Assembly (NCBI GenBank): GCA_023159155.1
Contig: JAJNNX010000001.1
Span: 1,984,001 to 2,048,000 of the forward strand
DNA: 64,000 nucleotides
From: Ustulina deusta
Taxonomy: Eukaryota; Ascomycota; Sordariomycetes; Xylariales; Xylariaceae
Direction of reading: 5' to 3'
In this document: positions 1 through 64,000 of the stretch, piece after piece
Layout: each line of letters starts with the position of its first letter
Numbering within the stretch: the stretch's first letter is position 1
Program-made: the position numbers and the translations under genes
The notes under the pieces: generated by a model
What the model saw: the letters and a program-made list of their open reading frames with translations, nothing else
What the model was told of the DNA's origin: nothing
Databases searched by the model: none

Positions 1-914
1 GGGTCTTATCGTTAGGTTTTGTCGTTAGGTCTTGTCGTTGGTAGGTGTGCATGTGCGCATACCTGTTCGAATGGTTACATCATATCTCAAAGCTGATATT
101 TAATATAGGTATCGTATGATGATATTTCCAGCGTTTCCTGATTGTGGTGGTATGCTTTCAGCTATCCAGGCTATGCTGTTCGGATACTAGCTACATCAAT
201 AGCATGGCGAGCAAAGTAGTGAATTTAAATTAATCGACACACCATTGGTCGTCCAATAGATCAACATAGCTGGCTAGCGTTAGAACAATGCCCATAATCC
301 TCTCGCACACAAAAAAATACAGGAAGCGCTTTCGGTATAGGGTCTTGTTGAGGACGCGGATAGGGTTGAACAGCTAACCTCTTGATGAGCTTCTATACTA
401 CCATAGGTAGTAGCTGAACGCGCTAGCTGATTGAGGACCATGAGTGTTCCTGGGCATATTCTACCCCCACTCGCCGTTCTTATGACTTGCAGGCTGAGCA
501 GAACACCAGGTAGGTAATATCGTTAAGCACGTAAAAGGCAAGGACCCACGATAAAAGGTGGCTTAACTGTATCCCAAGGGATAAGGGACAAGGGATAGGG
601 ATCAGCGGCATCCACCTGAATTATATAAGAGCTGTCCGGGAATAGCAGGTGACCACTGTTTGTTCCGTAAGCTCAACACGCTGCTTACAGATGGATGGCT
701 TATTCTGACGCCTCCCCCTACGCCCGTCATAGAAAGGCACAGTCACTTAGGCAGACAAGCTTATGGAGTCTCATCATTGTGTGACTTGAATACGGGTTGT
801 ATATAAACCTATATAAAACAACTAGCTACTCAATATGAAGAAAAGCATACCCCCAAGTCCTCTCGCCTTTACACCCAAACTTGGAATGAAGAGGTGCGCA
901 CACGACACACAGAA
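1..914. other. Non-coding 5' flank
   Basis: No coding region is recognisable here. The first 40 bases hold three degenerate copies of a 13-bp unit (type TCTTGTCGTTAGG). The rest is ordinary intergenic sequence and the presumed promoter of the monooxygenase gene that starts at 915. Confidence 0.5.
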
Positions 915-2975
915 ATGGATAGGCAGCACAATGACTCTGCCTTCTCAGAAAGGCGAGCAGCCAGATCATTATCGATCATCGTAATTGGTGCCGGCATTGG
1001 CGGACTGGCGATTGGACTGTGCATGCGGAAGACAGGACACGAAGTTCGTGAGTGTCATTCTCTCTTGTTTATGCTCTTTTCTTCCGGAGGAGCGAAACCC
1101 CTGTTCCGGCTAGATCCATGTGTCGGAGTTACAGCATAGCCCTGTAGCCCTCATAAGATTTTGCTCATAAAGGAAGTAAGCTGATTCTTGATATGAAAGT
1201 AATTTTGGAAAGAAGACAGGAGATCACCGAGGTTGGAGCTGGAATCCAAATCCCCCCGAATGCTGCTCGTATTTTACGGAGATTCGGCGTGCTTAGCGAG
1301 GTTATGAATTATGCCACAGTGCTAGAGCAAAACAGCTTGAGGTGAGCGTGGATAAAGAGTTTCCAAACTTGATCGGCGACTCGACTGTTTAGGCCAAAGT
1401 TCTATTATTAACATGGCTTTAGACGATGGAAAGACGATGAGGAATTGGGCTCCGTTCCGTTGGTACCGGATATTGAGGACCATTTTGGCGCGCCACTGGC
1501 GGTCATCCATAGAGCTGATTTACAGCGTATTCTACTGGACGCCGCGATAGGATGCGGATGCAAAATCTTGAAAGACCATGAGGTTGTGGATATCGATGAG
1601 CAATTCTTGCCGGTGAGCACTTAACTTCCGACCTACGATGGATTTCGGATCGCGAATCAATTCCCGAGGGAGGCTAATTGGCACCTAGTACGTGAACCTA
1701 CCTACCCCTGATGCTTGACCGCTTCTGGTGCCGCTCTTCTGGGGGTTTAGTCGAGACGAAAACTTATTTAAGGAAGATCTAATAATATTTAATAGACGAA
1801 TTCTCGTGCGCAGCCGTGGTATCAATACCTGGATGTCAGCAGACCTGATCCTAGCCGCTGACGGGATGAGCTCGATTGTGCGACGGCGAATGGCTGTGGC
1901 AAGCGGCCATGATGACCATCTCGTTCCGGCTGGGGAATCAGCATATAGATTCTTGCTGCCAAGGGAGCTGATTAAACACGACAAAGCAGCGATGGATCTT
2001 CTTGGTAGAAATCATGGCATGCGGTATATGGGACCCGGCGGCCACATCAGTGAGTAATCAGCAGAGTCATTTTCTTACTGCTTTGGCGAGTTTCAGAGTA
2101 TAGAGGCATCTTCCCAGGCCGAAATATTCCCGGAGGCTTCGCGGGCTTTCGGAATTCCCACAGATCACGCTCAGAATGGCGATCACTGACTCCAACTGTT
2201 GTAGTGGCTTATCCTCTGAGGAAGAACACGCTATACAACGTGGTTCTCGTGCGCAAAGCCGACGGCAAGAAATTACAAAAAACAACTTGGACGACACAGG
2301 CCAAAAAGGAGGAGATCCTCGAGCAATATCGCGGGTGGTGTCCCGTAATCCATGCCTTGATCAATCATGTGCCCGCTTCTGGGGTCTTGGAAACTCCCAT
2401 GAACAACATGCCTCCTCTACCAACATGGGTGAAGGGGCAAATAGCCCTTGCGGGCGACGCGTGCCGTAGGTTCCCTCTATCATTTGTTTTTATTTACCTG
2501 TTTGGTATACCCATTCTGCGCTTGTTTGCTGCCGGTGCTGTTAGGCTAACCCTAGACCTTGACCGTCTGACACCGGATATACTAATGTCTGATTTTCTTA
2601 GATTATATGCTGCCTTACGTCGCACAAGGGGCAGCCAATGCATTAGAAGACGCTGGGACCCTAGCCATGGCTTTCACTTGCACAGATGAGATTGAATTAG
2701 CCCTTCAGCTGTACCAGTTCATCAGGAAAGATCGTAGCGAATGGATCCAGGCTAGTGCAACAAGCAACGGTCATACCTTGCATCTACCAGATGGCGAGGA
2801 GCAAAGAAGAAGGGATGACTCTATTCGAGCTGCGAGTAGAGGTAATGGTGCAAACCCTGATCAATGGAATGATAGAAAAACTCGGGAATTCATGTGGTGC
2901 GTTGACGTAATGGCCGAGACGATCAACAAATTCGAGTCTTTGGTGCGGGACGCAGGCATAAATCAGCAAAGGTAG
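915..2975 (+). CDS. FAD-dependent monooxygenase (salicylate hydroxylase-like)
   Basis: Predicted class A flavoprotein hydroxylase, about 458 aa, which would use FAD and NAD(P)H to hydroxylate an aromatic or polyketide-like substrate. Six exons give one frame: 915-1047, 1200-1341, 1423-1612, 1773-2049, 2205-2465, 2602-2975. The N-terminus carries the dinucleotide fold VIGAGIGGLAIG. LILAADGMSS is the family DG motif. GDACH followed by MLPYVAQGAANALEDAG is the GD motif and the usual 'LPY-AQGA--A-EDA' block near the FAD pyrophosphate. The ATG at 915 was chosen because the in-frame start farther upstream (894) is only GTG. The fourth exon start is the least certain: its acceptor (ttatttaag) is weak, but it is the only phase-compatible one I found. 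The substrate cannot be told. A YdcF-like gene follows on the opposite strand 42 bp after the stop. Confidence 0.85.
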
Positions 2976-3017
2976 AGAAGGATGTGCAATTTACGTAACA
3001 TGGGGAAGGGCTATGAA

Positions 3018-3686
3018 TTATGGTAAATGGCTATTGTATCCTCTCTGAATGAGTCGTTCCGCCGCCGCCCAGACCCGGTCTGGAATTTCCTGCGGGATCT
3101 GGAAACCCTTCGCTGGGTATTCTCGGATTCGGATCAGGTCACCGACTGCGATATTAATGACTAGATCTACCGGGTTGTCCTCGTTAGGATACTCGTCCCA
3201 GGTCAGTCGCGGTGATGTCACCAGGATTTTTGTGCTTGGATCGGGCCACTGCTTCTTGAAGGTCGCGAATGTTCGACGTTCCATATATGGCTTTTGAACG
3301 AGAATAAACGAGCAGATGGACAGCTGCTTTTCCTGAAGTAAAGCGTATGTGTAGCGGACGTTCTCGCCGGTGTTGGTCGAGCGTGGCTCAACTATCAGCT
3401 TCGCTTCGGGCACGCCCAAGCGGCGAGCGATGTCTGCAAAGACTTCGGCCTCGGGCTTGTCGAAGCGGCCGTGGGTGAGCTTGCCTGAGCCCCCGGAGAA
3501 GATGAGATGATCCCCGAAGCCGTCGAGAAACAGCTGGGCGGCTCGCTCGGCGACACGCGTGTCGAGGCTGCACAGGCAGAAAATCGCATCCGCCTTCTGA
3601 TCAATCTTGGTGTGCAGCTGATGGTATTCGTATAATGTCTCTGCATCCTGCTGCACGTCTGCCAGAGCTTGCAGGTCTGCTGACAT
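3018..3686 (-). CDS. DUF218 / YdcF-ElyC-SanA-like protein
   Basis: Intronless 222-aa protein with an ATG at 3686. It shows the DUF218 pattern: a hydrophobic strand with ADAIFCLCSLDTRVAERA, then HLIFSGGSGKLTHG, an EAEVFADIARRLGV block, and IVEPRSTNTGENVRY, where the conserved E-x-x-S-x-x-T-x-E-N motif lies. Bacterial relatives (YdcF, SanA, ElyC) have a Rossmann-like fold, and the fungal members lack an assigned reaction. Unlike SanA or ElyC it has no N-terminal membrane segment, so it is probably soluble. It is convergent with the monooxygenase and divergent from the ferric reductase. Family call firm, function unknown. Confidence 0.85.
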   Translation of the reverse strand: MSADLQALADVQQDAETLYEYHQLHTKIDQKADAIFCLCSLDTRVAERAAQLFLDGFGDHLIFSGGSGKLTHGRFDKPEAEVFADIARRLGVPEAKLIVEPRSTNTGENVRYTYALLQEKQLSICSFILVQKPYMERRTFATFKKQWPDPSTKILVTSPRLTWDEYPNEDNPVDLVINIAVGDLIRIREYPAKGFQIPQEIPDRVWAAAERLIQRGYNSHLP

Positions 3687-4159
3687 CCCTCCCGATCCCG
3701 ACGCGTATTTTGTATTTCTGTATTGTTTAGCCGAACCTAGATGCTGAGCATATTAAACCTTGTCGGGTAGGTAAGTAGGCAGCCTAAGTCAGGCAGTCTT
3801 TCCGAGGAATGCCCAAGTCAACCTCTCCGCATCTGATCAAGGTAAGAGGAGACCCTAAACCGGCCGGCATGGGACACTGCCCCATGGTCCGGGGCCTAGG
3901 CAGCAAGTACACTGCATCCTACAGGGTGTGGCTGCCCTGTCTTACTGCGCCGACAGCGGGTCCGGTAGCCATGTGCAGCAGGCACCTATCGTGCCTAACG
4001 TAATCGCACTGACCCCCACAGAGAGACGATCCACCCGGGATTATCAATCTGATAAGATCTTTGAATCCCAAACGCCTTGAGGATTGTCTAGATCACCCTA
4101 CTTCCTCCTCGGAAGCCTCGAGGGTTGACAGTCAAGGCGAGACCGTGTGTGCCACCGCA
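3687..4159. other. Divergent promoter region
   Basis: This 473-bp region lies between the divergent DUF218 gene and ferric reductase gene. It contains a short inverted repeat CATGGG-7 nt-CCCATG near 3868-3886 and the GATA-type site described separately. No exon was recognised, although the reductase reading frame stays open back to a TTG at 4061. Confidence 0.5.
4041..4055 (+). promoter_or_regulatory. SRE-type iron GATA site upstream of ferric reductase
   Basis: TTATCAATCTGATAA contains ATCTGATAA, an exact match to ATCWGATAA, the site bound by fungal iron-responsive GATA repressors (SreA/Sre/Urbs1 family). It abuts an inverted GATAA (TTATCA). It lies about 105 bp upstream of the chosen ATG of a ferric reductase, a class of gene these repressors control. 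The motif is seen directly; its function is inferred. Confidence 0.5.
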
Positions 4160-6055
4160 ATGCTACCAGGTATCAGCACCAGCGACAGAGAACGGGCTCT
4201 CGATATCTTTCGCCGAAGCCTCAGGACATCTCGACCTGCGCCGGGTCTGACGGACGCATCGAATCCCCTGGACGACCCGGAGAATCTAGCGTACCTGCGG
4301 GAATTGATCCAATACATCCTGGATGGCCGCACCATCGTCGCTTCGTATAACCTAGTTCTCCTCCTTGTTCTACTCCTTTTCGCCCTGTCCCATTTCTATC
4401 AACGCATCACCGACCGTCGGAAATGGACAGCCATCGAGCGAGACCTTGTCGCCGGCAATGCAGCTGCAGCTCCCGAAACAGCCGAGGACGGTGACAACGG
4501 CGCCGAATCGTCCTCTAGCAGCACCTTGGAGGGCTCGCTGTCGTCACAGCCCATCCATCTCAAACATCTCGATGTTGATACCGAGCGCCAGCCACTACTC
4601 GGGGTCCGGCGCCGACCGAGACGCGGCGTGTTTGCCACCATCCGCTCCCTGCTGATGTACCAGCCCGGCCCGATCCCCGTCATCAACCGCGTGCTTCCCT
4701 CAAACGGGACATCGCTGTTCGTGGCCGGGTATTTCGGCCTGAACATCTTCTCGCATCTCTTCAAGCTGCCGTTCGAGGCGAAGCATTTTTTCGCCTTTGC
4801 CGATCGTGCGGGCTACGTATTCATCGTCAACCTCCCTCTCTTGTATCTCCTCGCCGCCAAGAACCAGCCCTTGAAGCTCCTCACGGGCCGCTCGTATGAG
4901 GCTCTCAACATCTATCATCGCCGAGTGGGCGAGTTTATGTGCTTCGAGGCCTTTGTCCACTTTGCGGGCATGTTAATATGGAGGCTATTTCTGGAGCCTG
5001 AATGGCTCGCTACCGACAGCATCTGGCATTATTTCACGCATCCCTTGATCCTCGAGGGGATAGGCGCGTTTGTCTCGTACGAGCTACTGTATTTCACATC
5101 ACTTGCAAGTTTTCGTGAGAGGTGGTATGAGTTATTTCTTGCTTCTCATGTCGTACTGCAGATCGCCGCGCTTGTGTTTCTCTGGCTGCACTTTTTCACC
5201 AGTCGGCCGTACGTCCTTGCATCGTTGGTGATTTTCATCTCGGATCGGATTGTGTGGAGGATAGGGATGAAGTCGGCGACTGTCACCGCCGACGTCGAGG
5301 TTCTTGAAGACGGCGACACCGTGCTGCTCTCGGCTAATTGGGAAATACCACTTATGGAGCAACAGAAAGCGCCCTGGCGGGTTTTTGGCCGGAACATATT
5401 GCATGGATGGCACCCTGCTGACCACGTCTTCATATCGATCCCTAGCCTTGGTAGAAGCAACGCTTTGCAGGCACATCCTTTTACGATTGCATCTGCAGCT
5501 CCGGGTCTTGGTGGCATGTCGGCGCACGCCCAACTTGATCTTTTGATTCGAACATATTCTGGATTCACGTCAGAGCTCCTCAGGCATGCGCAATTAAACT
5601 CTACACTCTCGGTAAGGATAGACGGTCCTTACGGATCACAGGACCCGCTCAATATGCTTCGCGCGAGTAAGACAACTGTGCTCATCGCTGGCGGGTCCGG
5701 CATCGCTGTTGTCTTTCCCCTGCTTTGGGATTTAGCATTAGTACATCCAGGGAAGAGACAGATTCACCTGATGTGGGTAATCCACTCCAGATCTCAGCGC
5801 TCGTGGGTACCAGCCGACCGATTAGATCAACTGCGCCAGGCTGGTGTCTGTATTACCATTCCTCAGCCTACCGTCGAAGTAGGCAGGCCTGATATCGCCA
5901 ACTACATCACAGAGATTGCTAGCGCCTCTCTAGCTGATATTGGCGTAGTAGTGTCAGGACCTAATGGGCTTAACAGGACCGTTAGAAACACTTGCGCGCG
6001 GGAGGTTCGGTCTGGGATAGACATAGATCTACGCGTAGAGAAGTTTGGCTGGTGA
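4160..6055 (+). CDS. Ferric-chelate reductase (FRE/NOX family)
   Basis: Single-exon membrane flavocytochrome of about 631 aa that would move electrons from cytosolic NADPH through FAD and two haems to extracellular ferric chelates. The transmembrane core holds two histidine pairs with 13-residue spacing, His253/His267 and His330/His344, as expected for bis-haem coordination. The C-terminal half has the FAD motif HPFTIAS (439-445), DGPYG (488-492) and the NADPH loop GGSGIA (511-516), and ends with the family-typical ...RVEKFGW. An acidic/serine linker at about 105-130 separates a first hydrophobic segment from the core. The first in-frame ATG is at 4160; the frame is open back to a TTG at 4061 that overlaps the presumed GATA site, so I did not use it. 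The downstream MFS gene is convergent (189-bp gap). No signal peptide is obvious. Confidence 0.9.
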   Translation: MLPGISTSDRERALDIFRRSLRTSRPAPGLTDASNPLDDPENLAYLRELIQYILDGRTIVASYNLVLLLVLLLFALSHFYQRITDRRKWTAIERDLVAGNAAAAPETAEDGDNGAESSSSSTLEGSLSSQPIHLKHLDVDTERQPLLGVRRRPRRGVFATIRSLLMYQPGPIPVINRVLPSNGTSLFVAGYFGLNIFSHLFKLPFEAKHFFAFADRAGYVFIVNLPLLYLLAAKNQPLKLLTGRSYEALNIYHRRVGEFMCFEAFVHFAGMLIWRLFLEPEWLATDSIWHYFTHPLILEGIGAFVSYELLYFTSLASFRERWYELFLASHVVLQIAALVFLWLHFFTSRPYVLASLVIFISDRIVWRIGMKSATVTADVEVLEDGDTVLLSANWEIPLMEQQKAPWRVFGRNILHGWHPADHVFISIPSLGRSNALQAHPFTIASAAPGLGGMSAHAQLDLLIRTYSGFTSELLRHAQLNSTLSVRIDGPYGSQDPLNMLRASKTTVLIAGGSGIAVVFPLLWDLALVHPGKRQIHLMWVIHSRSQRSWVPADRLDQLRQAGVCITIPQPTVEVGRPDIANYITEIASASLADIGVVVSGPNGLNRTVRNTCAREVRSGIDIDLRVEKFGW

Positions 6056-6244
6056 TAATCGAGAATGGGTGCGTGCCTAAACATATTTGCACGAGTCCTT
6101 GCGGGCGCATTATTCAGGAAACTTTACATCGCTGGCGTTATTGCATGAGAACATATTGATAGAAAGAAGAAGCAAGGGCAATGTATATAGATAGCAATGT
6201 CGTGGGTTTTTATTGATCTGTGGAGTCGAGTCACTAAGCGTAAA

Positions 6245-7723
6245 CTAAATTGTATATCGGAATCCCTCTACCCCCTCGAGTACGATCTTGCCACTCGCAG
6301 CTAACTTATTTGCGAAGTGGAAATACACGGAGAAGGCAGCCACAATGGCTATCATCAGGATGTGTGACCCGATGGAGACCCATATCGCGGTGGGATACCG
6401 AGGTGCTTCCTGGGCCCGGACAATGAAGCTGCCGGCAATGCCACCAGCTCCGTTCAAAGCAGCCACGGCGGCGGCTGTGAAAGCGCGCTTCCATTGCCCT
6501 GCGATATTGTTTGCCTGGTACGCGGACAAGGCAGCCCAATTTGAAACGTAGGCACCCGTAGCAAGGAAGGTCCCGAAATACCGCACGGCATCTTGTTTGG
6601 CAAATCCTAACAGGCTGAAGCCGACGATCAAGGTAACGCAGTTGAAGATGATGACCGGGCCCCTGAGGCGATACTTGTCCCCGACGATAGACGAAAGCAA
6701 TACCGGTATGACGGCATAGTAGTACGGCGGAGCGTTGAGCAGAATCGCCTGGTTTTCGCTGAATCCGAGGCCGGCCTGCAGGATGCTGGGGAGGAAGTAC
6801 GACAGCGACGTGGAGACGATGTTGAGCAGGAAGAACATGACGGCGAAGCCGTAGATCTTGGGGTCCCCGGCGTGCATGAAGACCTTGGACCAAGCGAACT
6901 CCTCGACCTCGACATCCTTGCGGTCGGCATTGATGCGGGCGACGGCGAGCTCTTGTTCCGCCGGCGTCAGGAACCAGAGGGAGCGCTCGGCGTGGTCGGG
7001 GAAGTCGACCATCCAGAAGTACGTCGCGAGGCCGATGACGGCGGCGATGAGGCCTTGCACCAGGAACATGTATCGCCAGCCCGCGAGCCCGCCCCGGCCG
7101 TCCAACTGGTTGAGCCCGAAATTGACGATGCCGCCCGTGGCCAGGACGATGACCTCGCCCATCTGCAGGAACGCGAAGCGCGTCTGCTGCTCTCGGCGCG
7201 GATACCACGTCGAGATCAAGTACGTCAGGCCGGGGTAGATGCCGCTCGTCGAGGCGCCGAGCAGCACGCGCAGGGCGATCATCTGCTGCCAGGTCCGGAC
7301 GAAGGCGGTCGACAGGGTGATGACGCCGAACGAGAAGGTGATGAAGGAGAACCAGAGCCGGGGGCCGAAGGTGCGCACGGCCAGCGTCGACGGCAGCTGG
7401 AACGCGATGGAGCTGATGGTGAAGATGAAGATGGCGATGCTGAAGCGGTTCCCCGTCAGGCCCAGGTCCGTCGGCAGCGACGTTACCGCGGCGGAACTGA
7501 TGACGCCCGAGTCCAGCAGGTTCAGCGAGCACAGAAGGCCCGCGATCGTGCACAGGCGCAGGTCGACCTTGAGGCGCAAACGCCGCTCGAGGACGTTGTC
7601 TATCTCGACGTCCGTGGCGCCGCCTCCGCTCCCTTCCGACGCATCGATGTCGACACTGCGGGAAACGTCCTTGGTAGGCATCATCGTGGACAACAGTGGA
7701 TCCGGCGACGCTGGAACAGTCAT
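6245..7723 (-). CDS. MFS transporter, Dal5/Tna1-like anion:cation symporter family
   Basis: Intronless 492-aa transporter with about 12 membrane segments after a roughly 50-residue polar N-terminus. Family features include a LDSGVIS-type TM1, TGNRFSIAIF, the RVLLGASTSGIYPGLTYLISTWYPRREQQTR block, LDGRGGLAGWRYMF, and the late motif QANNIAGQWKRAF. The C-terminus ends GFRYTI, typical of this subgroup. Members carry nicotinate, allantoate, pantothenate or biotin-like acids; the substrate here cannot be assigned. The ATG at 7723 has no competing upstream start. Confidence 0.9.
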   Translation of the reverse strand: MTVPASPDPLLSTMMPTKDVSRSVDIDASEGSGGGATDVEIDNVLERRLRLKVDLRLCTIAGLLCSLNLLDSGVISSAAVTSLPTDLGLTGNRFSIAIFIFTISSIAFQLPSTLAVRTFGPRLWFSFITFSFGVITLSTAFVRTWQQMIALRVLLGASTSGIYPGLTYLISTWYPRREQQTRFAFLQMGEVIVLATGGIVNFGLNQLDGRGGLAGWRYMFLVQGLIAAVIGLATYFWMVDFPDHAERSLWFLTPAEQELAVARINADRKDVEVEEFAWSKVFMHAGDPKIYGFAVMFFLLNIVSTSLSYFLPSILQAGLGFSENQAILLNAPPYYYAVIPVLLSSIVGDKYRLRGPVIIFNCVTLIVGFSLLGFAKQDAVRYFGTFLATGAYVSNWAALSAYQANNIAGQWKRAFTAAAVAALNGAGGIAGSFIVRAQEAPRYPTAIWVSIGSHILMIAIVAAFSVYFHFANKLAASGKIVLEGVEGFRYTI

Positions 7724-8662
7724 CGTGCCGTCTTTTGTCTGCGGGCACAGGAAAGGGGAAAGTGGAAGGAGTCAGTTGGCCAGGTCTTTTGCTACCTCAC
7801 TCGCTCACAATTCCTTTCCTCGGCCGCCTGGTGTGAGTGATGTGGCATGCGACTCTCTTTCTTATCTCGGCTTGGCCAGCGTTACATCCATGGTCCGCTA
7901 GTCTCAGTATCCACCGGCTTTTCAGCTGAAGTGCGAGAGGGAGGGAAAATAAAAAAATAAAAAGTAAAAATGATAGAGCTCCAGCCAATTCATTGATTAC
8001 TAGAGCGATGACTAAATTCTAATGCAGCTTGTCGGAAGGGTCTAGAAGAAATCGCTGCTCGGCATCACTTACAGCACTCACCCGTCCATTAGTCCAAGAC
8101 AATGTTTGCTTTTTAACCGGAACTCTGTTGAGTAGGGAACACAACTTTCAACCAATACCAGCCACGCACGGCCAGAGTTGTTTTATTCAAGCCAGTTTTC
8201 CACTACGATATGGAGCTTGGTTTTGACTCCTTCGGCATTTATCTAGTGTCATTTAAGATCGCGGACGGCCCGGCCCTGCTTCGTGGCTAGCAACTAAGCT
8301 ACGCAGTCTAGTGCAGAGTTTAAAGTCAAGTACAAATATACAATTAGGGACGGCTATACTCATCTTAATCATTCATTGAGAACCTAACCAGCGCCTAAGA
8401 TACTGGCTTGAGGAGAACCATGGTGTGTAGTTCCACTAATTACCGAGATATGCCACCAGCCGAGCCTTTTGACTTACGTGTACCTAGATTGCGGAGATCG
8501 GATCGGAGAGATCGGCGGAATATGTATCCTGTCTCATATCTCCCACTCAAATTTCATGTCATGTATTGCTAAGCAGTAACGGTACCTACTACGTACACGT
8601 ACAGCATTCCCACGTGAGTCATACTATCCCCTATCGTCTATCGTGTCTCCATCGTACCGAGC
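7724..8662. other. Intergenic, no gene seen
   Basis: About 940 bp holding the presumed promoter of the MFS gene and the 3' flank of the phosphodiesterase gene. I see no conserved coding pattern, tRNA fold or notable repeat. Confidence 0.5.
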
Positions 8663-10448
8663 CTACTGAAGCCGTGGGACTCTAGCGGTGTTCGATAAAT
8701 TGTCCGCATTGAGTAAATCAACACCCAGCGCCTCCAATGGTTCCCACAGATATTCTCCAGGCAAATTCCCTATAACTGACGTTAGACAACCGAACACACC
8801 AGAAAAAGACATCTTCGCAACTCACAGTATCGAGCTACCAGCCCTTTCGCATGGGCTTGGCTGACCTGACTGGTAATCGTGTTCATCTGAGCAGTAGTCA
8901 AAGTCGCCGTACTGGCTGCTCCCACAACATCTTGGAAGTCTGCGGAGGCAACATAGGAGTTCTGCGATGTATAGTCTGCACCACCCAAGGCACCAAGATT
9001 CGCATCATAGAAGATGTCGCGGTCAGGCACTCCATCTCCGGTACTACAACACTTGGGGTTAGTTATCGACGTTTTTTGGGTGACCTGTGAGTGTTTCGGA
9101 ACTATGGGATACTTCTAGGACCAGGCCTTGACTCGGTAAAGAGCCTTTATACCTGGAAAAGTTGCCAGCACAAGGAGATGACCCCGAGAATTGCTTACCT
9201 TATACGGTCGAATGGTGCGCTGCCGCTCGCCACGACGGTGACTGCCTTTTTAACAAAGACACCACTTTCCAGCCTGCTCAGATATCCCGCCTGACGGAGA
9301 GGGTCCAGTGCTGTGACTACGGCGTCTAGGGTGCCGGTGTCGCTAGTCTTGAAGTCGACGAGCAGAACAAGTGTTTGGCCTGGCCGGCTTTTGTACACAG
9401 ATCCCCCATTGTGATCGATGATTGCCTTGAGAGCGTTCACGTATTGTCCCCGGAACGTTCGCCCAAGAGTCGGAAGAATATGCCCTATGATCACATCTCC
9501 CGAGAAGAGCCAGACGTCAGCCTCCATGCTAATACAACCGGCGCTCAAGGCCGCGAAGACTGGAACGTTTTGATCGTAATCATTGTGACTATGACATGGA
9601 GTTGGGAGGACACTGTTCAGCGAATCCAAGGGCCATGGGTTGAGCGGAGCCCCAGATCCTTTGTTGACAGTCTGAGCAACCAACACCGTTGTCGAGAGGA
9701 GCTTATTGAGGGCATCCTGCGTAGGTGGAACAGGGTTTCCCAATGCGTGATAACTGACGCCGTTCGTTCCGACTTGATACGTTCCTCCCTTCGTGTCGCC
9801 ATTGGTGGTCCCGTAGCATTGGCCGCCTACTGCGGAAAGCGTTCCGAGATATTTCTTGCAAGAAGTGGCTGGCTACTGTGAGTGCCCAAGCGACAGCTAT
9901 AAGATTGGTCGACTAACCATCAACTGTGTGAGTTGAGCTCAACTTATTATGGATCTCGACTAATCAATATTAGGAATCTCTCATAAATGTGAAGACCTAC
10001 TCTCGCTCGCTTACAATATACATAGCCTAAGAGCCCATACTTTGAAGGATCCATCCCGCCATTTAGGAAAACCTCAGTGGCCATAGACAAGTAATCCTGG
10101 CTCTTAACCGTGTTTCCGTGGGCCATATCACAGAATTTGTTGACGGCTGTGGTGAACCCCGTCCGTCGATCAGTACCGCTTCCGATAGTAACATCGGGGA
10201 TTGCCATCCAAGTACTCGAGCAGCTTGAGATATCATCCGTCACGAGGGCCGTCTTGTTGGAAAGGGCCGACGAGGCTGTGAGATTAGATGACACTGGACG
10301 GTACACTGGGGGATACGCTGGCCGGGGCACTGGCCGGCCCTGCGTAGCCAGCGTGGCCTGGATGAGTTAGCATTGTTCTTCAGGAGGGAAGCACGATGCT
10401 TACAAGCGCCGCGCTGACGGGAAGAAGCCCGAAAATGGTTGTCCGCAT
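8663..10448 (-). CDS. Secreted fusion: cysteine-containing module + AIM6-like PLC-type phosphodiesterase
   Basis: Five exons join into a 460-aa protein: 10404-10448, 10015-10357, 9199-9868, 8826-9043, 8663-8769. Residues 1-22 look like a signal peptide (MRTTIFGLLPVSAALATLA). Residues about 23-173 form a module with few cysteines ending in CYGTTNGDTKGGTYQVGT and VSYHAL, a pattern I associate with fungal secreted proteins but cannot name. Residues about 206-460 match the AIM6 family: PCHSHNDYDQNVP (220-232), ISMEADVWLF, LVLLVDFKT, GLVARYWNLPGEYLWE and VDLLNADNLSNTAR. The last exons join only after removal of two short introns with GTAAGC and GTGAGT donors. AIM6 belongs to the PLC-like phosphodiesterase superfamily; no substrate is established. 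The fusion is unusual because the reading frame runs through both parts without a stop or splice between them. Confidence 0.8.
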
Positions 10449-12307
10449 CTTTTCAGGTCTTAAAGAGGATATGTCCTATCGTGATAGCTCTGTGCCTCGC
10501 AAGGAAACAGAGGGGAGTAGAACCCAAATCATGGTCAATATCCCGTGTATATAACTACCTAGCCCATGGCGAGGAACTCCTCGATGCACCCACATGTTGG
10601 ATGATCATGCAGTTAGCCATAACACCCTGCTGATGTTGAATTGGGAGTGGAGAGACAAAGGGGCATCATGATGGTAGCGGCAGTCATTGTCACGATGTCT
10701 GCATCCTACCAAGCTGTTCTAGGAAGTTAGAGGATCGTGGGCGTGAACGGGTCAGGGGACTTGCACAAGATATGCCGGATGACCACCAGCTCAACCCCTG
10801 CCAAGTCCCTGCAGGCTGTTGGCGCAGCTGTTCCAGCGCAGGCCACGACGCCGAGAATGGCTGCCCAGCACCAATGACAGGCCATAGTTCTGCACGTTTA
10901 TCCCTGTCCTCTACCGGCAGTGTGTAAGTGGCCAAGGTACACTAGGTAGTGTTAGTAGTGGAGGTGATGCTCACTAGCTAGGTACTTAGATAGTAGGTCT
11001 ACACCAAATCAATCATTATTTTAACCTCAACCAACAGCAAAGAAAAAGACAACCAACAACTTGTTGACAACAAGTAGAGCCGCAGTTCGCGATGAGAATA
11101 TATGGTGCGATGTTCCGGGATAGCGGACAGCATTGATCAGCTAAAGCCGCCAGTGTAAATAGCAGGGCACATGTTTATACTTAAGAAGGATTGAGCAGCT
11201 CATCCATTCTTCTTCGCTTCTTAGATTTAGTGGGACTTTACACAACACCTACCGGATTAAACCATTTTAGCTCCTCACTCGATCGAGATCTACCAGAAGC
11301 CTCGTATTAAACACAGTGCTGTGTCACCACGTCGGAAACTGCTGTTTATCGACTTGACGAATAGAAGACACGGACACTCGCAAGCATTACCAAATCTTCC
11401 AGTGTTGGTGCTGTGCTAGTGCGGTGATCTCATTGGGATATTTCGATTAGGAAGTTGCAGAAAGCAGGTCGACTCGAGAATGTATCGCACTGCACCGTTT
11501 GCTCCACGTCCTGACTTTACATTGTAAGTGCTGTGATAAGTAGGAGGTTGGCGTGTTCTCCAAGAAATAGCGTAGATACAGTGGATATTACCTTACACCT
11601 AACTAGGTCGCTAACAGCTCTCTACTTTTACTCCAGGCGTTGCATGCATTCAATTCTAGCCACCTCAGATCAGTTTATGAGCCGAATTCCGGTTGAAGTT
11701 TTATGGGCTTTCTAGATAGGATACCTAATATTCTTAGGTGGTAGACTTAGTTATCTAGGTACTACTGGGTTTCTTTTTGTAGGTACTTAGTTTTGGCTCA
11801 AGATTAGCGAACAGCTGTGTGCGGACTCTGTTCAAGTACTTATACGTAAGTAGATATTGTCGCTATCGTCCAAGACCCATGGCATCCACGGATACAAAGT
11901 TTTGAGATTCCATGAGGTTACAAGGCTGTTTCATAAGGCTTGAATGTTGTCAAATAGAAATGAAGAAGGCGGACTATTCAGGTAGATCTCTGTTCAGAAG
12001 CACTGCAACAACTGTTGTTTGCGGGGCGAGTATATGTAGTATAGCTCTGTTCCCTCTAAGCTGCCAGACAATACCACTTTGAACACCTCATTCTATATTT
12101 TCCAAACCATCCCAGTATTTTTCGTCGTGCGGTCCAAATCAATATACCAAATCCCAAATCCCCACCAAAATGCAAACCAATTGAGATAGGTGGTGCGATA
12201 CCCCTTCTCGACCCTAGACTCAGCTCCAACCTCTTAAGCCATGCTTCGCATGGTGCGAAATATCCTGCAGCCGGGCCTATAACATCTACCTCGACAGAAC
12301 ACACCCC
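10449..12307. other. Intergenic, no gene seen
   Basis: About 1.9 kb. Open frames here are short, lack family features and mostly lack an ATG. Several TAGGTA-type repeats occur near 10950-11000 and 11700-11800. Confidence 0.4.
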
Positions 12308-12586
12308 TTAATGGGTAATGGTCCCGTTCAGAGCTGGTGGGAGTAGGCCATTGCAGCTGCCCTTGTCGTCTTCAATTAGGCAGTAATGGTCGGGCGCATG
12401 TGCGCAGTCAAAGGCCATCATGGGTCGAGTGCCCCTACACCTCAAGAAGGAGTGCAAGGTGTCACAGACGTCGTAGATGCCGTTTTCCCTTGCGCATACA
12501 CTAGCTGCCCTAGCGTTGTTCAGGCCGATAGGCGTGCTGATGCTGAGCGCGACGAGCGCAAGGAAGACAAGGAGTGGGCGGAACAT
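12308..12586 (-). CDS. Small secreted cysteine-rich protein
   Basis: Predicted 92-aa secreted protein. Starting at the ATG at 12586 (MFRPLLVFLALVALSIST), residues 1 to about 18-20 form a clear signal peptide. The mature part has six cysteines, compatible with three disulfides, in segments ASVCAREN, YDVCDTL, FLRCRGT, AFDCAHA, HYCLIED and GSCNGL. A longer in-frame start (12637) would add 17 polar residues in front of the signal sequence and is less likely. It resembles fungal effector-like or antimicrobial-like small proteins only in general features, and I do not recognise a family. Confidence 0.6.
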   Translation of the reverse strand: MFRPLLVFLALVALSISTPIGLNNARAASVCARENGIYDVCDTLHSFLRCRGTRPMMAFDCAHAPDHYCLIEDDKGSCNGLLPPALNGTITH

Positions 12587-14211
12587 TGTGTGAGGAGAGC
12601 GATGTGATGGGTGTGGAACTGGGCGATAAACGGCCAACGAATGAGTGACCTGTACTGGTATTTTGGGTTTCCCGATAATTTATTCCTGTTGCCGACTTCC
12701 AGAAAGCCGTTGCCGCCTCTCTTTATAAGATCGACTGCTTCTTGCTGATCAACGTGGATCGGTAGACTCCTCAGCTCTTAACCCTCCGAAAGGGAGACGC
12801 GGAAGAAGTTGCTCTCGCAGGCTAAATGGAACGGCGACCACCACTCCCCGTTGCATGGCCTCATCTGTCTTAGCCGACGCCATATATTTTCCTGTTCGTC
12901 CTCACGACGAAAATAGATGTTCCGCCGTATGGGAAAGGCCACCCTTTACGAACTTGTTCGCTCATGTCTCAACGTTCGTTGTGCTCAATTGGAGCAATTG
13001 CAACTCTGTTTCGACATAGGGCCCCGTATCCATAACACGCACCTCAAACCTCTAGAAGACAAGCGCGCCAAGTATTACGTGGTGCCAAGCATGTGGCAAG
13101 TGTCCTTTTTGGGAGACGGAATGTATATTCAACGGTTTAAAGTTCTCTTCTGGCTGTATCCGCGAGCCTAGTGGGTTGGCTATTCATAGTAGCAAACACG
13201 TTTACTCTTTCTTGAGAACCTTGGTTCTAGGCTCGTCTGGCCCTTCAATATTCATCTACAGGCAAGCAGAACTGTTTGTAGTCATATAACGGGACGTTCG
13301 GATGCCTTGTTTGATCGGCTCCCTCTACCTACTATCTAATATCGTGGGACACCGATGGACTGATGCAGAGCTACCCTTCGGTGATTTGCATCCCAAAACG
13401 GGTTCTTGGAACTTTAATGTGCTGCAAGGCACCTAGATCTACGCAAACCGAGCTTGATTCGTTGATCATGCTATTAATAGTTGAAGCTACGGTATAAACT
13501 AGTCCGTCGATAAATGAATTTGCGGAAACATGTGAAAGTCAGGGCTGTACTTATGTATTGCGGGCGTTCAACATGCACTTCAATATGCTCGGTGAGGCTA
13601 TGAAGAACTCTTACCGTGACTATCCTCTATTCTGCAGTCCGAAGCGCTTGCTATAGTTAGTGTATTATATCATGATGCGCGATCTGGAGCTGATCTGTTC
13701 TCTCTACGAGTTTGCACCGTCGAACGGAATCTGAGGTGCCTTTTGGTGAGAGTCCCAGCATAGAATATAGACTTTAGTTCCTCGAGGACATCTGAACAAT
13801 TAATATGCTGTTTGTAGATACTTGACGAGCGTTAAGGTTCGCTATTATCATTAATAAGAATACCAGGGACAATCGTCCCTCCAAAACATATGGTAAAGGC
13901 CATAAAAATATGCTTGACGGGTCTATCAGTCTACTTAGATATCCGAACGCGTATGAAAAAAAAGGCACCAACTCTGTTTCGTCTCGGTATCTGTCTGTAG
14001 CGGATGGCAAAAAAAGATCACCGACATCCGAGCCCATAAAAGGCACCTGGTATCTTTGCATGAGGGGTGAAGCCTATTTCTTTGCCCCAGCAACATATAC
14101 GATCTTCATTTTTTTTTTCATCCAACCTCCCCTCTCGCTCTTTCACATAACGATTAAGTGGCACTGCAATGTGCATATTCGGCTCGAAAGTGACAAATCT
14201 CTCTCTTCATC
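12587..14211. other. Intergenic, no gene seen
   Basis: About 1.6 kb without a supported gene. It includes T-rich stretches just before the small membrane-protein gene at 14212. Confidence 0.4.
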
Positions 14212-14685
14212 ATGCCACCGCCTTATATTGTTTCACCATCACAGCGGCGGTCACTTTTCCAGCTCATGGACCGAGTTCTGGAGATAGCGACCGAAAACAA
14301 CTCCCACACAGTGCACTCTCCACCCCGGCTAAAAGACACATCTGGTGATGGCTGGGGTCAGAATAATGAATTAGATAAGCCCCTAGAATGGTGGGAGATC
14401 GTGGTAACAGCGCTTGGATGCCTTATTGGGGCAGCAGTTTCGTCCTGGATACTGTACTGTTGCTGGAAGCATTGTGGACCTCGTCCTACATATTACGAGA
14501 CGGCGATGCGAAGTCATAAGAAAGGCGTCATATATCAATGCATGGAAATGGGACACTATCCACAGAATCCGTCTAGCCGAATCGCCTCGACACCCTGCAT
14601 AGATCCTGTTGTTGTCATCGTCGACGACGAATTGGCACGTCCAGATGCCGCAAAGACCCGTTCAAGCTCCTGCTATGACGAGTAG
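14212..14685 (+). CDS. Hypothetical single-pass membrane protein
   Basis: A 157-aa open frame with an ATG at 14212 and no recognised domain. One strong hydrophobic segment (WWEIVVTALGCLIGAAVSSW, about residues 60-85) is followed by WILYCCWKHC, giving a cysteine cluster at the membrane face. The N-terminal 58 residues are polar and the C-terminal 70 are polar with basic and acidic patches. Topology would be a single-span protein with a cytosolic tail. It is convergent with the riboflavin-kinase-like gene at 14989. It could be spurious; support is frame length and the clean membrane span only. Confidence 0.45.
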   Translation: MPPPYIVSPSQRRSLFQLMDRVLEIATENNSHTVHSPPRLKDTSGDGWGQNNELDKPLEWWEIVVTALGCLIGAAVSSWILYCCWKHCGPRPTYYETAMRSHKKGVIYQCMEMGHYPQNPSSRIASTPCIDPVVVIVDDELARPDAAKTRSSSCYDE

Positions 14686-14988
14686 CAAGAACCTCACGGA
14701 GGGGGGACAGAGAAGAGTTGTATGAAGAGTGTCATTGCCCCGTGGCAAGGCAACAGATGTCCTGAGAAATGGGCGAGTGCGACAGGAGGTCGGCATGTGC
14801 AATTGAGCATGATCGAAGGGGCTATGTGCCAGATGATATATAATGCCACTCATTAAGAGGAAATGTATTATGAAAATAGAGGTAAATGGTTGATGGTAGG
14901 ATGCTATCTCAAGGTGAAGATAGAGACGTCCAAAAAATACAAATATCAAGGGTATCTAATTTAATATATGCGGACCTTGGGAATAATA

Positions 14989-16770
14989 TTACCTTCGTAT
15001 ATAGAAGCCGCCTGTGCCGTAAGCCTCATCTTTGATCTCAGCCCTATCTGTACGAATACCTGCCCAGTGCACAGGAAAGCTATCAACGTGTCTCTGTACC
15101 TGAGACCGTAACCCGACGTATCTATTTGTCATAGTTCTCTGGGACTTTTCGGTCGACAATAACTGGAGGCTCACGTCAGGCCGCCACATCTCCCGGCTCA
15201 GACTTGCGACTGCAATTTCTTTGTCACGGGAAACGGTAGCGAGAATTTCGGTTGGCGACCTTGGGTTACGGGGCTTCGGAGTAGATCTTAATTGCGCCAT
15301 CACTATTACCCTCAATTTAGCGTTGAAGAATGTCGCACTTTCACCAAAGTCATACACAATATGTACAGTAGCTACTTTGCGTGGAATGACTATGGGCGCT
15401 GCATAAGGTGACGGGCCGATGGTGATGATAGCTTCGTGCCAGCCGCAGAGCCTGTTATTTGTCGTCTCACTCTTCTCAATGGCTGCCCAGCCAATGTAGA
15501 TGCCACCGAGACGAAGTAACAGGTCTTCGGCAACATTAGACAAGTTCGCGGTCGGAGTAGCCCAGCTTTGACCAGTCCCAGGAACAACTTTCCCATCAAA
15601 TGTTATGGGAAATGGCTTTTCAGGGCCAGAATCGTTGCCAATAATGCCAGGCGGTTCATCAAGAGTGCCCCCGTCATGAAAGGGGCTGTACGTAACATCT
15701 CTTGCGGCATCGAAATTTCCCTCAAAGTTGTCAAGTTTGTCTTTCATGCCGGTTTGCGCCAGAGCTAGCGTCTCAGGGTGACTTTTCATGAATTCCGGCT
15801 GTAGGTACTTAATTTTGCTCTGAGCGACGGCTTGAGCTGGGCCAACCACCCTTTGGACATACTGGTTGCCAATCACAGATGCTGCCTTCAGCCCAATTTC
15901 AAGAGGCAAAGTGGTCAGGCTTGCGCCGCGCAAAACACTGACGTCGGAGGAAGTGCTCGCAAGTCGGAAGGTAGGGGAAGGGCAAAGCGATTTCTTAGAG
16001 CTTTGTCCAGTGCACATTACTACTCGCAGATAACCATCCGTGGCTACGGCCGGAATGCGGAGAACGCATGTTTCCCGTATGATGTGCTTGGAAAGATGCT
16101 TATCCTTCGAGGCCCTTTTTAGGAATTTCTTGATGTCCCTCTGCCACGCTCGCTCATCGCTGCTGGATACACTTGACGCTAACGATTCGACAGAAGGTGT
16201 GACATCAATCCAATTCGACGTTGTCCTCATCAAAGCACTCGCAGCCATGCCCATATTTCCGGAGAACCCCTTCCTCTGGATCCAAAATGAGCGGTCCGAA
16301 GGCAGCGGAGAGTGCCCAAACACACTAATTGTAACATGGGTCGATGGGCCCTTATAGTACACTAACGCGGATGAGTGACGAAGTATGCTGTAGTGCCTGG
16401 TAGATTCAAAGGGGTGGGATATTAGACCTCCTGCAAGGTATACAGTCTCGCCTACGACGGCTTTCCATCTCGAGCCTGACGAAACACGAGCGTCCGGCCC
16501 TGGAGGATAGGAAGGAAACGAAAGCTCGGAGGGGCTCGAGACAAGTGCGGGGGTTGATTTCTGCCCTCGAAGCATAAATGGGCGTGAGTCTTGAATTGTG
16601 GTGGTTGATACTACTTCAGGCTGTTTGATGCCGTCTGATGCCGATGATGTCTTAGCTAAGGCAGGAAATGGCTCGAGATAGTCATCGATCAAGTCATCAA
16701 GAAGATCATAAGATTCAAGGGGAGATTTCGCAGCTGTTTGGGCCACGGGTTTTCGCCGTAGCTCGTTCAT
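14989..16770 (-). CDS. Large protein with C-terminal riboflavin kinase-like domain
   Basis: Single-exon protein of about 593 aa (ATG at 16770; the frame extends to a TTG at 16791). Residues from about 390 carry riboflavin kinase features: FDGKVVPGTG, then the diagnostic PTAN (Mg/flavin-phosphate loop), GGIYIGWAAIE, WHEAIITIGPSPY, VHIVYDF and LRVIVMAQLRS, matching the order in eukaryotic FMN1/RFK (which phosphorylate riboflavin to FMN). The N-terminal ~380 residues contain a separate conserved-looking region (GETVYLAGGLISHPFES, LVYYKGPST, WIQRKGFSGNMG) with no family I can name confidently. Typical riboflavin kinases are about 150-230 aa, so this is a large fused form. Whether it is active cannot be judged from sequence alone. 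It is separated from divergent atg17 by about 730 bp. Confidence 0.75.
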   Translation of the reverse strand: MNELRRKPVAQTAAKSPLESYDLLDDLIDDYLEPFPALAKTSSASDGIKQPEVVSTTTIQDSRPFMLRGQKSTPALVSSPSELSFPSYPPGPDARVSSGSRWKAVVGETVYLAGGLISHPFESTRHYSILRHSSALVYYKGPSTHVTISVFGHSPLPSDRSFWIQRKGFSGNMGMAASALMRTTSNWIDVTPSVESLASSVSSSDERAWQRDIKKFLKRASKDKHLSKHIIRETCVLRIPAVATDGYLRVVMCTGQSSKKSLCPSPTFRLASTSSDVSVLRGASLTTLPLEIGLKAASVIGNQYVQRVVGPAQAVAQSKIKYLQPEFMKSHPETLALAQTGMKDKLDNFEGNFDAARDVTYSPFHDGGTLDEPPGIIGNDSGPEKPFPITFDGKVVPGTGQSWATPTANLSNVAEDLLLRLGGIYIGWAAIEKSETTNNRLCGWHEAIITIGPSPYAAPIVIPRKVATVHIVYDFGESATFFNAKLRVIVMAQLRSTPKPRNPRSPTEILATVSRDKEIAVASLSREMWRPDVSLQLLSTEKSQRTMTNRYVGLRSQVQRHVDSFPVHWAGIRTDRAEIKDEAYGTGGFYIRR

Positions 16771-17502
16771 GTCTCGGCACGCTTTCTTCAACCTCGATAG
16801 ACCGTGAAAGGGGAGAGGACGCCAGCACCATCGTCGATGGGCGGGCTTCTTTCAGGATAGGTAGCAAGCTTTCACCGCATCAAACGGCCTGTATCGTTTC
16901 TGAATCGGGAGTTTGGGGGGTTCTAAAGTAGATAATGAAGCACGCCACCGTCTCGTGGTGTTCGTGCTTCATTGGCCACTTTTGGCACGAACAGGAATGA
17001 AGGAGGGCTTTCATGAATGGCCAATTCGGGTGGATATTAGCTCTGTTCTCTGTCAAATCGGATGCTGTCTGGGAGGTACCGGCGTATGTACCTCATGCCT
17101 GATGTGCATAGGCACACGAACCTAGCCTGCCGCTCGGTGCATGTATCCACTGTATATTGTGCCACTATGCCTATTGTGCCACTATGCCTTAGGGAGTTAC
17201 CTAGGTACATCGAGGTAGGTGCCCACTAAAAGCTTCCAGCTTGAAGAGCTATGGAGCACCCCTAGCAGGTGCCTACCTTCCAACCGGGTCATGTTTACAT
17301 GATAACGAAGCTTCACGCAGGCCCCCCATGTCAATTCCTCATCCTTTTCTGCCATCAAACCATCTCTGCTGTCTGCGTTCTCAGAATGTAGATGTAGACG
17401 GCACCTACCCAGCGCCACGCTGCTCCAGCATCTCTAATCCATTGATAGTATCAACTACTACCTCGGCTCCTGACTCAACTCGACAAGACGGTCTTTGTCA
17501 CC
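16771..17502. other. Divergent promoter region of RFK-like gene and atg17
   Basis: No gene seen in 732 bp. It includes a perfect two-copy 17-bp tandem repeat at 17156-17189 and TAGGTACATCGAGGTAGGT-type sequence just after it. Confidence 0.5.
17156..17189. repeat. Perfect 17-bp tandem duplication
   Basis: ATTGTGCCACTATGCCT occurs twice head to tail with no mismatch. It lies about 315 bp upstream of the atg17 start codon. Confidence 0.9.
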
Positions 17503-19104
17503 ATGGCTTCGACCAGTTCAGCCTCGTCCCCTTCGGCGTCACGCCCGACGTCCCTCCATGTCCCTCCCGCCTACCTCGACTCTGTCCCTGTTGAGGCTCT
17601 TGTCCAGCACCTACTCGATGCCAAGCGCTCGCTCTCCTCTATGAGGCTTGTTCTGCGCGCAAATGAGCTCGTCCACGTCGCCCGTCAGGCCCACGAGGAA
17701 TCCGTCATCCTCTCGGCCCAGACCCAGTTCCTTCGCCGCGGCATCAGCGAGCAGATGCGGCTGCTCTTGCGCATACGCAAAGATCTAATGCGCACCTATG
17801 ACGACGGCAAGCGAGAATTCAAACAGATTATCAAGACCTTGGACGTTACCAACAGCCGGTTGGAGGACACGATGAACGTCCTCCGTGGCCGGGGAGTAAA
17901 CAGTGCTTTCCGGCCACCAGGCGAAGAGAAGCGGAGCTTGCTCGATTTTGTAGACGAGGCTCAGGTCGATAGGATGAGAGAGTCCCTGAAGGAAAATATC
18001 CAGGCGTTGCAGGTAATCATTACCCCATGTACAGCCTACGACGGCTGAGTGATGTCCTATCACTAGCCTTATGCGTATCGTTAACTATATTTCATCTAGT
18101 CTACACAGCAATCTTTCGATAGGGACCTCCTCCAGTTCGAAGTCGACTTGCGTAACCTCAAAGCTATCATATCCTCCGTTCCTTCGCCCGCATCTCCCTC
18201 CATCTCGTCGAGCGGCCCTCCGCTTTTGGATATGCTGTCTTCTATGATTGACACCTCACATGCTATGGCTGAGCTCCTTAACTCCCTGACGAAACATTTC
18301 GACCTCTGTGTCACCGCCGTACGAACGACCGAAGGGGGATCAGCCCTCGCTAGGATCAAAGCTGCCGAGGCAACTCAGTCTCAAGAAGGAGATGATGTGT
18401 CTATATCGGGTGTAATACCTGACCAGGAATCGCATATGCCCGATCTGGGGTCATTGTCACCCGAAGATAGGGCGCAGATGCTTGAAGTGCTTGTACAGGA
18501 CTCTTCCGAAGTGGAAGACGTGGTACAGGAATTGAATGAACATCTTCAAACAGTGGAAGCTGAGTTTAGCACCTTCGACGAACGGACAACTCAGGTCAAG
18601 TTAGGTTATCTTAGCACACTAGATGCATTCCGCACATTAGAAGACATTGGTACTAGAATCCAGAGCTACATATCTGCCGAAAATGAGTTTCGAGACAGGT
18701 GGGTAGAGGAACAGGAGACAATACATGACAAGATGTCTGAGATGGAAGACCTGAGGATATTCTATGAGAAGTATGCTGGCACCTACGACCACCTCATCCT
18801 TGAAGTCGAACGACGGAGAGCAGTTGAAGAAAAGATACTGGGTATATGGAGAAGAGCGAAAGAGAGCGTTGAGAAGATTATTGATGCGGACAGTAGGCAG
18901 CGAGACTTGTTCCGTCAAGAGGTTGCGGATCATCTACCCACGGACTTATGGCCAGGTATGGATGATCCTATTTTAAAATGGGACCTCGTACCCTCCATAG
19001 ATAATGGATCGGATTATCGAGGATCTAGGGGCGCCCCGACTCTAGAGAAGAGTGTCATCGAAGGGGCGAGAAGGCGTCACCACTTTGTGGATAGCGGACA
19101 ATAG
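17503..19104 (+). CDS. atg17: Autophagy scaffold protein Atg17
   Basis: Two exons (17503-18012, 18100-19104) give 504 aa, the usual length in filamentous ascomycetes. Atg17 is the elongated scaffold of the Atg1 kinase complex at the phagophore assembly site. The protein is almost entirely helical/coiled-coil. Diagnostic stretches are VEALVQHLLDAKRSLSSM near the N-terminus, EEEKRSLLDFVDE-like GEEKRSLLDFVDEAQVD, the MSEMEDLRIFYEKYAGTYDH segment and the terminal HLPTDLWPGMDDP. The 87-bp intron has a GTAATC donor and CTAG acceptor and keeps phase 0. The ATG context (ACCATGG) is strong. Confidence 0.92.
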
Positions 19105-20350
19105 GCTTCAGGGAGTTTTGGCGTTTGGCATTCGGGAAACTCAAACTAAATGTTAATGATGTAGAATTATGATGGCTGGTATTGGCGTTTCTAATGGTTT
19201 TGATCTGTACAGGGATTTAGGTGCTATACCGAATTTGTTGAGCTCTATTATTACCGCCCAGTCTTCTTCTCAGGGCACATAGTCGATAATATTGCGAAAA
19301 AGTCCATTCCACTTCCATACCAAACCGATCACGAGCCGTCCTTCGCATGCAACAGTAGCTTTATCCAAACCGGCGTCGTCAGGGGGTTGGTTAGATACAG
19401 GACTAGTTATACTTCAGCAGTTCTCGATCAACAGGTACAAGGTAGCACGGCCTATAGCCCTATCGCTTTCAATCGACATTCCGAGCCCACGGCCTGACCG
19501 ACTACCTAAAATCAACGACACGAGTGAGGCCGATATCCAAACATCTCATCTAGGATAACCACACTGCGGCAATTAGTCGTATTGAAAATCATAGGCACCC
19601 AGTTCTCGATAACCGAGACCAATCATTGCAGGGAATTGAACCGCGCCTGGGAAAGTGTTTCAATCGGCAGCCCTGAATGGTATCGTCGTACAAAGAGCAG
19701 GCTCCTCCCCGAATATCCGGCATATATCAGATTTGGACCAAAAAGAGGGGGCGGGGGGATGGATCTAGAAAGCCTTTAGCTTGCGTATATAGTATCATCC
19801 TCGCCCCTGGTTTCTGAGCAGGCTTTAGATCATCCGCAGTCAATGGATGGTTTGCTTTAGCTTGAGAAATCCCACTCGAGCGGGGACTTAGACACGGCAA
19901 GATGTAGCTCCTAGGCGAACATTAACCCGGTTCGCTGTGCTATATCAGTGAAACAAGAAGTCTGATTCATATATCACATACGCGAAGATCCGTTTGATAA
20001 AGCAACTCATAGAACCTAGCAACAGTGGCCTTAGGCGAAATCAATACCACCTCAAGAAGCATTTGAGATGACAAATGGGATCTAGACTTGCTAGGAGCAA
20101 AGATATTCCTACGCAAACATAGATCACGCATGATATAGAACCGAAGCTAGTTGAGCATTACACGTTACACCCATCGAAATAATCTTGTCCATATTTGAGT
20201 CGAAATTTCTTGTTAGCTGCAGCTAACAATCGGAGCTATCTTCGGACCTACTACTAGGATTTTCAAATCTCTCACTAGAAATTAGTAGCTTGAATTCATT
20301 GATTGTGTTCCTTCTAGTAACTCGGAAACACATCGCCGAAATACCGACGT
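19105..20350. other. Intergenic, no gene seen
   Basis: About 1.25 kb between the 3' ends of convergent atg17 and the copper ATPase gene. No conserved coding signal or RNA fold was noticed. Confidence 0.45.
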
Positions 20351-23300
20351 TCAACTTCGGCGTAGATTGAGGAGCAACATTGTCAGAGCAGCAATAATAA
20401 CCGGCAAAATACTGACAAGCTCACCGGCACCCGCATAAGCAGGTGCAATGCGAATCCGGACAAAGGCGCCGGCTGCGAGGAGAATAGCGAAGACATTATA
20501 GATGGCCGACCAGACGAAGTTGAATGTAGTGCGTACAAAAGCAGCACGACTGACTTCAATCAGGAAAGGGATACCACCGAGTCCTGAGAGCAGTACGACA
20601 TTGGCAGCACTACGTGTGACTTCGCTAGAAATGGTGTCACTGAGTTGCACACCAATATCGGCCTGAGCCACTGCCACTGCATCGTTCGTCCCATCCCCAC
20701 AGAACATTACCACTTTGCCTGGTTGGGCCATAAGTGCGGCCACATATGCTTGCTTCTCCTTGGGCTTTTGCTGTGAGGCAACATTCCCTCGGTCAATACC
20801 CACGACCGCCGCAATCGCTTGTACAGCTTTGTTCTGGTCTCCAGAGACGAGGTGAACATTGATACCATCTTCGCGCAGTTTCGCAACGGTTGCGACCGCA
20901 TCAAATCGAAGCCGTGTCCGTAAACCATAACTGGCAATGGGGGTCGATTCTTGCGCCACCATAAGAATACTCATGCCATCGTCTAGCATCCTATGGACTT
21001 CTGGCAGTACCTCACTGCGGGTCCAGCTAGCATTCCCAGCACGAACTACAACACCAGACATGTAGCCCTCGATACCAGCTCCAGGGATGCTCTGTACATT
21101 AGTAACTAATGGTGATGGCTGGGTATCAGGCCCCAAGTGCTTTGCGATTGCTACTGAGACCGGATGTTGGCTGTCGCCGATAAGCGCTCTTGTGATAGCA
21201 CGGGCATGCACTATATCATTACCGAAGAACTCTTCAGCGACGACATCGAGGTCCGGCTCTGTAAGAGTACCTGTTTTGTCGAAAACCACATCTGTAATTT
21301 TTCTCGAGCGTTCTGTACACTCGGCTGATTTCACGATGACACCACCACGTGCAGCTATTCCGTTGGCGATAACGAGGACCATAGGGACAGCTAGACCTAG
21401 ACCACACGGGCATGAAACAGCAAGGACGGCAACGGCATAGGTAATAGCCGTAGCGACAGCCTCGCCGCCCGTTTGATTTCTCACTTTGATACCAACAATC
21501 GTCCACGTGACGAAAACCACTACAGCTATTGTTAGCACCGTGGGTAAGAACCAGCTCGCCACTCTGTCTGCAATTTCCTGAACCCGCGGCCGCGAGCTAC
21601 TAGCATCTTCCACAAGTTTGGCTATGTCCGTAATTGTGTTCTTGCCAGGAAGTCGAGCTAACCGTACGACAAGCGTGCCAGAGCCATTAGTGGTGCCAGC
21701 GATGAGAAATGCGCCAGGACCTTTGGTAACTGGGAGGCTCTCTCCAGTGACCATAGATTCATCAACTTCGCTGACTCCTGATATGATAGTTCCATCTGTC
21801 GGAATTCGACTATGGGGCGTGACTTTGAAAATATCGCCAAATTGCAGAAGCCGAGAATCAATATCACGATCCACTCCGTTCTCGACGAGAATAGCAGTGC
21901 TAACTTGTAAGGACCGGACTGATACTGATGCGACGGCTCGAATGCGAGCATAACTAGCAACGAGACGGCCAAGCATGATCAATGAAATGAGAAGCGAGCT
22001 TGTCTCGAAAAATGCGGCTGTTTCTAAAGGTGTGCCTGATATGAGATACCCAAAAGCGACGATGGAGTAAACATATGCAGCCGTGATGGCAACCACGACC
22101 AGCATATCGAGTTCAAGTATACCATACCGAATCAAGGACTGAAGCGCTGGCTTGTAGAAAACAGGCACAGCCAAGAATTGAACCAAACTACCCAGGACTA
22201 GTGAGATTATCGCCTTCACGTGTTCCTCGACATGAGTCTCTCCCCAGGCAAGAACTAGTACAGGAATCGTAAAGATAAAGGATGCAACGGTCTGGGCTAG
22301 GAGAGTGATAAATCGCTTACGCCCCGAAGCAAGCTGTTGGTCATTCTGAGGAGGTGCTAGCATGACCGGGAAGTATTCGATCTTGTGGAAGAGATCCCGG
22401 GCTCCTATGATTGTGGGGTTGTATTGGATGCGGACGGTTCTCTTGTTGAGAACTACTACGTCCTGAACACCATCCAATTCGATCTGGGTAAGAGCTCTGG
22501 AGGCTTCCGAACTGGAGGTTAGCACAGTAATGGATTCATCGCCACTCATGATAGCAATCTGAAAACCAGTGGCTTCTCGTGTCTTTGCTAGAATTGACTC
22601 CAAGTCCAGGACAGGGTCCATAGTGAAATCTGCATGACCTTGTAGGTAGTTAACGCGGACTAAAGTATAAGTTAGTAACTCCGTTCCTTAGCCGAGCACG
22701 TAGAGCCCTCGGTGTATGCAAAGCCATGCACATTGATATCGAGACAGAACAGAAAAATCTGCTACTGGTATCGGCCAAAGCGGGAAGGAGATGTTTCGGT
22801 GCTTACTTACTGTTACGCGCGCCATTGGCCGTTAGGTTCCGTGCCAGGTTCTCGCTACAGCCATTGCACGTCATGCCAGAAACACCAATACGGACTGCCT
22901 CGCCGCTTCCTTTCTCAACATCTATCGCTTTGTCCCTCCCATCAACTTGCGGTTTTGGGAGTTGGCACTGCTTCTCGATGGCGCAACATGGATCCGGTAT
23001 ACGCTTAGCTGCACCTCCACAGCACTCATCACGGCAGCTCGCTGGTGGGCTGCCATCAGTAGAGCAGCTAGACCTCTTCTTACTGCCACACAGGCCATCA
23101 GTTCCATTCTTGTTACTGCAACACTCTTTTGGTTTCTGTCCGGCGCCGCAGCAGCTGTCAAGCCCTTGATTAACCTCAACAGCTTCCGACTTCGTCTTGC
23201 TATTACAGCAATCGTTTGTCCGCTTCTTGCCGCTGCAACAGTCATCGGGCAGTTTCTCGCCATTCTGGGAGCACCTAGGCTCCTGAGAATTATTGCAACA

Positions 23301-23947
23301 CTGGCGCTTACCTTTGACCCTGTCGGTAGAGCAACAGCCCGCCTTCCCGTCAGCTGTAGGCTTAGCTGAGGGCTTGCAGCAATCTTTTCCGCTTGTTTTG
23401 CAACCGCCCACGTCCGGAGAGACTGCATTTGGCATTTGGGCCTTGGTCTCGGCCTCAGAAGGCTTGCAGCAGGACTTGAAGCCACGCTCAATCATATTGC
23501 GACAGATACATCGGACGTTGTCCAAGAAAGATTGATACTGCTCAAAAGCCATCTGGAGATGGGCATCGCAAGCAGAGTTATTTAGCTTATCAGAACATTC
23601 TGTGGTACCACCTGAGATACATTAGCAGCCGAGGCATCAAATGGTGACTGTGCAGTGCGCAATGTGGACGTACAGCCATGGTGACCATCAGTATGGCCAC
23701 CCACACCTTCAGCGCATAGTGTAGCGGCAACGGATAGGAGACACTCCTCTGAACCGTAAGATTCAATTAGTAAGAGACGTGAGTATTGATATTTGCCGGT
23801 GAGATCCCTACCGTTACACTTTTCATTGTTTGGAGTACAGCAATCGATATTCTGATTGCACTCAGTGACAGGCGAATCCTCGCACGAGTCCCGAACCGCT
23901 TCTGCAGGCGGGAGCGGCTTTTTGCCACCACAACAATCAGCGCCCAT
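20351..23947 (-). CDS. Copper-transporting P1B-type ATPase, CrpA/Pca1-like
   Basis: Four exons (23812-23947, 23674-23748, 22811-23611, 20351-22659) give 1106 aa. It would export Cu(I), possibly Cd, across the plasma membrane and confer metal tolerance. The N-terminal ~300 residues hold twelve Cys-Cys pairs (for example ADCCGGK, SCCKPS, QCCNN, ECCGGA), as in fungal CrpA/Pca1. One heavy-metal-associated domain follows with GMTCNGC (316-322). The pump core has TGES (642-645), the ion-binding SCPCGLG (CPC 754-756), DKTGTLT (798-804; phosphorylated Asp), the HP dipeptide (836-837, in SQHP) and GDGTND (992-997), with about eight membrane spans. Splice sites include excellent branch sites ACTAAT and ACTAAC. 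The first exon start MGADCCGGKK is typical of the family. AfCrpA-like function is inferred. Confidence 0.92.
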
Positions 23948-26307
23948 GTTGGTACGTGTTAGCAGAGGAGATGCGGATATGAACGTAGAGTTGGTTGTCA
24001 ATGTTGAAGGAAAGATAGATAAAAGGTGGCAGATGGGTGGGTTACCTGGAGCAGGTATACCACTGTGATCCCATCCCCTCCCGTGGCACCTACCCACACT
24101 ACTGCAGGTGGTACCCAGTAGTTGCAGCGGGGAGGATGCCGGTACCGGGTCTGTTGCTAGGGAGTGTACCGTCAATTAACCCCGCCCAGAGCTTGTGGAC
24201 CAGCAACAAGACCGGCAATCACTTACAGAAAATGTCCAGCATAATTTGCACAATAATTCTAGCTTGTGATTTTAATGACAAATGTGCTTAGTCTAACGGG
24301 ATACTTTGTCAAAAAGATTACTGTTTTGATGGTCTCCTAAAGTTGGTATACTTTTACAAAATAGGGCGTAAATCCGAACACAGCAAATTTTGCCGTGGGC
24401 TAATTTAATCTTGATCGGTGCAACTTGTATTATTAGTACCGTGCAGTGACGGTCTAGGTAGTTTGTTCGGCGTACTTGGACAACCTCGGGGGTCCACTTT
24501 ATATCACAAACAATACATGTAGAGCTTTCAACTGACTTGCAGTGCACTTGACAGAAGAGGAACCAACTTTTAGAATTGAGTGCTCTAAACAAGTGTGGTG
24601 CATTTAAATAAGGTCGTAATGATTTTGACCAGCAAAAAGAAGAACAAGAACAAGACGTCAACAATTCTCAGTCCAAGCAAATGTCTAGTATCAGTCCCCC
24701 TCTCCCGTCCCGCCCCCCGTACCCCCCTCGAGCCTCCTTGATATACCTCCGACAGCGATTTACAATAACGAAATCACATTGACGAAGAAGTAGCGGGGGT
24801 CTTGGAAAGTGCCCCGAGTTGGTCGTCTTTCAGGCCGGTGTTGTGCAGACACGCCGACCGTAAGAGTAAATATTAGGGCCGTTCTTGTCAAGACAGCGGC
24901 GTGATTCATGCAGGCCGGCGGAGCGCCGTCAAATTGCGCTTCTACAGCAGAATTGTCAGGCCATTCTCGGGCTTACGGGAGGGTGAAATTGTACGAATGG
25001 ATTTATGTACCACCGACTACAGGAATTGGGCCGATGACTGTGGCCGTGGTTAACTAGTCGCGGCATTCGTCGAGGTCTTTTGTGTGGATAGGTGTATCGA
25101 ACTATAATAATTTGATCGTAGTTATGGCTCGCGACCGAAATAGGAGCCAGGCGGCCAGGCAGTTTGCTTCTCTCTGTCCGCTCCGCTCTTCTCCTTCGCA
25201 GTGCAACTACAAGGCGGGTTTATTCGACAATTTCCGAGCACTTTCTACGTTCTCAGCATGCTTCTCTGTTTGACCGGAAAAGCTGTTCACTCAGCACCCT
25301 CGGCTTCCTTGTGGATGTCATTTGTATTACGGGTGACACTATACAAGTTGTCTCCTCTTTCCTTGAGCCATCTATCATTGAAACAGAATCCATACCCATT
25401 TACCAACGCCTAAGAGTTTCCACTAGGTCATGAACTAACATTCGCAAAATACGACCAATGCCGGACGAAGTAGCCGTTGTATAACGCAACAAGTTCGGAT
25501 TCAAGCGCCAGAAATTGTATCGGGGGGTTTTACCTACTTCCAACAAACGTAATCACATCGAAATTCCTAGTAGCATTTTGGGCCGTGATGTCAATGTCCT
25601 TGACTTCGCGCCAGCTAAGCAAGGTCTCCTGCTACCTATTATGACGAAAGCTTTATGTCTGGTGGCACTAATCTGCCCGTTGGGTTTAGGATACCTATGC
25701 AATCCCTATCACCTTCACGACACCTTCGCCGTCACCTTCGTGTCTATTCTTTGGGATTCACTTGAAGAATGGCCTCCATCCACTACTTGGAAGCGTGGGG
25801 TAGGCGTATACATTACGACGTTTCTGGTGGGTTTTATGGACCCGTTCTGATCCTCAGGAATACAAAGCTGTTGTTACCACAGCAGAAATAACATACCACA
25901 AGGTTTCATACGGGCTTTCGGTACAAGACGCTGCGGGCACTTTGGATGTTCCTGTTATCTACCATTTGCCACAGAGCCGTGAACTTAATTGTGATGGGGA
26001 ATGGAAATGAAATATCCCAACTACACTTTTCTCTCTATAATTTACTCATTTGCCCAGCTAAAACATTTGCAGAATCGACATTCTTGGAGGGAAGGCCACT
26101 TTCGTGTATCATAATTCCCTGAAAACAATGGCTTGGATACAGATAGCTTTTTGCTGTTTCTTCTGTCTCCTTCCCAATTTGTAATACACGTTGGTATAGA
26201 TAATTAATGAACAGATCCGTAGGAAACGGAAACTGTGGAAGTTACCTCCCTATCGAGTCACGTGGCTACAAAGAATACCGGGAAACCCCACCCAAAAAGG
26301 AACCATG
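23948..26307. other. Long intergenic stretch, no gene seen
   Basis: About 2.4 kb upstream of the copper ATPase. It is AT-rich in parts (24240-24660). Short open frames show no family pattern. It may include decayed mobile DNA, but I could not identify an element. Confidence 0.35.
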
Positions 26308-26316
26308 AAAAAAAAA
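26308..26316 (-). terminator. Pol III T-run after tRNA
   Basis: Nine consecutive T on the minus strand, starting three bases past the tRNA 3' end at 26320. This is the normal RNA polymerase III stop signal. Confidence 0.7.
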
Positions 26317-26319
26317 TAT

Positions 26320-26451
26320 CTCCCCGGGAAAGGCTCGAACTTTCAACCTCCTGATTAACAGTCACTAGAATATTGTTAGAACACTAGGTATATCACCTAC
26401 GTTTATTTAAGGTATAACTTACGACGCGCTAGCCAATTGCGCCACCGAGGA
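26320..26451 (-). tRNA. tRNA-Asn(GUU) gene, interrupted
   Basis: Removing 26365-26422 leaves a 74-nt sequence with a full cloverleaf. The acceptor stem is TCCTCGG/CCGGGGA (one G-T), the D-stem GCGC/GCGC with loop AATTGGCTA, the anticodon stem TCTGA/TCAGG (one T-G) around loop CTGTTAA (anticodon GTT, Asn), the variable loop AGGTT, and the T-stem GAAAG/CTTTC with loop TTCGAGC. Internal promoters fit: A box TGGCGCAATTGG and B box AGTTCGAGCCT. A T9 terminator follows. Without the removal the anticodon stem cannot form: the 5' strand would be TCGTA, with two mismatches. The interruption lies between positions 28 and 29 in the anticodon stem, not at the usual 37/38 site of eukaryotic tRNA introns. 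It may be a functional gene with an unusual intron or an insertion-inactivated gene. Confidence 0.75.
26365..26422 (-). other. 58-bp spliceosomal-type intron inside the tRNA
   Basis: On the minus strand the insert begins GTAAGT and ends TTCTAG, with TTCTAAC (a consensus fungal branch site) 17 nt upstream of the acceptor. Length and all three signals match the mRNA introns in this window. By eye I find no good bulge-helix-bulge fold at the junctions, the signal needed by the tRNA splicing endonuclease. Function unknown. Confidence 0.65.
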
Positions 26452-27161
26452 TAATTAGTGATTGACTTATTGACTAATCGTTCGCGTCCCGATTATTATG
26501 TAGCTGACTGACGCTGGCAATTCTCCGGTGCCAATTGCTCGTCTCAATAGACTAACAGCCGACAGAGCCTTTTCTAACAAGTTATAAATTTTTCAAGCTC
26601 CAATCCAGGAATAGAATCAGTTGCGTTGGTGATCGGCAAAGAATTCGATGCAAAAGCCACCAACATGTGTTCGGTTATTGTTGTGCCGCTATGAGATGTC
26701 AAGCCACCAACACCCTTCAGTCGTGCTACTTCTACAGAACGGCAAGCGTTGACGTGTATAGCCAACAGTGTAATGGTCCTTCTATTATCCAAGGTGCAAG
26801 GTGTTACTGTTACACGAATTGCGTGTTTTGAAACGCAAGGGCCAGCAGCTCTTGTCTTGATTGGAAGGGAAATCGAGGGGTTTTCCCGGGTTTTATATTA
26901 CAGAATCCAAAATCATGGAGTGTCTACCACGATAACAATCAAGGCGAGACGGATTCACTACAGTGAACTGACGTGAAGCCGACAATCATCCCCTATGACA
27001 TCGCCAGCACGTTGATCTTGACACTTGAATTGCCATCGCCACCACGAGCGCCATCAATCAGCCTTGTTCCGTCGTTTGTCACTTCTAGTTTGTTTCCTCT
27101 GCACCCATATCTTCACCTGTCTACGGCTGCAATTATCGCAGCTGTACATAAAGCCCTGAAC
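26452..27161. other. Intergenic, no gene seen
   Basis: About 700 bp between the divergent tRNA gene and the hypothetical gene at 27162. The frame of the latter is open back to a GTG at 26973, but no ATG occurs there in frame. Confidence 0.4.
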
Positions 27162-28058
27162 ATGACCTTCAAACGCATAGTTGTGGAATCAGGTGAGGGC
27201 TCGTCTGTGTCTAAGATGCCGACGCCGCTCGTGTACTGCCCATTTCCGCCGGTCATGAAAGTGTACTACCAGTGGAATCTTGCGGGGCTCAACACATTTC
27301 ACGTCTGCGGTGCGAATCAGCAAGACCGTCTCTTTGCCGTGAAAGTACACACAGGATTGAGCATGGGGGGCCCCCTCCGCTCCGCGCAAGGCGTGTATCT
27401 ATACAACGGGCCTACAACAAACGACCCGCTCCTCGCTGCGGCAGGCAACGATTCGGGATTTCTTCACGCCATTCCGGTGAACAACAATAGCCGCATATTT
27501 TTGCCAGACAGCGAAAAGGGAGGATCAACATGGGAAATGATGCGTGCATATATTACCTCGGACAAGCATGTTGCTTTTCGGTTTTCGCTAGGAATTGGAT
27601 CCGGCTTGGAAATGCACCGCCAAACATTTGAATGGAGGAAGATAAATAAGAGCGAAAGGGACGATAGCGCGGAGCATGGTGGATTCAGGCTTTTCTTCTT
27701 GTCACCACAACTCGAGCTGAACGCAACAAGAGGTGAAAGCAGTAGTCAGGGCGTTTCTACATCTTCGGCAGCCCCACCTGAGGACGAGGTCGTCGCTATA
27801 CTCGAATGGAAGCGTTTTTTGGCAAGCCCGAAACACCCTTTCGATCTCAAGCTCGTGGGGAGTGGCCTTGCTGGCAAGTTGGGAGAACGCTGGACCCTCA
27901 TGGTGCTCGTCACAGCGTTAAGATTGTGGGAGCTCCATGTAAATGCCAGAACACTGAGAGGAAATGTTGCCGTCGCGGAAAAGATCGGGCCCAAAGAGAA
28001 GTCGGTGCATAAACAAATCCTAGAGAGTAGCACTTCCAAAGAGCCGATGAAGAAATGA
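27162..28058 (+). CDS. Conserved-looking hypothetical protein
   Basis: A 298-aa single-exon protein starting at the first in-frame ATG (MTFKRIVVES). I do not recognise the family. The central part alternates strand-like segments and glycine/proline turns (VYYQWNLAGLNTFHVCGA, RLFAVKVHTG, GVYLYNGPTTNDPLLAAAGN, WEMMRAYITSDKHVAFRFSL, FRLFFLSPQLEL), which suggests a beta-rich fold. A low-complexity linker (ESSSQGVSTSSAAPPEDE) separates it from a C-terminal block (VVAILEWKRFLASPKHPFDL, GSGLAGKLGERWTLMVLVTA) that is probably helical. No signal peptide is seen. A tubby/LURP-like barrel is a possible comparison but only a guess. Confidence 0.6.
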   Translation: MTFKRIVVESGEGSSVSKMPTPLVYCPFPPVMKVYYQWNLAGLNTFHVCGANQQDRLFAVKVHTGLSMGGPLRSAQGVYLYNGPTTNDPLLAAAGNDSGFLHAIPVNNNSRIFLPDSEKGGSTWEMMRAYITSDKHVAFRFSLGIGSGLEMHRQTFEWRKINKSERDDSAEHGGFRLFFLSPQLELNATRGESSSQGVSTSSAAPPEDEVVAILEWKRFLASPKHPFDLKLVGSGLAGKLGERWTLMVLVTALRLWELHVNARTLRGNVAVAEKIGPKEKSVHKQILESSTSKEPMKK

Positions 28059-30387
28059 AACTTGAGAGATGGTAACTATTTTGCGACTTGTAGCCCTGAA
28101 GGAAGAATTATTCTGCAAACAGAGACAGGGGGCTTCGTTACGTCATTCATTAGGTATTATTATCTCACCTATGATATGCAACATATAGCTAAATATTTGA
28201 TATGTCAATGGCAAGAAGCATTCCAGTTCGCCTTCCTATACTTCCAGTAGCACTGTCGATGTGTTATAGCAACCATAGTCTCTACTGACCCCAGTCATGT
28301 GCAGCTCTTCCACTTAAAGGGCTCTCTATTATTCAGGCGCTGCTGCTATTGTATACTTACATATGTTATGTTGATAATTACGGCCGGGATAGCACATCGC
28401 ACAACTACATCCCACCCAAGCCGCACCTATTAAAGATGTAGATACTATTAAACACTTCTAAAAGATTTTTTTTTCGGAATACAAATAGCTAACTACCCAG
28501 GTGGTTAGACAAAAAAGTAAAATTGGGCGTTTGGCACAAAGATTGTGGCAGCGGCTATCCTCCTGGTTATACCTGGCCGGGGCCGTAGCAGCCGGAGCTC
28601 CCATCGGCGCCTCAACTCCACTAGAGCACCTTATTAGGGGAAGCGGAACCGTCAAACCCTCCGAACAAATGCATTCACTCCCGCCCCTCTCACCTTTTTA
28701 GGTCTAAGTAAGTAAATAAGTAGATTAGCTAGAATACTTGCATGAATATAATTTAACTTTACTTTATTAAGAAGTTAATCAAGACGAAGTAAAGTTCTCC
28801 CGTGGTCTTAGTGGCTGGATGGAGGCCGGCGTCTCCAGGCGTCTCCAGGTGCTCAAGCCATCTCCTAGATGAAGTTGAAACCCGAGTCCCGGCATGGAGT
28901 GGTGAGAAGAGTGTGTGCGGCTAAGGGGTGGTTGTATAGCGAACACCATTAGCCTGGTTGGGTCTCATGGCACAGACTAAGCACGAAAAACGCTCTCTTT
29001 TCGTTAGTTGTTGCATTGACATCAAGCTTCCCAATTGAAAAAGTCTCGTTACTGTGCTTGGAAGTGTAGGTTTGGCCTATCTCCTTGTAGAGGGCAAGGT
29101 GAGTACCCCTATCTGAGCTTACTCACACTGTCCACTTCAGCAGCTAATCGATTCGCTCAAAGAGCTACCCACCGCCGTATGCATCCCGACCTCGATCGCC
29201 TGCTCGGTCCACTGCTTGAGAGGCTAATCCCTGGGAGAGTCTGTCAATAACTGAGAGAAGATCGTAGTAGCAGAGGTTCGTCAGTTTCAAATTAAATCTG
29301 ACCATGTCTTTGCGTAGAAAAGGTCACTCACAGCAGCTAGTCGAGAGCTAGGTACCTGGACAAGGAGTGGAAGTAAAGCAAGTAAATGTGCTGAACAGCT
29401 AATGCAGCTGGTGCCTAAGGTGACTAGAACTTGGAGTGTCACAGGAAATGAGATTATGCCAAACGTCTCGTACTCGCCCGAGAAGATTGAGCCGAAACGT
29501 GACAAGAGACTGCGTAGGGTCTCTACCAACGGCACGATGATCCCCCCTGAGGATGGCGCAAACATATGCCTTTCATCCAGATTCACGCTGCGCTATAGAA
29601 GTACATTTTATATTACCCCAATTCCACAACCTGTTTTGTCCAATGTTCCCTGTCGCGGCGAGTAATCCCAGTCTCGGCCTATTCCCGACATCGCATATAT
29701 GCCCGTCGATTTGCTGCTTTTATTTGGGTTCTTAGGTGCAACGCATATCGACGGCCAATCGCTATACTGGTTGTACTTAGATCTTGGTCATTGCCTTGTG
29801 TTGAGGGAGGGACGATTAGCCTGTCAAGTACCAAATCGGTGAAATCTTTGAGCCGAATTGGAGGAGTCTATCTGTATCTCCAACGCACATGCGCCACGAA
29901 GATCTTACTAAAGGCGTACTATTAGTTAGCATTATCTACCAAGGGAATTCGCCTGTAGATGGGCATCTGCTACCTAGATCTAACTGTCAAGCTATAGGCA
30001 GTAGGGTGTTCGCACTACAGAAGCCCAAGGCAGCCTTAGAAACCATCCCTTCATTCTAGTGCATTATAAGCTCACGAGGAAGCGAACTTAAAGCTCGTTG
30101 ACCATTTAAGTTGGATACAACTCACCATTCACACCATGAGCTGAGTCACGGCATGCCTCATGAATGCAGATGATCCACGAACGAAAGAGGCGAAAGGGTA
30201 TTTAAGAATATGTTAACAACACACTAGAATATAATCAACCTTCTGATTTCCCATCAGGGGAATTTAGAGTGACTATATAATTATACGCATGCGGTTTGCC
30301 TCGCGGCCAGCTAAGCTCACTGCTCTAAAGCAAGATGGCCTATACGATGCAAAGCAATAATGACGTATATGGAGCGGCATATCCCCA
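28059..30387. other. Long intergenic stretch, no gene seen
   Basis: About 2.3 kb. A GC-richer island at 28530-28690 encodes a short open stretch without an identifiable family and could be an old insertion. The rest shows no support for a gene. Confidence 0.35.
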
Positions 30388-31156
30388 TCAAATCGCTGAC
30401 GCAACCAAGCTCATATAGATGCCCCAGAGCAGCCCAACGAAGTTGAGGAACACGATCCTGCGCTCGACGGGTATCCAGGTAAAGCTGACGATGGAGGCAA
30501 AGGGCCAGATTTTATACCCGGCGACGATGATAGGGATGGTCTCGGTGCGGATATTGTGGCCGATGACGGCGACAGGCTGCCTCTTCAGCATGCCCATGAG
30601 GAGGAAGAAGGCGACGGTGTTGAAGATGGCGCCGAGCGTGATGCAGTCGATGAACCACTTGGCGAAGGTGTTCTTGAAGTTGAGCTTAGGCTTCGGCTCG
30701 GGCCCGGAGCCCGCCTCTGGCGGCGCCTCGGTCATCTGCTTCTCGAGGTCGCGCGGACTCTCGCCGCCGGCAGTGGGCCGCCTGCGCTCGTATGCGGGAA
30801 ACGTGCGCTCGAGCAGCTGCTGCAACATGTAGTTGGGCGGCGCGGTCAAGAAGGTCACGGTCACGAAGCGCAGAAACATGGCGACGTCGAAGGCGAAGGG
30901 CCGATCGTCGCGGTAGGCTTCGAGGATCTGGGCGAGGATATTCGACACGCTCGATAGGGCGGCGGACGCCACTGCAGCGCGGGGAGTCAGCTATCGCCAT
31001 TTCGAGCGCCATCTATGAGTGGTTTCAAGGCATGGAAAGCTGGCAGGAAGCGGATTTGGCCCGAGAAGAAGCCTTAACACTCGCCAAATAGCCAGAACAA
31101 GAAGAGAATGAGCGCGAGTTTGACTTACGGGTGGCTTTCGCCATTGGCGACGGCAT
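30388..31156 (-). CDS. Mpv17/PMP22 family membrane protein
   Basis: Two exons (31129-31156, 30388-30971) give 203 aa. The tiny first exon encodes MPSPMAKAT and joins to L-ASAALSSVSNILAQ through a 157-bp intron with GTAAGT and GCAG ends; without it the main frame would start at a GTG. The family pattern is the N-terminal 'S-N-LAQ' helix, FLTAPPNYMLQQLLERTFP, then FIDCITLGAIFNTVAFF, IWPFASIVSFTWIPVERRIV and the final FVGLLWGIYMSLV; the W-P...F-x-x-(I/V)-P-x-x-R-(I/V) block is the Mpv17 signature. Four membrane spans are expected, in the peroxisomal or inner mitochondrial membrane. A charged insert (about residues 85-115, ERRRPTAGGESPRDLEKQ...) is longer than usual. Confidence 0.88.
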
Positions 31157-31946
31157 CGCGACAGGCGAGACGGGAAAGTGACGTCAGGTAGGTGAGAGGC
31201 CAATTGACCCGGTACCTAGCCGGCGAGGATTCAGTCGGGCCACAGCGCACAAGCCAGCGAAGATGGTGATGGCGTGCAAGTGGAAGCAGTGGAATAAAAT
31301 CGCATCGGGTCAATGCACCTTGGACTGAAATCGCTGTTCGGTTCGGGGATATTGAATGGAGAGAAGCCAGCCATCTCTGCGTACTATGAACTGGCCAAAT
31401 AAGCAGAATTAATAGTGACCGCCGGCGTCGTCAGCTGTAAACTGGACCTTATCATGGAGCAGCTCGGGCAGTTTCAGCAGGGATCGCCGCGCCCGAGCTC
31501 ATCGATCTTCATTTGCCCCGCAGACCGACGGACTGACTGGGTCACTATTTTTATGAGTGACGTTTCGTGTCGCGTTCTCATGACGGAGGAGAGCCTCTGA
31601 TAAATAATAGGACAAGAGTTTGTTTGTAATGGAAGCATGTCAATATTTGCCCTCGGTTTGGCATTACTTAAGTACCTAAGGTAGGTAAGTTTAGGTATTA
31701 TCGGAAAGGAAAGTGTGGATGAAGGCGGCTTGACTAGATAGTGACGTGATGACCTGAAACTTCCACTCAGAGCACTGCCAATCCACTATCCATACCTCTA
31801 TTACCAGTACCTAGAGGAGGTAGGTATGGAGTATCCCTGACTGCTGCCCCGAATTACGAGAAAGTCTGTTTTTAATGTTGAATCAGTGCTCCGTTGCATC
31901 ATATTGATTTTATATTGGCATCGTGTTCCCCATCGTCTACTTTTCT
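31157..31946. other. Intergenic, no gene seen
   Basis: About 790 bp. It contains TAGGTA/TACCTA-type repeats at about 31670-31700 and 31800-31830 and no recognisable gene. Confidence 0.45.
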
Positions 31947-34001
31947 TCATTTGGCAGATCGTTCACCCCTAGCATCTGGCGCATTGACTCTTGCCTGCCT
32001 CGCCTGTTGGAGTTCGTGCTCCAATATCCTCACTTCATCACTGCCTGCATCTAAGATCGCCTTTCCATCATTGTCTGGCTGGTATATGCTGCCAGCCTCT
32101 TCGCGCTTCTGTCTCTCCTCTTCCTCCTGCTCTTTGAGCATCCCCTCTTCACGCGTGAGCTCATTGAAATCCACATCTTCGAAACCGATACGTCCCAAGA
32201 TCGGTCCCGCCGCATGCCGATAGAGTGTGTGACCTTCGACTAGGTCGCTGACGTCGATGTTCTCTATTCCCTTGACGGCGAGAATTGGTTGTAGCCCGGC
32301 CACACCAAACTGAATGCTGCTGGTTCGGTAGAGAAAGGCAAGGATGTAATCCCGAGTGCTGTAGGCGTTGACCACTCTACCCGTTACTACAGAGCGTATC
32401 CGACGCCATTCAGTCGAACTACTCGGAGTCGGTGCTCCCAGCAGAACCACGTTCTCAACGAGGCCGAAAGCCTTCCTCTTGGCGAGCTGATGTAGACATA
32501 CGTAGATGACCCTGGCGCCTAGGGAGTAGCCGACAAGTGTCACAGGCCTCTCACCTTGCGCTCTGTTGATCAGAGAATCTGCCAAAACCTCTCCCGCCTT
32601 CTGCGCTCTCTGGCTGGCGATACTCCAGGGATTATCTATGATACGGCTAGCGTTTATCAATGATATTGGCCAAAGACCTGCCATCAATGCCGCAAAGACG
32701 GTCCGTTTAATGATCTCGCTCTTTGCAAATTTCCAGGCTAAAGAGGTAATAAGAGTCCCCAGGGATTTCCCAAGACTCTCTAATGCCTCGACCTCGAAGC
32801 GTAAAGCAAATGTTTCCAGACCTTCGCCCAGGACTTTCCACGGCAAAACGACATCATCCACGTCCCTCAGCCATCCGGATATCCCGATGCCGACTCGCAG
32901 GCGATGAAGGCCAGCTTCGTCCTGGCCGGACTTGTGGATGGGGATAAAGGCGAAGTCTTCAACATCTCTTGTGTACTTTTCCATAGCCTGCGTCGACATA
33001 CGAGCGCCATATGCCCCGAACAGACCTCCCACGAGGGCGCTGCTCCCAGCTAATGAACCCAGTAGTCCCGCAGTTGCAGTAGCCCCGAGACCGATACCAC
33101 CTAGCACAGTTCCTATCCCGGCAGCGAGAAGCGGCGCCGCCAGTCCACCGGTAATGCCGATAAGAGCAGCACCAGCGACGCCGGCTGCTCCTATCTTCCA
33201 TTTTCGAGCCATACTGTTATCCTCGGCTCTCTTCCTCGTTTCTTCATCCGCTGACATATGCTTTGCTGCTGCTAGGAGGCCTTTAGCGACCTGCCTCTCG
33301 TCTTCCGACAGGACCCTAGCCGACAAGCCTAATGATGTCATGCAATAAAGAAGTAGTGTACGTGAATAAGCATTGTAGTGCTCCAGACTCAAAAGTAAAA
33401 GCAGCACCGAGTGCAGTATCAAAGTTCTCTTGGCCTCATCTAGTGTTCGCAGTGATGTTTTTACAGGGGTGTATATCTCTCTTAGCACTTCGTCGACCTT
33501 GGTGTCGCATTCATCAGTTTTCAGTCCAGCCGATGATGGCTCACTATCCGACGTAGAAGTCTCCGGCTTGGAGTGCTGGGACTGTTCTTTGGCTGCCTTT
33601 CTGGAGTTGACTGCCTCGCCGACTCGAAGAATTACGCTATCACGCCAGTCATCGAAGAAATCGAGAGCGGCGTTCTTGAGCTCAACCGTGGTCTCCTCAT
33701 TAAGCTCCTTCTCTCGTTTGGCGAGCTCCGCTTTCTGCCGCTCGAAGGTTTCCTGTTGGTTGGTATTCGCACTAGTACTAGTTTCATCCGTCTCTTTGCT
33801 TTGGCCTCCTTCATCGGGATCAAATATGCCGAGTAGTCGTGTTCGCATGAGCTCAGTGATGTCGCATATCAACAAGGTGAATGCCCCTCGGTCCTGGACC
33901 GTCTCCAGGATTGCGGTTAGCGACGCACCGTCCTCCTGGTTACTAGTGTTTGTAGGCTTGCCGCGGAGGGTGTCGCCAGCTTTTTGGAATACCGAGGCCA
34001 T
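31947..34001 (-). CDS. DUF726 family protein (TMCO4/YFL034W-like), alpha/beta-hydrolase fold
   Basis: Single exon, 684 aa from the ATG at 34001 (MASVFQKAG; the frame opens further to a TTG at 34019). Features in order: a charged region with heptad-like segments (RQKAELAKREKELNEE), a helical domain (LHSVLLLLLSLEHYNAYSRTLLLY), a glycine/alanine-rich hydrophobic hairpin (GVAGAALIGITGGLAAPLLA and following), and an alpha/beta-hydrolase-like part with VTLVGYSLGARVIYVCLHQLA (nucleophile elbow G-x-S-x-G) then ENVVLLGAPTP. It ends in a charged coiled-coil tail. This order is the DUF726 family. Yeast YFL034W is linked to trafficking with an adaptin subunit; enzymatic activity has not been assigned as far as I know. 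Confidence 0.9.
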   Translation of the reverse strand: MASVFQKAGDTLRGKPTNTSNQEDGASLTAILETVQDRGAFTLLICDITELMRTRLLGIFDPDEGGQSKETDETSTSANTNQQETFERQKAELAKREKELNEETTVELKNAALDFFDDWRDSVILRVGEAVNSRKAAKEQSQHSKPETSTSDSEPSSAGLKTDECDTKVDEVLREIYTPVKTSLRTLDEAKRTLILHSVLLLLLSLEHYNAYSRTLLLYCMTSLGLSARVLSEDERQVAKGLLAAAKHMSADEETRKRAEDNSMARKWKIGAAGVAGAALIGITGGLAAPLLAAGIGTVLGGIGLGATATAGLLGSLAGSSALVGGLFGAYGARMSTQAMEKYTRDVEDFAFIPIHKSGQDEAGLHRLRVGIGISGWLRDVDDVVLPWKVLGEGLETFALRFEVEALESLGKSLGTLITSLAWKFAKSEIIKRTVFAALMAGLWPISLINASRIIDNPWSIASQRAQKAGEVLADSLINRAQGERPVTLVGYSLGARVIYVCLHQLAKRKAFGLVENVVLLGAPTPSSSTEWRRIRSVVTGRVVNAYSTRDYILAFLYRTSSIQFGVAGLQPILAVKGIENIDVSDLVEGHTLYRHAAGPILGRIGFEDVDFNELTREEGMLKEQEEEERQKREEAGSIYQPDNDGKAILDAGSDEVRILEHELQQARQARVNAPDARGERSAK

Positions 34002-34838
34002 GGTGTCGTCTGCGTCCAATCTTAATTTTTCCCAGTATTAGATAGAAGAAGGAAAATGAATTGCAAGGTAAGTCCTCGGACGTTGTGTCGAAATAGATAT
34101 GTAAATAACATACGTCATCTTAGGCTACCGCTATTCTTTAGTAGGCCATGCTAGCACATGTCCCCGCCATAAGAACCACTTTTCAATCTCTACATTAGGT
34201 ACTTAGGTACCTAAGTCTACCTACTTTAAGTACCTAGGTACTTACCCACATCTGAACCATTCTTTACGCATGTTCCAGGTGTGGTAAATAGATATTCAAC
34301 GACATACGAGTTCAACTTTTAGATTAGAACGATAATCGAGTTCAAGCGTCATAATTGATAGGAATTTTAGGGGGAAATGCGTAATGTACCTCAGTAGGTA
34401 CTTAACCTAAACACCTAACATACCTAGGTACTTACTTAGATACGATGGTAATATTAGGTACCTATACCAAATATGCTATCTGGCAAATCGAGTCGTTCGA
34501 GGTCATGCAAGCGCTAAATCATCGAATAATACATATAGTGTACATAATAACAGTGCAGGAAAGCTTTGTCGTGTGATATCCATTCATTGGAAGGGCCAGC
34601 CAGAGCTTGATAATATATTCACTACTACGAGAGGAGTTCCTAATTACAATCCCAAATGTGCAATTTATCAATTGATACGAGATTTGTAGCTCAGGGTGTA
34701 GAACGTAGATTTGTATAAACGAGGTGCGCGATGGATGGGGCTTGTTACAAGTGAATCAATCTTCTTCAAGTAAAATCCTTATATCCCTTTTAATATACCA
34801 TATATAGCCTTCGACCAGGCATCCCTTCGAAGCATCCT
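34002..34838. other. Intergenic with palindromic TAGGTACCTA repeats
   Basis: About 840 bp, no gene. Dense TAGGTACCTA-type sequence occurs at 34194-34247 and again at about 34388-34460. Confidence 0.6.
34194..34247. repeat. TAGGTACCTA-type palindromic cluster
   Basis: A run of overlapping TTAGGTAC, TACCTAAG, TACCTAGGTA units that can pair with itself. Similar runs occur near 31676, 42893, 43352, 48659, 58009, 61988 and 62754, all outside the coding models given here. Confidence 0.75.
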
Positions 34839-36874
34839 TCAATACGTATAGCGAAAACCCGGTTGAAAGCCCTCCTATTCTCAAGTTAGTATGTGTCTTA
34901 CATAGTTGGATGACGATCACTTACATCCTCAGCTTCGAGTTCTTTCTCGCCTCTATCCGCCTTCTTATTGTCGATGTAGTACGATATGGTGCAGACACCG
35001 ACAATAACAATATTCAAAAGAGAAACAGCAATGCAAGCCCAAAGCCCAGGCCTGTATTTTGGTTCATCCTGGGCCCTAGTGGCCATTAGCGGGTTTTTTC
35101 ATGAACCAGATCCAACCTGTCCAACTTACCTGAACACCAAACTTCCGGTAATACCACCAATTCCGCCGAAACCAACCCAAATAGAGCTGGCAAAAGCACG
35201 CTTCCATTGCCCACGGATGTTAGTTGCTTGGTATGCTAAGGATGCCGGCACGTTGGAGTTTGCTCCTGCAACAAGCAAAAATGCACCGAAGTATCTGACT
35301 TTCGGGTCCGGGTGCCAGCCGAGGAGAGGCAATCCAATGAGACAAACAACCATGTTGATGACGACAATTATCCCGCGCACACGGTACCTATCCCCTAACC
35401 AGCCCATGGTATACATGAAAATGCCGGCGAAGGCGTAGGGTGGAGCAACAAGGACTTGGGAAACGCCAACATCGAAACCAAGGTTCTCGTGGAGGATGAT
35501 TGGAAGGAAAAAAGAAAGAGCATAAGTTATGGTTGCATTTCCGAAAGACATTAAACTGTAAGCCCTAAGAATCCTCTCGTGTTAGTGTCTCTACGCGCTC
35601 CCAAGTACTTAAGACATACCAGACTCTCCAGTCAAGCCCAGCCCTGAGGAAGTTACTAAGCCGAAATTCAGGAACCTCGGCATCACCGCGATCAGCATTG
35701 ACGCGATTAACGACCCAGGCACGCTCTTTGTCAGACAAGAACTTCCACTATAAAGGGGCGTGTTAGCAAATCCCAACAGGCGCACCTCACAAAAGGTGTT
35801 AGAAATATATAACGATGACTCGTTAATGCCTTGCTCAGGAGGTCGAGAAGAAGTGTATTCAATTTAAAATTACTCACAGTCTTACGATTGGAATCTGGGA
35901 AATCAACCAATAGCCAATATCCAGCGACGCTGAGAGCGATGGTGAGAATGCCTTGAATAGTCGTTAGCCTCAAGCCATCAACGTCGCCGGCCCCTAGGGA
36001 GGTAAAATACCTTCGATTACGAAAATCCATCGCCAGCCTCTGAGTCCACCCCTACCCTCAAGGTGGATGATGCCGAAAGCTAGGATCCCAGAAAAGGCGG
36101 AAGTAACGGAACCAATGAGATAGAAAAGTCCGTAACGCCGACCTAGTTCATCTGGTCTTGTCGTTAGCAGACTAGGAGCCTTCACTTTGGAGTTGCGCCA
36201 CCATACATCTTGTATACCACGTTGCCCTACAATGAAGTTAGCCGACCATATCAGTAACTATTTCAAGTATAGGCCCAAGAGAGATTATTTATGCTAATTA
36301 ATGGAGGATGTAGGGAGGAATTCTTACAGCAAATAGACGGCGCTTGGGAAGAACCCAGCTTCGAAGATGCCAATTATCACCCTCAAAGCGGTAAGCGCAC
36401 CGAAAGTTTGCACGAATCCCATCCCCAGCATTGTAGCTCCCCAGGCTGCAGTGATAAAAGAGATGTAGATGCGAGGGCCAAGTTTGCGGACGAGCAAGGT
36501 GGATGTCGACTGAAAGACGATATAGGTGGGGAAGAAAGCTAGAGTCACGATGGACTCAATTTCAATGTTAGCTTTACGAGCAGAGCCCGAGGGAGCCGGG
36601 GCAGTGTAGATCTCACATAGCGATTGCCGGTGAGAACAAGGTCTTCGGCGAGTCCGGCGATGGCGGCAAATGAGACATTCGTTCTGTCTATTAGACTAAC
36701 GCAATACATGAAAGCGATGGTAACAAGCAATCTGCGATCAATTCTGCGGATGATGTTCTTCGCTTCGCGCTCGGTATACTCAGCCGCCGCCTCATCTGAT
36801 CTAGAGGGCTGGGCCGTTTCGATTCGCTCGACCTGATCGAAGGCGCAGGCGTCTTTCTCGCTGTCGTGATCCAT
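34839..36874 (-). CDS. MFS transporter, Dal5-like family (nine exons)
   Basis: Nine exons (36617-36874, 36328-36554, 36207-36226, 36011-36151, 35878-35951, 35620-35747, 35130-35564, 34925-35075, 34839-34874) sum to 490 codons, 489 aa. Joined motifs match the family: SLIDRTNVSFAAIAGLAEDL, TGNRYSIVTLAFFPTYIVFQ, RVIIGIFEAGFFPSAVYLL, ATWYTRYELGRRYGLFYLIG, LEGRGGLRGWRWIFVIEG, PASLAYQATNIRGQWKRAF, and the C-terminal PGFRYTY. Exon three is only 20 nt but supplies ATWYTR. It would carry small carboxylates or vitamins; substrate unknown. Relative to the intronless family member at 6245, it is intron-rich, so the two are not a recent tandem copy. Splice sites mostly follow GTAAGT/GTATGT...(C)TAG. Confidence 0.88.
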
Positions 36875-38485
36875 GACTAAGGCTATGGACTTGTGAGGGC
36901 CTGAGGCTAGACAGGTTAACTGAAAAAAATATTTTTATCTTAATGGGATACGAAGCTCAATGCCTGATAGGAAGGAGAGAGTAGTTGAACATCAGTTGAT
37001 TGACTTAAGAATGCTCGATATCTCAGCTTCAGCTCTTAAACTGTACTACCTACTACTAATATATTGACTCGTATGTGGCTGATGCCACTTACCGAGTTAA
37101 GATATCCCAACCGACCACTCCTGTATGATTAGCGACTATGTATGATCTATCAATGCCTACTGGTCAGGATTATTTCCCTGCATCAGCTCGGCGAATTCTG
37201 TCTTGTCGATCACCAGATCATCTCGACACGGAAGGAGGTAGGGCTAGCAAGTAACGTATCCATCGCCAGAATCTTGATATTTATCAATGGATAATTTTAT
37301 CCTGGCTTAACCTTCATGACATAGGAAGCTAGAGTATAGACAACTATCCCGAGTTCACAGTTCATGCTGGGAACATACTCTACTAACTTCCTAAGCTGTA
37401 TTGACCTACCTCTGTAGAAAAATAAACGGGACTGCAACGTAACTATCATTCGAATGGATGGAGGTCCTCAGGCCACTATCAGCCCAGGTGTCTCCGCGCG
37501 AGGGAGATGAAAAAGCCATTCAGCTCGGGGTGTCCGCCTTTGTTTCCTTGGTTTGATCGTCAATATCCCTCGATATTAGTCCAAATAAGACATCTTTGCC
37601 CTCCACAAACTAGTTTACCCCAGATCTCGGCTTTAATATGACAACGCTTGGCAGGGAGAGCTATTGTGGGGGGATCGCAAAAACCACCAACAGAATACAT
37701 TTACAGAGGGTGGCTTAGTAGTGCCCAACACTAAGAGAGCTAGATATGTCTCAAAGGACGTTGTATAAGAGGTCACGTTAAGGCATCGGATGCCAAGTTT
37801 ATGTTCGTGTCTGCCCATATACCTGGGTTCTGCATTGGTGCTGGACAGCTCTGGACGTGTAGATCATCGCCTATCCTGGATTGTGGGGCCTATACAGATT
37901 TAATGTATAGTGTTCTAGGCCCTTCAATCTACCACTTTGTTTGCTCGTGGACTGGTAAAACTTGCTTCGTGGTTCACGGATAATGATTACCGGGGATTTT
38001 CGTTGAGAAAATGCCTTCTTCGCAGAGCCTCAACCAAACTATAATTATGGAGAAAGGCGCTTAACTGGATTTAGTAACTCGAACAGAAATAAGTTTGACT
38101 GGCTAGATGGAAAACGAGGGAATTGGTTGCATGGGCGTGGTGACGAGTGGAAATGGTGATGGCGTATACCGATGTTGAAGGTTTTAAAGATTCACTGTTT
38201 GTAAATCCGATTTGAAGGTGAAACCAATAGATTCACGCAGTTCGAGTCACCTCCAGGCCCTACCTACACTGAGTTATCATTCATTTATACCGTTACAATA
38301 TCCTTGTACCGGGTCTGGATACAGCTCCCGACGCTACCTAAACCTCCTACCAATCAACACCTGATCCAGCACATCGTTGTTGGGCACAGACACACAAAAC
38401 TTCGAAGTAACCTGCCACCAAATGGGCATCGCCGCCAGGTTCCCAACTGTCACCTCCTACCGTCCGGGATCCAGAAAACGCCAAG
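36875..38485. other. Intergenic, no gene seen
   Basis: About 1.6 kb between divergent genes. Short open frames have no family features. Confidence 0.45.
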
Positions 38486-40287
38486 ATGACAGCAAATGAA
38501 GGTGTTGAAGTGAAGCAGTCCGGGATACTGGGTGCTGGTAAGGGGTTGTTTGCCCGAATCGCCTTTTCTCCGGGCGACACGGTCGCCGCTGTGGACAGAC
38601 CACTTGTGACCGAACTTGAGATTGACCGGATGCTTGATACCTGTGCTTGGTGTTGTCAGCGCGGAGCGACGGATCCCATAGAAAAGAAAATGGCGGCAGC
38701 GATGGGCCTCCCCCACGGTTTTGCCGAGATCAAAAGCTGCACCGGCTGCCACCGGGTTGGGTATTGTTCTAGGGCGTGCCAGTCTAAGGCCTGGAAACGC
38801 GAACATAAGCATGAGTGCAAGGTCATTGGTGCAGACGACGTGCCTGCTCTACCTCCCGGTGTCCGTGGCGCCGTCAAGATCCTGGGTCGCTTGAAAGCGG
38901 ATCCCGATAATGAGATTGTGCATGCGCGCAAGATCTTGAGTTTCTGGCCCGCTGGGGATCCAAATGGCTTGAGCGAGATCAGCAGGCAAGACAAAAAGAA
39001 ATATGACGACTTCCAGATTCTCGGGCATGCCGCTTGGCTTTACTGCGGAAAGCCAAAAATCGATGGACTAGACCCCCAGTCTATCTCTAGAGGGGTGCTG
39101 TCTAATGTGCGTCCTACGGCAGTCTGCGGGATAAGCATTCACTGACCGGGCCAGATTATGAGCAATGCCATCACTTTGGCATCTGTATTGGACGGTGTTC
39201 CCCTGGGAATTGGGTTTGATCCATTGATATGCAGTGCAAATCATTCCTGCGACCCAAATGCGTCGTTGGTTTTCAATCAGCCGCGGCATGAGATTCGAGC
39301 TCTTAGAAAGATCAAAGCTGGGGAGGAAATTCTCATCAATTATATAGAAGTCACGAATCCCTTCAGCGTGAGACAGGCGGAGCTGAAACAGAACTACTTC
39401 TTCACTTGTCAATGTACCAAATGTGAGAAAGGCGTTAACCTAGAAGCAGATAGGTTTCTTGAGCGACCAGAGGACTTGGGCAGTGAATACCGCAAACTAG
39501 CAGACAAATTGATCAGCCGACACGAATCGGAATTATCGAGATTTTTGGCGCCCGGCACCGATGACGAAGCTCAAAGACGAGCAGCTGCCATGGAGGCCGA
39601 GGCGTATGCAGTGATGGAGAATGAGGGAGCCCACATTGATGAGACGAAGGAGGCAATCCAAATGTGCATCGGCTCAAAAATGTGGCACTGGACGGTACGC
39701 ATTCCTCAGTCTTTTATATCCCATTTAGGCAAAGTTTTTGCTGTAGCATGCTCCTGCATACTCTTGAAGCTCGCACGAATGAGTCAAAAATTTCCCAGAG
39801 CCGGTACTTTCTAACACCTAAATTCTTATAGCGCCAGCCTGTGCCACAACTTTGCCGCCGTCTCAGCACCCAGTATCTTCAATCCGGAGTCATCTACGAG
39901 GCCTTCAGGATAGGCGTCAAGTTACATCTTGAAATCCTTCCTGCGCTGTATCCGCAAGGGTTTCACCCGGATCGCCTAATCAACGCATGGGCCGTATCAA
40001 CCTTAATCAATGTACTATGCGGCCCTGCACACCAAGAACTCTATCAAGAACTTACTCAAGGCGGCCTACAGCTTAGGATCATTTACTTTGGCTTTCTGTT
40101 CTATATTCGTGAACATACACCTCGAATGTTCGGCTCTGACACTCCCTTCGGTAAAGTAACCGAGAATACCTATAAACAGATCATGGAGGGTGTGAGTATT
40201 CCAGAAGCAGAAATAAAGGAGAAGATCCAAGCTGCCTGGCCGTCGCTTGCGGCCCTGGCCAACAACGTCACTGTTTCGAGTTTGTAG
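38486..40287 (+). CDS. SET and MYND domain protein (SMYD-like)
   Basis: Three exons (38486-39106, 39155-39694, 39832-40287) give 538 aa. The N-terminal SET-S segment (VKQSGILGAGKGLFA) is split by a MYND zinc finger at residues 53-111 (CAWCC...CTGC...YCSRAC...HKHEC). The SET core follows with NHSCDPNA (236-243), then LINYIEV, and post-SET cysteines CQCTKC (292-297). A C-terminal helical part completes the SMYD-like layout. It is probably a protein lysine methyltransferase using S-adenosylmethionine; the target is unknown. The 48-nt first intron is a multiple of three and contains an in-frame TGA, so failure to splice it would truncate the protein. Its donor is GTGCGT and its branch is CTGAC. 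Confidence 0.88.
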
Positions 40288-41093
40288 CCACGCCATTCTT
40301 AACACGAGCACAAGCTTAAATCATCATCAATGCTCTGCTGAGATCGAGTCTCAAGATATGGTGGAGAACACTTACTGGCCTGAATAGTTTTCTGTGATAA
40401 AGGAAATGTATTGGAACGCGATAGGAACTCAACTCGGATTCCTCCAAAACGGCGACTTGTATGTGAAGATATCCAGAAATGAAGCGACAGGGTCAGGAAT
40501 CCCCCAGGATCCCATCCAACCTTGCTGTAGTTTTCGTGTCGCTAATGAGAAGGTCAGACTCTGAAAATTTGAATTCGATGATAGGTACACGTCTGTTACT
40601 GTTTTTCTCTAGGACGTTTGGGGGCAATGGGAATTAATAGCAATTTTTTTTATGAATCATTGGAAAGCTCTCTGACTCATTACTGGAGATTTGAAGCAAA
40701 TTCATACATCGTAAAGAACAAGAAGGAAATATAGCATCAGCCGGTTACCCGAATGCGCCAAAAAATGCTAACAACAACGCTGATGCTGGGAATGCTGATG
40801 CTGAAGAGACAACGTCCGCCATACAGGGCCCAGTTCAATGTATATGCGCATCCGTAATCGGCGAGCTCAAGCAGTCTTTCGGAAGACGAGCACACAACCT
40901 CTTAGGTTCTGCCATTCTCACTGTCCCTTCTCCTCTCCTCCCTCAACACAAAATTTCCCCGTCCGTACATGCGCCTGGTGCTGGGTATAAGGGACCAGTC
41001 CGTTGTAGATGCCATATGGCGAGTACACATCCAGGGTCGAGATCCGAGGCTTTCGGGGCAAAGGATACGAATATCATCTCATAGGCGGACTTG
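40288..41093. other. Intergenic between convergent genes
   Basis: About 800 bp. A short run of GCTGATGCTG/AATGCTGATGCTG occurs at about 40780-40805. No gene was seen. Confidence 0.45.
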
Positions 41094-42097
41094 CTACGAG
41101 TCGTCCCCAGCGATAAAGACCCAGACGCCGTCGACGGGGTTCGCCGCCTCTCCATCATCAGTAACCACATCAATATCAGTGTCGATCCAAGCAGCATCGG
41201 CGCTGGGATCCGATACCAACGCCCAGTCGCCACTACCCTCATACTCTTCGCCTCCTTCCTCCTCCTCCTCCTCCGTATCGGAAACTAAATCGGGAAAATA
41301 ACTCGCAGCAGTAGTCGGTGCGGGCGAGTGTGTCGAGCCCACAATGAGCTCGTGAATAATAGCGAGGGACTCGGCTAAGCCCTCCCCTGCGATCGAGTCT
41401 AACCGAGCAGGCTCCTCGTCGCGCATAGGTGCGAGGAAGCGCGCGATAGCGGCGTCCTCGGTGAGGTACGTAGAAAGTAAATTGACCGAGAGATGCAAGT
41501 CCTCTTCCTTCAATTCGGGGTCGTGGGTTCTCTTCCTCCGCTTCGCGGGACGAAGCGAGTAGACGGGTTCTGCGCGCACGATAGCATCGAGGCAGAAGCC
41601 CGACTCGCGCACGTGCGCATTTTCGTCGTCGCTATCGTATAGTATGCCTAGGCGATACAGTGCGGCGTCGTCGTCGACGACGACGACATTATCCCAGGCC
41701 TGGGGGGCACGGAAGGCCTCTTGCCGCTCCAGACGCGGTGTAGGGCGTCGCCCCTCGCCGGGCAGCGCGACGGTGGGATCGGAGGCTAGACGACGGCCGT
41801 CGTCCCGCTCGTCACGATCCCATCCTATGCGAGATGTGTGGGCTTTTCGGCGGTGTGTAGCTTGCCTAGGCTTTACTTGCTGTGGACAGAGTTTTTATAA
41901 GTGGCCGTCCTTATGGAGATGCAAACCGTCGTAGAATCAAGTATGCTCGGGCCACTCACATTTCCTTTGCGGACGTAGGGCGAGGCTTGCATATGCTGAG
42001 TCTTGAGGCCTTTGCGATGTCTGCGACCAGCTGTCGCTGGACTTGAACCGGGCGCGAAGCACCGTGGTTTGTGAGTGGGATGTGGTAATAAAAGCAT
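41094..42097 (-). CDS. Hypothetical acidic protein
   Basis: Two exons (41960-42097 and 41094-41879) give 307 aa. The first exon begins MLLLPHPTHKPRCFAPGSS and ends at a GTGAGT donor; the second follows a CCACAG acceptor in phase 0. The protein is basic at the N-terminus (RKAHTSRIGWDRDERDDGRR), then has a segment RLGILYDSDDENAHVRESGF, a helical stretch (LSVNLLSTYLTEDAAIARFL) and a strongly acidic tail (DTEEEEEEGGEEYEG). No catalytic motif or membrane segment is seen. The absence of any ATG in the second exon's long frame supports the spliced model. Probably a nuclear or chromatin-associated fungal protein, but this is inference from composition only. Confidence 0.55.
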
Positions 42098-43580
42098 GAT
42101 ACGAACTTCGGGTTTTATAATGATTGCCCAGAAATTATTATTTCGCAGCCTAAAACCGGACCATCGACGTGTTGTCAAGACGAGGGCGTAGGAAATGGCA
42201 CGGCCAGGCACAGTACCAGAGCAGCGAGTTGCGATGAGTGTATCGGCGAACAAGAAGAGCAATGATGGGGTTTCCAGAAGCGAGAGGAAGACTCACTCGT
42301 TTTTGTATGTTTGATTATGCAGACATCTGCTACTCCGAAGGATCTATTGGTGGTTTAGTTCGCCTATCCCGCAAGCTGAACGGTGATAAATGGGGCGAGG
42401 CGAAGCGAAGGCATCCGGGGCTTTCAGCGTGTAAGTTGATTGGCCGATACCCCTGGTGGACGAGTCACTTGGACAATCCACGCGTAGCCCAGGCAAGGCA
42501 ACCGTCGCAGCCTATGAGTAGCCATGATTGTGTAGAGGACATTTTATTCAAATGGAAACTAGCAGCTTGTGATTTTGGGAGCTATACCTTGGTGCCTCTT
42601 TGGTTGCGTGACTCAATGCTTCTCTGAGTGGCGGATGTAGTGGCGTCGGCCAACAACAACGAGCCACGGCACCGCCTGTCATCCATCATCGCGCGTTCAT
42701 TACGCATATATCATAGTCTTTGCTCGTTTAGTAGTTTGTTATTCCATATCCATCAATAAGATGCAAAGAGATGACTCCTACAGAAGAACGTTGGCCTATG
42801 GTGCGTCATCGAGCCTCAATCTACAGAGTCATAAAGGCCCAATCCAAGATCCAATTCGCGGCGGCCTATCTAGGTAGAGACATCTATGTACCTAGGTATC
42901 TAGCACTCATTTTTCGTGACAAATAAGCTTCCCGCCATGGTCGGCGATTACTCACATATGTTTTCATTCGCATGGCTAGGTACTTGTCATGTTATGCGAT
43001 ACATCAGAAATTCAAGGAGGTACTTCAAATTGTGTAGCCAACGCAACATGTGGTTACACTGAAGTTTGAAGACTAAGTTACCTCTGGAACAACTCATAAG
43101 CGTCTTGTCTAGTGGAGGGCCTTTCAAGGCTTGTTAGGTCAACCAAAGACTTATGTTGAGTTGTGTAGAACCTTAACATATCTAATAGTTTTATGTTCTA
43201 AATATGATTTACAATGGAATGCTTCGTGATTGGTATTTTGTGCAACCCGCCTCGTTTTTATTATATTCTTTCATTTGTGCTTTACTTTTAGCTTTTTCAT
43301 TATCCCTCTTGTCTGCTGGAGAGCATCGTGTTCTTTGGAAGTGGATGCCTACCTACCTAGGTAAGTACCTCTAGGTGCTAAGTATGCACCTATCTACATT
43401 AGTCAGACTCTGAATTCCATTGAAGTGGGGGGTATGGCCGCTGTTATCGATAAGTTTTCTTCTCGATTTTGCGACCGAGTCTTCAGTGGAAGTAAAGCAA
43501 CCAAGCTCCCCCACTCAATTCGTTCGCAACACATTTCGCAGGTTGACGATGCGAAATTGTTTCCACCTCTGCACGTCAAC
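42098..43580. other. Intergenic, no gene seen
   Basis: About 1.5 kb between divergent genes. TAGGTACCTA-type repeats occur at about 42867-42902 and 43350-43380. The last 147 bases form an in-frame extension of pus1, discussed under findings. Confidence 0.5.
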
Positions 43581-45677
43581 ATGGCAGCAGAAACTGATGC
43601 GATCGACCGGCCAAGCCGCGACGACCCCCCTGCTACCGCGACGCCTTCCACCGAGTCAACATCGACACCAGCTACTTCAGCGTCAAGGGATTCAGACGCT
43701 ACCAATCCGCAGAACCGCAATAGCCAGCGGCAAAATGGGCGGTTCTCTGGCGCGAAAAGGCCGGGTCGCGGGAGAGGGGGCAAACGCACAAGAGACGTCG
43801 GACGCACAGAGAACAAGTAAGCTCTCATCTGCAATTTTCGTTCGTGCGAGAAGCCGAAGCCAATACCTACTAACCAGGCCGTAACACCAGAGCCTCCGAG
43901 AAAGACTCGTGGCCTGATTGGCGGGATCGGAAGCGTAGGAAATTCGACCGCAATGCAGAGGGCGACACCAAGTCCGGGTCCAGCTACATGAACATCCAGT
44001 TTCCCGAAGCCGAGATCGCGGCCGAAGAGCGTCGGCCGAAGCGCAAAGTTGCTGTACTCATAGGGTATGCCGGCACTGGCTACCACGGACTTCAGATCAA
44101 CCACGACCTGAAAACAGTCGAGGGAGACCTCTTCGGCGCCTTCGTTGCTGCCAAGGCCATATCCAAAGCCAATGCCGACGACCCAAGAAAGTCGAGCTTC
44201 GTGCGATGCGCAAGGACAGACAAGGGCGTACATGCCGCCGGAAATATGGTTTCGCTAAAGTTAATTATCGAAGACCCAGATATCGTTCAGAAGATCAACG
44301 AAAACCTCCCCCCACAAATCCGAGTCTGGGGCATCCAACGCACGAACAACGCTTTCAGTTGCTATGCGTCATGTGATTCGAGATGGTACGAGTATCTCAT
44401 GCCGAGTTACTGCTTGTTGCCTCCCCACCCGGAGAGCTTTTTAGGGAGAAAAACCTTGCAGTCGATCAAAGAAAAAGGTCTTGAGGATGACTATGCAAAG
44501 CGAATGGGAGATGCCAAGGACTACTGGGATGAAGTTGACAAGGATTACATTCAGCCGATTCTAGACACATTAGAACCCGATATTCGAGAAGCGGTAAAAC
44601 ATCGTATACATGCACCTGATAGAGATATGGAAGAAGCCTTTCCCTCTAAAGTGGGCGCGACCGAAGGCAGTAGCAAGGTGGACGGCCATACCCCGGACGA
44701 GGCCATTGCCGAAGAAGCGGTAAGGTCGGATATTCCAGTCTGGGATACACCAGCTGGGGATGCAGGGACGACCACGGCTATGGATGTGGATGATGTCAAG
44801 GTTGCAACTGAGTCGACGACAGAGGAGGCACCTGGCCCTCAATCTCAGGAGCAACCAAAGACGAAGGAGCTGGGTCCGGTCGAGAAGGCTTTGAAAGAGG
44901 TCAAAGCTGCATATATTGCTGCTAAACGACGGTATCGAGTGACGCCAGACCGCTTAGAGCAACTCCAAGAAGCCCTGAATAGCTACGTCGGCACTAAGAA
45001 CTACCACAACTACACGATACAAAAGTCGCATGGAGACCCCTCATCCAAGAGAAATATCAAATCGTTTGTTGTAAACCGCGAGCCTATCCAGATCAACGAT
45101 ACCCAGTGGCTCTCCCTAAAAGTCCACGGCCAGTCTTTTATGATGCACCAGATCCGAAAGATGGTTGGCATGGCCGTTCTGGCCGTGAGGTGCGCAACGC
45201 CGTGGTCGCGCTTCGAGGAGAGCTACTCGGCTGCCCGCATCAGCATCCCTAAAGCACCTAGCTTAGGATTGCTTCTCGAGCGTCCTGTATTCGACACCTA
45301 CAACAGACGTGCCACTGAGAACCTCAATTTGGAAGCGCTAGATTTCTCCAATCATGAGAAGGAGATACAGGCGTTCAAGGAAGAACATATCTACCACCGC
45401 ATCTTCGAGCTTGAAGAGCAAGAGAATTCGTAAGTTTCTAATCATATATGCTGCTTCCACCTTTTGGCCCATTTGAACAGACCTACTGACAAGATTGCAT
45501 AGATTCCACCTATTCTTCAACCAGATAGATACCTTCAAGAGTGATTACTTCCTCTGGGTCACGGCGGGAGGTCTAGAAGCCGCCAAACAAAGAGAGGGCC
45601 CAAGAGAACCTGTACCACAAGAACTAGAAGATGAGCTTGGGGATGAGGGAGAAAACCCGGACGGCGAGGAAGGCTAG
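43581..45677 (+). CDS. pus1: tRNA pseudouridine synthase Pus1
   Basis: Three exons (43581-43816, 43891-45429, 45503-45677) give 649 aa. The TruA-type enzyme isomerises uridines in tRNA anticodon regions and other RNAs. The basic RG-rich N-terminus precedes KRKVAVLIGYAGTGYHGLQ; the catalytic aspartate is D189 in CARTDKGVHAAGN. A long acidic insert (about residues 300-410) interrupts the catalytic domain, as in eukaryotic Pus1. Then come SYVGTKNYHNYT, SFMMHQIRKMVGMAV and a C-terminal FFNQIDTF. The start at 43581 has strong context (CAACATGG). An in-frame ATG at 43434 could give a longer form. Intron ends GTAAGC/CACCAG and GTAAGT/CATAG fit. Confidence 0.93.
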
Positions 45678-46161
45678 ATACCTCATTGGAGACGAATGGT
45701 TGCTACCGATGTCTCAGATATGATATAGCCGCTACGTAAGGTGCTTCAGCCTATCGTAGATATCTTTGTATTTTCCCCCATAGCTCAAAAGTAGAAAGGG
45801 CCAAGGGCTAGACACGGTATGCTATTCATTGAGCCTAGATATCTGGGTGATACCGTTGAACTTTTTTTTTGGTGCACTACCTTTTGGCGTGCTTACATAA
45901 CGTGACAATGCATACGTAAAAAAGCACAACCTCTGTGCGAGACCTCTTGTTACTTAGGTGTGCTGTGCAACTAATTTGCCGTGTATTTATCGCCGTCACC
46001 TAACCCTTATTTGTTGATGTGGTCAAGCATAGAGCTGTAGCCTGGCCCCAAATCCACATCCCATAAGCGCTAGGTGGCAACATCATCCTCAACGTTCACA
46101 CTGGCAACGGCATCCTCCACGCACTGAGAAGGTCATTATCGCCCTTCTCGGTCTCTGATTC
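45678..46161. other. Intergenic between convergent pus1 and med22
   Basis: About 480 bp. A T9 run near 45860 is the only notable feature; no gene was seen. Confidence 0.5.
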
Positions 46162-46854
46162 CTAAGACGAACTACCCTCGTTCTCGTGCTTAACGTGGAT
46201 ATCGCCGCCCTCTTTCTTCGCCTCGACCTCGCCAGCAGTAGCGGGGGCTTGCTGGGCGGTGCTCTTCCTGGTCTGGCTTTCCAGGTCCACGAGGATGTTG
46301 TAGAGCTTAGAGACCTGTGCGGCCTTCTCATCGATCTCCTTCTCACGGTGCTTCTCGTCGGCGTCGCCTGGCTTGCGCAGCGGGCCGGCTATCCATAGCT
46401 TCTTGATCTCGCGGCTTAGAGCTAGCAAATTCTGGACCTCTTTGATCTGTGCCCGGAGGCTCGTCAGTCGTCCGCATGGCGTTTTCGGATGTAAGTAGGG
46501 AACATGAAAGTGGAGGGTTGCACCTGGAAGGTATGGGACACGAGTCGCGTGTATTGAGGGCAAGGGGAAAGAGTGGGTTAGGAAGACGGGAATGGATAGA
46601 AGCAAATACAGCAGCAACGGCGAGCTGATAATAGCAGAAGCTAAAACTTTAAGTAGGGGTGTCAATGGAGATGTACATACCAGAGCAGAAACTTCGTTAT
46701 TCATGGTCATGGCGTTGAGAGATGCCTGCGGGATCGCGGCTGCGGCGGGAAGTGGTTCGGTGGCCGCAAGCACCATGTTGCGGAAGCGTGTGAGGATCGC
46801 GGCCATAATTCTATTATGCCGGTCTAGCAGGTTAGGCAAGTCAGCGGGAGGCAT
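46162..46854 (-). CDS. med22: Mediator subunit Med22 (Srb6)
   Basis: Two exons (46681-46854, 46162-46446) give 152 aa. Med22 is a small subunit of the Mediator head module, linking RNA polymerase II to activators. The first exon encodes LLDRHNRIMAAILTRFRNMV and the second starts IKEVQNLLALSREIKKLWI-AG, the two helical segments typical of the family, followed by a heptad-like helix (DEKAAQVSKLYNILVDLESQ). The C-terminal 30 residues are charged and poorly conserved-looking. The intron (234 bp, GTATGT...CACAG) keeps phase 0; its conceptual translation gives a hydrophobic stretch that should not be mistaken for a membrane segment. Confidence 0.88.
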   Translation of the reverse strand: MPPADLPNLLDRHNRIMAAILTRFRNMVLAATEPLPAAAAIPQASLNAMTMNNEVSALVCTSPLTPLLKVLASAIISSPLLLYLLLSIPVFLTHSFPLPSIHATRVPYLPGATLHFHVPYLHPKTPCGRLTSLRAQIKEVQNLLALSREIKKLWIAGPLRKPGDADEKHREKEIDEKAAQVSKLYNILVDLESQTRKSTAQQAPATAGEVEAKKEGGDIHVKHENEGSSS

Positions 46855-47704
46855 TTTGTCTAGAGTGTGTGGAGAGGTTTCATATATGCGCTCGAGTTGT
46901 TCCCAATTTCCGTGGAGGAAGGATGAGGGCGGAGGTAGCCAGTTGAGAGAATGGAGGGGTTGTTGTTGCCATTCCTATCATTGAACATTGATTTGAGGTC
47001 CAGTCGAAGAAAAGCCTCCACCAGGTTCTCGAGGCTCCTATTTACCGAAGCGGAGTTGGACGAGCAACTGTTGCTGGGGCCATTAGACCTAGCTAAAGCG
47101 CTAGTATCGGTACCAGAATTTTTGCTGAGAATCATGGCCATCTCCTTGGTCACCAGCGGAAATACCCTGATTTCAGCTGTTGTCCATTGCCTAGGTGCCT
47201 GACTTATTGGCGGATGCAACAGGAGACTCCTCAGCCTCTCCATCATGTCCAGCAATGAGAGTATTCTTCTCACTACTGTCTATGACAGTCCTATCATCAC
47301 TTCTCAGAGTAGCCACCGAGGAGGCGGTGGTATTTACTCAGATGAAGCTTTCTCGCTGGCCTTGCTCGCAATAATGATGTCGTTTGGCTTGGAAAGAAAA
47401 GACATGTCATGATTTCGGCAGTCATAAGGTGTTCCATGAGTTCTTCTCGTTGCCAGGTGAACTCTGCATCTGGCCGAGAGTTCTTCATCTCACGGACAAT
47501 GAGGCTGCAACGAGGACGGACCCAAAAGTACCGTGGCAGCAGTCGGCAGTCCTTGTTTCGTGAAACCTCGTCTCCTTGGAAAATGGGACTCCCCACTCGA
47601 GGCAAATGAGAGCACGCACGCAGCCAGGTGGTGATGAGGAGGACAGTGTTGCTTGCTCAAGACTTACCCATAAGCGTGTTCTGCTCCTTCCGATTCATCG
47701 CGAA
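46855..47704 (-). other. Possible small or decayed gene upstream of med22
   Basis: Coding-like stretches lie in different frames on the minus strand. An ATG near 47698 starts MNRKEQNTLM and runs into a GTAAGT. The frame with SPIFQGDEVSRNKDCRLLPR and FTWQREELMEHLMTAE is open to 47297. A second frame has HDMSFLSKPNDIIIASKASE, ending at a TAA. A third frame continues with TLRSDDRTVIDSSEKNTL to a stop near 47191. A one-base shift near 47335 would join the last two. I could not find splice sites that reconcile them, so this is either a pseudogene or a misread gene. The last part also serves as the med22 promoter. Confidence 0.2.
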
Positions 47705-48154
47705 AAAAAAAGCCTAACAACGATTATCCTGAAGAAAATCATATATTGTTCTTCATCTTCGACACCGGGGATGGCTCAAAATTGAATGATCGGAGATGAA
47801 GCTCAAGAGAACCGGCTGGTGTGTCTCTCATGTCACGTGACTTGATAATTTAGAGACCGATGCCCAGATAATATCCCATCGAATATGCCTTCAAATCGCT
47901 AATCATGACGAATCAGCCATTCTATGGATCGCATTATAAGAATCGCGTATCTTTTACCTTTTCGTCACGTTGTGCTGCTCCGAAGGGAATAGGTAATAGT
48001 AGTAGTAGGGAGTAATAATGAGTCTACACATAAACTGAGGGTAGTGTGGGAAGGTACGGGGGAGTGCCCATATAAAACCCCTCACAGTGGATGCCTGTCA
48101 ATTAGTCTCTATCTCTTCAACATCTTTGCTATCCACATTGCAAATACATAACAG
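47705..48154. other. Intergenic flank of the MITE-like element
   Basis: No gene seen. The 13-mer AAACTGAGGGTAG at 48032-48044 also lies (inverted) immediately outside the right arm of the element. Confidence 0.4.
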
Positions 48155-48508
48155 TAGCCCACCCCTGTTAACCTGAGGGTACCCGTGCGTTTTGCAGGTA
48201 GAAATATCCCACAGAGTACTTTGCCTTATTAAACTCATAAAACATATATATATTAATATATAATATATAACTATACTTAAAGCTAAATATATATATATAT
48301 ATATATATATTTTATTATATAATATAAAAATTATATATATATATAATTAAGCATTATTATAAAAAAAACTAGTAATTTATGCATTAATAAAGGTTTTATT
48401 AGCTAAAAAGCTTATCGATAAGGTTTTGAGTTTAATGGGCAAAGTACTCTGTGGGGCATTGCTACTTACAAAATGCACGGGTACCCTCAGGTCAACAGGG
48501 GTGGGCTA
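48155..48508. mobile_element. MITE-like element with 71-bp terminal inverted repeats
   Basis: Arms at 48155-48225 and 48438-48508 are inverted copies about 90% identical over 71 bp, starting TAGCCCACCCCTGTT and ending ...GAGTACTTTGCC. Six of about seven differences are transitions, consistent with repeat-induced point mutation. The core (48226-48437) is almost pure AT with long TA runs. There is no coding capacity. The ends begin and finish with TA, as expected for TA-targeting (Tc1/mariner- or Fot1-like) elements, but the duplication could be larger because flanks share further sequence. Confidence 0.7.
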
Positions 48509-49042
48509 CCCTCAGTTTGTCTGATTACTCAGTAATAATAATGACCAGCACAGTGTCCAAAGAGCCGCTGGTGACGCTCATTGAGCACAGACTAAGCGCT
48601 AGACTCAGCCACCGATAAACTATAACCCTGGTAGACTTAGGGACCTACATGCCCAAGACAGGTACCTAGATACCTAAAGTACATACCTAGTTGTTCCTAT
48701 AGTAAGTAAGTACCCACCTATAGTCTAATTTCCTCGCGTTATACAACAGCCAGAACTTCAGGTTCATTCGTCTCACCCGTAACCCGAAATTGGCTTCACA
48801 TGTAGCACTTCTCCCTCATTGCTTCATAGCCATCGTCGACCTCCAAGAAATGCAGAGCTAAGCTCGACGCCGATGCGAAAGGGAGCTTTAACACGGCCAA
48901 GCTTTATTGTGAACCCTTGTTGCGTCAAGGCTATGAATTATGGCAATAATACATATGTATTCGGGTCTGTCTATGGGTATAGTGACGCTCGTTCCCGCAT
49001 AATAACAGCTTAAAGAAAAACAGCAACAAAACATTCACCATT
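48509..49042. other. Intergenic right flank of the MITE
   Basis: No gene seen. It contains a TAGGTACCTA-type run at about 48659-48690. Confidence 0.45.
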
Positions 49043-51321
49043 TCACGCTCGATTCCCACGACAGTAAAGCCAGAACACGCCACAGGTAGTAGCGCTCACG
49101 GAGATGCTAAGGAAAACACTGCCGGCCCACGGTGACTCGGCACGATCCGCCATCTCACTCGCCTCGACGAATAAAAGGACCCAACCCCCGGCGCCTTTAC
49201 TGAGGTAGGTGCTGTCACACCAGCAGTTGTTGTAGAAGCCGACGAGCTCCCACAACGTAGAGAGGATAATCCAAAGAGTGTTCACGACCGCCAGCGTTCG
49301 ACCAAGTATCCGGGTGAGGACGGCACAAAAACGCAGAAAATGGTGACCAAATGTAAGGTCCTGGGTAGCGGTACTGCTGCTTCTGAAGTCTTCCCTCCCA
49401 GAAGAGGCCATGCTCTGCTCTTCGGGTGGCACCTGTTCTATTTTTCTCCTTCTCCCGTACATGTCATCAATGCCGTCGACATGTGAGACTTCGTGGCGCA
49501 GCATGGCAGCGTGCGAGAAGATTGAGGATGCAAATAGGAAAAAGAATGCCAAGGTAGCGAGCACACCGTACAGGAGGTACCCTCCCGATCGGCAGCCTAG
49601 GCCAGTCACCTCAGTTAAATAGGCGATAATGATGGCAGCGGCGGTGATGCCCCATTGCACATACACGGCGATGACCACAGCGATAACCATTCGCTGGTAG
49701 AATTCCGAGTCAAGTTGGCCCCAACGCGGGTACTCATTGATCTGCTCGGGCTCGATTGTGGTACCATCCATACGAGCCAGGCCACAGTATCGAGATACGG
49801 CCAGAACATCGCCCGCGAGGTTACGTTGCTTGAACTTCTGATTTTGAGGGACCGGCTTAAGATTCAAGTCCAAACGCCGATTGAGGTTTTCGTCTGTTGT
49901 TTCAAGAACTTGATGGAGGCGATTAGCCAAGTTCCACCAAGTGAAGATCCGCGCGTAGTTAAACGCTGGACCCTCTTGCTTCTCATCACCAGCTACGCTG
50001 AAACCAAGGCAGTTCGGAATGCCCGAATCGCTTGAAGATGATTCAAGGTGCAAGAAGCCGTGTGCTGATGGCGATCTTGTGAGTGGTTGCATCAGCTTCC
50101 GTTCATGTGCAACCTTGAATGCCTTTTGTCTCTCTGCGATGATCTGGACGGTGTTAACCGGCTGCTGATGAGGATGACGCGGGGCAATAGGCGTAGCACT
50201 GCTGTCTATCTCAATATTGGCTTGTCTCAGCTCGTTCCCCTGTCCGACTGGAAACAATTGAGCGGGGGCATCGACAAACCCATCGGTCACAGTGTCCCGG
50301 CGAGTTCTTCTGTCACAAGATGGGTCAGGGCTACCCTGACTTGTGGGACGGCCGTCCACGATATTTGCCATATCTCTTTTCAAGGCCTTGGTAATGGTGC
50401 CATGGTCCCTTTGAGTTCCCACTACGATCCACCCATATAGAATCGGAATCTGGCGTTATTATCAGCGTCAGTTACGTGCCTAGGAGCGAAGATCACATTG
50501 TGCTCTCCCTTTGGATCTGTGGTAGGCAACACGTGTTTCAAGCGACTTACAAGCCAAACCCAGAGGGAGCCTGATGACAAAGCCAGAGCTTCAGATGCAT
50601 TTCCCAATGAGGATACAAATGCTGAGATAACAGTTAGTATCCAAGACAGGACTGCGACGAGAATCTGCGCGATAAGGGACAAGGTCACGCCTCGCCGCGT
50701 GAGGAGGACGTTGGTCTTCAGCTTCTCCCACCAGTCGGCATTATCGGGCAAGATGATGAGACTAGCCAGACTACCGTCCTCCTGCGATAGACGTAATGGA
50801 AGCTGCTGGCTTTCTTGGAGAAATATTCGAACATTTTTACTTGTCAGGCGTAGCGGTCGATCTGAGGCCTCCAGTTTTTGAAACTTTCCCCGCAGCCAGT
50901 GCTGGTTGAGAATAGTCGTTGCTAGAGAGTATGTGATGAGCATAGGGCTACCTACGGCGTAACAGAAGCTCATTACATTGGCGAGAATCTCATTTTCACC
51001 TGTCTCGAACGGGAGCTGGGCCGTCAAGGCAAGCCAAGGGAGTAAGTAGTTGGTTGCCCCGGAGGAGAAAACCTCAAAACTGAACACGGTTGATAGCTGA
51101 TCATATCCACAGTATTTTGTACACGTCTTGTAATCGATGCCGGCCACGAGGTTAGGCACAGCGAGAGGATTCTGGAGAACCTTTCCGGTCCGGTTGACGA
51201 AGCCGTTGAAGAGGTTGGCGGACGCGTTGGCCTCAACCGCTTCCTTAATATTTGTCACGCACTGCCCCTTCCAACTCTGATGGTTCTCAAAGGCCGTAAT
51301 CTTTCTGATTAACGCGTCCAT
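49043..51321 (-). CDS. Hypothetical polytopic membrane protein
   Basis: Two exons (50551-51321, 49043-50449) give 725 aa. The GTAAGT donor after GSLWVWL and the CGCCAG acceptor before IPILYGWIVVG keep phase 0 and join two frames that otherwise look like separate genes. The first half has about 3-4 hydrophobic spans (YLLPWLALTAQL, LANVMSFCYAVGSPMLITYS, GVTLSLIAQILVAVLSWILT, LGNASEALALSSGSLWVWL). The middle is polar. The second half has about 4-5 spans (MVIAVVIAVYVQWGITAAAI, LLYGVLATLAFFFLFASSIF, TLAVVNTLWIILSTLWELVG, AGSVFLSISVSATTCGVFWL). It resembles fungal multi-pass proteins of unknown role; no transporter motif is evident. The chosen ATG is the first in frame (51321); an additional upstream exon cannot be excluded. 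Confidence 0.7.
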
Positions 51322-53678
51322 CGGCACTTTCCCGAACCGCCTAATTAATAAAGCGCAGTAGCTGGTGGACGTTTTCGGCTGTGAATTTAGTACCTAAGAT
51401 CTGATCCTGGGACAGACGACCAGATTTTCGAATATGAAAGGAGTTTGCGAATTTAAGTCGATAGAGCGAGCACCCGCACATACTTATCGCAAGGCACTAG
51501 CGGATAATAAGGCGATACTAGGACGCGGGCAGCTGATCCTCCAGCTGAACCACCTTGAAGATGCAGAGATGTGACAAGGATCCCTGTCATGGTCTAAGAC
51601 AGACCCCGCGAACTACTAGCTAGGTAGGCATCTACATCGCTGCCTGTCTGTGCCTCCAAGTGATAGCGCCCGATCATAGTCTACCACAAGACCAAGAGGT
51701 CAGTTTTATGAATGTTGTTGAGGCCTCCAAGCTCAGAGTCGTGATTCCCCTTTCGGTTTTTTTATGGGGCAAATTCTAGGTTAGTCGCCTTGCCAGCACA
51801 GAGGTTAGGAACAGGCAGCAAAACCCTTTTGGCTGAAGGGTGAGGCCAACGATACGACACTATGTAGTATGCTGATCTTTGACAACTAGGCCGTCCAGTA
51901 GTAGATCTTGGCCCTCCAAGACAACCAAGATTACCGTACTAGCTGTGGAGGACGCCCGCCGCCTAAATCGGGAAAAACGAAAGCGCTCTATTATAGTCAT
52001 ACAGCTGGATTCTCTAAAGGTCTACATGCCCAACAAAATTGCTATGTATACATAGTACAGTGAGTTGATGGTAGATTCTATTGAATGGATATAACAAGCA
52101 AACGGTACCTATTCCCTTCTTGACTATCATTTGATCTCGCACATCGTTGTCCCTATATCCGGCTTGGCTTGACTTGGCGGACTGCATTCATATCTCGTTA
52201 AAACTGATAGCAGTTGTCATCTATCGTTGTCCAGCTGATTCCTCCCTTACTTCCGCGGGGCGGAGAGCGGACTGAAAAAAGAGGAAGACTTGACCATTCA
52301 ATCATCATTCATTGGAGGATTCTGGGCATATTTAAAATACGCGCGTGCCTTAACTTATCCAGTGGGATCTTGTCACAGCCCAATCAGAAATACTCGCCCA
52401 GAGGCTCACGCTCTGGCACCCAATGGGAAATCCGCGAGCGAATCCTGACTGCAATTAGAATTTCGCACAGCAGCCTTGATATGACTACATAGAGGCTACA
52501 AGATGGCTATATTTATTTATTACTCGCCGACTCTCGATAGGAGCTTCAGCATCAACAGCAGGTTGTTCTACCGGCAACACAGCTGGGACAATTTTATATA
52601 CGGGACAGAGGTAGGGAGACCTCTATATATTTTGGGATAAAAGTCCAAGAAACTGAACTATTCAGCGCACTCGAAATCACATGCCAAGAACATTACGGTG
52701 TTTTTTTGGGTTAGGTGTCAATCTCTGTCGCAGACCTGTGTTTCAGCCATCCCCTCGCTGTCTGGCTCTAGATGGGTGCCATTTGGAATCACTGTGATAA
52801 GACACCCTGGCGATTCAACCCCGCCAGCAGGCCCTGTAGGATCCCGGTAAGTAACACGCTACATGACGCTAACCCGGCCTGTCCCGCATGACGTCGTTAG
52901 TGCCAAACTGTCGGAACTCGTGTGCATGGAGGGATCGGATATGCAGTGACACGGTTGTGTCTAGGTAGGTCGTAGGTATCTAGATATTAACACAATGGGT
53001 ATTATAGGTATTTAATATCGATGGACCTAAACGTGGAGAGACCAATTAAGAATAAATGGCATGCATTCTCCCGATAGTATACCTAAAATCTCCCCTCACT
53101 ATAGCTTCCGTTGTTTCCAAAAGAAGTTTTTTATCCAACTTGTCGAGATGGAGTCAGCAAATGAAAATAAAGCAACGATAAAGCTCATATGCACAACATA
53201 TCACTCTTTGGGCAATGGCGGCACACGGCTTTTACTACTATAGTCCTTTGCCTCATAACCGTCGTCTCTTTGAGGGCATTGGCTGAGGGCAGGGTCGGGA
53301 TGTTGTAAGAGCCATAACTCTACACTAGATGCATCCAATAGCGCACCAGACGATGTGTAGGTCGTTATGGTTTGTCATACAGTACGGTCGCGCATACACT
53401 TATTACAATGCTGGGAAGCGAGCTAATAACGAACCGACTTATTTCTTTCGCTGCCTTTTAAGCCATAAGTGGAAGAAAAAGTCAACTACGTCGATACCGC
53501 TCTCAATCATCTAGGTTAGGTTAGCCAGGATCAAGCCGCGGAAGCGGAAGTATAGAGCCAACAAAGGTGACGGGGTGGAAACAGCCAAGACAAAGGAAGT
53601 CAAGAGTGTTCCGAAGCAAGAAGGCGTTCCGCTTGTACAAGATTATCCATCAACAATGTAGAGGTTACCCAACTGAAT
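51322..53678. other. Long intergenic stretch, no supported gene
   Basis: About 2.4 kb. Open frames are short and unremarkable. Just before the next gene, 53530-53658 contains a lysine-rich open stretch (KPRKRKYRANKGDG ... KTKEVKSVPKQEG) in a different frame, possibly an unplaced exon. Confidence 0.35.
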
Positions 53679-54476
53679 ATGGACCCTGACATGACTACGG
53701 CACTAGCCAATATAAATGACGAGAGCCTTCGTCGGTTCGGTAGCGATTGGAGAGTTGCCCAAGAGCAAACCCGCTCTATCTCGACAGCTTTTAATTTACC
53801 TGCAAAGGACGACATCAAAGGGACTGAGACGCAGCGAGAAAACGATGAACAGGAACGGCCAAGTCCACTCATCGATTCGGAGCTTCATAGACTCATCACA
53901 GAATGGAGAATCAGCAAAACGCGAGAAGATTACAACCCCTATAGCGAAGAAGCACTTCGAAAATTCGGGGAGCAATGGAGAGTTGGAATTCCTAAATATG
54001 CACCCACCGAGAGAGAAGTCGGTGAAAAGTTAAGAGAGCTGGAAGTTATTTATACCAATTTGAGTAGGATAATCGACAAGTTCTATGAGTTAGCGTGGAC
54101 TCGCAATTCGCACGACTACTGGAATCACATTTGGCTCACTTTGCATCTCGCTGGCGCCACCATCGAAGAAGTCTGGGAAATCATTCACGACATGTGGCCC
54201 AAATTGCTCAAGGAAATGACACCCTTCGGTCCCAAGGAAGTCGAGAAGCTTCGCGAGTTCATCGAAACTAGTGGGGACATCATCCTTCAATGCGACTCCG
54301 TTCTCTGCGATTTCGACTTCGACAAGGAGCGCGCGTGCTGCCGGGAGCTTTACAGGGTCTTGCGGGTGTTTCCAATAGCACCACGCTGGAAGCGTGTAAC
54401 ATCTTGGGAGGCGCAGGACAAAGTTGTACGCCATCAGGGATTTGGTCTATTGAGCCGGCTCGTAAACTGGTCCTAA
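53679..54476 (+). CDS. Hypothetical protein with three WR repeats
   Basis: A 265-aa frame with an ATG at 53679. The N-terminal 105 residues contain three copies of a short helical repeat: SLRRFGSDWRVAQEQT, ELHRLITEWRISKTRE and ALRKFGEQWRVGIPKY (consensus L-x-x-(F/I)-x-x-x-W-R-(V/I)). The rest is a probably helical domain with conserved-looking aromatic and charged residues (LSRIIDKFYELAWTRNSHDY, LAGATIEEVWEIIHDMWPKL) and a C-terminal cysteine pair (ERACCREL). No signal peptide or membrane span is present. I do not recognise a family. It may have an upstream exon: the frame is also open immediately before the ATG (VEVTQLN). Confidence 0.6.
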   Translation: MDPDMTTALANINDESLRRFGSDWRVAQEQTRSISTAFNLPAKDDIKGTETQRENDEQERPSPLIDSELHRLITEWRISKTREDYNPYSEEALRKFGEQWRVGIPKYAPTEREVGEKLRELEVIYTNLSRIIDKFYELAWTRNSHDYWNHIWLTLHLAGATIEEVWEIIHDMWPKLLKEMTPFGPKEVEKLREFIETSGDIILQCDSVLCDFDFDKERACCRELYRVLRVFPIAPRWKRVTSWEAQDKVVRHQGFGLLSRLVNWS

Positions 54477-55274
54477 GTGTAATGATTAATACCTGGGACG
54501 ACATTTGGATTCCACCGTAGACCTATGTCAAGAATATAGGCATAGACAATTTAGAAGAAATCAGACCCGAAGAATAAACTCTTCATCTTAGCCTCTTTGA
54601 CTGTGGTGGGTTTGTTACCCAGATAATAATATCACCAAAGCTATAGGACCTGCTGATGTTCAACTGTCATTAGCTTAGAGTTTTGAGAGACTGCGGGCTG
54701 GGACTGATCAATATGATGATGTAACATCTTAGAATGATCACAAATCGAACCCGGCCTGTAACTTCAACAGAACGGCGACAATGAGACAACGAGAAAAATG
54801 TTAAGGATACCATTTTTCATCTTCGGGTAAATATTCCTCGAGGCCATGACGTGACCAGCAGCGGCGATCTGAGTGCCACATTCGGAGTTATTGAACCGCA
54901 GGATATTTGCCACACAGGAGCACGACATGAGACCTGTGTCCGACGGGGGGATGTGGGCAGATTCTCAATCTTCGCGCAACGTACTCAATACGACTTCTAG
55001 AAGAGACCTGAGGGTTTTCACAAGTGAGAGCCATTGTGCAACGGCCGATCTATATCACTTCGTGTATCTATGGCATTTTCCCGATTAGCTTCTTCAGTAT
55101 CGCGCACAACGGGACACGACGGCGGGACTACGACGTTGCAAAGCTTTCCTCTCATATAATTATATCCCCAGAGCTTCTTTACACTGCCGCGCTCTCTCTC
55201 TCCCTCTCTCTCTCTTGTTCTCAAAAGTCTCGCGGGGGTAATCTCACTCTGCCTTCGAATACTTTCTACTGACA
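54477..55274. other. Intergenic and promoter
   Basis: About 800 bp without a gene. A CT-rich tract at 55190-55216, 60-85 bp before the next start codon, is a typical fungal promoter/5' UTR element. Confidence 0.5.
55190..55216 (+). promoter_or_regulatory. CT-rich promoter tract
   Basis: An almost pure pyrimidine run (CTCTCTCTCTCCCTCTCTCT) about 60-85 bp upstream of the ATG at 55275. Such tracts commonly mark transcription start regions in filamentous fungi. Confidence 0.5.
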
Positions 55275-56236
55275 ATGCACCTCCTGATCTTCCTTCCGCT
55301 CTTCCTCTTCCCGGGTCCAAGCCTCTCACAACCAGCCAACTTCTGGCTCACATATAGTTAGTATTTATGAGTTATTGATTCCCCGGTTCGGCGAAAATTC
55401 AACTCTTATGTGCCATATGCTCATACATGCTCCTGAAACACCCCATGTATACATCAAATATATATATATATATATTTGCTAGAAGTGGTAGTGTCTAACT
55501 CTTAATCTCCTGCAGTGAAGTTCGACAGCTACGACCCGCACTACAGGCATCAAGCGGGGGGCGTATTCACGACTCCATCCGGGGTTCCGAGCTGGCAATG
55601 CGACGACGCGACGTATGACTTGGGCATCTGGCCCAACAGGGACGACGTGAGCGGCATCAAGCTGGGGATGCGCTGCGATCCGAGCGACGACGTGGGATTC
55701 CCGCTTTATCGAGACCCGCTCGAGGTCGTCGAGTTCAATACGGGGAAGTTCTGGGCTGGCCATCAGAGTAATTGTGCCCGCCTCCTGTGAGAAGAATATG
55801 GGGAAAACAACAGGGGCGATATTGGGATAAAAGCCTCGAGCAAAAAATTTACTGCCGTAGTCCGAGGGGCGACTTCAGCTGACTTGATGTCTATGCAGCC
55901 ATCTACTCGGATCGCGACTATGGTCTGTACAACCTGCAAGACCAGAAGACGGCGCAATGTTACGGTGAGCGAGTCACGTCCCCTATCCCATGTGCGGTGA
56001 CGGATACAACAGTGTTGTCCGCATCTCCGTCGGGATATGAAACAACGAGGACCTTACTTGCTGCTGAAGCATGTCTTTGGATCTTATATCTACTAAAATC
56101 CATCGAACAAAAGACAAGGAGCTGACAAACACATATAGTCAATCGATCTGTCGTGCTCGATCTTGACTGCACATTTGACGGAAGAGCTTGCACCATAAAA
56201 GGGTCGACGATGTTCTATTGCGAGACTTTAACGTAG
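55275..56236 (+). CDS. Small secreted six-cysteine protein
   Basis: Four exons (55275-55356, 55516-55767, 55899-55964, 56139-56236) give 165 aa. Residues 1-18 (MHLLIFLPLFLFPGPSLS) are a clear signal peptide and the mature protein would start QPANFWLTY, a start often seen in fungal secreted proteins. The mature chain has six cysteines (WQCDDA, MRCDPS, AQCYV, LDCTFD, RACTIK, FYCETL), enough for three disulfides. Aspartate/tyrosine-rich segments (FDSYDPHYRHQAGG, IYSDRDYGLYNLQDQ) suggest a beta-rich extracellular domain. No catalytic signature or named family is recognised; it is an effector-type candidate by size and cysteine content only. All introns are phase 1, so the four exons are symmetric internally. 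Confidence 0.7.
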
Positions 56237-57089
56237 TAAAAGCCCCGTCATCGCCACCGGATATCTTGAATAAGGAAAAGGGCAAGGGAAGGGTTCGTCA
56301 TCGCTCTGGGGATATGGGAGATATAAGTTGGATACTAGCTGGTTGCGTACAGGCGAGGGCTTCAATCTGAACACGTCTGAATTCATGCCATTTGAAGCTT
56401 AAACATGTTTGTTATCATGAAGTTATGACGTTGACTCCCACTCTCTTGCACTAGGAGATGGGGGAGTAAACTTCGCGTAACACACATTTGGAAAATGCAC
56501 ACTTTTTCACTCCTGTGATGTTACTAGCTGAGGGGACTTGGGTTTTGAATTTCCATACTGAAACATATGGTGTTCTCCATGGCGGTCGGTAAGAGCTGCC
56601 TTGGACGTGTCATTCAAGGCCGTGTCCTAACATCCAAGACGAGAGTCTAGGTGGAAAACAGAGCAACGGAATGAATCATTAGAACAAGAGTCAATTCGTG
56701 ATGATGGACGATACCAGTCCATCTATGTATGCTACCAAGGCCCTCATGTATCAAAGCCACCCAGATTCGTATCGTCGACAAATATGATACAAGGACTGCA
56801 AGCATTCTGTCCAGATGGTGAGATGAGACTTCCTTGCCGCCAGCCTCTCCCAGAGCCGTGGTAATATAACTATACACAGAGAGGAAATAGAAATTGGCGT
56901 CTCTGCTATTGAGTGGGCAGGTCCACGGGTAAAAGTGTGTTGGGTAGGTCGAGGATGATGTTGCCTCGAGCAAACATTAGGTGAGGGCTGTGATGGTACA
57001 GGACGGGCGCTGCGATTGTTCTCGAAGAGAGTCGTGTGCAAGCCCGGTGCATCGTCGGTGTGGGAGTGAACAGTCGCGGCAGAGCTGGC
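56237..57089. other. Intergenic between convergent genes
   Basis: About 850 bp with no supported gene. Confidence 0.45.
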
Positions 57090-57707
57090 TTATAGAGCCG
57101 CTTTTGTCTCTGGGCCGAGCGCTGCGCCAATCTGCTGCACTGTCGAGGAGCTGTCGTGAGGTCCGGCACCGGCAGTAAGGAGCTGCAAATATGCGGTCAG
57201 CTGCCTGCTCGCAGTACGTCTCCAACAATCGTAGCGTGACTTACATCTCCACCCATCTCGCGCATTTTCATCTCCTTTTCCATCTCGAGCACCTGCTGCT
57301 CCTCGGCCCAGGCTAGTGCCCACGGAATACCCAGCAGGAGTGCCGAGCTGCTGATGATCCATAATGACTTGCCACTGAATGAAAGGACTGACTTCACGGC
57401 ATTGCTGGCCGATGAGACTGTGCTGGAGATGTAACCGCGCGTCTGCGGGGGGACAATGTCGCGGAGGGCATACAAGCGCTCGGCAAGCGTCTCGTCGCCG
57501 GGGTCGTACTCGGACTCTTCAGAGATCTCGGAGTCTAGAAGAAACAGGCGGCGTTAGAGATCTAGAGAAGGATATCCATCCGGCGGCCCGGCACCAGGAA
57601 AACAGGCGCCGTAACATACCAGTATCTGTATAGTCGGCGTCATCTTCCTCAGGCCCTACCTGGGCTTCCTGGAAATGCTCATCGACGATTTCTTGAAGTT
57701 GAACCAT
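57090..57707 (-). CDS. tom22: Mitochondrial import receptor subunit Tom22
   Basis: Three exons (57620-57707, 57245-57534, 57090-57182) give 156 aa. Tom22 is the central receptor and organiser of the TOM complex in the outer mitochondrial membrane. The acidic N-terminal cytosolic part (EEDDADYTDT-DSEISEESEYD) binds presequences. LAERLYALRDIVPPQTR is the conserved pre-membrane segment, and the single span (about residues 85-104, SLWIISSSALLLGIPWALAW) contains the conserved proline (P100). The short C-terminal part (about 50 residues) is the intermembrane-space tail. The first intron has a GTATGT donor and the second a GTAAGT donor. Length is normal for fungal Tom22. Confidence 0.93.
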
Positions 57708-58284
57708 TTTGCCTGGTAGGTGGTATTGGCAGAATTGATCACGGTGTTGTCGTGCCAGCAGGCGACAATAAGAGATGCAGGAAAGATGTGAGGTTGTTGG
57801 ACGTTATCAGATGTCCCCGGAAACTAGAAGCCAGAAGCTAAAGACTATGAGCACAGAAGTCTAAAAAATCATCATCGGGCCCCATAATCCTTGTCGGCAT
57901 GCCTTATCAATTGTTAGGGTGCTGGGGAGTGCAGGTCTTCAATATGGCTCGTGCACAAAAGAATCGACAGCTGAATATTTCTGTTATCTAGGTATTACTA
58001 ATCCCGTTAACTAGGTACCTACCTAGGTAGGTACATAACTTTTTTTTAAAATGCAGTTCTTACTTCTCTTCATAGAATTGCTATTTTCCAATGTAACACA
58101 TCCCATTGGAACTCGAGTCTTGAAATATATATAGTTTGAACACGGTCCAAATTTGTATTTTGTCATTCGTCATCGCTATAGCTATGCTATGTAGATTAAC
58201 CAAAACCAATCGCTTTTTCTAAATAAATTAAAATAAAAAAGAGAGAAGAAAAATATTATGGTATCTATAGGTTTAAACGGCAAT
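57708..58284. other. Intergenic, tom22 promoter
   Basis: About 580 bp. It holds a TAGGTACCTACCTAGGTAGG-type run at 58009-58035 followed by a T8 run. No gene was seen. Confidence 0.5.
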
Positions 58285-61240
58285 TTAAGCTCTTTTCGCT
58301 GGACCCTCGGCAAATCTGATGCCTCGTCTTTCTGGCGGAACTCTTGGTGTGTCGTCATCATCGCTGTCACTCTCCTCGGAAGAGCGGCCGGCGACTCCCA
58401 ACGCCGCCTCTCTTCTTCGCCTCTCTGCTGGGGTCTCGTTGCTGTCATCTTCTCGTACACTTGCAAATGCTGCTAGCCGACGTCGAAGCTCGGCAGCAGT
58501 CTCTGGGGCATCAGCGCTCGGCGCGTCCTCTGCACCTCTCACCCCGCTCCGTCCGCGAGTAGGGGCAGTAGGGGGAGTAGACAGAGAAGGCGACTTGCTC
58601 GCAGCACGAGTACTATCGCTGGCTTGCGTGACACTGATGTGTGGGTTTGAAAGGTCTGGGCTGCTGGTCTGTCCGGAGGTTGTTAGAGGCTGAGCCTGAG
58701 AAGTGCCTGGCACTTCTCGATTTGATCGTTCAAGCTTCTGAATTTCTTTAAGAAAGTCATCTTTAGTCATCCGCTTATCGGCGCCACTAATTGTAAACCG
58801 AATCCCACGGTCATCATCGTTTGGATCGTGAACAGCTTCTGTGTTGCCGCCTTTCTTCCTCTGCTCGGTATTTCCGGAACGGTTAAACCCGGTCCATCCA
58901 ACATACGGCCGCTTAACTTGCCCAGGTGTCGGCTGTGTTGCAGCCTCTGATCCAGCTTGGGACGATTCCCCAGGCTTCACCAGTCCGCCGATACCCATAT
59001 ACTTCAAGCTTGTAGCGACATAGTCCCTACCTTCGCCTCGCTGGACAGGAAGATCGTACTTCTTCACAACTTCACCGTCTTCGTCTTCGACAATGATCTG
59101 CGGGAAGAATGAGCCAGATGTGCTTTATATGAGTGAGGTATGTATTGCTTACCGTGTTGCCAAACTGATAGGCCCGTGCCGGCGCATGCTTGCGCTCCTC
59201 CTTTGTCTTTTCTTTTCGTTTCTGGACTTCTTCATCACGCCACCTGGTAAGACTCTTCTTTAGCGAGTCGTACGTCCAGCTTGGTTTCTGTATTTCTTCC
59301 TTCGCTTTCTCAACTAAAGATTCCACATTAGGCAGGGCTGTGTGATGTGTAGTCCGTTCGACAGCTACAACCTCCCCTTCCTCATCTTCGATTACGATAT
59401 GGTCCCCTTCATCATATACATCAAACTGTGGCTTTTCCCCATCTTTGTGTTGCTGTTCAGGTGTAGATCCTCCCGAATTTTCAATGTCAACTTCCTGAAC
59501 GGGCCCCTCACTACTTCGGCGCGGGGAAAGGGGGGCAATTTTCTCGGTGTCTGTAGGTGACAACGGTTCAGCCTGATCGCTTGCACTTCGCCTCTGGGGA
59601 AAGATAGCCGACTGGGTGACCGGGCCACCTGGTCCGATCCCATCATCCCACTTCTTTCTCCGCCGCCGGCTGACTAGAGACGATGCACGACTTCCAGTGC
59701 GACTCGGATTCTCTTCCTCACGCTGACGTCGCAAAAACTGCCCTGCAATTCCCGTTGGTGGAAGTGTTCCTGGTGGGAATGTTGGAGACTTCAGATCATC
59801 ATAATCAGTGTCGGACGTAGTTCGCGCTTGTGACCGAGATTGTGAAGAGATTCTAGGCAGGCGACTCATCCAAGCAGGTCCATCTTCGGGAGCAGTAGTG
59901 TACGACATAGTCAAGGATAGGGTGTTGATATGCTTTCCAAGTGTAAAAACCGCTATCGACGAGCCGTGGACGAGAATGGAAGAGATGACCATGAATGTAA
60001 CGATTGGCCAGACCAGCAGAATAGTCTGATAGTGCTCTGAACCCATTGGTGGGAGCATTGAGAGAGGTATTGTATGTTCCGTTTCGAGTTCTGCACGAAC
60101 AAGTATCGCCACAAAGATGGCGCCGACGCCGATAGGGCCAAAGTGACCAGCGAAGAGGGCCTCGCGCCAAGTTTTTACATCTGGGATGATGGGTTTTAAT
60201 AGTAGCATGATGGGGATGCGACGGAAAAGGATGACAAAGATAGACATGACCGTAAGCCTCCAGGCGGACAAGCCTATGCTAAAGTCGTTGTACATCTCCC
60301 AGGGGATAATTGTTCCCAGATAGACGAAATAAGCCAAGTTAATCAACAGGTCAATAACGTTGGAGACATGCGACTCCTCCGTCTTCTCATGGAACCAGCC
60401 GTCATTAGAAAATCCAACACCAGCTGCAAACCCAACAAGTAGATCATCGACACCTAAAATGCTACCTGAGCCAGCACAAAAAAGGGCTAGCACGAAGTAA
60501 AATACCAAGAAGCTTTCACGGTCGATAAGATCATGCTTTTCAGCATACCTGATACCATGTCGGGCAATGAATCCGACGAGAAACCCGTAGACAGCACCAA
60601 AGATACACTCATAAATGATGGTATAAACGAACCAGTGGAATGTGGTGTCTCGGGCACTCAAGTTGTCTTGGATCAGGTAGAGGGCCAGATATACAAAAGG
60701 GAAGGCCATGCCATCGTTACAACCAGATTCGGCGGATAGCAGATCCCTCAGATGCTTGGGTACTCGTTTTGCGAATTTGCCCTTACCAACAACGGAGGAG
60801 GCGAGAACGGGATCGGTAGCTGTTACACACGCAGCCACAGCAAGGCTCTCCACGAAATTGAGGGGGAATAACCACCAGACAAAGAGGCTAGTAATGAGCC
60901 AGCCAAATGTCATGACCGGTAAGAGCAGGAAGACGACGGATTTCCAGTGTCTCTCCATATAATACTTCGGTAACTCGACACCGACAGCAAAGCATTGCAC
61001 GACCAAAACAATGCGCGAGAACTCCAGGGTGATTTCGTCAGTATTTCCCCAACTATTAGGGTCGATAAGGTTAGCGGCATGAGGTCCGAAGATCACGCCG
61101 ACTAACGTGGCCACTGTCGCCTCACCAATGTAGAGACGTTCCTTAATGACGGACGAGCAGAGCATGAAAAGCGAGGTGAAGCCACCAAGGATGATGTACA
61201 CCAAGTGCGGCTTCGTAATAGACAAGTGATCCCACGCCAT
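58285..61240 (-). CDS. Plasma-membrane Na+/H+ antiporter, Nha1-type
   Basis: Two exons (59153-61240, 58285-59097) give 966 aa. The protein exchanges cytosolic Na+ (and K+) for protons and supports salt tolerance and pH control. The N-terminal ~430 residues form the cation/proton antiporter core of about 12 spans, with ATDPVLA (141-147), the ESGCNDGMAFPF block (171-182), IDLLINLAYFVYLG and FAGHFGPIGVGAIF, all characteristic of fungal Nha1. The long cytosolic tail is serine-rich and charged, with repeated acidic blocks (IVIEDEEGEVV in exon 1 and IIVEDEDGEVV at the start of exon 2) and ends RRGIRFAEGPAKRA. The frame extends upstream of the ATG at 61240 to a GTG at 61411, but MAWDHLSITKPH is the family-typical start. 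Confidence 0.92.
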
Positions 61241-61987
61241 CTTGAGCGCCAAGGATCCAAGTGCCTCGTGGATTCTAGATCTTGACGCCGAGAAGAAACG
61301 GGGTGAATTAGGGACCCTTGATTGGAGTTCAGTCCAATACCTGGTTTTTTTCTCGCTGGTGGGAGTAAATGTTGCGGCCAGGGACAGTTTGCGGCCGCCG
61401 AGACTACACACACGCTTGACGAAGAGCGATGATCGTGATGCATTCAGAGACTCAACAACATGCTAGACAAAACTAGCAAGCAAGATAAGGGACCAGACGC
61501 TGGGGAGGATGTATTGTGTAGAGAATAAGTGATGTGTAGTTGTTGGATACAGCTAACTGATATATGAGCATATGCTAGTAGATGGGACAGATTCGCGACG
61601 GCGACCCCGATTCCGGCATTGGGGGGGAAATATGTGATCGCGCCGTGAAGTCCCTTGCCGGAGGCGGTTTATTATTCGTGAACGAGCCCGGGGGAGGAGT
61701 GGGCGCAATGGGCAAGACGATGAGGGTAGAGAGAAAGTAAGAGAACGAAGGAAAAATGGAGAATAGGTCTTGATATGTAGTCGAAAGACGGCGATAAGGC
61801 AAGAACCTTGGGATGCTTGATCGATCCTGCCTTGTTGAGTCGGTAGAATGAGCAATAGGGCCTGGGCGAGTAGTCAGCCCAGCAAACTATATTTTAGCAT
61901 TTGATTTGGCAGCAAAACCTGCGGATCATGGGTGGCCAGGACAGGGTCGAGGTTTCTTGTTGTGCTAGGCAGTGTAGTGTACTCCTG

Positions 61988-62010
61988 TTAGGTACCTAGG
62001 TACCTAGGTT
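61988..62010. repeat. TAGGTACCTA-type palindromic repeat
   Basis: TTAGGTACCTAGGTACCTAGG is made of overlapping self-complementary TAGGTACCTA units; it is the purest instance in the window. Confidence 0.85.
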
Positions 62011-62082
62011 ATACTGGGTAGATTGGCCGCCGTGCCTTCACTTTTAGGGTACCTCTTTAACGTCTTCAGCTGCATTGTTGGT

Positions 62083-62111
62083 GGGGCGTTGGAGGGGCGT
62101 TGGAGGGGCGT
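62083..62111. repeat. 11-bp tandem repeat
   Basis: GGGGCGTTGGA occurs twice at 62083-62104, followed by a partial third copy (GGGGCGT). Confidence 0.85.
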
Positions 62112-64000
62112 CTAGTGGGGTTCTTGGCTGTTTACAGGTACATTGCACATTGTCGGCGGTGGTTCCGGTGGACGCAAATAAGTACGTGTACCGCCCAAGT
62201 CCTGGATAAGTATCGTAACCTCGCGCCGCTTTAAGAGGACTTCAGGATTGAATGCCTACCTTTCTGACCAAGCTGCAGACATGCAGCAGCCATTGACCAA
62301 TAGCACAGGCCATTTGGAGTCTCAATCCAGCCATTATTCTTCAACGTTGGATAGAGCCTCCAAATGACAGCATCCATTCCGCCGACTGCGTCTATTGACC
62401 TGGTGCAGAACTACCTATACAGCATATGTAAGTTGGTCAATGAACAACCAACTGCCTATCTCGGCATCTCCCTCACAACTGTCTTACAACTTTGCAAATA
62501 TGCAAGCACGGAAGAGGAAAAATGAGCGAGCAAATCTTACTGGATGATAACGCCGACACTAATGGAATCAATAACTATACTAAACCGTTGATATATAAGC
62601 TATATTCGACGAACCATCTTCCGATTGACCGTGGACGGTTCACTAGACCGAGATAACGGGCAATGCAGATCTTGAGTTTTATTTTATCTGTACAGACGAA
62701 ATACCAGGTTTCCCATGTCAATTATACCTGTATGTAATATTACGGAGTGCAAGGTACCTACCCAGGTAGTTAGGTAGATAAGATACTTCTACAGGATAGT
62801 CAAGCTCTTCACAACTACGACCCCCTCCGAGTCATCACATTTTCATTCAACTGTTTAGTATTTCTTTCCTCTGACTTTATTGGACATTGCGTGATTAGTT
62901 GGAGATGTCGGTACAATACGGACAGAGGCAATATCGTCAAATGAATACCTGCACACTCGCTTGACTTTGGGGTACCGTATTACTGCATCCAAGACTGAGG
63001 AACAGAAGCGGCGACGTAGGCTAAACCTAATCCGTCGCATTCAAGGGCCGTCGACCTCGAGGGTACCTGTATCGATCCCCTTCGATACCTTCCGTTGCAA
63101 AAAGCCGGGTAGGTATGCCATGTACGACCTCTCTACGGCCTCCATGTGAATTGCCCACAGACCTACTCCATCTTCTCGCAATCGATCAATTGATTAATAT
63201 GCACCCCATTGGTAGCAACCAGACATTTCAAACCACACCACGGACTGACAGGAGCGTTTTTATCATACCTACCTATCTAGTGTACCTGCCTCCTACCTAT
63301 CAGGATGGTTACCAGGGGAGGGGTGGCAGCCGGAATTGCCAAAGGCCTCTCTCGAGGACGGCAAACCGGCAAGACGGAGACCACAGGCTCTTGTCCAGGA
63401 TTGGAGACCAGGATCTCGAGGGGCTTAGCACCCAGTCTTGGCGGCTCTTCCCACGACCCATTGCATTACGTCAATTGGTGGGTAGCGTACAGTGAGGTCG
63501 CATCTTTCAATGCGTTATCGCCGGCCTGTTCCCCCGGTTCCTCTCCCCTGGCCAGATACCTGCCGTCGAGCAATTCTTCTCAGCTGGGCCCTACTGTGTT
63601 ATTGGTCGAGGATTATTCATGGCGTCCTCCACGGGAGAGCGGAGTAGAGGAATGGAACTTGGACAGTCGGACGTTCGGCCCATGAAGGACGGGCGGGAGA
63701 GCCTCAGCCTTTTTCGCCAGTAGCTGTTTGTTCATGGTACCTTATATGTTAATAGACGCTCGCCGTACGGGACCATGTGCCATAGCCCGCCCGGTTCCAA
63801 GCACGGTGAGGGGCTTCCAGGGAGGTTGACACGCCGTTCCTTGGACCTCACCGCTTACCGACTGGTGCGCCGGCTCCGGCGTGTTTCACCGCGGCTCACG
63901 TGGGGGGCTTCCATGAGGTTTCACGCCAATGTGACGAGCGCACAAGCACAGTATAGGCTTATCGAGGTCACGAGGTCCGTTGGACGTCTGGCACACTCTA

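Follow-up and report, generated by a model that had tools for sequence, protein, structure and literature searches.

Can a nuclear tRNA gene that is split in its anticodon stem by an mRNA-type intron still provide a tRNA, and which machinery would remove the insert? In the textbook scheme, nuclear tRNA splicing is carried out by an endonuclease and a ligase and not by the spliceosome; canonical eukaryotic tRNA introns are located at 37/38 and are processed by the TSEN and Trl1 pathway. The window, i.e. the whole stretch of 64,000 nucleotides of Ustulina deusta DNA that was analysed, contains a tRNA-Asn(GTT) gene that does not fit this scheme (Table 1). An earlier note on this DNA had left three options for it: a tRNA processed by the spliceosome, an unusual endonuclease substrate or a gene killed by a mobile intron. 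The first one now appears the best supported. Judged from the sequences, this insert and its counterparts elsewhere in the genome are very probably U2-type spliceosomal introns of Pol III-transcribed nuclear tRNA genes, removed by the spliceosome.

Table 1. Features of the interrupted tRNA-Asn(GTT) gene, L001, in positions of the window
Feature	Position	Strand	Remark
tRNA-Asn(GTT) 5' exon, ends at tRNA position 28	26423..26451	-	29 nt; same in L002
GT..AG intron at 28/29	26365..26422	-	58 nt; GTAAGT...CTAAC...TAG
tRNA-Asn(GTT) 3' exon	26320..26364	-	45 nt
Donor GTAAGT	26417..26422	-	kept in all four Asn copies
Branch-like CTAAC	26375..26379	-	branch A to intron end = 11 nt
Acceptor TAG	26365..26367	-	
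Anticodon GTT	26357..26359	-	
A box TGGCGCAATTGG	26433..26444	-	by sequence
B box AGTTCGAGCCT	26331..26341	-	by sequence
T9 run, Pol III terminator-like	26308..26316	-	by sequence

The borders of the insert and its site at 28/29, as given in the earlier note, were correct, and the same boundaries recurred in all four copies of the gene. When the window gene was joined without the insert, ARAGORN returned tRNA-Asn(GTT) with a score of 117.4, in agreement with the 74-nt Asn(GTT) cloverleaf that had been claimed, and it drew the same 74-nt cloverleaf for the joined copies L002, L003 and L004. With its cloverleaf, A and B boxes and T run, the joined sequence has the appearance of a functional tRNA gene. 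We take the two boxes to be the internal Pol III promoter by consensus, and from these boxes together with the T runs we infer transcription by Pol III.

The unspliced window yielded no tRNA in a whole-window ARAGORN scan and none from Rfam at the gathering score. With introns allowed, ARAGORN read the unspliced Asn loci as tRNA-Val with an oversized arm, the anticodon being TAC in L004 and AAC in the other loci; in the window gene the supposed intron measured 40 nt. This implausible reading was taken as false in all four loci.

Four interrupted tRNA-Asn genes

Two proteins encoded in the window are 99 and 100 percent identical to U. deusta records, so that the DNA comes from this wood-decay fungus or a near relative (Xylariaceae, Xylariales, Sordariomycetes). 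In the genome that contains the window (56 Mb, 123 contigs) four tRNA-Asn(GTT) genes were found, L001 to L004, and all of them carried an insert of 49-58 nt at 28/29. DNA probes and pattern searches detected no uninterrupted tRNA-Asn gene in the genome. The earlier note had raised the existence of such an intact copy, and of further copies of the insert, as points to be checked. Used as a query, the interrupted gene with its insert (151 bases) gave four matches, all of them the Asn loci, and the eight matching pieces of the spliced 74-mer probe also lay in these four loci. The Asn anticodon-arm pattern GACTGTTAATC had 14 matches, four of them in tRNAs, which were again the Asn loci; a pattern combining anticodon loop and B box had 15, likewise with four in tRNAs. 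The 18 matches of the Asn D-arm pattern comprised the four Asn genes, eight places with other tRNAs or a tRNA piece, and six sites without a tRNA. Probes for tRNA-Gly and tRNA-Phe gave no matches although such genes are present. An empty DNA probe therefore proves little, and the count of four Asn genes, which could overlook a gene outside the assembly or one that combines a 37/38 intron with another D arm, rests mainly on the pattern searches. Outside this genome, the interrupted-Asn pattern had no match in viral_contigs or genome_contigs, and the interrupted-Lys pattern had none in viral_contigs.

The four genes fell into two pairs. Their introns measured 58, 50, 50 and 49 nt (L001 to L004), started with GTAAGTT in every copy, ended with CTAG, ACAG, GCAG and GCAG, respectively, and contained the branch-like word CTAAC in three copies and CTTAC in L004. 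L003 and L004 both lie on contig C54, in opposite orientation and separated by about 3.6 kb. Exon differences were confined to the acceptor pair 6:67, which is G-C in L001 and L002 and C-G in L003 and L004; this compensating change argues for function in both subfamilies. The intron interiors were alike inside each pair (z 5.2 each) and at or close to shuffle level across the subfamilies (z 1.5, -0.5, 2.7 and -0.5). Upstream flanks behaved in the same way, with z 3.6 and 3.8 inside the pairs and at most 1.1 across them. Since paired copies share similar introns and upstream flanks, part of the Asn exon identity is recent. Exons that are nearly identical and differ by compensating acceptor-stem changes, together with intron interiors that have largely diverged between the subfamilies, fit functional, spliced genes.

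Filled and empty sites in tRNA-Lys and tRNA-Ile genes

An Rfam tRNA search, with at least 58 matches among the 63 scored of 2280 first-look candidates, exposed long matches to tRNA-Lys(CTT). Three genes of this family were interrupted at 52/53, in the T stem, three were uninterrupted (L005-L007) and one was decayed (L102). The GT..AG inserts measured 55 nt in L101 (identical with L092), 63 nt in L100 (L093) and 64 nt in L099 (L098). The 73-nt exons of the interrupted genes are identical to those of L005-L007, and the B-box word GGTTCGACC remains intact, since the last G of the insert replaces G52. The intron interiors bore no mutual resemblance (z 0.9, -0.2 and -2.1). The three intact interrupted genes had CCTGATGCC in their 3' trailers, whereas the uninterrupted copies had CCCGATGC; the shared trailer suggests that the Lys insert was gained once, in a gene ancestral to the three, and that the copies have diverged for long since then. 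L102 (contig C29:551822-551874 and the sequence downstream of it) is interrupted as well, but it carries five changes in its exons, lacks the GT of the donor and is not followed by four consecutive T within roughly 80 nt. It constitutes a natural pseudogene contrast to the intact interrupted genes.

A D-arm pattern with 12 matches (six Lys(CTT), two Lys(TTT), one Tyr and three Ile) revealed the third family. At 28/29, the site that is also interrupted in the Asn genes, L198 carries a GT..AG insert of 54 nt and L199 one of 52 nt, each in addition to an anticodon-loop intron. L200 has the anticodon-loop intron only and is uninterrupted across 28/29. When compared to L200, the acceptor stems of L198 and L199 show a compensating change of 6:67 from C-G to G-C and a change of 4:69 to G-U; L198 has one further base change, in the variable loop. 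The interiors of their 28/29 inserts resembled each other no more than about shuffle level (z 1.1). ARAGORN named L198 and L200 Thr and L199 Lys, and as no tool called any of the three Ile, the identity Ile(AAT) is our own reading of the CTAATA loop. L198 and L199 lie about 1 kb apart on one strand (contig C37:808672-809861), and the two introns of each gene seem to belong to different splicing types.

Across all loci sampled, ARAGORN made 101 context-distinct tRNA calls. Nine of these were judged false (L001-L004 as Val, L009 as Ala, L023 as Arg, and L151, L162 and L173); when the two interrupted Ile genes are subtracted as well, about 90 uninterrupted tRNA genes remain, a sample smaller than the whole tRNA set of the genome. 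All eight Gly(GCC) genes were uninterrupted. The B-box pattern GGTTCGANTCC had 283 matches, versus 87 for a reversed control, and 95 loci among the first 100 listed were newly examined, the other five being already in the locus set. ARAGORN made a call over 12 of the 95, some of them doubtful. Excision of GT..AG segments produced a tRNA in eight loci of this sample, versus six to eight for four control dinucleotide pairs; being no better than the controls, it revealed no further interrupted case there. Of the 31 matches of the D-arm pattern TGGTNTAGNGGTNNNAT, six were already in the locus set and 25 were new. ARAGORN found tRNAs in 17 of 20 and 1 of 5 loci of this sample, all without an ectopic insert. 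Fifteen sampled loci that had received no tRNA call gave no tRNA after GT..AG excision, nor did they with three controls. The sixteenth such locus was L102, where excision from a GT near the lost donor resulted in a poor Lys (score 101.4). As far as sampled, ectopic inserts are confined to the Asn, Lys and Ile families.

Splice signals and the route of removal

All nine intact ectopic inserts, of 49-64 nt, can be read as GT..AG. Their donors were GTAAGT in four cases and GTGAGC, GTGAGT, GTTAGT, GTATGC and GTATGT in one case each, so that one deviates from a GTRNGT-like form by a T at position 3 and two by a final C. The best branch-like word was situated 10-13 nt from the 3' end in the nine inserts and read CTAAC in five and CTAAT, CTGAC, CTTAC and TTAAC in one each, with strict CTRAY in seven of nine (raw counts throughout); in L100, TTAAC was tied with a CTTAC 6 nt from the intron end. 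The inserts have, in short, the donor, the acceptor and the CTRAY-like branch word at a suitable distance that are typical of U2-type introns. Only one register is available for the Asn inserts, versus four to five for Lys and four for Ile, where the boundary slides by 3-4 nt and GT..AG is consequently one of four to five equivalent registers. The anticodon-loop introns of the same genome, 7-59 nt long, served as control: none of 46 could be read as GT..AG in any equivalent register. Calls from 11 loci where the gene was interrupted or the call false do not belong to this control set, nor do the duplicates L035-L071, and the bounds of three of its members (L090, L126 and L205) are doubtful because ARAGORN places the anticodon oddly.

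Introns of mRNA genes were available from a copper ATPase gene in the window. Joining of open frames gave only three mRNA intron candidates; a set guided by the annotated U. deusta protein, with introns placed as GT..AG, was used instead. The three introns of this gene measure 63, 62 and 151 nt, have the donors GTAGGG, GTACGT and GTAAGT and show CTAAT or CTAAC words near their ends, at 8 or 18, 10 and 12 nt from the end, respectively. By these features, the mRNA introns of the window and the tRNA inserts look alike.

Tool scores contributed little to this picture. When all excisions of 20-100 nt were scanned with ARAGORN for seven genes, another product outscored the GT..AG product in five of them, often one of another isotype; for L100 and L101, ties came only from registers giving the same product. 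Since these scores do not discriminate, our argument is built on the common boundaries and on the empty sites. The four Asn copies have their boundaries in common, and the Lys and Ile inserts occur beside natural insert-free copies, which places the pattern beyond chance.

We infer removal by the spliceosome and the following order of steps. Pol III, directed by the internal A and B boxes, would transcribe pre-tRNA-Asn as far as the T run. GUAAGU, the CUAAC-like branch site and AG would then be recognised by the spliceosome, which would remove 49-58 nt and join position 28 to 29, whereupon the anticodon stem could form and normal tRNA maturation proceed. The same removal would take place at 52/53 in three of the six intact tRNA-Lys(CTT) genes and at 28/29 in two of the three tRNA-Ile(AAT) genes, where the endonuclease would also remove the anticodon-loop intron. 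Since the insert is present in all Asn(GTT) genes found, the reading of Asn codons would depend on its removal. We consider it likely that, in this fungal lineage, the spliceosome is obligatory for all cytosolic tRNA-Asn and for these portions of tRNA-Lys(CTT) and tRNA-Ile(AAT), that two splicing systems act on each doubly interrupted tRNA-Ile transcript, and that translation of Asn codons is tied to splicing capacity. A T4 run was present inside the introns of L002 and L100; such a run might cause some Pol III termination.

An alternative is that the inserts are substrates of a new kind for the tRNA endonuclease (TSEN), cleaved and ligated at a non-canonical position. Introns at such positions are indeed known from archaea, nucleomorphs and a red alga (PMC4090602, PMC9602550), and some of the Lys genes can form the pairs of a bulge-helix-bulge: four of four central, one of three outer and none of three inner pairs in L100 and L101, and, in another register, three of four central, three of three outer and one of three inner pairs in L099 (raw counts). 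No single register, however, serves the three Lys genes. At 28/29 of the Asn genes, none of the four central pairs could be formed in any of the four copies, and the Ile genes reached one or two of four. The bulge-helix-bulge is thus absent in Asn, poor in Ile and less clear in Lys. The four Asn precursors folded with ordinary energies (z -0.3 to -1.7) and without a shared structure by eye. The inserts are located at 28/29 and 52/53, whereas the canonical TSEN intron is found at 37/38. A TSEN substrate would moreover keep GT, AG and a branch word at near-constant distance for no reason, and the 46 anticodon-loop introns of the control do without GT..AG. The endonuclease option of the earlier note is weakened by the missing Asn bulge-helix-bulge, the conserved splice words and the Lys and Ile sites off 37/38. 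We regard it as very unlikely.

Highly improbable, too, is removal by some other RNA-processing activity, e.g. a hitherto undescribed excision factor, or by the spliceosome acting on a Pol II co-transcript rather than on a Pol III transcript, given that the U2-type signals suffice and that mRNA introns of this kind occur as well.

That the genes are pseudogenes, killed by a mobile intron-like insertion, is hardly credible: introner-like elements are known in fungi and the interrupted Lys copy L102 has decayed, but the searches found no other tRNA-Asn gene, the A and B boxes are retained, the exons remain nearly identical with compensating pairs while intron interiors no longer align between subfamilies, most upstream flanks are unalignable (z > 3 in 4 of 21 flank pairs), and the 151-base Asn query matched nothing beyond the four Asn loci. 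None of the nine intact loci showed the relaxed constraint seen in L102, and this option of the earlier note was abandoned. Group I or II introns are ruled out by the length of 49-64 nt, which is below their minimum sizes.

Spliceosomal removal is the most likely route since the conserved features are those that the spliceosome reads and since there is a precedent in the U6 gene of Schizosaccharomyces pombe.

Relation to known introns

In this precedent, an mRNA-type intron is present in a Pol III transcript and is removed from it (PMC10484740). As in the tRNA genes described here, a short intron of this type sits in a functionally essential part of a Pol III-made non-coding RNA. The S. pombe U6 RNA is, however, itself a part of the spliceosome, and its intron is thought to stem from reverse splicing, whereas the present inserts reside in tRNAs, and in three families of them.

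Introns also occur in other snRNA genes. Introners, or introner-like elements, are found in fungi and algae and would supply new GT..AG introns. Of the Asn insert, the 151-base query brought up no further copy in the genome, within the sensitivity of that search. The canonical 37/38 introns share with the inserts their location in nuclear tRNA genes and the need for removal, and both kinds coexist in this genome and even in the same Ile genes; the inserts differ by their sites at 28/29 or 52/53, by their GT..AG ends and by the branch-like word. Archaea, nucleomorphs and Cyanidioschyzon merolae likewise have introns at non-canonical positions, sometimes several per tRNA. Two reports describe the canonical 37/38 introns and ascribe these ectopic ones to the endonuclease (PMC4090602, PMC9602550). 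The archaeal and red-algal introns are described there with a bulge-helix-bulge and tRNA endonuclease, whereas this fold is missing in the Asn genes and the splice-site words are kept.

A 2026 review of non-canonical splicing, in its section on tRNAs, attributes tRNA splicing to protein enzymes and not to the spliceosome (PMC13149111). Our searches of the open-access literature brought up no account of tRNA genes with spliceosomal introns. The Podospora anserina genome paper lists 361 tRNA genes in 48 acceptor families (tRNAscan), by which each of the 61 codons is decoded; this is a hint that some Sordariomycetes lack the inserts. tRNAscan-SE 2.0 is described as searching for non-canonical introns in its archaeal mode, by means of bulge-helix-bulge models (PMC8450103).

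If spliceosomal removal is correct, two pathways held to be separate, mRNA splicing and tRNA splicing, would be joined, and Pol III transcripts besides U6 could be routine substrates of the spliceosome. Among Pol III RNAs, U6 is known to have an intron of the mRNA type; for tRNA biology the inserts would form a new intron class, and they suggest that the mRNA splicing machinery is also needed for essential tRNAs. The Lys and Ile families, where filled and empty copies adjoin, would offer a natural setting for intron gain, and fungal tRNA annotation could miss essential genes.

Several minor observations were made along with the census. The tRNA-Val calls that ARAGORN places over all four tRNA-Asn genes when introns are allowed constitute an annotation trap for fungal genomes. 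L151 (contig C32 near 319000) and L162 (contig C33 near 682700) share an element of about 120 nt that contains a B box and then a T run; it is conserved in blocks, has a variable middle and was called a poor tRNA-Gln by ARAGORN. It could not be fitted to a cloverleaf and had no Rfam match at E up to 1; it is perhaps another disrupted tRNA or a novel Pol III RNA. L206, together with L238 (contig C63 near 18200), corresponds to the 5' half of tRNA-Lys(TTT), with no 3' half within about 600 nt, and is probably a fragment of this tRNA. Finally, a trailer of about 45 nt, CAATTCC.GATGC...AGCA(A/G)C, is conserved downstream of the six intact tRNA-Lys(CTT) genes (L005-L007 and L099-L101), before the T runs. 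It holds a hairpin whose stem letters, by eye, vary largely in matching pairs, and it may represent a small RNA transcribed together with the tRNA, or a signal for processing.
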